A DNA stretch of 44,103 nt from Granulicoccus phenolivorans DSM 17626 = NBRC 107789 = JCM 15570 (lineage in GTDB: Bacteria > Actinomycetota > Actinomycetes > Propionibacteriales > Propionibacteriaceae): assembly GCF_000423085.1 (NCBI RefSeq), contig NZ_AUHH01000036.1, positions 1-44,103 on the forward strand. The letters are read 5' to 3'. Every line of letters starts with the position of its first letter. Positions within the stretch are counted from its first letter, which is position 1. The notes under the pieces are model-generated. The model saw only the letters and a list, made by a program, of their open reading frames with translations. It did not search any database and was not told the origin of the DNA. Both the position numbers and the translations under genes were made by a program. Positions 1 through 44,103 of this stretch are shown piece after piece.

Positions 1-1299
1 CGGTTCGATGATCGCGGCGATCGTGGTGGTCGGGGTGAGCGTTCCGGTGGGGAGCGTGGCCGGTACCAGGATCGCGAGGGCGGGCGTCGGTTCGACGATC
101 GCGCTCGGCGTGATGATCGCGATGGCCGGGGCGAGCGCTCCGGTGGCGAGCGTGGCCGCTACCAGGACCGTGAGGGCGGACGTCGGTTCGGTGGCGAGGG
201 ACGCGGCGACGACCGTCCCTTCCGGAGCCGCGACGACCGCGGGGGACGAGCCGACCGTGGAGAGCGAGCCGACCGCGGGGAGCGAGCCGATCGGGGACCC
301 CGACGTGATTCCGGGGAGCGCTTCGACCGCTCCCGCCCGGATCGTCGCGGGAGTGGCGACCGTCCGCGGCGCGATGACCGTCCGCGCCGCGATGACCGCC
401 CCGCCCGCGACGATCGCCACTCCCGCGACGACCGGTACGGCGATGAGCGCGAGGAACGCTATGTGCCGCCGGGCCTGGAGGCTCGCGACGACGAACCGGA
501 CCTGCCGCGCGACCTGGACCTGAGCGGGCTGCCCCGCGGCGTCCGGGCCGAACTGCGCGGCCTGCCGCCCGAGCTCGCCGAGAAGGTCAGCGGACATCTG
601 GTGATGGCCGGTGAACTGATCGAGGACGACCCGCCGCTGGCGTTGCGGCACGCCCTGGTGGCGCGCCGGCTGGCGTCCCGACTTCCGGTGGTCCGCGAGG
701 CCGCCGCGGAGGCGGCGTACGCGGCCGAGGACTGGGCCACCGCACTCACCGAATACCGGGCGCTGCGCCGGATCAGCGGGGACGACGCGTACCTTCCGGT
801 GATCGCCGACTGCGAGCGGGCCGTGGGCAAGCCGGAGGAGGCCCTGCGGGTGATCCGCGAAGCCGCCGGGCGCGACCTCGACGAGGACACCGCGGTGGAA
901 CTGCGCATCGTGGAAGCCGGCGCCCGCAACGACACCGGGCAGCGGGCGGAGGCGCTGCGGCTGCTGAAGCGAGAGATCCAGACCAAGCACCGGGGCGGCC
1001 CGGCGGCCCGGCTGCGTTATGCGTACGCCGACCTGCTGCTGGCCGGCGGCGACACCGCCGCGGCCCGGGAATGGTTCGAGGTGGCCGCGCGGCTGGACAC
1101 CGAGCACACCACCGACGCCGAGGAACGCCTCGGCGAACTGGACGGCGTACGGATCGACTTCGACGATTCTCCCGCCGATGCGGTGGCCGAGGACGCGGGC
1201 ACCGAGGAGACCGACGTCGCCGAGGACGGGAAGCCGGCGTCGACCGAGCAGCGCAACGGGACCCACTCCCGGGGCGACGACCCGGCGGGGGAGCAGTGA
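1..1299 (+). CDS. TPR-like protein with Arg/Asp/Gly-rich N-terminus (5' end outside window)
   Basis: The frame is open from base 1 to the TGA at 1297-1299, so the start lies upstream of the window. The first ~155 residues are low complexity, rich in Arg, Asp, Gly and Glu, with repeated RDD, RGER and ADRGER words; a 96-bp (32-residue) unit occurs twice in tandem (bases 31-93 and 127-189). From about base 463 the protein becomes helical and looks like degenerate tetratricopeptide repeats (ALTEYRALRRISGDD, PEEALRVIREA, AEALRLLKRE), then ends in an acidic tail. Position directly before the HAD phosphatase matches the TPR protein Rv1691 of M. tuberculosis. The basic RG/RD tail resembles RNA-binding low-complexity regions, which is only an inference. 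Function unknown; likely a scaffold or interaction protein. Confidence 0.85.
   Translation, partial: RFDDRGDRGGRGERSGGERGRYQDREGGRRFDDRARRDDRDGRGERSGGERGRYQDREGGRRFGGEGRGDDRPFRSRDDRGGRADRGERADRGERADRGPRRDSGERFDRSRPDRRGSGDRPRRDDRPRRDDRPARDDRHSRDDRYGDEREERYVPPGLEARDDEPDLPRDLDLSGLPRGVRAELRGLPPELAEKVSGHLVMAGELIEDDPPLALRHALVARRLASRLPVVREAAAEAAYAAEDWATALTEYRALRRISGDDAYLPVIADCERAVGKPEEALRVIREAAGRDLDEDTAVELRIVEAGARNDTGQRAEALRLLKREIQTKHRGGPAARLRYAYADLLLAGGDTAAAREWFEVAARLDTEHTTDAEERLGELDGVRIDFDDSPADAVAEDAGTEETDVAEDGKPASTEQRNGTHSRGDDPAGEQ
31..189 (+). repeat. Two tandem copies of a 96-bp coding repeat
   Basis: Bases 31-93 and 127-189 are near-identical, differing mostly at third codon positions, with a 96-bp period. 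They encode the same 21 residues of the Arg/Gly-rich tail, so selection or recent duplication with drift keeps the protein repeat. Confidence 0.85.
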
Positions 1300-2288
1300 G
1301 CCCGCTGCTTGCCGATCGCCATGATGTTGCCCTCTTCGACCTGGACGGAGTGGTCTACCTGGGACCGCGGGCCGTGCCCGGCGCCCCGGAGGGAATCGCC
1401 GCGCTGCGGGCGCACGGCGTCCGGGCGGCCTTCGTCACCAACAACGCCGCCCGGTCCCCGCAACACGTCGCCGACCATCTCAGCGAACTCGGCATCCCGG
1501 CGGAATTCGACGACGTGATCGCCTCCAGCCAGGCCGGGGCGCACCTGCTCAGTGCCCGACTCCCGGCCGGGGCCAAGGTCCTGGTCGTCGGTACCGACGC
1601 CCTCGCCGCGGAGGTCCGCCAGGTCGGCCTGGAGCCGGTCAGCAGCTACACCGACGGGCCCGCCGCGGTGATCCAGGGCTACCACCCGCAACTGCGCTGG
1701 CCGATGCTGGACGAGGCGGCGTACGCGATCCAGCGCGGGGCCTGGTGGGTGGCCACCAATACCGACTCCACCCGCCCCACCGATCTCGGTCTGGTGCCGG
1801 GCGCGGGCACCGCGGTCGCCGCGGTCCGGGCCGCGGTCGACGTCGATCCGGTGGTCGCCGGGAAACCGTTCGCACCGCTGATGACCGAGGCCGTACGCCG
1901 CACCGCGGCCCAGCGCCCGATCTTCGTCGGCGACCGGATCGACACCGATATCGCCGGCGCGGCCACCGTGGGCATGGACAGCCTGTTCGTGTTCACCGGG
2001 GCGCACGGCAAGGCCGACGTCGTCGCCGCGGCCGCCACCCCGCCGACCCACCTCGGCTGGGATCTCGGCGCCCTGCTCGACCCCGTCCGCGACCTCGCCG
2101 GCACCGACCGGGATCGCCGCTGCGGCACCGCGCGCGCCACCCTCACCGCCGCCGGGCCCGAACTCACCGGGATCGGTGACACCCGCGCCGAGCAGCTGGA
2201 TGCTCTGTGGGCGTACGCCAATCTGTGCTGGCACCATCCGGACGCGATCTCGACCGAGCTGCTGGATCGACTGGACCAACTGCCATGA
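1296..2288 (+). CDS. HAD-superfamily class IIA phosphatase, likely glycerol-3-phosphate phosphatase
   Basis: A 330-aa cytosolic phosphatase. HAD motif I is FDLDGVVY with the nucleophile Asp15 and Asp17, motif II lies in FVTNNAARS, the motif III lysine in VVAGKPFAPL, and motif IV in FVGDRIDTDI. The large cap between motifs II and III is the class IIA (NagD-like) arrangement. The orthologous locus in M. tuberculosis (Rv1692) is a glycerol-3-phosphate phosphatase used in glycerophospholipid recycling, so that activity is the best guess; p-nitrophenyl phosphatase is the generic alternative. The GTG start at 1296 overlaps the upstream stop as GTGA, which implies translational coupling. The last ~70 residues after the HAD core form a helical extension. 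Confidence 0.85.
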   Translation: MSPLLADRHDVALFDLDGVVYLGPRAVPGAPEGIAALRAHGVRAAFVTNNAARSPQHVADHLSELGIPAEFDDVIASSQAGAHLLSARLPAGAKVLVVGTDALAAEVRQVGLEPVSSYTDGPAAVIQGYHPQLRWPMLDEAAYAIQRGAWWVATNTDSTRPTDLGLVPGAGTAVAAVRAAVDVDPVVAGKPFAPLMTEAVRRTAAQRPIFVGDRIDTDIAGAATVGMDSLFVFTGAHGKADVVAAAATPPTHLGWDLGALLDPVRDLAGTDRDRRCGTARATLTAAGPELTGIGDTRAEQLDALWAYANLCWHHPDAISTELLDRLDQLP

Positions 2289-2458
2289 GTGAGCTCCGGG
2301 CCGAGGCGGCGGCGGATCAGCCGCCGCAGACCGGCGACGCGCGGGTCGATGCGGTCCTGGCCGAACTGGGCGACCTCGCCACGACGCCCCTGGCGGAGCA
2401 TCCCGCGCGACTGGCCGAGGCCCAGCAGGCGCTGCACCGGATCCTGGATGAGGCCTAG
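2285..2458 (+). CDS. Small conserved actinobacterial protein (Rv1693-like)
   Basis: A 57-aa protein starting at the ATG that overlaps the phosphatase stop (ATGA). The second half, DARVDAVLAELGDLATTPLAEHPARLAEAQQALHRILDEA, read in pieces, looks like two amphipathic helices separated by a Pro-containing turn. A protein of similar size sits at the same place in mycobacteria (Rv1693, between Rv1692 and tlyA). No catalytic motif, signal or membrane segment is visible. Function unknown; the conserved position suggests a partner of a neighbour. Confidence 0.7.
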   Translation: MSELRAEAAADQPPQTGDARVDAVLAELGDLATTPLAEHPARLAEAQQALHRILDEA

Positions 2459-2467
2459 GCCCGGCCG

Positions 2468-3205
2468 GTGCGACTCGATCGGGCGCTCACCGAGCGCGGC
2501 CTCGCGCGGTCCCGCAGCCACGCCGCGCAACTGATCCGGGCCGGCCGGGTCACCGTCGCCGGTACGCCGGGGCGCCGCCCGGCCCAGGAGGTCGGTTCCG
2601 ACACCCCGCTCACCGTCGCCGACGACGGCTACGTGTCCCGGGCGGCGTACAAGTTGCTCGGGGCCCTCGCCGCGACCGGGGTCGCGGTTCCGCCCCGGGT
2701 CCTGGACGCCGGCGCCAGCACCGGCGGCTTCACCCAGGTGTGCCTGGAGCGCGGCGCGCAGACCGTGTACGCCGTCGACGTCGGCCACGACCAACTCGCC
2801 GCCGAGCTGCGCACCGACCCCCGGGTCCGGGTCCGCGAACGGCTCAACCTGCGCGAACTGACCCTCGCCGACGTCGACGACACGCCCGTGGACCTGGTGG
2901 TGGCCGACGTCTCGTTCATCTCCCTGACCCTGCTGCTGGCCCCGATGCTCGGCGTCCTGCAACCCGCCGGGGACGCCCTGTTGATGGTCAAGCCGCAGTT
3001 CGAGGTGGGCCGCGAACGCCTCACCCGCACCGGGGTGGTCCGCGATCCCGCCCTGCACGACGCGGCCGTCGACGGGGTGCTCACCGCTGCCGCCGACCTG
3101 GGCTGGCACTGCCACACCCGACAGCGCAGCGTCCTGCCCGGTCAGGACGGCAACGTGGAATTCTTCGTCTGGCTGCGGCGCGACTCACCTATGCTGGCCC
3201 GGTGA
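2468..3205 (+). CDS. tlyA: TlyA rRNA 2'-O-methyltransferase
   Basis: A 245-aa protein with an N-terminal S4 RNA-binding domain (about residues 1-60, MRLDRALTERGLARSRSHA) followed by a Rossmann methyltransferase fold with the SAM motif LDAGASTGGFT (about residues 79-89) and VVADVSFISL. TlyA methylates the 2'-hydroxyl of cytidines in 16S and 23S rRNA (C1409 and C1920 in E. coli numbering), which stabilises subunit joining and makes cells sensitive to capreomycin-type drugs. The GTG start at 2468 gives the full S4 domain. Placement between the Rv1693-like gene and nadK is the standard actinobacterial order. Confidence 0.95.
   Translation: MRLDRALTERGLARSRSHAAQLIRAGRVTVAGTPGRRPAQEVGSDTPLTVADDGYVSRAAYKLLGALAATGVAVPPRVLDAGASTGGFTQVCLERGAQTVYAVDVGHDQLAAELRTDPRVRVRERLNLRELTLADVDDTPVDLVVADVSFISLTLLLAPMLGVLQPAGDALLMVKPQFEVGRERLTRTGVVRDPALHDAAVDGVLTAAADLGWHCHTRQRSVLPGQDGNVEFFVWLRRDSPMLAR
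3190..3202 (+). promoter_or_regulatory. Possible internal promoter for nadK (leaderless)
   Basis: TATGCT at 3190-3195 fits the TANNNT -10 consensus and lies 6 nt before the GTG start of nadK, the spacing expected if transcription begins at the start codon. No clear -35 is visible. Confidence 0.4.
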
Positions 3206-4199
3206 GTTCCGTGCCCGACGCCCCGACCGCCCCCGAACCGCCCGCCGGCAACAACGGCATCCCCGCGGGGTCCCGGACGGTGGCCGTGCTCACCAACGTG
3301 CGCCGCCCGAATGCGATCGAGGCCGCCGCCCGCTTCGTCGCCGGCCTCACCGAGCACGGTCTGGTCAGTCTGCTGCCGGCCTACGACATCGAGCAGATGG
3401 GCGCCCGCGTCGACGGGCTCAGCGTCTCCACCCTGGACACCCGCCATCCGATCGCCGACTGCGAACTGGCCGTGGTCTTCGGTGGCGACGGCACGATTCT
3501 GCGCGGCTCGGAATGGGCGCTCAACCGGGATATCCCACTGCTGGGGGTCAACCTCGGCCACGTCGGCTTCCTCGCCGAGGCCGAGGCGACCGAGATCGAC
3601 GCGGTGATCACCGGGGTCGTCGACCGGGCCTGGACCATCGAGAAACGCAGCACCGCCCAGATCACCGTGCGGGACCGGCCCCTGCTCGAGGGCGGGGACG
3701 TGGTCTGGACCTCCTTCGCGATCAACGAATGCTCGGTGGAGAAGGCCGCCCGGGAGAAGATGATCGAGGTCCTGATCGCCATCGACGACCGGCCGCTGTC
3801 GCGGTGGGCCTGCGACGGCGTCCTGGTCTCCACCTCCACCGGCTCCACCGCGTACGCCTTCTCCGCCGGGGGACCGGTGATGTGGCCCGACGTGGAGTCC
3901 CTGCTGGTCGTCCCGCTGTCCGCGCACGCCCTGTTCGCCCGGTCCCTGGTCGTCGGCCGCGACTCCAAGGTGACCGTACGCATGCTCGAACGTGACGACA
4001 ACACCGGCGTGATCTGGGCCGACGGGCGCCGCAGCGTCAACCTGACCCCCGGGATGGAGATCGAGGTGGTCCGCGGCGAACACGACCTGCGGATGGCCCG
4101 ACTGTCCCCGGCCCCGTTCACCGACCGGCTGGTCCGCAAGTTCGATCTGGTCGTCGACGGCTGGCGGGGGACCGCCGAGCGACGGGAGCGGCGGCACTG

Positions 4200-4200
<1 letters not shown>
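3202..4200 (+). CDS. nadK: NAD kinase
   Basis: A 332-aa NAD kinase that phosphorylates NAD to NADP using ATP or polyphosphate. The hallmark FGGDGTILRG motif, the NECSVEK (NE/D) motif and the STSTGSTAYAFSAGGP motif are all present in order. The GTG at 3202 overlaps the tlyA stop (GTGA). The first ~25 residues are a Pro/Ala-rich leader before the conserved TVAVLTNVRRP strand, so a later start is possible, for example GTG 3211. nadK between tlyA and recN is conserved across Actinobacteria. Confidence 0.95.
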
Positions 4201-7708
<3,508 letters not shown>

Positions 7709-7709
7709 G

Positions 7710-8372
7710 ATGGATTTCCCCGTCCTGTCCGCCGCCGAGCTGACCGACCGGGCGACCACCTGGCCCACCGTCGGCCACCGCGAACTGGCCGCCGGCAAAC
7801 TGTTCGGGTTCGTCGAGGACCGGGTCACCACCCCCGACGGTGGTGAGATGGTCCGCGAATACCTCCGGCACACCGGCTCGGTCGGCATCATCGCGCTCGA
7901 CGACCGGGACCGGGTCGCGCTGGTCCAGCAGTACCGGCATCCGGTCGGGTTCGAACTGATCGAGCCGCCGGCCGGGTTGCTCGATGTCCTCACCGAGGAC
8001 CCGCTGGACGCGGCCCGGCGCGAGCTGGCCGAGGAGGTGGGCCTGGCCGCCGACCAGTGGGCGGTGCTGGTGGACGTGTTCAACTCCCCGGGGTGCTCCG
8101 ATGAGTTCCTGCGGATCTTCCTCGCCCGCGGGCTGCGCTCGACCCCCGCCCCCGACGGGTTCGAGGTGCACGGCGAAGAGGCCCACATGCGGCGCTACTG
8201 GGCCCACCGCGACGACCTCACCCGGGCGGTGTTCGCGGGCCGACTGGCCAATCCGGTCCTGGTCGCCGGGGTCCTGGCGCTGGCCGCCACGGGCACGGCG
8301 TACGCCTCGTTGCGCCCGGCCCACACCCCCTGGCCGGCGCGCGATCAGCGGCCGGTCCGCACCGGTGCCTGA
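7710..8372 (+). CDS. Nudix hydrolase, ADP-ribose pyrophosphatase type
   Basis: A 220-aa Nudix protein. The Nudix helix reads GLLDVLTEDPLDAARRELAEE followed by VGL; it has the REUXEEXGU core and the one-residue longer Gly-Glu spacing seen in the mycobacterial ADP-ribose pyrophosphatase Rv1700, which has the same neighbours (pyrG before, xerD after). Likely reaction: ADP-ribose to AMP and ribose 5-phosphate. The N-terminal strands (GKLFGFVEDRVTTPDGGEMV) form the usual dimerisation part. The start ATG is 1 bp after the pyrG stop. Confidence 0.9.
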   Translation: MDFPVLSAAELTDRATTWPTVGHRELAAGKLFGFVEDRVTTPDGGEMVREYLRHTGSVGIIALDDRDRVALVQQYRHPVGFELIEPPAGLLDVLTEDPLDAARRELAEEVGLAADQWAVLVDVFNSPGCSDEFLRIFLARGLRSTPAPDGFEVHGEEAHMRRYWAHRDDLTRAVFAGRLANPVLVAGVLALAATGTAYASLRPAHTPWPARDQRPVRTGA

Positions 8373-9333
8373 AACCGGCCCGGACGACGTCCCCGGCGGT
8401 GCCCTGGCGGGATTCGTCACCGGGTTCTGCGATCACCTGAGCGTGGAGCGCGGCCTGTCCCCGCACACCGTCGGCGCCTACCGGCGGGACCTGCGCCGCT
8501 ACCTGACCTACCTCGCCGAACAGGGCGTCACCGACCCCGACGCGATCACCCCGGCCACCGTCACCGGCTTCGCGCCCTGGCTGGCCCGGGGGGACGCCGA
8601 CCATCCGCCGCTGGCCCCGGCGAGCATCACCCGTGCGGTGGCCGCGGTCCGCAGCCTGCACCGGTTCGGGCTCGAGGAGCGGATCACCGCGCACAACCCG
8701 GCGGCCACCGTGTCCGGCCCCAAACAGGGCAGACGGCTGCCGAAGGCGCTCAGCCAGCACGAGGTGCAGCGGCTGCTGGACGCGCCCGAGCCGACCGATC
8801 CGATCGGCCTGCGGGACGCCGCGCTGCTGGAACTCCTTTACGGCACCGGCGCCCGGATCAGTGAGATCACCGACCTGAACGTCGATGACGTGGCCGGGCT
8901 GGTCGGTCCGCAGGCGGCCGAGCGGGCCGGTCTGCGGCTGATCGGCAAGGGGGACAAGGAACGGATCGTTCCGCTGGGTTCGTACGCCCGGGCAGCCGTC
9001 GAGGCGTGGCTGGTCCGCGGTCGCCCCGGGCTGGCCGAGCGGGGCCGGGGGAACCCGGCGCTGCTGCTCAACGCCCGCGGCGGGCGATTGTCCCGGCAGA
9101 GCGCCTGGGCGGTACTGCGCGCCCGGGCCGAGCAGGCCGGGCTGACCACCGAGATCTCCCCGCACACGTTGCGGCACTCCTATGCCACCCACCTGCTCGA
9201 CGGAGGTGCCGATGTCCGGGTCGTGCAGGAGCTACTTGGACACGCCTCGGTCACCACGACGCAGATTTATACACTGGTGACCATTGATCATCTGCGTGAA
9301 ACTTACCTGACCGCCCATCCCCGGGCGTACTAG
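8365..9333 (+). CDS. xerD: Tyrosine recombinase XerD
   Basis: A 322-aa site-specific recombinase that with XerC resolves chromosome dimers at dif. The N-terminal SAM-like core-binding domain (LAGFVTGFCDHLSVERGLS) precedes the catalytic domain with the R-H-R-H-Y set: Arg in GTGARISEI, HTLRHSYATHLL, LLGHASV and the Tyr nucleophile in TTQIYTLV. I place the start at GTG 8365, overlapping the Nudix stop by 8 bp; the same frame is open much further upstream, but that part is antisense-like composition over the Nudix gene. The 13-residue leader before the core is normal. Confidence 0.94.
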   Translation: MPETGPDDVPGGALAGFVTGFCDHLSVERGLSPHTVGAYRRDLRRYLTYLAEQGVTDPDAITPATVTGFAPWLARGDADHPPLAPASITRAVAAVRSLHRFGLEERITAHNPAATVSGPKQGRRLPKALSQHEVQRLLDAPEPTDPIGLRDAALLELLYGTGARISEITDLNVDDVAGLVGPQAAERAGLRLIGKGDKERIVPLGSYARAAVEAWLVRGRPGLAERGRGNPALLLNARGGRLSRQSAWAVLRARAEQAGLTTEISPHTLRHSYATHLLDGGADVRVVQELLGHASVTTTQIYTLVTIDHLRETYLTAHPRAY

Positions 9334-9361
9334 GTTGGAGGGCCCAGCGGAAGGAGCCCGT

Positions 9362-10285
9362 GTGCCTCAGGACCAGCAGGTCGATGAACTCTTCGATGTC
9401 CCCGATGTCGAGGAGGGACATACCGTTGACGAGGAGACGGTGATTCTCGGCCCGACCCAGCGGCCGGTGCCCGATTTTCCCGAGCCCGGACCGCCCCCGC
9501 CCGGACCGAAGCACGCCATGGTCATCGCCATGTGCAACCAGAAGGGCGGCGTCGGCAAGACCACGACCACGATCAACCTGGGCGCGGCACTGGCCGAGAC
9601 CGGCCGCCGGGTGCTGCTGGTCGACTTCGACCCGCAGGGCTCGCTGTCGGTGGGGCTGGGGATCAACCCACACACCCTGGACCAGAGCGTCTACGATCTG
9701 CTGCTGGCCAGCAATGTCGATGCCTTCGACGTGATCGAGGAGTCCGTGGTGGAGAACATGGACATCCTGCCGGCCAACATCGACCTGTCCGCCGCGGAGA
9801 TCCAGCTGGTCTCCGAGGTGGCCCGGGAAACGATTCTGAACGGGGTGCTCACCCCGCTGAAGAGTCACTACGACATCATCCTGATCGACTGTCCGCCGTC
9901 GCTGGGTCTGCTGACGATCAACGCGCTGACCGCCTCCGACGGCGTGATCATGCCGCTGGAGTGCGAGTTCTTCGCGTTGCGCGGGATCGCACTGCTGACC
10001 GACACGATCTCCAAGGTGCAGGCCCGGCTGAATCCGCGTTTGGAGATCATCGGGATCCTCGGCACCATGTACGACCACCGCACGCTGCACAGCCGTGAGG
10101 TGCTGGAGCGGGTGGTCGAGGCGTTCGGGGACCGGGTCTTCCACACCGTGATCAAGCGCACGGTGAAGTTCCCCGAGACCACCGTCGCCGGGGAGCCGAT
10201 CACCACCTACGCCTCGTCCACCGCCGGGGCCACCGCGTACCGCAACCTGGCCCGGGAGGTCTTGGCGCGATGCCCAGGAAAGTGA
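9362..10285 (+). CDS. parA: ParA-family ATPase (Soj-like), scp-linked
   Basis: A 307-aa Walker-type ATPase. The deviant Walker A KGGVGKTT starts at Lys61; Walker A' is VLLVDFDPQGS and Walker B is IILIDCPPSLG. About 55 residues of acidic, Pro-rich sequence precede the fold, an extension compared with minimal Soj. The GTG at 9362 is chosen because AGGAG lies at 9352-9356; an upstream TTG at 9335 has no such site. This is the Rv1708-type ParA that sits beside scpA/scpB rather than the origin-proximal ParA with ParB. It probably acts in chromosome organisation or positioning; its partner may be the next gene, which overlaps it by 16 bp. Confidence 0.92.
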   Translation: MPQDQQVDELFDVPDVEEGHTVDEETVILGPTQRPVPDFPEPGPPPPGPKHAMVIAMCNQKGGVGKTTTTINLGAALAETGRRVLLVDFDPQGSLSVGLGINPHTLDQSVYDLLLASNVDAFDVIEESVVENMDILPANIDLSAAEIQLVSEVARETILNGVLTPLKSHYDIILIDCPPSLGLLTINALTASDGVIMPLECEFFALRGIALLTDTISKVQARLNPRLEIIGILGTMYDHRTLHSREVLERVVEAFGDRVFHTVIKRTVKFPETTVAGEPITTYASSTAGATAYRNLAREVLARCPGK

Positions 10286-10650
10286 GCGGCGCCGATCCCG
10301 GCGAATTGCTCAACAGCGGGCCCGGCGGGACGCCCGCCGATCCGCCCGCGCCGGAGCCGGACATTCCGGCCACGGCGGAGCCGGAACGGGCAGCCGCGCC
10401 GGCGCAGCCGGATCCGGCAGCTGCGCGGCCCACCGCCTCCGGTCGGGTCCGGCACGAGGACAAGATCACCGTCTACGTCAGCCGCCAGGAGTTGCTGCGG
10501 CTGGAACAGGCCCGGTTGAAACTGCGCGGGGAGCACGGGATCAGCGCCGACCGCGGCCACATCGTGCGCAGTGCCGTCGCCGCCGCCCTCGACGATCTCG
10601 CCGAGCACGGAGCGGACGCCGAACTGGTCCGCCGGCTCGCCCAGGAGTGA
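10270..10650 (+). CDS. Small protein with putative ribbon-helix-helix DNA-binding domain
   Basis: A 126-aa protein. Residues 1-58 are disordered, rich in Pro and Ala. Residues ~59-126 begin with a single strand (DKITVYVSRQELLRLEQ) followed by two helices (ISADRGHIVRSAVAAALDDL), the pattern of a ribbon-helix-helix (CopG/ParG-like) DNA-binding dimer. The ATG at 10270 lies inside parA (16-bp overlap), and the stop overlaps the scpA start as GTGA, so it is coupled to both. By analogy with ParA-ParG plasmid pairs it may be the DNA-binding partner of this ParA; that is inference. Confidence 0.75.
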   Translation: MPRKVSGADPGELLNSGPGGTPADPPAPEPDIPATAEPERAAAPAQPDPAAARPTASGRVRHEDKITVYVSRQELLRLEQARLKLRGEHGISADRGHIVRSAVAAALDDLAEHGADAELVRRLAQE

Positions 10651-11510
10651 GCGCCGGTGAGCAGGAGTTCCACCTGCGCCTGGACAACTTCGAGGGACCC
10701 TTCGACCTGCTGCTGCAACTGATCGCCAAGCACAAACTGGACATCACCGAGGTGGCCCTGTCCCGGGTCACCGACGAGTTCATCGCGCACGTCAAGGCCC
10801 TCGGCCCGGTCTGGGATCTGGAGCAGACCTCCCATTTCGTGCTGGTCGCCGCCACCCTGCTGGACCTCAAGGCCGCCCGGCTGCTGCCCAGCGGAGAGGT
10901 GGAGGACGCCGAGGACCTGGCCCTGCTCGAGGCCCGGGACCTGCTGTTCGCCCGGCTGCTGCAGTACCGGGCATTCAAACAGATCGCGGCACTGATGGGG
11001 GAGTCGCTCACCGACCAGGACCGTTGGTACGCCCGGCCGGGCGGGCTGGAGCCGGCGTACGCGACCCTGCTGCCCGAGGTCACGATCGACCTGACCCCGC
11101 ACCAGTTCGCGCTGCTGGCCGCGACCGTGCTGACCCCGAAGCCGGATCCGCAGGTGTCACTGGCGCACCTGCATGCCCCGCGGGTGAGTGTGCGCGAGCA
11201 GGCCGACATCATCGTGGCCCGCCTCCGCTCGCATCCGGTGCTGACCTTCCGGGCGCTGACCGGGGACGCACCGGACCAACTGACCGTGGTGTGCCGGTTC
11301 CTGGCGCTGTTGGAACTGTTCCGGCAACGGGCGGTCTCCTTCGAGCAGGCGGCCCCACTGGGCGAACTGACCATCCGGTGGACCGGCCGCGCGGAGACCG
11401 AACTCGCCGAGATCGACGAATTCGACGCGCCGGTGCCCGGCGCCGATGACGATGAGCGCGAGGATGACCACGACGACGACGCGCAGACCCGGGGAGAGGG
11501 CGATGGCTGA
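10647..11510 (+). CDS. scpA: Segregation and condensation protein A
   Basis: A 287-aa kleisin subunit of the SMC-ScpAB condensin. The N-terminal EFHLRLDNFEGPFDLLLQLI motif binds the SMC neck, the middle has a long linker (DLALLEARDLLFARLLQYRAFKQ), and the C-terminal winged helix (VTVVCRFLALLELFRQRAVSF) binds the SMC head. The tail is very acidic (DDDEREDDHDDD). The GTG start overlaps the upstream stop, and scpA overlaps scpB by 8 bp. Confidence 0.94.
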   Translation: MSAGEQEFHLRLDNFEGPFDLLLQLIAKHKLDITEVALSRVTDEFIAHVKALGPVWDLEQTSHFVLVAATLLDLKAARLLPSGEVEDAEDLALLEARDLLFARLLQYRAFKQIAALMGESLTDQDRWYARPGGLEPAYATLLPEVTIDLTPHQFALLAATVLTPKPDPQVSLAHLHAPRVSVREQADIIVARLRSHPVLTFRALTGDAPDQLTVVCRFLALLELFRQRAVSFEQAAPLGELTIRWTGRAETELAEIDEFDAPVPGADDDEREDDHDDDAQTRGEGDG

Positions 11511-12141
11511 GGTACCCGCCGACCGGTGGCCGGCCGCACTGGAGGCCCTGCTGCTGATGGCCGACGAGCCGATGCGTACCGCCACCATGGCCGAGGCGCT
11601 GGGCATCCCCGAGCCTGCGGTGACCCCGATCCTGACTGAACTCGCCGCCGAATACACCCGGACCGGGCGCGGTTTCGAGCTGCGCCGCGCCGGTGGCGGC
11701 TGGCGCTACTACACCCGGCCGGAGTTCGCCGACGTACTCGCCGAATGGGTCGTCTCCGGGCGGCATGCCCGGCTCTCCCAGGCGGCCCTGGAGACGCTGG
11801 CGGTGGTGGCGTACCTGCAACCGGTGTCGCGGGCGCGGGTGGCCGCGATCCGGGGTGTCTCGGTCGATGGGGTGATGCGTACGCTGGTAGCACGCGGCCT
11901 CATCACCGAGGCCGGCGCCGATGAGCGGACCGGGGCGACCCAGTTCGTCACCACCGATCATTTCCTGACCAGGCTCGGGCTGAACTCGCTGACGGAGTTG
12001 CCACCCCTGGCCCCGCACCTGCCCGATACCGCCGACCTGGCCGACGAACTCGGGCGGCTCGCCGAATCCGGCCCGACCGAACCCGACCCCACCCAGACCA
12101 ACCCCAGCCAGACCCCGACCGAGAGGCAGCCCGATGAGTGA
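11503..12141 (+). CDS. scpB: Segregation and condensation protein B
   Basis: A 212-aa condensin accessory protein with two winged helices: ALEALLLMADEPMRTATMAEALG near the N-terminus and LSQAALETLAVVAYLQPVSRARVAAIRGV in the second. It dimerises and holds the ScpA linker. The ATG at 11503 has a purine-rich ribosome site (GGGGAGAGGG, 11491-11500) directly before it; a longer frame upstream lies inside scpA and encodes Thr/Arg filler, so I reject it. The C-terminal ~25 residues are a Pro/Thr-rich tail that overlaps the rluB start by 8 bp. Confidence 0.93.
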   Translation: MAEVPADRWPAALEALLLMADEPMRTATMAEALGIPEPAVTPILTELAAEYTRTGRGFELRRAGGGWRYYTRPEFADVLAEWVVSGRHARLSQAALETLAVVAYLQPVSRARVAAIRGVSVDGVMRTLVARGLITEAGADERTGATQFVTTDHFLTRLGLNSLTELPPLAPHLPDTADLADELGRLAESGPTEPDPTQTNPSQTPTERQPDE

Positions 12142-12883
12142 GACCCCCGAGACCGACGAAGGCATCCGCCTGCAGAAGGTCCTGTCGCAGGCCGGCGTCG
12201 CCTCCCGACGGGCGGCCGAGCAGATGATCGCCGAGGGCCGGGTCGAGGTGAACGGGGAACTGGTCCTGGAACAGGGGCGGCGGGTCAATCCGCAGAAGGA
12301 CACCATCCGCGTCGACGGGTCCCGGATCCCGGCTCCGCGCCGGCACATGTACACCGTGTTCAACAAGCCCCGCGGGGTCGTGTCGACCATGGACGACCCG
12401 GAGGGCCGCCCGACCCTGACCGACTACCTGCCCCGGAACACCCGGCTGTTCCACGTCGGCCGCCTCGACACCGACACCGAGGGGCTGCTGCTGATGACCA
12501 ATGACGGCGAGTTCGCCAACCGGCTCGCCCACCCGCGCTACCAGGTCCCCAAGACCTACCTCGCCGACGTCGAGGGCCTGGTCGACAATCACGCGCTGAA
12601 GCGGCTCACCCAGGGCGTCACCCTGGAGGACGGACCGGCCCGGGCCGACAAGGTCAAGCTGATCGCGCGGAACCCGCAGGCCCAGCGGACCCAGCTCCAG
12701 ATCACCCTGCACGAGGGCCGCAACCGGATCGTGCGCCGGATGATGGATGCGATCGGCCACCCGGTGAACCAGCTCGCCCGGATCTCGATCGGCCCGGTCC
12801 GCCTGGGGCAACTGAAGGCGGGGGAGTGGCGCGACCTGACCCGCGAGGAACTCGGCGGCCTGCTCGACCTGGTCCAGATGTGA
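12134..12883 (+). CDS. rluB: Ribosomal large subunit pseudouridine synthase (RluB/RsuA family)
   Basis: A 249-aa enzyme with an N-terminal S4 domain (RLQKVLSQAGVASRRAAEQMI) and a pseudouridine synthase domain. The catalytic Asp lies in HVGRLDTDTEGLLLMTNDG, with the family motifs YTVFNKPRGVVST and EGRNRIVRRMMDAIGHPV. It isomerises a uridine in 23S rRNA; RluB-type activity is most likely because of linkage to scpB (Rv1711 position). In mycobacteria cmk and der follow; here they are replaced by pafA. Confidence 0.92.
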   Translation: MSETPETDEGIRLQKVLSQAGVASRRAAEQMIAEGRVEVNGELVLEQGRRVNPQKDTIRVDGSRIPAPRRHMYTVFNKPRGVVSTMDDPEGRPTLTDYLPRNTRLFHVGRLDTDTEGLLLMTNDGEFANRLAHPRYQVPKTYLADVEGLVDNHALKRLTQGVTLEDGPARADKVKLIARNPQAQRTQLQITLHEGRNRIVRRMMDAIGHPVNQLARISIGPVRLGQLKAGEWRDLTREELGGLLDLVQM

Positions 12884-12887
12884 GGCC

Positions 12888-14336
12888 GTGATGAGCGAGC
12901 ACCCGTACCTGCCGCGCCGGATCTACGGCCTGGAGACCGAGCTCGGCGTCGCGTACGTGCCCGCCGAGACCCAGGAGCGCAGCCGTCGGGTCACCCCCGA
13001 CGAGATCGCCCGGTACCTGTTCCGCGGCGTCGTCGACTGGGGGCGCTCCAGCAACGTGTTCCTGCGCAACGGGTCCCGGGTCTATCTGGACGTCGGGTCG
13101 CATCCGGAGTACGCCACCGCCGAATGCGACGATCCGACCGAGGTGACCATCCAGGACCGGGCCGGGATGGAGATCCTGCAGGCCCTGGCCGATGACGCCG
13201 AGGGGGCCCTGGCGCAGGAGGAACTCGGCGGCGACATCTACCTGTTCAAGAACAACACCGATTCGCACGGCAGTTCCTACGGGTGTCACGAGAATTATCT
13301 GGTGGCCCGGGAGGGGCGCTTCGGCGATTTCGCGCACCAACTGCTGCCGTTCCTGATCACCCGGCAGTTGCTGTGCGGGGCGGGTCGGATCGTGCCGCAC
13401 ACCGGGCTGGTGCTCTCCCAGCGTGCCGCGCACATGTGGGACACGGTCTCCTCGGCGACCACCCGGACCCGGCCGATGATCAACACCCGTGACGAGCCGC
13501 ATGCCGACCCGGCAGAGTACCGCCGGCTGCATGTGATCATCGGCGACTCCAACATGGCCGAGCCGACCACCCGGCTCAAGGTCGGGATGACCGAGTTCGC
13601 GTTGCGGCTGATCGAATCCGGGACCCCGATGCGGGATCTGAGTCTGGCGAACCCGGCCAAGGCGATGCGGGAGATGGCCGCCGATCCGACCGGCCGGGTG
13701 CCGCTGGAACTCAGCAACGGGCGGACCGCCAGTGCGCTGGACCTGCAGCAGGAGTACTTCACCGCGACGCTGGACCTGGTCGCCCGGCACGGCGATCCGG
13801 GGCCGACCCTGACCGCGGTGCTGGACCTGTGGCGGCGCGGCCTGACCGCGATCGGGACCCAGGACTTCACCGGGGTGCAGACCGAGCTGGACTGGGTGAT
13901 CAAGCGCCGGGTCCTGCAGCGGTACGCCGACCGGCACCAGTTGCCGCTGGATGATCCGCGGATCCGCCAGTTGGAGCTGGCGTACCACGATCTGAATCCG
14001 CGGCGCAGCCTGTTCGCCCGGCTGGAGCGCAGCGGGGCGATCACCCGGCTGTCGACCGCGGAGCAGGTGACCGCCGCGCGGACGGTCCCGCCGCAGACGA
14101 CCCGGGCCAAGCTGCGCGGAGATTTCGTGGCCGCCGCCGAGGACGCCGGGGCCGGCCATGTGGTCGACTGGACCTCGGTGCGGTTGCTGGAAAAGGCGCA
14201 GCGGCCGTGGTCGGCGCCGATGGCCGAACCCCGGCTGCCGGTGCACACGGTGGTGGTGACCGATCCCTTCGCCACCAGTGACCCCGATGTCGATGAGTTG
14301 ATGGAGGCCGTCGCGCACTACCGCGCTGAGGACTGA
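12888..14336 (+). CDS. pafA: Pup-protein ligase PafA
   Basis: A 482-aa glutamine-synthetase-like ligase that joins the prokaryotic ubiquitin-like protein Pup to lysines of target proteins. Diagnostic sequences are RRIYGLETELGV (ATP/Mg glutamates), WGRSSNVFLRNGSRVYLDVG, HPEYATAECD, DIYLFKNNTDSHGSSYGCHENYL and TTRAKLRGDFV. These match PafA rather than the paralogous depupylase Dop. Starts GTG 12888 and ATG 12891 are both possible. It is slightly longer than the ~452 aa mycobacterial enzyme, with extra residues near the N-terminus and tail. Pup, Dop, Mpa/ARC and the proteasome genes are not in this window, so they lie elsewhere. Confidence 0.95.
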   Translation: MMSEHPYLPRRIYGLETELGVAYVPAETQERSRRVTPDEIARYLFRGVVDWGRSSNVFLRNGSRVYLDVGSHPEYATAECDDPTEVTIQDRAGMEILQALADDAEGALAQEELGGDIYLFKNNTDSHGSSYGCHENYLVAREGRFGDFAHQLLPFLITRQLLCGAGRIVPHTGLVLSQRAAHMWDTVSSATTRTRPMINTRDEPHADPAEYRRLHVIIGDSNMAEPTTRLKVGMTEFALRLIESGTPMRDLSLANPAKAMREMAADPTGRVPLELSNGRTASALDLQQEYFTATLDLVARHGDPGPTLTAVLDLWRRGLTAIGTQDFTGVQTELDWVIKRRVLQRYADRHQLPLDDPRIRQLELAYHDLNPRRSLFARLERSGAITRLSTAEQVTAARTVPPQTTRAKLRGDFVAAAEDAGAGHVVDWTSVRLLEKAQRPWSAPMAEPRLPVHTVVVTDPFATSDPDVDELMEAVAHYRAED

Positions 14337-14398
14337 GCCCGGTTTGAGCAGCCGGGAACCGGGATCGGGGACGCCGGCGCAGGATCAGGAGCCCTGAG

Positions 14399-14962
14399 AT
14401 GAGACGACACCCGTGGCGCCGGATCGCCGCCTGGCTGATCGACTGCGGCCTGATCATGTTGTACGCCGGGCTGCTCGCCCTGGTCGGCGTACCGCTGACG
14501 AGGGCGGGGGTGCTCGGCCCCCTCCCGCTGGCGGCGGCCAACGTGCTGGCCGCGCTCGTGCTGGTCGTTCCGGTGGTGCTGGTGCTGGCCGGTCTGGAGG
14601 CCGGGCGGCGCGCGGCCACGGTGGGGAAGCGGGTGCTCGGGCTGCGGCTGGCCGGTGCTGCGGGTGCCGGTGCTGCGGGTACTGGTGCCCCGGGGGCCCC
14701 GGGGTATCCCCGGGCACTGCTGCGCAATGCGGTGAAGGTCGCCCTGCCGTGGCTCATCGCGCACAGCGCGGTCTACGGAATCTGGGACGGTTCGGCCCGG
14801 GGCGCGGTCCCCGGCTGGGTGTGGCCGGCGTTCGCCGTGGCGTACGCGATCCCGCTGGTGTGGCTGGTGACCCTGTTCGTCGGGACCGGGCGGACCCCAT
14901 ACGACCGGCTGGCCCGGGTCTCGGTGATCGAGGCATCCGGGGACGCCGCGACGCGCGCCTAG
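14399..14962 (+). CDS. RDD-family integral membrane protein
   Basis: A 187-aa membrane protein. The N-terminal RRIAAWLIDCGLIM supplies the Arg-Asp pattern of the family, and TVGKRVLGLRL is the conserved loop after the second membrane segment. Four hydrophobic segments are visible: about residues 13-33, 42-63, 115-130 and 140-160. The loop between segments 2 and 3 is an Ala/Gly repeat (AGAAGAGAAGTGAPGAPG). The ATG at 14399 has AGGA 9-12 nt upstream. Substrate unknown; an ion transporter or membrane scaffold are family possibilities. It follows pafA with 62 bp of spacer. Confidence 0.8.
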   Translation: MRRHPWRRIAAWLIDCGLIMLYAGLLALVGVPLTRAGVLGPLPLAAANVLAALVLVVPVVLVLAGLEAGRRAATVGKRVLGLRLAGAAGAGAAGTGAPGAPGYPRALLRNAVKVALPWLIAHSAVYGIWDGSARGAVPGWVWPAFAVAYAIPLVWLVTLFVGTGRTPYDRLARVSVIEASGDAATRA

Positions 14963-15091
14963 TCCGGATCGGCTGGTCGGGCGGGTCCGCTGGTCAGCGC
15001 CCGTGACGGGGTCAGCCCGGGCGGGCCCGCGTACCGCCACTGGGGCTCCCGCTGCGATCTCCGGCTCCGGTTTGCGGGTTGGGTTCGGTCG

Positions 15092-15132
15092 CGCGGGTCC
15101 TGCAGGGGCCGCGGGCCGGATCCGGACCCGCG
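15092..15132. repeat. Inverted repeat, array copy 1
   Basis: CGCGGGTCC (15092-15100) and GGACCCGCG (15124-15132) are perfect 9-bp arms around a 23-bp GC-rich centre containing TGCAGGGGCC. Confidence 0.8.
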
Positions 15133-15458
15133 AGACGGCACGAGCACCCGCGAGCAGCCGGAAGGGCCCCCGCACCGTCAGGAAGCTCCCGTGGGACCTG
15201 CCGAGCAGCACCCGCGACTCGGGTGAACATCCGCGAACCGGCACCAGCCACCGCGAGCAGCCGGGAGGCCCGCGTGCCGCGAGGAAGCCCCGCGCGCTGG
15301 ACGTGGCCAGCACCGGCGAACCGGGGGAGGGCCCGCGTACCGCCACCGGGCCCCGCGGACGGTCGGGGAGGCCCGCGGACTGCGATCTCCCGATTCGGGT
15401 TTGCGGGTTGGATTCGGTCGCGCGGGTTGGGTTCGGTCGCGCGGGTTGGGTTCGGTCA

Positions 15459-15499
15459 CGCGGGTCCTGCAGGGGCCGCGGGCCGGATCCGGACCCGCG
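15459..15499. repeat. Inverted repeat, array copy 2
   Basis: The same 9-bp arms as copy 1 (15459-15467 and 15491-15499) with the same 23-bp centre, directly after three 19-bp units. Confidence 0.8.
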
Positions 15500-15806
15500 A
15501 GACGGCACCAGCACCCGCGAGCAGCCAGGAGGGCCCGCGCACCGTTATGAAGCTCGCGTGGGACCTGCCGACCAGCACCTGCGGGCCATATCTGGACCCG
15601 CGAGACGGCACGAGCACCCGCGAACTGGGGGAGGGCCCGCGTACCGCCAGGAAGCCCCGCGCGCTGGATGTGGCCAGCACCTGCGAACCGGGGGAGGATC
15701 CGCGTACCGCCACCGGGGCCCGCGGACGGTCGGGGAGGCCCGCGGACTGCGACCTTCCGATTCGGGCACGCGGGTTGGGTTCGGTCGCGCGGGTTGGGTT
15801 CGGTCG

Positions 15807-15847
15807 CGCGGGTCCTGCAGGGGCCGCGGGCCGTATCCGGACCCGCG
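15807..15847. repeat. Inverted repeat, array copy 3
   Basis: The same 9-bp arms (15807-15815 and 15839-15847) and a 23-bp centre with one visible change (GTATCC for GGATCC), directly after two 19-bp units. Confidence 0.8.
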
Positions 15848-16080
15848 AGACGGCACCAGTACCGCGTGCTGCCAGGAGAACCCGCGAATTGGCACCTGCA
15901 TCCGCGTACCCGGCCCGGGCCGGGCTCCGCCCCAGGGGAACACCGGCGCCAGGACCCGCGAACCGGCGCCAGCACCCGCAAACCAGCGCCAGCCCCGCGA
16001 GCCGGGCGAACATCCGCAAATCGACACCAGCCCCCGCGCCCGGCCGCGTCCGGCCGCGCCCCGGACCACGATTCGCGCGA

Positions 16081-16117
16081 TTCCGACGCATCCGGGGCGT
16101 CGGGTAGCCTGTCCGGG
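16081..16117 (+). promoter_or_regulatory. Candidate promoter of the FKBP lipoprotein gene
   Basis: TTCCGA at 16081-16086 and TAGCCT at 16105-16110 are 18 bp apart and resemble -35 and -10 boxes. The GTG start is 6 nt after the -10, suggesting a leaderless transcript. Confidence 0.45.
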
Positions 16118-17163
16118 TGCCGAGAACGATCCTGAACCGCCGCTTCATCACGGGCCTGGCGGGTGCGACCGCAGCCATGGTCCTGCTTGCCGGATGCTCC
16201 TCCCCGCAACCGGATTCGGGGCAGTCCCCGAGCCCGACGCCGGCCTCGGCCAGCCCGACCGCGCCCGCCTCGGCGGACCCGTCGGCCACCCCGACGCCCA
16301 CGCCGATCCCGCCGGCGGCGAATCTGGACGGGATCGCGGTCGCCGGTGCGTTCAACGCCGAGCCCCAGGTGACGTTGCCCGGCCCGTTCGCGGTCGAGGA
16401 GACGATGTCGAAGGTGCTCACCGAGGGCACCGGTTCAGTGATCAAGGAGAACGGCGTCGCCGAGGTCCACTATGTCGGGCTCAACGGCCGCACCGGCCAA
16501 AAGTTCGACGACTCCTACTCCCGCGGGCAGACCGTCGAGTTCACCCTGTCCCAGGTGGTACCCGGGTTCAAGAAGGGCCTGACCGGTAAGAAGGTCGGCA
16601 GCCGCGTCCTGATCGCGATGCCGGGCAAGGACGGCTACGACTCCTCCGGCGGCAACGCGAATGCCGGCATCGAGGTCGGCGACACCCTCGTGTTCGTCGT
16701 CGACATCGTCGCGGCACCGCTGGACACCGCCGCCGGAACCGAGCAGCCCGCCCCCCAGGGCGGGCCGACCGTCCAGTTCGGCGCCGACAACAAGCCCACG
16801 ATCACGATCCCGGCCAACACCAAGGCGCCGACCGAGCTGCAGTCCCATCCGCTGATCGTCGGCACCGGCAAGAAGGTCGCCGCGGGGGACACCGTCACCG
16901 TTCAGTACGCCGCCTCCTCCTGGCGTACCGGCGAGTCGATCATCGACATCTACGGTCAACCCGAGCAGGGCGCGCTGAACAAGATGATCCCGGCCTGGCA
17001 GGAGGCGCTGGTCAACCAGCCGGTCGGCAGCCGGATCCTGATCGTCGCGCCGCCGGACAAGGCGTACCCCGAGGGCAGCGATCGGCCGCGGGTCCAGGCC
17101 GGCGACACCGTCGTGTTCGTGGTCGACATCCTGTGGACCGCGCAGGCGCAGAGCGGCTTCTGA
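16117..17163 (+). CDS. Lipoprotein with two FKBP-type peptidyl-prolyl isomerase domains
   Basis: A 348-aa exported protein. The signal peptide NRRFITGLAGATAAMVLLAGC ends in a lipobox with Cys27 as the lipid-anchored residue. A Ser/Pro/Thr-rich linker follows to about residue 65. FKBP domain 1 (about 90-205) has VAEVHYVGLNGRTGQKFDDSY, VVPGFKKGLTGKKVGSRVLIAMP and GDTLVFVVDIV; domain 2 (about 220-348) repeats the pattern with substitutions (VTVQYAASSWRTGE, QPVGSRILIVAPPDKAY, GDTVVFVVDIL) and lacks the FDDS residues, so it may be inactive. It probably folds secreted proteins at the outer membrane face. An FKBP gene between pafA and pafBC is also found in Streptomyces. Confidence 0.9.
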   Translation: MPRTILNRRFITGLAGATAAMVLLAGCSSPQPDSGQSPSPTPASASPTAPASADPSATPTPTPIPPAANLDGIAVAGAFNAEPQVTLPGPFAVEETMSKVLTEGTGSVIKENGVAEVHYVGLNGRTGQKFDDSYSRGQTVEFTLSQVVPGFKKGLTGKKVGSRVLIAMPGKDGYDSSGGNANAGIEVGDTLVFVVDIVAAPLDTAAGTEQPAPQGGPTVQFGADNKPTITIPANTKAPTELQSHPLIVGTGKKVAAGDTVTVQYAASSWRTGESIIDIYGQPEQGALNKMIPAWQEALVNQPVGSRILIVAPPDKAYPEGSDRPRVQAGDTVVFVVDILWTAQAQSGF

Positions 17164-17168
17164 GCCCC

Positions 17169-17182
17169 GCCCCCACGGGGGC
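17169..17182. terminator. Possible hairpin between converging FKBP and gluQ genes
   Basis: GCCCCC (17169-17174) and GGGGGC (17177-17182) form a short GC stem between two convergent genes. There is no T-run, so it is a weak candidate. Confidence 0.3.
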
Positions 17183-17203
17183 CCGGGCCGAAAACCCCAC
17201 GGT

Positions 17204-18088
17204 TCAGCCGAACACCCACGGGTCACGGGGGAGCCGGGCCGGATCGAACCGGTCCAGCAACAGCTCCGGCGTGACCGGTTCGCCCGGGGCGGCCAACCCC
17301 ACCGATGCCGCCAGCAAGCTGAGCACCGCGGCGGCGTCGGTGCCGGCGGCGGCCAGATCGGCCAGGGTCACCGCGCCGTCGCGCTTGGCCAGCCGCTGAC
17401 CGGCGGCATTGACCACCAGCGGCACATGGGCGTACGCCGCGGGCGTACCCCCCAACCGGCTGGTCAACCAGGCCTGCCGCGGCGCCGACGACAGCAGGTC
17501 GTCGCCGCGCACGATCTGGTCGATGGCCATCGCGAGATCGTCGACCACCACCACGAAGTTGTACGCCCAGGCGCCGTCATTGCGGCGGATCACGAAATCG
17601 TCGACCTCACCGGTCACCTCCCCGTGCAGCAGATCGGTCACCGTCCAACTGGTCACGTCGGCGCGGATCCGCAGCGCGGCCGGCCGTTCCCGGCGCCGGC
17701 GGGCCCGCTCGGCCTCGGTCAGGTCCCGGCAGGTGCCCGGGTAGGCCGTCGGGGAGGTGTGCGGGGCACCCACGGACTCCGCGATCTCGCGGCGGGTGCA
17801 GTAGCACTCGTAGACCGGCAGCCCCGCCGCTGCCTGCTGGTAGGCGGCCAGTCGCGCGGACTGGAACACCACCGGAGGATCGAAGTCCAGACCCAGTGCG
17901 GCCAGGTCGGCGATCTGTTGCTCGGCGCTCGCCGGGGACGCCGCGACCCGGGCCCGATCCAGATCCTCCACCCGGATCCGGAACCCGCGTCCGGTCGAGC
18001 GTGCGAACAGCCAGGCCAGCAGCGCCGTCCGCAGGTTCCCCACGTGCAGGGCGCTGGTGGGGCTGGGGGCGAACCGGCCGGCCGACAT
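17204..18088 (-). CDS. gluQ: Glutamyl-queuosine tRNA(Asp) synthetase
   Basis: A 294-aa truncated glutamyl-tRNA synthetase paralogue that attaches glutamate to queuosine in the tRNA(Asp) anticodon. Its HIGH-type motif is FAPSPTSALHVGNLRTALLAW, the zinc site is ECYC with YPGTC further on, and the KMSKS-type motif is reduced to RLAKRDG. It lacks an anticodon-binding domain, as expected for GluQRS (about 290-310 aa). The ATG at 18088 has GAGGAGGC a few bases upstream; the frame is open much further but overlaps pafB in antisense. It is the only minus-strand gene among the paf/tat genes and is divergent from pafB with a 39-bp gap. Confidence 0.93.
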   Translation of the reverse strand: MSAGRFAPSPTSALHVGNLRTALLAWLFARSTGRGFRIRVEDLDRARVAASPASAEQQIADLAALGLDFDPPVVFQSARLAAYQQAAAGLPVYECYCTRREIAESVGAPHTSPTAYPGTCRDLTEAERARRRRERPAALRIRADVTSWTVTDLLHGEVTGEVDDFVIRRNDGAWAYNFVVVVDDLAMAIDQIVRGDDLLSSAPRQAWLTSRLGGTPAAYAHVPLVVNAAGQRLAKRDGAVTLADLAAAGTDAAAVLSLLAASVGLAAPGEPVTPELLLDRFDPARLPRDPWVFG

Positions 18089-18114
18089 GGGCCTCCTCGG
18101 GGCGGGGTGGCTGA

Positions 18115-18128
18115 TAACTTCAGCATCA
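18115..18128 (+). promoter_or_regulatory. Candidate leaderless promoter of pafB
   Basis: TAACTT at 18115-18120 fits TANNNT and lies 7 nt before the pafB ATG. There is no ribosome binding site in the 39 bp between gluQ and pafB on this strand. I see no TTGTC box of the PafBC-dependent promoter type here. Confidence 0.45.
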
Positions 18129-19087
18129 TGGCACCCCGGACCACTGAGCGCTTGGTCAACCTGACGATCTGCCTGCTGACCACGCGCCGCTTCCTGAGCA
18201 AGGAGGAGATCCGGCGCGTCGTGGAGGGCTACCGTGGTCTGAACGACAGCAACTTCGAGCGCACCTTCGAACGCGATAAGGACGATCTGCGGGAGCTGGG
18301 CATCCCGATCGAGGTGGGCAACCATGAACCCCTGTTCGATGACGAACCGGGGTACCGGATCTCTCGGCAGGATTTCGAACTCCCGCCGATCGAGCTGACT
18401 GCCGAGGAGGCCGCGGTGGTGCTGGTCGCCTCCCGGGCCTGGCAGCAGGCCCGGCACGCGGAGTCCTCGATGACCGCGATCAGCAAGTTGCGCGCGGCCG
18501 GGGTGACCGCCGACACCGCCCGGCTGGATGCCCTGATGCCGACGGTGAACGCGAGCGAGCCGGCCTTCGACCCGGTCTGGGACGCGGTCGCCAGCGGGAC
18601 TCCGATCCGGTTCGAGTATCGCGGATCCGAGCAGCGTCACCTCGAACCGTGGGGCATCCTCACCCATCGCGGCAAGTGGTACGTGATCGGCTTCGACACC
18701 GATCGGCAGGACCGGCGGATGTTCAAGCTGTCCCGGATCAGCGACGGTCCGTACCGCGACGGCCCCGCCGGCAGTGTCACGATTCCGCCGGGCGTGGTGC
18801 TGCGTGATCTGGCCGGCGCGCTGGATCCGGCACGTCCGGACCGCACCGCGACCCTCGCGATCCGGGAGGGGACCCTGGCGGTGTTGCGGCGGACCGCGAG
18901 CCCGACCGAGTGGCCCGCGCCGCTGCCGGCCGGCTACACCGCCCACCGGGTCGAGTACGCCTCCACCTCCGACTTTGCCGCCGAGGTGGTGGCCGCGGGG
19001 CCGGATGTGCTGGTGCTGGACCCGCCGGAACTGCAGGAGCGGGTGATCGCTGCGCTGCGCGATCTCCGGGACGGGGGACAGCGATGA
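18128..19087 (+). CDS. pafB: WYL-domain transcriptional regulator PafB
   Basis: A 319-aa regulator. The N-terminus is a winged helix (ERLVNLTICLLTTRRFLSKEEIRRVVEGY, then FERTFERDKDDLRELGIPIE). The middle contains the WYL domain (FEYRGSEQRHLEPWGILTHRGKWYVIGFD), and the C-terminus is the WYL extension. With PafC it forms the mycobacterial PafBC activator, which turns on the RecA-independent DNA-damage response, probably after sensing nucleic acid through WYL. The name comes from linkage to pafA, not from a role in pupylation. The ATG overlaps the pafC start as ATGA at its 3' end. A long upstream open extension lies antisense to gluQ and is rejected. Confidence 0.93.
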   Translation: MAPRTTERLVNLTICLLTTRRFLSKEEIRRVVEGYRGLNDSNFERTFERDKDDLRELGIPIEVGNHEPLFDDEPGYRISRQDFELPPIELTAEEAAVVLVASRAWQQARHAESSMTAISKLRAAGVTADTARLDALMPTVNASEPAFDPVWDAVASGTPIRFEYRGSEQRHLEPWGILTHRGKWYVIGFDTDRQDRRMFKLSRISDGPYRDGPAGSVTIPPGVVLRDLAGALDPARPDRTATLAIREGTLAVLRRTASPTEWPAPLPAGYTAHRVEYASTSDFAAEVVAAGPDVLVLDPPELQERVIAALRDLRDGGQR

Positions 19088-20079
19088 GTACGTCGGCGGA
19101 TCAGGTGGCCCGGTTGCTCGCGCTGGTGCCCTACGTCCAGGCGAATCCGGGAATCAGCGTGAAACAGGTGGCCCGGGAGTTCGGGATCGCGCCCCGGCAG
19201 GTGGTCAAGGATCTGCAGGTGGCGTACATGTGCGGGCGGCCCGGGGGCCTGCCCGGTGACCTGATCGAGGTCGACATGGAGGCGGTCGAATCCGACGGGG
19301 TGATCCATCTGGACAACGCCGAGGAGCTGCAGCGGCCGATGCGCCTGCGGGCCGACGAGGCGCTGTCGCTGACCCTGGGGCTGCAGTCGGTTCGCGAGGT
19401 CGCCCCGCCGCAGTTGACCGGTCACGTCGACAGTGCCCTGGCCAAGCTCCAGGGGGCCGCCGGTGCGGCCGCGGACCGGACCCAGGTGCGGGTCCTGGCC
19501 GCCGACGAGGCGGTCCGTCGCACCATCGGGGACGCGATCGGCGGAGACCGGCGGCTGCGGCTGGTCTATGACGCGCCGACCGGGACGACCACCCGGACCG
19601 TCGATCCGCTGCAGGTGAGTTCCAGCGACGGGTACGCCTATCTGCAGGCGTGGAGCGAGGTCCCCGACACCGTGACCCCGGCCGCGGACGGTCGCAGCGC
19701 GCCGGGCTGGCGACACTTCCGGTTGGACCGGATCGCCGAGGCCACGGTGCTCGAGGCACCCCGGCACACCCACTCGACCCGGCCCGAGCCGCTCGACGGC
19801 TGGCTGGACCGGGTGGACAGTGTGGCCGAAGTCACATTGGAGCTGGGCCCAGAGGCTGCGTGGGCGGTGGATTACTACCCGATGGACCTGCTGAGCACCG
19901 GCGCCGACGGGTCGGTACGCGTCCGCGTCCGGGTGGCCGAACCGCTGTGGCTACGGAATTTGCTGCTGCGGCTGGCCGGGGGCGTACGCCGGGTCGATCC
20001 ACCGAAGGCCGCCGACTCGGCCCGGGCCGCGGCCGCGGAGGCCCTTGCGCGCTACGAACAACTGGGGTTGGGCAGGTAG
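19084..20079 (+). CDS. pafC: WYL-domain transcriptional regulator PafC
   Basis: A 331-aa paralogue and partner of PafB. The N-terminal helix-turn-helix is RLLALVPYVQANPGISVKQVAREFGIAPRQVVKDLQ; the WYL domain is around RRLRLVYDAPTGTTTRTVDPLQV and GYAYLQAWSE; the C-terminal WCX extension ends in RRVDPPKAADSARAAAAEALARYEQL. It starts 4 bp inside pafB (ATGA), so the two are made together, as expected for a heterodimer. Confidence 0.92.
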   Translation: MSTSADQVARLLALVPYVQANPGISVKQVAREFGIAPRQVVKDLQVAYMCGRPGGLPGDLIEVDMEAVESDGVIHLDNAEELQRPMRLRADEALSLTLGLQSVREVAPPQLTGHVDSALAKLQGAAGAAADRTQVRVLAADEAVRRTIGDAIGGDRRLRLVYDAPTGTTTRTVDPLQVSSSDGYAYLQAWSEVPDTVTPAADGRSAPGWRHFRLDRIAEATVLEAPRHTHSTRPEPLDGWLDRVDSVAEVTLELGPEAAWAVDYYPMDLLSTGADGSVRVRVRVAEPLWLRNLLLRLAGGVRRVDPPKAADSARAAAAEALARYEQLGLGR

Positions 20080-20090
20080 GCTGGCGTCCG
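20077..20090 (+). promoter_or_regulatory. Candidate leaderless promoter of the small membrane protein gene
   Basis: TAGGCT at 20077-20082 sits 7 nt before the GTG at 20090, the same sequence and spacing as before pyrG. It overlaps the pafC stop. Confidence 0.45.
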
Positions 20091-20356
20091 TGATATGGGT
20101 CTGGGTCGTCGTCGGGATCGCACTGTTCGCCGCAGTGCTGACCATCGGCTACGCGGTCTGGCTGTGGCAGAAGCTCGGCGACCTCTGGTCGGAGATCGAG
20201 ATGCTGATGCAGCGGGCCAACGAAATGGGTGAGCTGGCCGCGCAGCTCGACATTCCCGACTTCGATCACAGCGCCGTCCGGCGTGCCGCGGCGTCCATGC
20301 GGGTGCCCCTGACCCGTGGCGCAACTCCCGCGCCGACAACCGAAATCCGGCTTTGA
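20090..20356 (+). CDS. Small membrane protein between pafC and tatA
   Basis: An 88-aa protein with one N-terminal membrane helix (VIWVWVVVGIALFAAVLTIGYAVWLW, about residues 1-26) followed by an amphipathic helix (LGDLWSEIEMLMQRANEMGELAAQLDIPDF) that could be a coiled coil, then a basic tail. The GTG is 10 bp after the pafC stop and no ribosome site is visible. I do not recognise the family. Position beside tatA and the single helix plus amphipathic helix recall TatA/TatB topology, but the TatA FG hinge is absent, so the resemblance is only general. Confidence 0.65.
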   Translation: MIWVWVVVGIALFAAVLTIGYAVWLWQKLGDLWSEIEMLMQRANEMGELAAQLDIPDFDHSAVRRAAASMRVPLTRGATPAPTTEIRL

Positions 20357-20381
20357 TCTTGCCCAGCTGGCTGGGTACGCT
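20353..20381 (+). promoter_or_regulatory. Promoter of tatA-tatC
   Basis: TTGATC (20353-20358) and TACGCT (20376-20381) are separated by 17 bp, a good sigma-70-type promoter. Unlike the neighbouring starts it has a ~30-nt leader with AAGGA at 20394-20398 before the ATG. Confidence 0.55.
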
Positions 20382-20410
20382 CCGAGCACAGTCAAGGAAA
20401 GAAGACCACG

Positions 20411-20680
20411 ATGGCTAGCATTGGATGGCCGGAACTACTGATCATTCTGGTCGTAGTTCTGGTTCTGTTCGGCGGCTCGCGCCTGGCCGGTATCGGCAAG
20501 GCCAGCGGCAAGGCGATTCGCGAGTTCAAGGAAGAGACCCGCGATCTGGAGAAGGACAAGAAGTCCGACACCGAGGAGAAGACTTCGGAGGCCAAGGCCG
20601 AGCCCGAGCCCAAGGCGATCGAGGCGGGTCCCTCCGCGAGCAGCGCGAAACGGACCGAATCCGCCGGCGAAGAACGCTGA
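20411..20680 (+). CDS. tatA: Sec-independent translocase subunit TatA
   Basis: An 89-aa protein with the standard TatA plan: a short N-terminal membrane helix (IGWPELLIILVVVLVLFGG), the FGG hinge, an amphipathic helix (SRLAGIGKASGKAIREFKEET) and an acidic, Lys/Glu-rich tail. Many copies form the protein-conducting part of the twin-arginine export system that moves folded proteins. It is 20 bp upstream of tatC. Two candidate Tat substrates occur in the window (FKBP lipoprotein and the product at 40502). Confidence 0.94.
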   Translation: MASIGWPELLIILVVVLVLFGGSRLAGIGKASGKAIREFKEETRDLEKDKKSDTEEKTSEAKAEPEPKAIEAGPSASSAKRTESAGEER

Positions 20681-20700
20681 CCCGAGGCCGCTGATCACTC

Positions 20701-21597
20701 GTGTCGACCGAGATCGAACCGGAACGCCCCGTGGATGATCCGGGTGAGCCGCGTCCGCACGCGCGCCACTCGGCGCTGAAGCGTCGCCTGGGGAAGTTCG
20801 GCTGGCTGCTGCCACCGGACGTCCCCCCGGACGGCACGATGACGCTCACCGAGCACCTGAAGGAACTGCGCTACCGGGTCATCGCGGCCGTCATCGCCGT
20901 GATCATCGGGATGCTGTTCTGCGGGCTGTTCTTCGACTCGCTCTACAACTGGCTGCAGCAGCCCTACAACGTCGCCGCGGCCGATCTCGCGCAGACCCGC
21001 CCGGGCACTCACACCCAGATCGTCAACATCGGTGTCACCGCACCGTTCATGCTGGCGATGAAGGTGGTCGGTATTGCCGGCCTGGTGGTTTCCTCCCCGC
21101 TCTGGCTGTACCAGTTGTGGGCGTTCATCGCGCCCGGACTGCTGCGCCAGGAGAAGAAGTGGGCGCTGTTGTTCGTCGGGTCGTCGGTGCCGTTGTTCGC
21201 CGCCGGCGTCTGGGTGGGCTACCTGGTGATGCCCAAGGGCATCGAGATGATGCTGAGCTTCACCCCGGAATCGGCACAGGTCACCAACATGCTCGACCTG
21301 CCCTACTTCCTGGACTTCCTGGTCCGGGTGATGCTGGTCTTCGGCGTCTCCTTCCTGTTGCCGGTCGTGATTGTCGTGCTGAACATGGTCGGGGTGGTAC
21401 GCGCGGAGCAACTGTCCAAGGTGCGCTCCTACGCGATCTTCGGCTGCTTCGTCTTCGGTGCGATCGCGACCCCGTCCACCGACCCGTTCTCGATGATCGC
21501 GTTGTCGCTGCCCATGTCCGTGCTCTACGTGATTGCGGAGTTCATCTGCCGGGCGCGGGAGAAGGGCCTGCGCAAGAAAGAAGTCGCCACGCAATGA
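20701..21597 (+). CDS. tatC: Sec-independent translocase subunit TatC
   Basis: A 298-aa six-helix membrane protein that recognises twin-arginine signals. Conserved parts seen are MTLTEHLKELRYRVI (first cytoplasmic region), the conserved IVVSSPLWLYQLWAFIAPGLLRQEKK-type stretch, and the later helices with FGVSFLLPVVIVVLNMVG and the FGCFVFGAIATPSTDPFS motif. About 40 extra residues precede the first conserved motif. The GTG start at 20701 follows tatA by 20 bp, and its stop overlaps the next gene. Confidence 0.95.
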   Translation: MSTEIEPERPVDDPGEPRPHARHSALKRRLGKFGWLLPPDVPPDGTMTLTEHLKELRYRVIAAVIAVIIGMLFCGLFFDSLYNWLQQPYNVAAADLAQTRPGTHTQIVNIGVTAPFMLAMKVVGIAGLVVSSPLWLYQLWAFIAPGLLRQEKKWALLFVGSSVPLFAAGVWVGYLVMPKGIEMMLSFTPESAQVTNMLDLPYFLDFLVRVMLVFGVSFLLPVVIVVLNMVGVVRAEQLSKVRSYAIFGCFVFGAIATPSTDPFSMIALSLPMSVLYVIAEFICRAREKGLRKKEVATQ

Positions 21598-22577
21598 ATG
21601 CCGGCCTGAGTCGCTACGACGGGCAGTCGCTGACGCTGGTGGTGAATCCGCAGGCCGGACGCGGCCATGCCCGCCGGATGCTGCCGTTCGTGTGCGCCGA
21701 GATCCTCAAGGGGATGCCCGGCGCCAGCCTCAAGGTGTACCAGACGACCAGCTATCGGGAGGCCCGACAGCGCACGATTGCCGCTGTCGCGGCCGCTCGT
21801 CCGGCCCATGAGGGCGCACCGGCCGACGGGCTGCTGGTGATGGGCGGGGACGGCATGATGCATCTGGGCGTGAATGCCTGCGCCGACACCGACGTGCCGC
21901 TGGGCCTGATCCCGGCCGGGTCGGGCAACGACATGTCCCGCGGGTTCGGGCTGCCGGCGGTCAATCCGATCCAGGCCGCCAAGATCATCGCGACCGGCGG
22001 GCGGCGCCGGGTGGACCTGCTCCGGGTGTCCGGGCCACTGGCCGATGGTGCCGAGACCCGCTACGTCGGCACCGTCGTGGCCACCGGATTCGATGCCCGG
22101 GTGAACCGCCGGGCGAACCGGATGCGCCTGCCGCTGGGCAGTCTGCGGTACGCCGCCGCGGTGATCGCCGAGATCGCGACCTTCGAGCCGACGCCGTACC
22201 GGATCTCGATCGACGGCCGGGAACGCACCGAGCCCGCCCTGCTGGTCGCGGTCGGCAATGCCGGCTACTACGGCGGCGGGATCCACATCAACACCACCCA
22301 CGACGTCACCGACGGCCGGCTGGACGTGACCGTGATCCACCCGGTCAGCCGGGCCACCCTGATCCGGCTGATGCCGGCGCTGTTCACCGGCGCCTTCGCC
22401 AGTGACCCGTCGGTGGAACAGCTCAAGGCGACCAGCGTCCGGATCGACGGGGACGGCCTGATCGCCTACGGCGATGGCGAGGAACTCGGCGACGTCCCGC
22501 TGCAGATCGAGATCGCGCCGCAGGTGCTGTCGATTTTCGCTCCGGTCAGCGATCAGGTGGTACGCACCCGCCGCTGA
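21594..22577 (+). CDS. Diacylglycerol/lipid kinase family protein
   Basis: A 327-aa DAGK-catalytic-domain protein (YegS/DgkB type). It has the N-terminal strand LTLVVNPQAGRGHA, the nucleotide-binding motif VMGGDGMMHLGVNACADTDVPLGLIPAGSGNDMSRGFGLP, and the C-terminal beta-sandwich with GNAGYYGGGIHI and DGRLDVTVIHP. It likely phosphorylates diacylglycerol or a related lipid at the membrane. The ATG overlaps the tatC stop by 4 bp, so it is part of the tat operon. Its stop is only 12 bp from the converging regulator gene, at the left edge of the accessory island. Confidence 0.9.
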   Translation: MNAGLSRYDGQSLTLVVNPQAGRGHARRMLPFVCAEILKGMPGASLKVYQTTSYREARQRTIAAVAAARPAHEGAPADGLLVMGGDGMMHLGVNACADTDVPLGLIPAGSGNDMSRGFGLPAVNPIQAAKIIATGGRRRVDLLRVSGPLADGAETRYVGTVVATGFDARVNRRANRMRLPLGSLRYAAAVIAEIATFEPTPYRISIDGRERTEPALLVAVGNAGYYGGGIHINTTHDVTDGRLDVTVIHPVSRATLIRLMPALFTGAFASDPSVEQLKATSVRIDGDGLIAYGDGEELGDVPLQIEIAPQVLSIFAPVSDQVVRTRR

Positions 22578-22589
22578 CCCCCGGTGGGC

Positions 22590-25286
22590 TCAGCGCGCGG
22601 AACTGGCGATCACACTAAGTTCCTGCGCTTTCTGCGCACACTCCTCTCGGCTGGTCACGCCCAGCATCCGATAGAGTTTGCGCAGATACCACTTCACCGT
22701 GTTCACGCCGATGAACAGCCGTTCGGAGATCTCCCGGTTGGTGTATCCGGCGTCAACCAACTCCAGGATCTCGCGTTCCCGTTCGTTGAAGTCACTGGGC
22801 TCCACCGGCTCCGGGGCGGGGGCCGGCGCTGCAACGGCGGGGGTCGGGGTCGTCTCCCACAGGGTGCCCAGCCACTGCTGACAGCCCGCCAGCCGGTGCA
22901 CGGGGCGGCTCAGCAGCCGCTGACTGACCTCCCGGACCAAGGGGCCGCCGTCGGCCACCGGCTGGCGCAGCCCGCTGATCTCGAAATCCTCGAGAACAGC
23001 GCGGAGCAGGTTCTCTGCGGCGGACTGGTCGCCGCACGCCTCCATCATCGCCAGCAGGTCGAGTTGATCCCGATGAGCCTGGAAACGGTTGGCATGCGAC
23101 AGGGAGCGGGCGATCAACTCCTCGGCCCGCGCGATCAGGGCCGCATCCCGGTGCGGGGCCCGCGTACTCGCGGCCCGGGCCAGGTCGAAGCGGACGGCTT
23201 CGTCGGTCAGCAGGGCGCGCTCCCGGGCCGTCGAGTCGGGGCCGGCCATTGGCCGCTCCGCGGGAAGCCCGAGCCGCGCCCGGGTCGTGGCCATCCGGGA
23301 CCACAGCCGGACCAGGGACAGGTCATGGCCGGCCCGTTCGCCCATCTCCAGAACCGCCAGGGCCCCGTCGGTGTCCCCGCGGGCGCTGCGGATCAGGGCC
23401 AGCGATTCGTAGACGGGGAACATGAAGTCGACCACACCCGCCCGATGCCCGATTCGCAAGGACTCCTCGAACATCTCCTCCGCGACCGCGACATTGCCGA
23501 GGTTGTAGTGCAGCTTGCCCAACAGCCCCAGCGCGAGTCTGGCCGCGTGCGACTGGGCGCCGGACCCCTCGGTGCCGATCCGGAACGCGCTCTCCCAGTG
23601 GTGGCGGGCCAGCGGGGTGTTCAGGTCGTGGAAGGCGATCAGCCCGGCGAAGCAGTCCCCGTACACCTTGCTGAAGCAGCCGGTCACCTGCCGGTGATGC
23701 TGCTGGGCCCAGTGCTGCCGCTGCGCCCCCGCGGCGGCCCGATCGCGGTTTATCTCGATGAAGGTCTGAACATTGGCCGCCACCGACACCGTCCACGCGT
23801 CCAGTCGATCGGCCTCGTCCAGCACCTCGGTCGACAGCCGGTCATCGGTGGACACGACATCGCGATACATGAGGACGCATTCGCCGACCACGATCGATTC
23901 GCGGCTGAGCTGGAAGCGCTCGTCGGCCGACAGGGTCCGGTCCACCGCCAGGGCGCGCGCCAGCGCCGTGCGCGCCTCCTCGGCCTCGATCGGGAAGTGC
24001 AGCAGGCAGTACGCCCAGGCCAGGGCGACCTGGAGTCGGGCCCGGCCGCGGATCTCCTCGGGCGGCAGCTTCTCCACCAGCGCCAGCAGCGTCGACATCT
24101 GGGAATGCTCGACGACCAATCGGCCCTTCTGCTCCACGATGTCGGTCGCGTACGCAAACTCCCCGGCGAGGATCGCATGATCGACGGCAAGCGACAGCAT
24201 CCGGTGCTGGTGATACCACCGGGCGGCCCGGGCGTGCAGATCCGCGACGATCTCCGGATGCTCGTGCTGCAACCGGTCGCGCAGGAAGTCGGCAAACAGG
24301 TGGTGATAGCGGAACCAGCCGCCGGTCGCGCCGAGCCGCTGCAGGAACAGATCGCCGACCAGCGCGCGCTCCAGCTGATCCTCGGCATCGGGCTGCTCGG
24401 TGAGCACGGCGGCGAGTTCGGCGTTGACCCGGGACAGCACCGAAGTGCGCAGCAGGAACTCCCGAAGCCGCGGCTCGAGCAGATCCAGCACGTTCTCGGC
24501 CAGATACTCCGCGACCCCGTGCTGTCGGGACCCGAGTTCGACCAGCAGCGCGCCCACATCGGCGCGGTTGCGCAGTGACAGGGAGGTCAGCTGCAGGGCG
24601 GCGACCCAGCCCTCGATCTTGCTGTGCAGCTCGGCCAACTCGGCCTGGCTGAGGTCGATGCCCTTCATCTCGACCAGAAACTGCTGCGACTCGTGCTCAT
24701 CGAAGCGCAGCACCTGTGGGTCCACCTCGACCAGCTGGTCATGCACCCGCAGGCTGGACAGGGGCAGCCCGGCCGCGGTCCGGCTGGTCACGATGAAGGC
24801 CAGCTTCTCGCCCGAGTCATCGATCAGACGGGCCAGCACATTCCGCGTCCGCCGATCGGTGATCTGGTGCCAGTCGTCGAGCACGATCACGGTCCGCTCG
24901 GGGGCCTGCTGGACGGCGTTGATCAGCAGCGGCAGCAGATAGCGTTCGGCGTCCTCGGGCCGTTCCTCCAGCATCTGACGTGCGTTCTCGTCGATGTCGG
25001 GATGGATCCGTTCGAAGCACTCGAGCAGATGACGCAGGAACCACAGCGGGCGGTCGTCGTCCTCGTCCAGGGACAGCCAGGCGGTCCGAGACCCGCGCGC
25101 GGCGATCGTCTGCATCCACTGGGCGGCCAGAGTGGACTTACCGTACCCGGCCGGAGCATGCACCAGGGCGAGCTTGCGGCCGGTCAGTTGGCGCAGCAGC
25201 GCATCCATCCGCGGACGCGACAGCCACCGGCTGACCGGCAGGGGCGCCTGAAAGCGGGTGGCTGCGCTAATGGGCATGCGAAACAT
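22590..25286 (-). CDS. MalT/AcoK-type LuxR-family ATP-dependent transcriptional regulator
   Basis: An 898-aa STAND-family (LAL) regulator. The N-terminal NTPase has Walker A HAPAGYGKST (residues 43-52) and Walker B VIVLDDWHQI; a winged helix and long helical TPR-like repeats fill the middle; the C-terminus (about 834-885) is a LuxR helix-turn-helix, FNEREREILELVDAGYTN followed by REISERLFIGVNTVKWYLRKLY. In this class an effector and ATP trigger multimerisation and activation. ATG 25286 has GGAG 7 nt upstream on its strand. It faces the carboxylase operon across 261 bp containing several dyads, so it very likely controls that operon. The inducer is unknown, possibly the ketone substrate. Confidence 0.92.
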   Translation of the reverse strand: MFRMPISAATRFQAPLPVSRWLSRPRMDALLRQLTGRKLALVHAPAGYGKSTLAAQWMQTIAARGSRTAWLSLDEDDDRPLWFLRHLLECFERIHPDIDENARQMLEERPEDAERYLLPLLINAVQQAPERTVIVLDDWHQITDRRTRNVLARLIDDSGEKLAFIVTSRTAAGLPLSSLRVHDQLVEVDPQVLRFDEHESQQFLVEMKGIDLSQAELAELHSKIEGWVAALQLTSLSLRNRADVGALLVELGSRQHGVAEYLAENVLDLLEPRLREFLLRTSVLSRVNAELAAVLTEQPDAEDQLERALVGDLFLQRLGATGGWFRYHHLFADFLRDRLQHEHPEIVADLHARAARWYHQHRMLSLAVDHAILAGEFAYATDIVEQKGRLVVEHSQMSTLLALVEKLPPEEIRGRARLQVALAWAYCLLHFPIEAEEARTALARALAVDRTLSADERFQLSRESIVVGECVLMYRDVVSTDDRLSTEVLDEADRLDAWTVSVAANVQTFIEINRDRAAAGAQRQHWAQQHHRQVTGCFSKVYGDCFAGLIAFHDLNTPLARHHWESAFRIGTEGSGAQSHAARLALGLLGKLHYNLGNVAVAEEMFEESLRIGHRAGVVDFMFPVYESLALIRSARGDTDGALAVLEMGERAGHDLSLVRLWSRMATTRARLGLPAERPMAGPDSTARERALLTDEAVRFDLARAASTRAPHRDAALIARAEELIARSLSHANRFQAHRDQLDLLAMMEACGDQSAAENLLRAVLEDFEISGLRQPVADGGPLVREVSQRLLSRPVHRLAGCQQWLGTLWETTPTPAVAAPAPAPEPVEPSDFNEREREILELVDAGYTNREISERLFIGVNTVKWYLRKLYRMLGVTSREECAQKAQELSVIASSAR

Positions 25287-25338
25287 CGGAGCACTCCATT
25301 GTGGTCAACGTCACGATCTTCAGAGTGGACTCAGTGTA

Positions 25339-25354
25339 GTTCCTGCCTCGGAAC
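25339..25354. promoter_or_regulatory. Dyad near the regulator start
   Basis: GTTCC (25339-25343) and GGAAC (25350-25354) form a 5-bp inverted repeat with a 6-bp spacer in the divergent region, closest to the LuxR-type gene. Confidence 0.35.
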
Positions 25355-25358
25355 ACTC

Positions 25359-25403
25359 ACCCGGGTAGCCACGCACCCACCCGTTCCACCACCCGGGTGG
25401 TGG
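25359..25403. promoter_or_regulatory. Paired operator candidates with ACCCGGGT cores
   Basis: CCACCACCCGGGTGGTGG at 25386-25403 is a perfect 18-bp palindrome. A second copy of its central ACCCGGGT lies at 25359-25366. The cores start exactly 32 bp apart (25359 and 25391), about three helical turns, so both would face the same side of the DNA. They lie about 145-190 bp upstream of the first carboxylase gene and 73-117 bp from the regulator start. Confidence 0.6.
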
Positions 25404-25547
25404 CGTCCCGAGGCTCCCGTGGACCCTCCTGTGCCAGCCTTGTCGGCCCTCCCGGTGGCGGCATTAGCGTCGGCTCACGGCGCGGGGCCCACCGCTGGGC
25501 GCCGGCCGACCGAACCACGAGGAATGACTCAAAGAGGAGATCATCCG

Positions 25548-27467
25548 ATGGACTATCTCATCAACATCGACAACGGGGGAACGCTCACCGACATCTGCGT
25601 CGCGAGCGACACCGAGGTCTACTACACCAAGACGCTGACGACGCCGACCGACCTGTCGGACTGCTTCTTCACCGGCATCACGAAGGCCGCGGAGGAGGTG
25701 TTCGGCGCCGATAGCCTGCCGACGCTGCTGCAGCACACCAGCCTGATCCGCTACTCCTCGACCCAGGGCACCAATGCGTTGGTGGAACGCAAGGGCCCGA
25801 GCATCGGGATCATCACCGACGAGCCGGATCTGGCTCAACGGCTGCAGTTCAGCGAGGCTACGACGTCGCTGTTCCACGACCTGGTCGGTTCGAAGGTGGC
25901 CGTCCTGGCCGGTGCCGCGGACGATGCCGACACCGCCCTGGTGCAGGCGATCAACTCGTTGACCACGGCGGGCGCGGAGCGGATCATCGTGGCCATCTCG
26001 GATCCGGCGCAGGAAAAGGCGTACAAGCACATCTTTCTGACCCGCTTTCCGCGGCACCTGCTCGGCTCGGTGCCGGTCCTGTTCTCCTGGGAGTTCACCT
26101 CCGACTCGGTGCGCACCCGCCGCTTGTGGTCGGCGATCCTGAACAGCTTCCTGCACCCGACGCTGGAGCGGTTCCTCTACAGCGCCGAACATCGGCTGCG
26201 CGCCCACAAGGTGAAGAATCCACTGCTCATCTACCGCAACGACGGGGCCTCCTCCCGGGTGGCGAAATCGGTCGCGCTGAAGACCTACTCCTCGGGTCCG
26301 CGCGGCGGACTTGAAGGCACCCGGGCACTGGCGGAGGCGTACGGCCTCGAGCATGTGCTGATGATCGATGTGGGCGGCACCACGACCGATGTCGGCGCGG
26401 TGGAGAACCTGCGGATCGCGACGGCCCGCCGCGGCGCCGTCGAGGGAGTGCCGATCTCCTTCGAGCTGAGCGATGTCCGTTCCTTCGGCGTCGGCGGCAG
26501 CTCGGTGATCCGGGTCGCCGACGGCCGGATCACGGTCGGCCCCGAATCGGTGGGCGCGGCGCCGGGCCCGGCCTGTTTCGGCTTCGGTGGGACCGAGGCG
26601 ACGATCACCGACGTCAACCTGCTGCTCGGGATCCTCGATCCGGAGACCTACCTGAACGGTGAGCTGCGCCTGGATCCGGAGCGGTCCAAGCAGGTCGTCA
26701 CCGCGAATGTCGCCGAACCGCTCGGCCTGTCGCTGCACGAGGCACTGCTTCGGATGGAGGAGGCGTACGCGGCCAAGGTCGCCGAGTCATTCGCCCCGCA
26801 GGTTCAGGCCGGGGTCACCACCGTGGCCGCCTTCGGTGGCGGCGGGCCGATGAGCGCTTGCTTGGCCGCCCGGGCCGCCGGCGTCCGGCAGGTCATCGTG
26901 CCCCGTCTGGCCGCGGTGTTCTCCGCGTACGGGATCAGCTTCTCCGACATCGCGCAGAGCTATGAGGCCGACATCACCGGGCTCGACGCCGAGGCCATCG
27001 AGACGATCCGGGAGGACCTGATGCTGCAGGCCGAGCGCTACATGTTCCAGGAGGGGTACGACCTGGCCGACTGCGCACTCAGCTGGACCGGCATCGTCGA
27101 GAACGCCGACGGAACCGAACATGCCAAGCTCGACCTGACCGAGGCGCCCGTTCTGGTCGACGGTCAGCGGCGCATTCTGGAGCTCAGCGCCCGCTACACG
27201 TTGCAGCACCCGACGCTGCAGGCGTCGCTGCCGACCGCGGCCCTCGCGGCGCATTCGACGGGCCAGCGCGCCCTGCTCGGGGCCAGCGGCATCCAGAGCG
27301 CCCCGGTCTTCGTCCTGGAGGATCAGCCGGCGAACGCGTCGGCGCCCGGCCCGGCCATCATCGAGGGCCCCTTCTTCACTGCGCGCGTGCCCGAGGGCTG
27401 GCGGTTCGTCGTCTCCGACGCCGGCGACCTGCTCCTTGAGGACACCCGGCCGGCCACCCAGGCCTGA
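25548..27467 (+). CDS. Ketone carboxylase HyuA-type subunit 1 (Apc1/alpha-like)
   Basis: A 639-aa hydantoinase A/oxoprolinase-family ATPase (about 69 kDa). Phosphate-binding motif 1 is INIDNGGTLTD (Asp8) and motif 2 is MIDVGGTTTDVG (Asp274). SSGPRGGLEGTRALAEAYG and PESVGAAPGPACFGFGG are family blocks. Such subunits phosphorylate the enol form of the ketone or bicarbonate in acetone- and acetophenone-type carboxylases. I chose ATG 25548 because AAGAGGAGA precedes it; an in-frame ATG at 25524 has no proper site. It is shorter than the partner at 27955 and differs in motif 1 (DNGGT rather than DIGGT), so the two ATPase subunits are not interchangeable. First gene of the operon. Confidence 0.85.
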   Translation: MDYLINIDNGGTLTDICVASDTEVYYTKTLTTPTDLSDCFFTGITKAAEEVFGADSLPTLLQHTSLIRYSSTQGTNALVERKGPSIGIITDEPDLAQRLQFSEATTSLFHDLVGSKVAVLAGAADDADTALVQAINSLTTAGAERIIVAISDPAQEKAYKHIFLTRFPRHLLGSVPVLFSWEFTSDSVRTRRLWSAILNSFLHPTLERFLYSAEHRLRAHKVKNPLLIYRNDGASSRVAKSVALKTYSSGPRGGLEGTRALAEAYGLEHVLMIDVGGTTTDVGAVENLRIATARRGAVEGVPISFELSDVRSFGVGGSSVIRVADGRITVGPESVGAAPGPACFGFGGTEATITDVNLLLGILDPETYLNGELRLDPERSKQVVTANVAEPLGLSLHEALLRMEEAYAAKVAESFAPQVQAGVTTVAAFGGGGPMSACLAARAAGVRQVIVPRLAAVFSAYGISFSDIAQSYEADITGLDAEAIETIREDLMLQAERYMFQEGYDLADCALSWTGIVENADGTEHAKLDLTEAPVLVDGQRRILELSARYTLQHPTLQASLPTAALAAHSTGQRALLGASGIQSAPVFVLEDQPANASAPGPAIIEGPFFTARVPEGWRFVVSDAGDLLLEDTRPATQA

Positions 27468-27501
27468 GCGCCCACCACCCACACTTTCGAAGGAACATCT
27501 G

Positions 27502-27942
27502 ATGCGAATTCCCATGACGGAGTATCTGCTCATCGACCTGGACAGCGAGCGCTGGCTGTGCCGCTTGTGCGGTCACGACCTGGGCGATGCCAACGGAAAC
27601 TACAAGGAGGGGACGCTGATCTATGACCGCAACCCCCAGGAGATTCACCCCCCGGTGCTGGACCCGGAACGCTACGAGTACACATTCGCGCCCGATCCGA
27701 ATTTCTGCCGGATCGTCGAGTACTACTGCCCGGGCTGTGCGACCCAGGTGGAGGCGGAGTACCTGCCGCCGGGCCACCCGCTCACCGTCGACATGATCTG
27801 GGATGTCGCGTCCCTGCGGGAGCGCTGGGCGAAGTCGGGCAAGAACCCCGAAGAGGTCCTCAACTACGGACCCGGGGAGAACGCCATCGCCGACCTGCGG
27901 GCCCAGTTCGACCAGCCGACCACTCGTACCCACCGGAACTGA
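27502..27942 (+). CDS. Ketone carboxylase gamma subunit (zinc-binding)
   Basis: A 146-aa protein (about 17 kDa) matching the small subunit of acetone carboxylase. Two CxxC pairs, Cys20/Cys23 in LCRLCGHDLGD and Cys76/Cys79 in YYCPGCATQVE, form a probable four-cysteine zinc site; Cys69 is also present. YKEGTLIYDRNPQEIHPPV and EYLPPGHPLTVDM are further conserved stretches. This subunit separates the carboxylases from hydantoinases and 5-oxoprolinases, which lack it, so it fixes the operon's general function. AAGGAA at 27490-27495 precedes the ATG. Confidence 0.88.
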   Translation: MRIPMTEYLLIDLDSERWLCRLCGHDLGDANGNYKEGTLIYDRNPQEIHPPVLDPERYEYTFAPDPNFCRIVEYYCPGCATQVEAEYLPPGHPLTVDMIWDVASLRERWAKSGKNPEEVLNYGPGENAIADLRAQFDQPTTRTHRN

Positions 27943-27954
27943 GGGAAGACAACC

Positions 27955-30099
27955 ATGAAGCGAATCTCTGTCGACATCGGTGGCACCTTCACCGACTGCT
28001 TCTTCGTGTGGGACGACACCTACATCGAATCCAAGTCGCTCACCACCCACCACAATCTGGCCCTGGGCTTCAACTCGGCCCTGGACAATGCCTGCACCCG
28101 GGCCAATCTGACCCGCGAGGAGGTGCTCGGCCAGGTCGATTCGGTCCGCTACGCGACCACGCTCGGGACGAACGCGCTGATCGAGGGCAAGGGCCCCCGG
28201 GTCGGGGCCCTGGTCACCCATGGCTTCGAGGACACCATTCACATCTCCCGGTCCAAGGGCTACGGTGTCGGCCTCAACGAAGTCAAACAGGGCGACATGG
28301 CAGATGCCCAGCGACCCGACCCGATCGTGCCTCGCCATCTGGTGCGCTCGGTCAAGGAACGGATCGACTCGGTCGGCGAGGTGCTCGTCCCGGTCCAGCG
28401 TGAGGATGTGCGCGAGCAGGTCCGCGAACTGGTCGACAACGGCGCTCAGGCGATCATCGTGGCATTGACCAACTCGACCGAGAACGGTGCCCACGAGCAG
28501 CAGATCCTGGAGATCATTCTGGAGGACTACCCGGCCCACGAGCTCGGGTCGATCCCGGTGCTGCTGTCCAGCCAGGTATCCGGCCGCAAGGGTGAGTACG
28601 TCCGGGCGATGTCGACGGTCGTCGACGGGTTCCTGCACGAGACGATGTTCCATGCGCTGAATCAGCTGTCGTCGAACCTTCGGGGCTCCGGCTATGAGAA
28701 GCCGATGTTGGTCATCCACAACTCCGGCGGGATGGCGCAGTCGAACTCGACCGATGCCCTGCAGACCATCCACTCCGGCCCGATCGCCGGTGTCTCGGGT
28801 GCCCAGCACCTGTCGGAGAGCACCGGACTGGGCGATGTGGTCAGCATGGACATGGGCGGCACCTCCTTCGACATCGGCCTGGTGCCCGAGGGCGGCGTCC
28901 AGCACTACGACTTCCAGCCGGCCATCGGTCGTTGGCTGGTCTCGGTGCCGATGATCCACCTGAACACCCTCGGCGCCGGCGGCGGTTCGATCGCCTCCTA
29001 CGACCGCATCCACCGCGCGGTCCAGATCGGCCCGGAGTCGGCCGGCTCGGACCCGGGCCCGGCCTGCTACGACCGGGGTGGTCTGAACCCGACGGTGACC
29101 GATGCGGACCTGCTGCTCGGCTACCTCGATCCGCACAACTACGCCAACGGGTTCATCAAGTTGAACCCGAAGCGGTCCCGGTTCGCGATCGAGGAGGCGC
29201 TGTGCGACGAACTCGACCTGGATCCGATCGAGGCCGCGAAGGTGATCAAGCGGACCGTCGATGAGTCGATGGCGATCGGCATCGAGATGGAGCTGCGTTC
29301 GCGTGGCGGCGTCGTGGAGGACTACACGATGCTCGCCTACGGCGGCAACGGTCCGCTGCACGCCTGCGGGATCGCCGAGAGCGCCGGCATCTCCAGGATC
29401 CTCTTCCCGCCGTTCGCGTCGGTGTTCTCCGCCCTGGGGGCGGGCAACATGAAGCCGCTGCACATCCACGAGCGCAGCGCGTACGTCGTGCTCTACGAGC
29501 CGATCGGCCGCAAGCTGTTCGACGAGTACGAGCGCTTCAACGACTACGTCGCCGAACTTGAACGTCGCGGCCGGGAGGATCTGATCCGGCAGGGCTACGA
29601 CCCGGCCCTGGCCAAGCACCGGCTCGAGATGGACATGCGTTACGGCAACCAGTTGGTGACCACCGCCGTGGCCTTCGACCTGAACCGGATCAACAGTGTG
29701 GGCGACGTGCTTCAGGTGATCAAGAAGTTCTCCGACATCTACGGCGAACGCTACGGCGAGGGTACGCAGGCGCCCGAGGCCGGGGTCCGGGTCCAGACCA
29801 TCCGCGTCGCGTCCTATATCGACGGCGAAGTGGTGCAGTTCGACGACCTGACCAGTGGCAGCGACCGTGCCACCCCCGAGGCGGTCGGCCAGCGTCTGGT
29901 CCACTTCGTCGGCCACGATGAGCCGATCGAGACGCCGATCTATGACGCCCGTGCCCTCCACGCCGACTATGTCGTGCACGGCCCCGCCGTGATCACCACC
30001 GAATCGACCACCTACCTGGTCGAACAGGGCTGGCGGATCGAGCCGACCCCGCAAGGCGCGGTCTGGTTGCTCAAAGAGTCCGTGACCGCCGCCCAGTAA
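27955..30099 (+). CDS. Ketone carboxylase HyuA-type subunit 2 (AcxA / Apc alpha'-like)
   Basis: A 714-aa hydantoinase A-type ATPase (about 78 kDa), the same length as the AcxA beta subunit of acetone carboxylase (~717 aa). Motif 1 is SVDIGGTFTDCFFVWDD (Asp7) and motif 2 is MDMGGTSFDIGLV (Asp299-Asp306); VRYATTLGTNALIEGKGPRVG, HSGPIAGVSGAQHL and PESAGSDPGPACYDRGG are family blocks. It likely carries out the ATP-dependent activation step, making a phosphorylated ketone enol or carboxyphosphate. GAGGGA precedes the ATG, and the gene follows the gamma gene by 12 bp. Confidence 0.88.
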   Translation: MKRISVDIGGTFTDCFFVWDDTYIESKSLTTHHNLALGFNSALDNACTRANLTREEVLGQVDSVRYATTLGTNALIEGKGPRVGALVTHGFEDTIHISRSKGYGVGLNEVKQGDMADAQRPDPIVPRHLVRSVKERIDSVGEVLVPVQREDVREQVRELVDNGAQAIIVALTNSTENGAHEQQILEIILEDYPAHELGSIPVLLSSQVSGRKGEYVRAMSTVVDGFLHETMFHALNQLSSNLRGSGYEKPMLVIHNSGGMAQSNSTDALQTIHSGPIAGVSGAQHLSESTGLGDVVSMDMGGTSFDIGLVPEGGVQHYDFQPAIGRWLVSVPMIHLNTLGAGGGSIASYDRIHRAVQIGPESAGSDPGPACYDRGGLNPTVTDADLLLGYLDPHNYANGFIKLNPKRSRFAIEEALCDELDLDPIEAAKVIKRTVDESMAIGIEMELRSRGGVVEDYTMLAYGGNGPLHACGIAESAGISRILFPPFASVFSALGAGNMKPLHIHERSAYVVLYEPIGRKLFDEYERFNDYVAELERRGREDLIRQGYDPALAKHRLEMDMRYGNQLVTTAVAFDLNRINSVGDVLQVIKKFSDIYGERYGEGTQAPEAGVRVQTIRVASYIDGEVVQFDDLTSGSDRATPEAVGQRLVHFVGHDEPIETPIYDARALHADYVVHGPAVITTESTTYLVEQGWRIEPTPQGAVWLLKESVTAAQ

Positions 30100-30127
30100 G
30101 TCCCCGTTCGAGCAAAGGAGCAGAACA

Positions 30128-32458
30128 ATGACGATGACCGATACCACCGAACACTCGCACGTCCATCCCACACCGGAGACGCACCTCACGCCGGAGGAGC
30201 AGCAGTGGGTCGATGCGTTCATGAACGACACCACCCTGTTCATCGGGCCGGATCCGCTGATCATGCGCGAGCACCAGATCGCCGAGCGGACGCCGCTGGA
30301 GCAGCGGATTCTCGAGCTCGAGGCGGATCCGCTGCGGGCGGATCGGATCCGTCGCCGGCTCGCCGGGGCCCTGGACGAGGCCTTCGAGATGTGCGAGAGC
30401 ATGGGTGCCGCGCCGGGCGCCAAGTGGGCCGACCTGTCGGTCGCGGTGTACACCGCGTCTGGCGATGTGGCGTACATGTCGAACCGGGGCGTGATCGCGT
30501 TCTCCGCGGTGCTGCACCACCCGATCCGGCACATCATGAAGTACTGGAAGGACGAACCGACCGTCGGGATCCGCCCCGGGGACGGGTTCTTCCACAACGA
30601 TGCCCGCTTCGGCATGGTGCACAACACCGACCAGTCCATGCTGGTCCCGGTCATGCGCGAAGGCGAGATCATCGCCTGGGTCGGCGCGACCATCCATGAG
30701 GGCGAGAACGGCGCCTGCGAACCGGGCGGCATGCCGTCGGGCTCGGAGACTCCGTTCGACGACGGCCTGCGCGCCTCGCCGATCAAGATCGTGGAGGAGG
30801 GCAAGCTGCGTCGCGACCTGCTGACCTTCCTGCAGCACTCCACCCGCGACCCGAAGCTGATGCTCGCCGACATCAAGGTGAAGATGGGCGCGGTCAAGCG
30901 GGTCATGGACATCGTGGACCGAGCGATCGAGGAGTACGGCGTCGAGGCGTTCGTCGGTGCGATCCGGATGACCGTGGAGGATGTGGAGAACGAGGTGCGC
31001 CGCCGGATCGGGGAGATGCCCGATGGCACCGTGACGGTGAACCAGTTCGTGGACTCCACGCTCAAGGAGAACATTCTGATCAAGTTCGCGGCCAAGATCA
31101 CCGTTCAGGGAGAACGACTGATCGTCGACCTGACCGGGACCGGGCCGGAGATCATCAACCGCGCGATCAACTCGCCGTTGTCGTCGACCAAGGCGTTCTT
31201 CGCGCAGGCGATCCTGTCCTATTGGTGGCCGGATCTGCCTCGGTCGACCGGGGCACTGTCGCCGATCGAGATCATTTCCGAGGTCGGGACGTGGGCCGAC
31301 TGCTCCTATGACGCCCCGACCGGACAGAACCTGCAGGCGTCCTTCCGTGCCTTCACCGCCCTGCAGACCGCGTACGCGAAGCTGCAGTTCTCGGTGGAGG
31401 AGAAGTACGCGAACGTGATCAGCCCCTGGTTCAACCAGATCAACAACTTCCTGTGGGGCGGCACGACCCAGCACGGGGAGCAGGTGGGCAACCTGTGCGC
31501 CGACCTGAACGGCATGGGCGGGGGCGCGAAGGCGTTCCATGACGGCGAGGATGCGGTCGCACCGCTCTTCTGCGCCATGGCCGACACCGGCGAGCAGGAG
31601 GTCATGGAGGAGGAGGTGCCGTTCCTCCAGCTGGTCAGCAAGCGACTGGTCCGCGACAACCAGGGGTTCGGCAAGTACCGCGGTGGGATGGGCTACGAGA
31701 TGATCGTGGCCGCTCGCAACACCGACTCCTGGGGCTTCATGACGGTGACCTCGGGGGCGAAGTTCTCCTCGGTCGGCGGACTGTTCGGCGGGTACGGCTG
31801 TCCGACCTATCCGCTGGCGATGGTCAAGGGGATCAACATCTTCGACATCGTGAAGAACGATCCGAGCGCATTCGATCTGTCCATGGAACGGGTGATGAAC
31901 GAACAGCCGTACGAGGGCGGTTCCTACACCACCTATCACATGGGCCTGCAGTTCGACATCGCCCAGGAGGGCGAGCTGTACATGATCTCGCAGGGTTCAG
32001 GGGGCGGCTACGGCGACGTGCTCGAGCGCGATCCGGAGCTGGTGATGGAGGACCTGCAACTGGACCGGATCTCCGCTCAGGTGGCGCACGACATCTACCG
32101 GGTGGCGTGGAATCCCGACACGTACGTGGTGGACGCCGAGGCGACGAGCAAGCTGCGCGCCAGCGAGCGTCAGGAGCGGCTGCGTCGGGGTAAGCCGTAC
32201 GCGGAGTTCGTGGCCGAGTTCGTCACCGAGGAGCCACCGGCCGAGTTGCCCTACTACGGCTCGTGGGGTCAGGACAATGACCAAGAGGTGCTGGCCACCG
32301 TCTGGGATCACCAGGGTCCCAAGCGGGTCCGAGGGCCCATCTCGGAGATTCCGCTGATCAATGTGCCGAATCGGCATGTGATGAAGATCGCGCGGTTGGA
32401 GGCGCGGATCGCCGAACTTGAGGCCAAGCACGGCGAGACGGTCAAGCGTCTGGTCTGA
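30128..32458 (+). CDS. Ketone carboxylase HyuB-type subunit (AcxB / Apc beta-like)
   Basis: A 776-aa hydantoinase B-family protein (about 86 kDa), like the AcxB alpha subunit of acetone carboxylase (~770 aa). HyuB subunits hold the carboxylation site; in acetone carboxylase it carries manganese. His156, Asp158, His165 and Asp168 in FFHNDARFGMVHNTDQ are candidate metal ligands, inferred by position. Other family stretches are IHEGENGACEPGGMP, GTGPEIINRAINSPLSSTK, KYRGGMGYEMIV and SQGSGGGYGDVLERDPELV. AAAGGAGC precedes the ATG. A strong RNA hairpin follows the gene. Confidence 0.88.
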   Translation: MTMTDTTEHSHVHPTPETHLTPEEQQWVDAFMNDTTLFIGPDPLIMREHQIAERTPLEQRILELEADPLRADRIRRRLAGALDEAFEMCESMGAAPGAKWADLSVAVYTASGDVAYMSNRGVIAFSAVLHHPIRHIMKYWKDEPTVGIRPGDGFFHNDARFGMVHNTDQSMLVPVMREGEIIAWVGATIHEGENGACEPGGMPSGSETPFDDGLRASPIKIVEEGKLRRDLLTFLQHSTRDPKLMLADIKVKMGAVKRVMDIVDRAIEEYGVEAFVGAIRMTVEDVENEVRRRIGEMPDGTVTVNQFVDSTLKENILIKFAAKITVQGERLIVDLTGTGPEIINRAINSPLSSTKAFFAQAILSYWWPDLPRSTGALSPIEIISEVGTWADCSYDAPTGQNLQASFRAFTALQTAYAKLQFSVEEKYANVISPWFNQINNFLWGGTTQHGEQVGNLCADLNGMGGGAKAFHDGEDAVAPLFCAMADTGEQEVMEEEVPFLQLVSKRLVRDNQGFGKYRGGMGYEMIVAARNTDSWGFMTVTSGAKFSSVGGLFGGYGCPTYPLAMVKGINIFDIVKNDPSAFDLSMERVMNEQPYEGGSYTTYHMGLQFDIAQEGELYMISQGSGGGYGDVLERDPELVMEDLQLDRISAQVAHDIYRVAWNPDTYVVDAEATSKLRASERQERLRRGKPYAEFVAEFVTEEPPAELPYYGSWGQDNDQEVLATVWDHQGPKRVRGPISEIPLINVPNRHVMKIARLEARIAELEAKHGETVKRLV

Positions 32459-32473
32459 GGGATCACCACGGCA

Positions 32474-32503
32474 CGGGGTCCGGGGCTGCTGCTCCGGGCC
32501 CCG
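32474..32503 (+). promoter_or_regulatory. Strong intergenic RNA hairpin in the carboxylase operon
   Basis: CGGGGTCCGGGG (32474-32485) and CTCCGGGCCCCG (32492-32503) pair over 12 bp, with two G-U pairs, around the loop CTGCTG. There is no U-run. It lies 15 bp after the HyuB gene stop and 37 bp before the last gene; it may stop part of transcription or protect mRNA ends. Confidence 0.5.
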
Positions 32504-32540
32504 CGCCGCCGCCGAATCACTATCACAGGAGATGAAACAG

Positions 32541-33314
32541 ATGTCTGACACCTTTGTGGCGCTGTTGACCAGCGCCGACGGCGGCCTCATCCTCGATGCC
32601 GCCGATTACACCCAGCGGGTGCTGTTGCAGGGGCGGGCCGAGCCCTGGTCCGATGCGACTGCGTACGCGAACCATCTGCGCCAGGCTCAGGCGCTGCTCA
32701 AACCAGCGGTGGCCCTGCTGCCGCTGGATCGCCTGATGCGGACCCAGCTGGCCACCGACCAGGCACTGCGGGAGGCGATGGTGGCCAAGTCGCGTCGCGG
32801 GTATGCCGCGCGGGCCCTGCTCAGCGACGAAACACTCAAAGAGCTGGCCCGGGCGCAGGTCCGCACAGCGACGCAGACCCAGCGGGAGCCAGTGCTGCTG
32901 CAACTGCCGGCGCCGAAGGTCCTGCTCCAGCTGGCCGCTGCGGCGGTTCGCCCCGGAGCCGGCGATGAGTTCGACGACGATGATGCCGAGAACGTCGCGA
33001 TGTACTTCGCCGACTGGTCACGCGGGTTCGCCGAGGCGCCGGTGGCCGGGGTTATCTTCGACGAGCGCGGAGGTGTTGCTTCGGCCGAGAGCTGGGGGCC
33101 GATCCTCAACACCGCGCGCCACTACGGGTGGCCCGTCGGGCTGCGGGGCGTCGACCGCGTCCGGTTCCTCGAGCCGGAAGTAACGCTGCCGGTCATCTCG
33201 GCTGCTGAGTTCGACACTGCGACCTTGCCGACCGCAGTGGCGCTCGTGGAGGTTCCGGTCGATGCCGTGCCCGAGGATGTCTTGGCCCGGCTGGCGACGC
33301 TGCGCGCAGCCTGA
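32541..33314 (+). CDS. Last gene of the carboxylase operon, possible Apc5/epsilon-like subunit
   Basis: A 257-aa protein (about 28 kDa) without signal peptide or membrane segment. It is mostly helical, with LRQAQALLKPAVALLPLDRLMRTQLATDQALREAMVAK, read in parts, as a long amphipathic region, then an acidic stretch DEFDDDDAENVAMYF, and an alpha/beta C-terminus. No catalytic motif is recognised. AGGAG at 32528-32532 lies 8 nt before the ATG. Acetophenone carboxylase has a fifth subunit of about 34 kDa encoded last in its operon; matching position and size class suggest the same role, but I see no sequence feature that proves it. Confidence 0.6.
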   Translation: MSDTFVALLTSADGGLILDAADYTQRVLLQGRAEPWSDATAYANHLRQAQALLKPAVALLPLDRLMRTQLATDQALREAMVAKSRRGYAARALLSDETLKELARAQVRTATQTQREPVLLQLPAPKVLLQLAAAAVRPGAGDEFDDDDAENVAMYFADWSRGFAEAPVAGVIFDERGGVASAESWGPILNTARHYGWPVGLRGVDRVRFLEPEVTLPVISAAEFDTATLPTAVALVEVPVDAVPEDVLARLATLRAA

Positions 33315-33333
33315 GCCTGGCGGCAACTGTCCG

Positions 33334-33408
33334 AATCAAGGTCTCCTCGTCCGGCTGGGCTGCCCAAATGCGGGCCGACCGGAACCGCCTGGTTGTGAGA
33401 CCTTGATT
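33334..33408. repeat. Inverted repeat at the right edge of the island
   Basis: AATCAAGGTCTC (33334-33345) and GAGACCTTGATT (33397-33408) are perfect 12-bp arms with 51 bp between. Similarity continues imperfectly outward (AACTGTC against AATTGCC read inverted). The whole 33315-33615 gap holds this repeat, a short unexplained open frame on the minus strand (33453-33590) and the helY leader; I see nothing else. Confidence 0.7.
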
Positions 33409-33585
33409 TCAGGCAATTCCGGGTCGGTTCCATCGCGAGCCGAGCCGGTTCAGCCGCGCTGCAGCACGGTGGCATGGTTGGCGACCGCCGGCCCACCCAG
33501 GCCGAACCCGCCGATCCGCTCCGCGCCGGGCAGGGGCACACCAGGAGCGGCGATTCGGGCGCCGGGGGAACGGGTTGCGCGCGTG

Positions 33586-33611
33586 TAATCTCAACTCAGC
33601 ACCCTAGGAGG
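33586..33611 (+). promoter_or_regulatory. helY -10 box and ribosome binding site
   Basis: TAATCT (33586-33591) fits a -10 box, and TAGGAGG (33605-33611) is a strong ribosome site just before ATG 33616. No convincing -35 is visible. Confidence 0.45.
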
Positions 33612-33615
33612 ACGC

Positions 33616-36498
33616 ATGGACTCAGATGTCGAGTTGAGCCCGGCGGAGCGGATGGCCCGGTTCAAGGCTCGTCAACGCTCCCCGCTGGCCGCCGAGTTCG
33701 CCGATGGGTACGGCTTCGAGTTCGATCCCTTCCAGCAGGAGGCCTGCGCGCATATCGAGGCGGGCCGCGGCGTACTGGTGGCGGCCCCGACCGGTGCGGG
33801 CAAGACGATCGCCGGGGAGTTCGCCGTCTGGCTGGCCCGCAAACAGGGCAAGAAGGCGTTCTACACCACGCCGATCAAGGCGCTGTCCAATCAGAAGTAC
33901 AACGACTTCGTCGCCACCCACGGGGCCGACCACGTCGGGCTGCTGACCGGGGACACCTCGATCAATTCCGAGGCGCCGATCGTGGTGATGACCACCGAGG
34001 TGCTGCGGAACATGATCTACGCCCGCTCGGCCACCCTGGAGGGCCTCGGGTATGTGGTGATGGACGAGGTGCACTACCTCGCCGATCGGTTCCGCGGCGC
34101 GGTCTGGGAGGAAGTCATCATCGGCCTGGCCGAGTCGGTCCAACTGGTCGCCCTGTCGGCGACGGTGTCGAACGCGGAGGAGTTCGGCGACTGGCTCGCC
34201 GAGGTCCGCGGCGACTCCGGATCCGGCGAGCCGGGGTCGCGCCAGGTCGAGATCGTGGTCTCCGAACGGCGTCCGGTCCCGCTCTACCAGCACGTCCTGG
34301 TGGGCCGGCGGCTGTACGACCTGTTCGAGGACGAGGCCCCGACCGCGATCACCGACGCGACCGTGCCGCAACGGCGGGCCGAGGTGAATCCGGCGCTGCT
34401 GCGGGTTTCCAAGCAGGAGGCCCGGATCGTCCGGGACGATTCCCGGCACGCCCGGGGCCGCTCCGGTCGGGGCAAGCGCGGCCGGCCCGCGTCCAAGTAC
34501 GGCGGCGACGCCCATCGCAGTCATACCGAGCGCAGCCAGCACAAACCGGCCAGCCGCGCCGACATCGTGCGTACGCTGGAGAACGCCGACCTGCTCCCGG
34601 CGATCATCTTCATCTTCTCCCGGGTCGGCTGCGACGCGGCGGTCAAGCAGATGCTCGGCTCCCAGTTGCGGCTCACCAACTCGGTGGAACGCGCCGAGAT
34701 CCTGCACATCGCCGCCGAACACACTGCCGGCCTCACCGATGCCGACCTGGCCGCGCTGGAGTACGACACCTTCCTGGACGCCCTGGAACGCGGGATCGCG
34801 GCACACCACGCCGGGATGCTGCCGGTGTTCAAGGAGTGCGTCGAGGAATGCTTCGTACGCGGCCTGATCAAGGTCGTGTGCGCCACCGAAACCCTCGCCC
34901 TGGGCATCAACATGCCGGCCCGCTCGGTGGTGCTGGAGAAGCTGGTGAAGTACAACGGCGAGACCCACGCCGACATCACGCCGGGGGAGTACACCCAGCT
35001 GACCGGTCGCGCCGGGCGCCGCGGGATCGACACCGAGGGCCACGCCGTGGTGCTGTGGCAGCCCGGGTTCGACCCGCGCGCGGTCGCGGGGCTGGCGAGC
35101 AAGCGTACCTATCCGCTGAAGTCGTCGTTCCATCCGACGTACAACATGGCGGTCAACATGATCGGTGCCGTCGGCCGCGACCACGCCCGCTCCCTGCTGG
35201 AGCAGTCCTTCGCGCAGTACCAGACCGACCGGTCCGTGGTCGGACTGGCCCGGACGGTGCAGCGCAACACCGAGAAGATCGACCAGTTCCTGGCCCAGGC
35301 CGAGTGTGACCGGGGCGATTTCGCCGAGTACGCCCACCTGCGCGCCGAGATCTCCGATCTGGAGGCCGAGGCGGCCCGCTCCCGCAAGGTGGACCGGCGC
35401 GCCGAGGCGTACCAGTCGCTGCTGGAACTCAGCCCCGGCGACATCATCCACGTCCCGACCGGCAAGATGCAGGGCTGGGCGGTGATCCTGGACCCGGGGG
35501 TGCGCTCGCACCGCGAGGAGCCGCACCCGCTGATCCTGGCCGAGGACCGGCAGACCAAGCGGCTCACCCTGCACGACTTCCCGACCCCGGTGAAGCCGGT
35601 CGGCCGGATCCGGATCCCGAAACATTTCAGCGTCAAGGAAGCCCACGACCGGCGGTCCCTGGCCGCCGCGCTGCGGTCGAAGCTGGGGGAGATCGACCTG
35701 TCCCCGGAGCGCTGGCGCCCCGGTGCGATGGACGAACTGGTCGTCGAACAGATCGCCGAACTGCGACACCAACTGGCGACCCATCCCTGCCACCGCTGCC
35801 CCGACCGGGAGGAGCACGCCCGCCTGGCCGAGCGCGCGATCCGGCTGGAACGGGAGAACCAGGGACTCGAGGACCGGATGGCGAAGCGGACCAATACGAT
35901 CGCGGTCCACTTCGACCGGATCTGTGTCGTGCTCGACGCCTTCGGTTACCTCGCCGGCGGGCCGGAGGCGGGGACCGGGGAAGTCACCCCGCAGGGCCGG
36001 ATGCTGGCCCGGATCTACAACGAGTTGGATCTGGTCGCGGCCGAATGCGTACGGCGGGGCGTGTTCGACGACCTGTCGGTCCCGCAGCTGGCGGCGGTGC
36101 TGTCCTGCCTGGTCTACGAGGCGCGGCGGGACCGGCGCAACGAGCCGCCGCGGATGCCCGACCAGGAGACCGATTCCGCGATCGAGCAGGTGCGGGCGAT
36201 CCATCGTGAGGTCTCCCTGGCCGAGCGGGACACGAAACTGGAACGCGGGCCCGAGCCGGAGGCCGGCTTCGCCGAGGCGGCGTACGCCTGGGCGGCGGGC
36301 CGGCCGCTGAGCACGGTGCTGCGCCAGTCCGGCCTGACCGCCGGGGACTTCGTCCGCTGGGTGCGGCAGGTGATCGACTTCGCCGATCAGGTGGGCAACG
36401 CCGCGGCCGGGATCGAGCGCGGCGAGCTGCGGGCCCAGTGCCGGGCGGTGGTCCGGGCGATGCGTCGCGGCGTCGTGGCGTACCAGTCGGATCAGTGA
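33616..36498 (+). CDS. helY: Ski2/HelY-family DEAD/DEAH-box RNA helicase
   Basis: A 960-aa helicase. Motif I is AAPTGAGKT (residues 56-64), motif II DEVH (150-153), motif III LSATVSN, and motif VI QLTGRAGRRG. The C-terminal half is the long Ski2-like extension (DSH-type helical region). It is annotated as an ATP-dependent helicase in mycobacteria (HelY, Rv2092c), where it follows tatC; RNA processing or ribosome maturation are likely roles. Here it is separated from tatC by the kinase gene and the 11 kb island. It has its own strong ribosome site. Confidence 0.94.
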   Translation: MDSDVELSPAERMARFKARQRSPLAAEFADGYGFEFDPFQQEACAHIEAGRGVLVAAPTGAGKTIAGEFAVWLARKQGKKAFYTTPIKALSNQKYNDFVATHGADHVGLLTGDTSINSEAPIVVMTTEVLRNMIYARSATLEGLGYVVMDEVHYLADRFRGAVWEEVIIGLAESVQLVALSATVSNAEEFGDWLAEVRGDSGSGEPGSRQVEIVVSERRPVPLYQHVLVGRRLYDLFEDEAPTAITDATVPQRRAEVNPALLRVSKQEARIVRDDSRHARGRSGRGKRGRPASKYGGDAHRSHTERSQHKPASRADIVRTLENADLLPAIIFIFSRVGCDAAVKQMLGSQLRLTNSVERAEILHIAAEHTAGLTDADLAALEYDTFLDALERGIAAHHAGMLPVFKECVEECFVRGLIKVVCATETLALGINMPARSVVLEKLVKYNGETHADITPGEYTQLTGRAGRRGIDTEGHAVVLWQPGFDPRAVAGLASKRTYPLKSSFHPTYNMAVNMIGAVGRDHARSLLEQSFAQYQTDRSVVGLARTVQRNTEKIDQFLAQAECDRGDFAEYAHLRAEISDLEAEAARSRKVDRRAEAYQSLLELSPGDIIHVPTGKMQGWAVILDPGVRSHREEPHPLILAEDRQTKRLTLHDFPTPVKPVGRIRIPKHFSVKEAHDRRSLAAALRSKLGEIDLSPERWRPGAMDELVVEQIAELRHQLATHPCHRCPDREEHARLAERAIRLERENQGLEDRMAKRTNTIAVHFDRICVVLDAFGYLAGGPEAGTGEVTPQGRMLARIYNELDLVAAECVRRGVFDDLSVPQLAAVLSCLVYEARRDRRNEPPRMPDQETDSAIEQVRAIHREVSLAERDTKLERGPEPEAGFAEAAYAWAAGRPLSTVLRQSGLTAGDFVRWVRQVIDFADQVGNAAAGIERGELRAQCRAVVRAMRRGVVAYQSDQ

Positions 36499-36584
36499 CC
36501 CCGGACGCGGGCAGCCGATTGTGCCGCGCTCCGGGTGGGACCGGCTAAGGTCGGGGTCACCATAACCGAATGGGGGAGCGAATC

Positions 36585-37349
36585 ATGGCTGTGGCGATCC
36601 GGGTCATCCCGTGCCTCGACGTGCACGATGGGCGCGTGGTCAAAGGGGTCAACTTCGTCAATCTGCGCGACGCCGGCGATCCGGTGGAGTTGGCCACCGC
36701 GTACGGAGTGGCCGGCGCCGATGAGCTGACCTTCCTCGACATTTCCGCCTCGGTCGAGGGCCGGGCCACCACGCGGGAGGTAGTCGGCCGGACCGCGGAG
36801 ACCGTGTTCATCCCGCTGACCGTCGGGGGTGGCGTCCGCAGCCCGAAGGATGTGGACGACCTGCTGCGTACCGGCGCCGACAAGGTCGCGATCAACACCG
36901 CCGCGATCGACAACCCGCAGGTGATCTCCGACATCACCACCCGCTTCGGCAATCAGGTGCTGGTGCTCTCGGTCGACGCCCGCCGGGAACCGGGCCACAA
37001 ATCCGGCTACGGCGTCACCACCCACGGCGGCCGGACCTCCGCCGGCCTGGATGCGATCGAATGGGCCAAGCAGGCGGTCGACCTGGGGGCCGGGGAGATC
37101 CTGCTGAACTCGATGGACGCCGACGGCACCACCGCCGGGTTCGACCTGGCGATGCTGGAGGACATGCGGGCCGCGGTGAACGTCCCGCTGATCGCCTCCG
37201 GGGGCGCCGGCACCGCGGCCCATTTCGTCGACGCCGCCCGGGCCGGTGCGGACGCCGTCCTGGCTGCCAGCGTGTTCCACTTCGGGACCGTCAGCGTCGC
37301 CGAGGTCAAACAGGCCCTGGCCGAGGCAGACTTCCCGGTCCGCCGCTGA
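36585..37349 (+). CDS. hisF: Imidazole glycerol phosphate synthase subunit HisF
   Basis: A 254-aa (beta-alpha)8 cyclase of histidine biosynthesis. With HisH it turns PRFAR and ammonia into imidazole glycerol phosphate and AICAR. The N-terminal [18 protein letters not shown] carries catalytic Asp11, and LSVDARR carries the second catalytic Asp at about residue 130. [13 protein letters not shown] is the phosphate-binding loop. I use ATG 36585, with GGGGGAGC upstream, rather than the ATG at 36570. HisH, HisA and HisB are not next to it, so it stands outside a his operon in this window. Confidence 0.95.
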
Positions 37350-37365
37350 TGCGCTGAGCAGGGGT

Positions 37366-38127
37366 TCAGCGGAGCCGCCGGCGGTAGAGCGCGATCGCCC
37401 AGAACCAGGCCAGGAGCAGGACGCCGACCAGCCAGCCGAGGGCAACCCAGATCTCCCCACCCACCGGTTGACCGGCGAACAACGCCCGCAGGGTGTCCAC
37501 GATCGAGGTGACCGGCTGATGCTCGGCGAACCACGCGACCGGAGCGGGCATGGTCGTGGTGGGCACGAACGCCGAACTGATGAACGGCAGGAAGATCAGC
37601 GGGTAGCTGAAGGCGCTCGCCCCGTCCACGGTCTTCGCCGACAGTCCGGCGATGACCGCCAGCCAGGTCAGCGCCAGGGTGAACAGCAGCAGGATGCCGA
37701 CCGCGCCCAACCACGCGCCGAGCGAGGCGGAGGTGCGAAAGCCCATCGCGAACGCGATCGCGGTGACGATCGCGACCGAGAGGAGATTCGCCACCGCCGA
37801 GGTGAGCACCTGCGCCCACAGCACACTGGAGCGCGCAATCGGCATCGACTGGAACCGCTCGAAGATCCCGCCCTGCATATCGAGGAAGAGCCGGTAGGCG
37901 GTGTACGCGACCCCCGAGGCGATCGTGATCAACAGGATGCCGGGGAGCAGATAGTCGATGTAGGCGCCGCTGCCGGTGTGGATCGCGCCCCCGAACACCC
38001 ACACGAACAGCATCAGCAGCGCCACCGGGGTGACTGCGGTCGTGATGATCGTGTCCGGGCTGCGCAGGATGTGCCGCAGCGACCGCCCGGTGAGGACCCG
38101 GGTGTCGCGGATGACATGAGTGGACAT
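37366..38127 (-). CDS. ABC-2 type transporter permease (DrrB-like)
   Basis: A 253-aa membrane protein with six hydrophobic segments, consistent with an ABC-2 permease. TSIVDTLRALFAGQPVGG near the C-terminus is typical of the DrrB daunorubicin-resistance type. It pairs with the ATPase encoded 3 bp upstream; AAGGAG before its ATG lies inside the ATPase 3' end. Probably exports a drug or lipid. It converges with hisF, with 16 bp between the stops. Confidence 0.9.
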   Translation of the reverse strand: MSTHVIRDTRVLTGRSLRHILRSPDTIITTAVTPVALLMLFVWVFGGAIHTGSGAYIDYLLPGILLITIASGVAYTAYRLFLDMQGGIFERFQSMPIARSSVLWAQVLTSAVANLLSVAIVTAIAFAMGFRTSASLGAWLGAVGILLLFTLALTWLAVIAGLSAKTVDGASAFSYPLIFLPFISSAFVPTTTMPAPVAWFAEHQPVTSIVDTLRALFAGQPVGGEIWVALGWLVGVLLLAWFWAIALYRRRLR

Positions 38128-38130
38128 CGG

Positions 38131-38946
38131 TCATTCTCCTTGGGCGGTGGATCCGACGTTGCTGGTGGGGGATCCGACGTTGCTGGTGGGGGATCCGACG
38201 TTGCTGGTGGGAGATCCCACCAGGGCGAGGAAGACCTCTTCGAGGGTGGGTTGCTTCTCGACGTACTCGATTTCGGCGGCCGGCAGCAGCCGCTTCAACG
38301 CCGCCGGCGAGCCGCTGTGGATGATGCGCCCACGGTGCAGGATCGCGATCCGGTCGGCCAGGTGCTCGGCCTCGTCGAGGTCCTGGGTCGTGAGCAGCAC
38401 GGTGGTGCCGGCATCGGCCAGCTCCCGTACCAGCTGCCAGACCTCCAGGCGGGACTGCGGGTCCAGGCCGGTCGTCGGCTCATCGAGGAAAATCACCGGT
38501 GGTCGGCCGACCAGGCTCATGGCGATGTCGAGGCGGCGGCGCATGCCGCCGGAGTAGGTGGCGGCCCGGCGGTCGCGGGCCTCGGTCAGCGCGAAGCGGG
38601 AGAGCAGTTGGTCGGCTACGCCGCGCGGGTCGGGGAGGTGCCGCAGTTGCGCGACGAGCACCAGGTTCTCCCGACCGGTGAGGGCCTCGTCGACGGCGGC
38701 GAACTGACCGGTCAGACTGATCGATTCCCGCACCTGCTGGGGAGCGGTGGCGACGTCGTGGCCGTTGATCACCGCGGTACCGGCGTCCGGCCGACACACC
38801 GTGGCGAGGATCCGGATCAGCGTCGTCTTGCCGGCCCCGTTCGAGCCGAGCAGGGCGACGATCTCCCCGGTGGCCACATCGAGGTCGACGCCGCGCAGCA
38901 CGGAGACATTCTTGAAGGCCTTGGTGAGGCCGCTGACGTGGATCAT
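38131..38946 (-). CDS. ABC transporter ATP-binding protein (DrrA-like) with C-terminal heptapeptide repeat
   Basis: A 271-aa ATPase. Walker A is LLGSNGAGKTT, the Q-loop is SLTGQFAAVDEALTG, the signature is YSGGMRRRLD, Walker B is PVIFLDEPTTGLDP, and the H-loop region reads LLTTQDLDEAEHL, with Gln where many family members have His. TLEEVFLAL marks the normal DrrA C-terminus, after which come three copies of VGSPTSN and the ending VGSTAQGE. GGAGGAACC precedes the ATG. It powers the permease encoded next. Confidence 0.92.
   Translation of the reverse strand: MIHVSGLTKAFKNVSVLRGVDLDVATGEIVALLGSNGAGKTTLIRILATVCRPDAGTAVINGHDVATAPQQVRESISLTGQFAAVDEALTGRENLVLVAQLRHLPDPRGVADQLLSRFALTEARDRRAATYSGGMRRRLDIAMSLVGRPPVIFLDEPTTGLDPQSRLEVWQLVRELADAGTTVLLTTQDLDEAEHLADRIAILHRGRIIHSGSPAALKRLLPAAEIEYVEKQPTLEEVFLALVGSPTSNVGSPTSNVGSPTSNVGSTAQGE
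38149..38211. repeat. Three 21-bp tandem repeats at the 3' end of the ABC ATPase gene
   Basis: Three identical copies of a 21-bp unit (38149-38169, 38170-38190, 38191-38211), followed by a partial unit. In frame on the minus strand each encodes VGSPTSN. Identity at DNA level means recent expansion. Confidence 0.92.
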
Positions 38947-39323
38947 GGTTCCTCCTGCGGACCCGCCCCGGCGATCGCGTCGTCGATCGCGTCGGCGAGG
39001 CGCCGACGTTGCTTGTCGGCCCAGTGCTCCCCGGCGTACGCCTGGACGAAGGTGTCGGCGAACTCCGCCGGGTCGTCGCCGACGATCTCCCGCACCGGGG
39101 TGTGGTCGGCAGCCGCCTGTTCCCACAGGTCGGCGAGACCGTCGACCATCCGGACCACGGTGTCGCCGTCGACGACTCCGCCGCAGGCCAGGACGTAGCG
39201 GTGCAGCGCTCTGGCGACGCTGCGATAGGGATCGGGCAGCGCGTCGATGCGCGCCATGCTGTGGCGGTACTGCTTCTTCTGCTCGAACGATCCGGTGATC
39301 GCTTCGAACCATTTCGCGGCCAT
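38943..39323 (-). CDS. DUF1048-family protein
   Basis: A 126-aa helical protein (KWFEAITGSFEQKKQYRHSMARIDALP, read in parts, then DGLADLWEQAAADHTPVREIVGDDPAEFADTFVQAY and a basic end). Proteins of this type are commonly found beside PadR regulators and drug-type ABC transporters; their role is unknown. Two in-frame ATG codons exist: 39329, which overlaps the padR stop (ATGA), and 39323, which has AAGGAG at the better spacing of 7 nt. I use 39323. Its stop overlaps the ATPase start. Confidence 0.8.
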   Translation of the reverse strand: MAAKWFEAITGSFEQKKQYRHSMARIDALPDPYRSVARALHRYVLACGGVVDGDTVVRMVDGLADLWEQAAADHTPVREIVGDDPAEFADTFVQAYAGEHWADKQRRRLADAIDDAIAGAGPQEEP

Positions 39324-39325
39324 GC

Positions 39326-39658
39326 TCATGCTCCTTGAGTGCGGTGGAGATGTTCGATGCGCTCGGCGAGGAAGCTCCACGTCTTCCAGAACTCACCGAG
39401 TTGGCGGCGGCCCTGCGCGTTGAGGGAATACACCTTGCGGGGCGGGCCCTTGTCCGAGCGCACCTTCTCCACGTCGACGAAGCCGCGCTGCTCGATCCGG
39501 ACCAGCAGGGCGTACACCGTGCCCTCCACCAGATCCGCGAAGCCCTCATCCCGCAGCCGGGCGGTGATCTCATAGCCGTACGCCGGACGCTCGGCGAGGA
39601 TCGCGAGGACGATGCCTTCAAGGGTGCCCTTGAGCATCTCGGTCATCTGACTGGCCAT
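39326..39658 (-). CDS. PadR-family transcriptional repressor
   Basis: A 110-aa winged-helix protein. LKGTLEGIVLAILAERPAYGYEITARLRDEGFADLVEGTVYALLVRIEQRGFVDVE, read in parts, is a clear PadR domain, followed by RKVYSLNAQGRRQLGEFWKTW. PadR proteins repress their own operon until a ligand, often a phenolic or drug, binds. It heads a four-gene operon with DUF1048, ABC ATPase and permease, so it probably controls that exporter. A GTG at 39661 is an alternative start. Confidence 0.9.
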   Translation of the reverse strand: MASQMTEMLKGTLEGIVLAILAERPAYGYEITARLRDEGFADLVEGTVYALLVRIEQRGFVDVEKVRSDKGPPRKVYSLNAQGRRQLGEFWKTWSFLAERIEHLHRTQGA

Positions 39659-39668
39659 CACGATTCCT

Positions 39669-39689
39669 CTACTCAGTAGTGCTGACTAC
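39669..39689. promoter_or_regulatory. Probable PadR operator
   Basis: CTACTCAGTAG (39669-39679) is a perfect 11-bp palindrome. It overlaps a second dyad, GTAGT-GCTG-ACTAC (39676-39689). Both lie just upstream of padR, in an AT-richer stretch, and cover its leader. Confidence 0.5.
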
Positions 39690-39794
39690 CAGTAGATAGT
39701 AACGCTGAATAGAGCTACTTGGCAAGAGTGAGTAGCGGATTGTCGGACCCGGTGCGAGTACCCGCTGACCCGGGTCGGTGGAAGGCTGACCCGC

Positions 39795-40505
39795 ATGCGG
39801 ATGCGACGCCGGGGACTCCTGGCCGGGGCCACACTGGCGGCGGCCGGGCTGGTGGCCTGTGTCCCCCGGCCGGAGAAGCGAACTGCCGCCAGGTCGAGCA
39901 GCCAGTTCGAGTACTGGCCGACCGAGCGGGTGCAGACCTTCCGGGTGCGGCCCGACGGCACGCTCGCCGTCACCGTCGACCTGATCCTCGATGCCGGCGA
40001 AGGCACCGACCGACCGTTGCGGGTGACCTGGCCCACCCGGGTCCAACTGCACCGGCACAACGACCGGTTCGTCGACATGCGCCCCGAGCTCGTCGAACCG
40101 GCGATGGTGCACACCTCGAGCGGGGGTGGGGCCCTCACCTTCGAACCCGAACCCGACGAGCGCAGTCTCCGGGTCTGGGCGGTGCCCGGCCCCGGCGGTA
40201 CCTGGGCCCCGGGTCGGCACCGGATCACCCTGACGCACGGCACCGCGAACACCTGGCTCGAGGTGGACGGGGATCCGCGCCTGGTGTTGTGGGCACTCAG
40301 TTCCGTTGCGCCCTGGACCGATTCCGGCGACTCCTTCCTCCGCGTGGAGACCGAGGACCAGCGATGGGAAGCGACGTCCGACGGAACGGTCGCCCCGGTC
40401 ACCGACCCGTATGTGGCGCGGTCCACCTCGGATCAACCCACCTATTCGTTCCTGCGGCCCGAGCTGTCCGTGGCGCCGCCCCCTGCCCCGACGAGGCCGC
40501 GATGA
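39795..40505 (+). CDS. Predicted lipoprotein of unknown function
   Basis: A 236-aa exported protein. RMRRRGLLAGATLAAAGLVAC is a lipoprotein signal peptide with the lipid-anchored Cys at residue 22; the RRRG start also allows Tat export. The mature part is rich in beta strands (QTFRVRPDGTLAVTVDLIL, RLTW-like segments, HRITLTHG) and may be an Ig-like or lipocalin-like sandwich; there is no enzyme motif. It ends in a Pro-rich tail. Its stop overlaps the start of the next gene (ATGA), so the two probably work together. Confidence 0.75.
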   Translation: MRMRRRGLLAGATLAAAGLVACVPRPEKRTAARSSSQFEYWPTERVQTFRVRPDGTLAVTVDLILDAGEGTDRPLRVTWPTRVQLHRHNDRFVDMRPELVEPAMVHTSSGGGALTFEPEPDERSLRVWAVPGPGGTWAPGRHRITLTHGTANTWLEVDGDPRLVLWALSSVAPWTDSGDSFLRVETEDQRWEATSDGTVAPVTDPYVARSTSDQPTYSFLRPELSVAPPPAPTRPR

Positions 40506-41019
40506 CCCGGCGTACATTCCTGGCCGCCGCGCTCGCGTACGAGTTCGGCCTTGCCGCCGCGTTCAGCGACGCGTTCCGGCTGCCTGATCAGCTGGGGGAG
40601 ATGTTTCCCCGGATGCTGGTCCCGAGGCTGGAATCCTGGGCGGCCGAGCGCGACCGGACCGCCCTGGCGGTCGAGCACAACACCACCGGCCACCGGGTCG
40701 AGCTGCGGGCGCGCAGCCAGCGACTGGAGCCGGGGACGTATCAGACCACGCTGACCCATCGGTGGAGCGGCGGCAGCATCGCCGCCGACGGCGCCGTCGA
40801 GACCTACGTCCAACTCGGGCATGTCTGCACCGAGGCCACCGTGACCGGGCCCGGCATCCGTGCCGTCCGTCGGCAGCGATACCTGGGGATCTACACCGAT
40901 GTCGGCGAGGCCGTCGGCGACCGCTGGCAGCTGAGCGTCGACGGCCTGGAAGCGCTGAACAACCTGCAGATCGTCCGAGACCCGATCGACCTTCCGCGCC
41001 GAACCTGGTCACCGACTGA
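40502..41019 (+). CDS. Predicted Tat-exported protein with uncertain 3' end
   Basis: Starts at ATG 40502, overlapping the lipoprotein stop. MTRRTFLAAALAYEFGLAAAF has an RRTFL Tat-like motif and a hydrophobic segment, followed by strand-rich sequence (DRTALAVEHNTTGHRVELRAR, TYQTTLTHRWSGG, WQLSVDGLEALNNLQ). The frame has no stop here and stays open to 41713, but beyond ~41030 it is antisense to the PPOX gene and then overlaps the dehydrogenase start, so it cannot all be coding. Another frame ends at TGA 41017-41019 with normal codon choice, just before the converging gene, so a frameshift near 40980 is likely. I use 41019 as the probable end. Function unknown. Confidence 0.5.
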
Positions 41020-41035
41020 GGCCGTCGACGGGGGG

Positions 41036-41470
41036 TCAGTCGGCGACGTCGCGGACGCCGTAGCGCTGCTCGATCTGCAGTCGGCACAGCAGTTCGCCCG
41101 GTACGGCATTGCGGTCGCCGTACTCCTGGGCGCGCTCGGCGCCCATGTATCGGCCGCCGAGGATCGCGGCCCAATGGCGGACCTGTTCGAGGTCCTCGAT
41201 CAGCTCGACCGGTCCGGAGACGCCGGCATACGAGAACGGTGGCCGGTCGTCCTGAACCGTCAGGGCCGCCCACCCGGTGCGGCGCAGGGTGCGGCCCTTG
41301 ATCGTGTCGCTGCCGGTGTTGAAATACAGCGTGTCGGGTCCGTCGAGCACGTACCAGACCGGGGCCAGGTGCGGCCGCCCGTTCTTCCGGGTGGTGCCCA
41401 GGATGCCGGGGCGGACCGGGGCGGTGAGGAAGGCCTGCAACTGATCGGGATCCATCGGGGTGTAGCCCAT
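41036..41470 (-). CDS. PPOX-fold (pyridoxamine 5'-phosphate oxidase-like) F420/flavin-binding protein
   Basis: A 144-aa split-barrel protein. FLTAPVRPGILGTTRKNGRPHLAPVWYVLDGPDTLYFNTG, read in parts, is the usual N-terminal half, with the cofactor-side TIKGRTLRRTGWAALTV following, and GPVELIEDLEQVRHWAAILGGRYMG after it. In Actinobacteria such proteins often use F420 or flavin for reductions; the substrate cannot be told from sequence. ATG 41470 is 83 bp from the divergent dehydrogenase gene. Confidence 0.85.
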   Translation of the reverse strand: MGYTPMDPDQLQAFLTAPVRPGILGTTRKNGRPHLAPVWYVLDGPDTLYFNTGSDTIKGRTLRRTGWAALTVQDDRPPFSYAGVSGPVELIEDLEQVRHWAAILGGRYMGAERAQEYGDRNAVPGELLCRLQIEQRYGVRDVAD

Positions 41471-41553
41471 GCGGGGAGTCTAGGACGTGGATCCTGGCCG
41501 GGCTGGGAGGATGACGGCAGAATGGATCGGCGACACCGACGAGAAGGAGTCTC

Positions 41554-42468
41554 ATGCTGGCCTGGTTGCCCTGCGAAACCCGTGAGGAGGCCGAACGCCG
41601 CTTCGGTCCGCTCCCGTCGAACGTCGAGGTCGACTTCTATCCCGACGCGGACGTGGTGCCTGATTCGATCGATCGGGTGCAGTTCCTGGTGCTGCCGTAC
41701 GGCGGTCACCTGAAGGCGCTGGACCGGGTGGGGGAGATGTCGGCGTTGCAGGTGGTGTTGACCCAGAACGCCGGGTTCAACGATGTGCTGGACCTGATTC
41801 CGGACGGCGTACAACTGGTCAACGCCGTCGGTGTGCATGACACGTCGACCGCGGAGATGGCCCTGACGTTGGCGCTCGCTGTCGGCCGGAACCTGGACCG
41901 TTACGTGCGCGCGCAGGACGAGGGTCGGTGGGATCGCTATTGGGGCGACTCGCTGGCCGATCGTCGGGTGTTGATTCTCGGCTACGGGGGGATCGGCAAG
42001 GCGATCGAGGCCCGGGTGGTGCCGTTCGAGCCGGCCGGTATCACCCGGGTGGCCCGGACCGCCCGCGACGGGATCCATGGCTTCACCGAACTGGATGCGC
42101 TGCTGCCCGAGGCCGATGTGGTCTTCCTGGCCGCCCCGCTGACCGAGGAGACCGAGGGCATTCTGGACGCCCGACGGCTGGCGCTGCTGCCCGACGGTGC
42201 CCTGGTCGTGAACGTGGGCCGAGGCCCGCTGGTGGTCACCGAGGCGCTGCTGGCCGAGTGCCGGACCGGTCGGCTGCGGGCCGGTCTGGACGTGACCGAC
42301 CCGGAGCCGCTGCCGGCCGACCATGAGTTGTGGCGGCTGCCCGGGGTGGTCATCAGCCCGCACGTCGGGGGTACCTCCAGCGCCTTCCGGCCGCGCAGCG
42401 ATCGTCTGATCGGGTCCCAGTTGAGGGCCTGGGCCGGCGGCGAGGAACTGAGGTACCGGGTCAAGTGA
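41554..42468 (+). CDS. D-isomer specific 2-hydroxyacid dehydrogenase
   Basis: A 304-aa NAD(P)-dependent oxidoreductase. The nucleotide motif is ILGYGGIGKAIEARV; the catalytic Arg lies in VNVGRGPLVV, Glu in DVTDPEPLPADHELW and His in VISPHVGGTSS. It reduces a 2-keto acid to a D-2-hydroxyacid or the reverse; the hydroxypyruvate/glyoxylate reductase group is the closest general match. GAAGGAG at 41543-41549 precedes the ATG. Its stop overlaps the next start (GTGA). Confidence 0.9.
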   Translation: MLAWLPCETREEAERRFGPLPSNVEVDFYPDADVVPDSIDRVQFLVLPYGGHLKALDRVGEMSALQVVLTQNAGFNDVLDLIPDGVQLVNAVGVHDTSTAEMALTLALAVGRNLDRYVRAQDEGRWDRYWGDSLADRRVLILGYGGIGKAIEARVVPFEPAGITRVARTARDGIHGFTELDALLPEADVVFLAAPLTEETEGILDARRLALLPDGALVVNVGRGPLVVTEALLAECRTGRLRAGLDVTDPEPLPADHELWRLPGVVISPHVGGTSSAFRPRSDRLIGSQLRAWAGGEELRYRVK

Positions 42469-43745
42469 GTCGGCGACTCCAGCGCTGGGCGGTCGAGATC
42501 GGGCCGGCGCTGCTGGTCGCGATCATGCTGGTGCCGTTCATCATCTCCGGCGGGCGGCTGGTCGGCTGGCAGCCGGCGATGATCGACCTCGACGTCTATC
42601 GGTACACCGTTGCCGATCTGTTGGCCGGCAAGGACATCTATCTGACCCGGACGCCCTACTACCAACTGCCCTTCCTGTATCCGCCGGTTGCCGCGATCGT
42701 GCTCATTCCGATCGCGCTGATCCCGCTGCGCCTGCTGCAACTGTTGTGGATCCTGCTGCTGGTGTGGTGCCAGTGGCTGGTGCTGCGCTGTCTCGGGGTC
42801 CGGCGGGGCTGGTTGCTGGGGGCGGTGAACATGCTGGCGGTGATTGCGGTCGAGCCGCTGCGGACCACGCTGGGCTATGGCCAGGTGAACACGATCGCAA
42901 TGGCCCTGGTGGTGGTCGATCTGCTCGGCCGCCGGTCCGGGACGCGGCGGCTGCCGCCGGGAGTGCTGATCGGGCTGGCGGCGGCGCTGAAGCTGACCCC
43001 GTTGCTGTTCCTGGTGTTCGCCGCGGCTCGGCGGGACTGGGCCATGGTCCGCAACGGGGTGCTCAGTTTCTGCGGGGCGATGTTGGTCGGGCTGCTGATC
43101 CTGCCGCAGGCGACGCTGACCTATTTCAACAAGCTGCTGGCCGGGGACATGTACGGCAACCCGGTCTACGTCGGGAACCAGTCGCTGGCCGGGCTGGTGA
43201 CCCGACTGGCCGGGGGGCAGCCCGGTCCGGCGGGGACGGTGACCACGGTGCTGTGTGTGGTGCTCGGGGCGGTCGCGGTCTACGGCGCAGTCCGGGTGTG
43301 GAGTCGGGGTGCCCGGGCGTACGCCGTGGGGCTGCTGGGGATGGCGACTGGGGTCGTCTCGCCGATCAGTTGGACCCACCACTACGTGTGGGTGATCGTG
43401 GTGGCGATCGGCGCGATCGCGGCCGGGGCGCGGATCCCGGACTGGCTGCGCTGGATCAGCCTGGCCTGGTCGGCGTGGGTGAGCCTGTGTCCGGTGCTGG
43501 TGTTCCTGCCCTACGGGATGAACGCGGAACTGGGCTACAGCATCGGCCAGCACATCGTCGGGGGAGTGACCCCGGTGCTCGGTGCGGTGATCATTGCCGC
43601 GGTCGGGGTGAGTTCGGCCTGGTGGTCGACGCCGGCGGACGCGGGTCCGGGGAGCGAGCCGGGTGACGCGAACAGGTCAGCAGCCGAGGCGACCAGGTCT
43701 GGGGTCGAGGCGACCGGGGCCGCGGCCGAGGGTACGAAGAGCTGA
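42465..43745 (+). CDS. GT87-type integral membrane glycosyltransferase (alpha-mannosyltransferase-like)
   Basis: A 426-aa polytopic membrane protein with about ten hydrophobic segments. The first extracytoplasmic loop has MIDLDVYRYTVADLLAGKDIY and LPFLYPPVAAIVLIPIA, including the Asp expected to be catalytic in polyprenyl-phosphate-mannose-dependent GT-C enzymes. YGQVNTIAMALVVVDLL, LKLTPLLFLVF and SPISWTHHYVWV are typical of the GT87/DUF2029 group that builds PIM, lipomannan or other wall glycans in Actinobacteria. The tail after ~390 is an Ala/Glu/Thr-rich low-complexity stretch. GTG 42465 overlaps the dehydrogenase stop. Confidence 0.88.
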   Translation: MSRRLQRWAVEIGPALLVAIMLVPFIISGGRLVGWQPAMIDLDVYRYTVADLLAGKDIYLTRTPYYQLPFLYPPVAAIVLIPIALIPLRLLQLLWILLLVWCQWLVLRCLGVRRGWLLGAVNMLAVIAVEPLRTTLGYGQVNTIAMALVVVDLLGRRSGTRRLPPGVLIGLAAALKLTPLLFLVFAAARRDWAMVRNGVLSFCGAMLVGLLILPQATLTYFNKLLAGDMYGNPVYVGNQSLAGLVTRLAGGQPGPAGTVTTVLCVVLGAVAVYGAVRVWSRGARAYAVGLLGMATGVVSPISWTHHYVWVIVVAIGAIAAGARIPDWLRWISLAWSAWVSLCPVLVFLPYGMNAELGYSIGQHIVGGVTPVLGAVIIAAVGVSSAWWSTPADAGPGSEPGDANRSAAEATRSGVEATGAAAEGTKS

Positions 43746-43858
43746 CCGTCGTTTTTGGTGCAGCAGATTTTCCCGGTTGGGGTGGATTTTTCTCTGACTG
43801 GGGGAAATGCCGTTCGGGGTATCGGGGTCGGTGATTTTGCTGCACCGGGAACGACGGT
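43745..43858. repeat. Long imperfect inverted repeat after the glycosyltransferase gene
   Basis: Arms 43745-43765 and 43838-43858 are 21 bp with 18 matching positions (ACCGTCGTT, three mismatches, then GGTGCAGCA). The 72-bp centre is richer in A/T than its surroundings (ATTTTT, GATTTTG). The left arm begins on the last base of the stop codon. It could be a terminator, a small MITE-like element or a site. The remainder of the 243-bp gap up to 43988 shows nothing I can name. Confidence 0.7.
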
Positions 43859-43988
43859 CGGTGGTGGATTCGCTTCCGGAAGTTCACGCAAAGTTGGCTG
43901 TGGATAGGTCGGTTGCCGGGTGTTCGGGGGGCCTGGGGTGGGGCAGGATCGGCGGGGAGTGCTCGCCCCCGAGTCTGCCGAGGTTGTC

Positions 43989-44103
43989 ATGCGTGTGGCT
44001 GGTGTTGTTGTTGCGTTGGGTGTGTTATTGGTGACCGCATGTGGTGGGGGTGAGCCGGAGGGGGCGGAGGAGTCAGCTCTGACGGTGGCACCCAGTTGTA
44101 CCC
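43989..44103 (+). CDS. N-terminus of a predicted lipoprotein (3' end outside window)
   Basis: The ATG at 43989 opens a frame to the window end: MRVAGVVVALGVLLVTACGG, then an acidic GEPEGAEESALTV linker. The hydrophobic stretch ends in a lipobox VTAC with Cys18 as the predicted anchor. The ribosome site is weak. Only 38 residues are visible, so no function can be given. Confidence 0.65.
   Translation, partial: MRVAGVVVALGVLLVTACGGGEPEGAEESALTVAPSCT

Follow-up and report, generated by a model that had tools for sequence, protein, structure and literature searches.

What kind of sequence fills the 1,154 bp between the RDD-family gene next to pafA and the FKBP gene of Granulicoccus phenolivorans? 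By our own gene calls this is the largest intergenic gap in the window, i.e., the whole 44,103-nt stretch of DNA analyzed here. The first-pass annotation had placed a non-coding array between these genes, a position that Pfam matches to the flanking genes bear out, and had described it as two 311-bp bodies of diverged middle sequence separated by 1, 3 and 2 copies of a 19-bp unit. These dimensions are reproduced. TRF reports a 367-bp period at 15074-15813, with 88% matches and 0% indels, as well as a 19-bp period both at 15403-15465 and at 15761-15813, and the bodies at 15092-15402 and 15459-15769 are 86.2% identical without indels, with mismatches densest in the middle, at about 15154-15273. 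A third, partial body from 15807 is 90% identical over its first 60 bp and 69% identical over 90 bp, and a direct count gives 1, 3 and 2 copies of the unit ahead of the three successive dyads (Table 1).

Table 1. Features of the array locus and its flanking genes, in window coordinates.
Position	Strand	Feature	Evidence
12888-14336		pafA, upstream of the RDD gene	Pfam PF03136
14399..14962	+	Flanking gene: RDD-family membrane protein, directly downstream of pafA	Pfam PF06271
15020..15073	+	Degenerate leading fragment of the array, like the ends of both bodies	Repeat families D5, D6
15074..15091	+	Left arm, dyad 1: single 19-bp unit GCGGGTTGGGTTCGGTCGC, whose final base also opens dyad 1	TRF, rung positions
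15092..15113	.	Dyad 1, 22 bp, CGCGGGTCCTGCAGGGGCCGCG	Pattern search, 0 mismatches
15114..15402	-	Right arm, dyad 1 (remainder of first 311-bp body): CCGCG rungs, mostly in 19-20-bp steps, some decayed, directed back to the dyad	Rung positions
15403..15458	+	Left arm, dyad 2: three 19-bp units, the third of which ends on the base that opens dyad 2	TRF, rung positions
15459..15480	.	Dyad 2, 22 bp	Pattern search
15481..15769	-	Right arm, dyad 2 (remainder of second 311-bp body)	Rung positions
15770..15806	+	Left arm, dyad 3: two 19-bp units, the second of which ends on the base that opens dyad 3	TRF, rung positions
15807..15828	.	Dyad 3, 22 bp	Pattern search
15829..16058	-	Right arm, dyad 3: 19-20-bp steps initially, then degenerate (39-bp and irregular steps), ending just short of the FKBP gene	TRF, rung positions, spacing
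16117..17163	+	Flanking gene: FKBP-type peptidyl-prolyl isomerase	Pfam PF00254

Two other tandem repeats were seen in the window. TRF finds a short repeat of 19-bp period at 17187-17225, right behind the FKBP gene, and a 21-bp unit (3.3 copies, 97% match) lies at 38149-38217 inside the predicted gene 38131-38946, where it may be a variable coding repeat.

The bodies and the 19-bp units are not separate parts of the array, as both belong to a single structure made of strings of CGCGGG motifs ("rungs") in 18-20-bp steps. The center of this structure is the 22-bp dyad CGCGGnnCCTGCAGGnnCCGCG, and rungs on both flanks are directed inwards at it, reading CGCGGG to the left of each dyad in the window and CCCGCG to the right, i.e., rung direction flips at the dyads. 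Of the 36 same-direction CGCGG pairs up to 32 bp apart in the window's intergenic region, 30 lie at 18-20 bp, while 500 dinucleotide shuffles averaged 0.5 pairs at this distance and never exceeded 4. Since local decay interrupts the chains, a longest-chain test on single window arms was not strong: 30, 12 and 12 of 300 shuffles attained the observed chain. The two bodies are not independently conserved either. Their equal length follows from one 367-bp tandem duplication, whose copies are 88% identical and differ by 45 substitutions, densest in the middle, and no indels. The proposal that selection acts on DNA or RNA can therefore not be read from the two lengths. A constraint on the DNA is nevertheless hinted at by the substitutions, which fall on 4 of 83 rung positions (counting a rung in either copy) compared with 41 of 284 positions outside rungs, and by a motif-anchored pitch in four genomes. 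The RNA part of the proposal finds no such hint in covariation, as discussed below.

The source genome (G000) is a 4.12-Mb draft in 74 contigs. The first-pass annotation had named a lack of other genome hits as part of what would refute it, and such hits were found: blastn with the window array gave 74 matches that merge into 35 loci on 26 contigs, 34 of them besides the window. When one mismatch is allowed, a search for the dyad pattern hits the genome at 69 forward sites, compared with 2 for a reversed-pattern control. In 55 stretches there are 307 same-direction pairs of CGCGGG at distances of 8-32 bp, of which 260 have a spacing of 18-20 bp. Blastn similarity to the window array had selected 35 of these stretches, and dyad matches or contig starts the other 20, so that spacing as such selected none; a query of this pitch nonetheless gives an advantage to copies with the same pitch. 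A secondary peak at 30 bp comprises 23 pairs of the same stretches. Eighteen of the 35 loci are within 1 kb of a contig end and runs of N occur inside at least two arrays (e.g., L025 and L042); the repeat probably contributes to breaks in the assembly, and rung numbers may be collapsed in a draft of this kind.

Array copies are intergenic. Overlaps of more than 20 bp with a predicted gene occur in 0 of the 74 blastn matches, the predictions coming from our own codon-based caller rather than a published one. Where both neighbours are visible, six loci lie between same-strand, six between convergent and four between divergent genes (16 loci), and the corresponding numbers in G015, another genome of the family, are nine, three and six (18 loci). 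Gene context thus shows no clear orientation bias in either genome, and a terminator or promoter role was rejected on this basis. Twenty neighbouring genes were scanned, of which 19 had a Pfam match to varied functions (e.g., histidinol dehydrogenase, SecA domains and SAICAR synthetase) and none to a transposase.

For a closer view of the dyad we aligned 52 copies from the source genome without gaps. They were kept from 75 candidates with up to three mismatches after dropping duplicates, copies near the end of a stretch, copies with N and copies flanked by fewer than two rungs. Their consensus reads ttcGg..gCGCGGGttGggtTCGGgt.[CGCGGGcCCTGCAGGGgCCGCG].gcCG.ATg.GGaCCcGCGagC.Gcca..aG..CCcGcg. The first unit on either side is conserved over most of its length, and farther out little is conserved beyond the rungs. 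Dyad pair 7/16 is mostly C-G or T-G, whereas pair 6/17 is Watson-Crick in 10% of copies and commonly G-G, i.e., a conserved mismatch. Convergent CGCGG pairs in the genome have outer lengths mainly of 22/23, 41-43 and 60/61 bp. Two turns of B-DNA take 21 bp, so a variable pitch of 18-20 bp falls short of clean helical phasing, a point against the reading proposed below, and we favour end-to-end footprints over phasing as the source of the pitch.

We lean, with slightly better than even confidence, towards reading the window array as one locus of a lineage-specific, BIME-like family of dispersed intergenic DNA repeats that is presumably recognized by a protein and has spread by local duplication and by copying independent of a Y1 transposase. 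The element comprises the 22-bp dyad and both of its flanks, each with a CGCGGG ladder at 18-20 bp directed at the dyad. Rung and dyad sequence would be kept through recognition as DNA, either by a DNA-binding protein that covers roughly one rung per 19-20 bp or by the machinery that copies the repeat. New copies would arise by local duplication and, elsewhere in the genome, through a non-Y1 copying route. By analogy, the family may work like BIME-type interspersed repeats without being assigned to them.

Similar ladders occur sporadically in the family. Blastn and pattern searches of relatives found no second genome of the same genus. A three-rung pattern with 18-20-bp steps matches 140 times in the source genome and, among 197 other family genomes, 46 times in G156, 36 in G015, 26 in G004, 11 in G130 and no more than seven times in any other. 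The sister species of the first three of these genomes (G156, G015 and G004) have 0-5 matches. Among the matches listed for 295 other genomes of the class, the highest counts are 37 and 36, with 15 and 11 for reversed controls, and an 18-bp step, which is divisible by 3, is common among the listed matches. Ladders of similar pitch are present in three other genera of the family (G015, G004 and G156), at loci chosen by the three-rung pattern, so that their direct pitch is partly a product of the choice. In G015, 21 copies align with inverted ends, and the aligned block is 112-115 bp long in 20 of the 21 at a mean column identity of 69%. Convergent pairs of 22/23 bp recur in G015, partly because of its 8-bp CCCGCGGG rung, and at 23 bp in G004 with the 5-bp motif. 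In G156, 26 of 29 pairs within 32 bp have a 20-bp pitch. Five pattern-picked loci of G017 carry a related motif, GGGCGC, whose direct pairs are all 19 bp apart (16 of 16), and its inverted pairs span 22 bp in two cases. The geometry therefore recurs across genera while the sequence changes, which would fit common descent and convergence alike.

Blastn of window positions 15074-15830 against 56 relatives gave weak, short matches in six (E 8e-4 to 1.9e-5). The 500 bp around seven of the eight matches revealed one ladder of 19-bp units, in G004, and the eighth match lies inside the same ladder. A loose dyad pattern matched in one of the 56 relatives (G017), with no ladder around the match. The exact pattern CGCGGSYCCTGCAGGRSCCGCG occurs in three stretches of a genome contig collection from which the source genome was possibly left out, and none of the three sits in a ladder. 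One of them, in Geodermatophilus chilensis (L076:2099-2120), is a dyad-like sequence at which the contig ends in a perfect fold-back, probably an end of the assembly. We also measured 7-mer spacing of any motif in intergenic samples of G103 and G107 (200 kb each), G003 (160 kb), G019 and G015 (120 kb each), and none had its main peak at 18-20 bp; the power is low, as the G015 sample missed that genome's own arrays (0, 2 and 4 pairs). G019 had a modest excess of 17, 11 and 13 pairs at 18, 19 and 20 bp compared with 59 at 24 bp, while 18 bp accounted for 24 pairs in G103 and 20 bp for 15 in G107.

Other repeats were encountered in these genomes. G015 has a second dispersed palindromic repeat (L128:57-221) whose CTGAGCCTGTCGAAG / CTTCGACAGGCTCAG units form inverted pairs and which matches that genome dozens of times, and CTTCGACAGGCTCAG-like units begin arrays in stretches of G133, G135 and G017. 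A long run of near-identical copies of the 19-bp unit GGGCGCGGTGGCGAGCTCA lies in G135 (L147, C1:464341-464612), and further loci of G135, G017 and G014 have GGGCGC-based ladders of 18-20-bp pitch.

The recurring geometry might also reflect a satellite-like system: genome-wide intergenic arrays of protein-binding rungs in species of this one actinobacterial family, with a common 18-20-bp pitch converging on a 22/23-bp dyad and fast-changing sequence, and either a co-evolving DNA-binding protein that organizes the chromosome or a selfish repeat driven by such a protein without a Y1 transposase. We hold this as a tentative possibility. The near-absence of ladders in sister species is what neutral or selfish spread would produce rather than conserved function, and it counts against our preferred reading of a protein-recognized repeat family.

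How the arrays grow bears on a purely neutral explanation. Adjacent 13-nt spacers in the source genome are 67% identical within a locus compared with 44% between loci, which, together with the 367-bp duplication, supports local growth through tandem duplication. In G004 the values are 80% and 49%. Against local duplication, adjacent spacers in G015 are no more alike than those of other loci (43% and 50%, five pairs only). Slippage or unequal recombination could multiply a GC-rich 19-20-bp unit that nothing recognizes, and such tandem and dispersed repeats would account for the local homogeneity of spacers in G000 and G004, the sporadic distribution among species, the varied neighbours and the loci at contig ends, which are expected of long variable arrays. 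However, the rungs are kept and the pitch holds while spacers of different loci share only 44% of positions, rung direction flips at the dyad, and G015 copies are of nearly constant length at the identity given above. Moreover, 35 dispersed loci require copying, as slippage alone would not scatter a repeat to this many places. A purely neutral origin thus appears doubtful.

Copying could also be provided in trans by a transposase acting on a MITE/REPIN-like miniature mobile element, as suggested by the dispersed G015 copies of stereotyped length, many of which end in inverted GTTCACGCGG-like sequence. In line with mobility, the locus between phoU and a histidine kinase gene has nine rungs in G015 and 0-1 in six congeners (six of seven were aligned; G108 was left out as its flanks are on different contigs). 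However, the intergenic DNA of these congeners is too diverged to show a clean insertion junction, and no target-site duplication was seen by eye. The Y1 transposase (PF01797), the one class searched, had 0 matches in nine array-bearing genomes, the source genome included, while a control on 14 genomes had matches in five. We consider a transposase-moved element unlikely. An origin from a plasmid, phage or virus was rejected, since the array has no match in plasmids or phages and the exact 22-bp dyad pattern none in viral contigs.

A further alternative is a structured RNA (terminator, mRNA stabilizer or small RNA), with the convergent arms pairing into a single long stem-loop once transcribed. 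RNA fold z values are -2.3, -5.8 and -5.3 for the three window dyads and -6.0 (G015 L118), -3.1 (G015 L113), -2.7 (L030) and -1.6 (L039) for four other copies, compared with +1.3 for a dyad-free stretch of the window. Of the 52 source-genome copies, 30 reach z values below -2 on one strand and 20 do so on the other, and in 47 of them G-U pairs make one strand the more stable. Folding better than shuffles counts against recognition as DNA. Array orientation is decidable at four of the six same-strand loci (window 15074-15828, L035, L050 and L051), and at all four the better-folding arm orientation follows the flanking genes, too few cases to judge. However, complementary arms arise because both carry the same conserved motif, and compensatory changes would be expected if the fold were of importance. 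None were detectable: arm pairs in the source genome are paired in 74.6% of cases, where column shuffles give 73.7% (sd 0.6), and 29 cells are compensatory, where shuffles give 25.4 (sd 5.8), and G015 has 76.8% compared with 78.1%, 25 cells compared with 25.8, and an RNAalifold covariation term of -0.07. The rarity of Watson-Crick pairing at dyad pair 6/17, the mixed gene contexts of the 16 loci and the lack of Rfam matches up to E = 1 in window 14000-17200 also speak against an RNA element, which we regard as rather improbable. Conservation looks more like that of a directional DNA motif than of an RNA fold, and would fit DNA recognition without proving it.

Finally, an assembly artefact or a repetitive coding region is practically untenable, since, despite the loci at contig ends and the N runs inside at least two of them, the window copy and 16 others are contig-internal, diverged copies are not collapsed reads, the single-contig genomes G156 and G017 carry similar ladders, and, in line with the non-coding reading of the first-pass annotation, none of the periods 367, 19 and 20 is divisible by 3 and the gene calls put no gene over the array.

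The preferred reading, a dispersed repeat recognized as DNA, can be compared with known repeat kinds. CRISPR arrays have identical repeats and unique spacers of about 30 bp, and are ruled out here by the 18-20-bp pitch, the 6-bp motif and the direction flips. An IS element is excluded as there is no gene inside the array, and rRNA by the Rfam result, so the earlier statement that the array resembles none of the three stands. Iteron-type and transposon-end arrays of binding sites also repeat a directional motif about every 20 bp around a dyad. However, they occupy one or two places together with their own protein gene, while the array family is spread over 35 intergenic loci with no such gene among the 20 scanned neighbours.

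The closest likeness is to REP/BIME sequences, which sections of PMC2817692 describe as extragenic palindromes that recur at regular distances in alternating orientation and are bound by several proteins. The array family is likewise dispersed, extragenic, palindromic, clustered, regularly spaced and alternating in orientation, with a high copy number (35 loci and 69 dyads) and a 22-bp dyad within the 20-40-bp range of imperfect REP palindromes. In contrast, nearly all array dyads lack the GTAG and CGTC tags that, in sections of PMC3733652, set apart two large groups of REPs: among 52 copies, searched across the dyad and up to 12 bp beyond it, we found GTAG once, CTAC 0 times, CGTC once and GACG four times. 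The array family further differs by its directional rung motif with an 18-20-bp pitch, by a dyad with a conserved mismatch, and by the absence of a Y1/RAYT gene from the source genome. REPINs, as portrayed in parts of PMC3116915, resemble it in having two inverted conserved ends at a fixed distance around a variable spacer, extragenic placement and tandem clusters, but they show compensatory changes and linked RAYTs, neither of which is found in the array family. CGTC-tagged palindromic repeats are also dispersed without a dedicated transposase according to parts of PMC3733652, but the array element is longer, ladder-built and nearly always untagged. Membership in the REP/RAYT group was thus rejected, given the absent Y1 transposase, the tag in few copies and the lack of compensatory pairing.

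RAYT-linked palindromic repeats are mostly proteobacterial, with Nostoc and Acidobacteria also named, in the sections concerned of PMC2817692 and PMC3733652, and the main texts of both papers do not contain the word Actinobacteria. Among the matches listed in open-licence PMC text there is no description of such repeats in actinobacteria. The array represents an expanded palindromic repeat family in a high-GC actinobacterial genome without a Y1 transposase. If the ladder is read by a protein, the family would offer a tractable system in which genome-wide repeats and a bacterial DNA-binding protein co-evolve fast; should nothing read it, it would be a clear case of selfish or neutral expansion.
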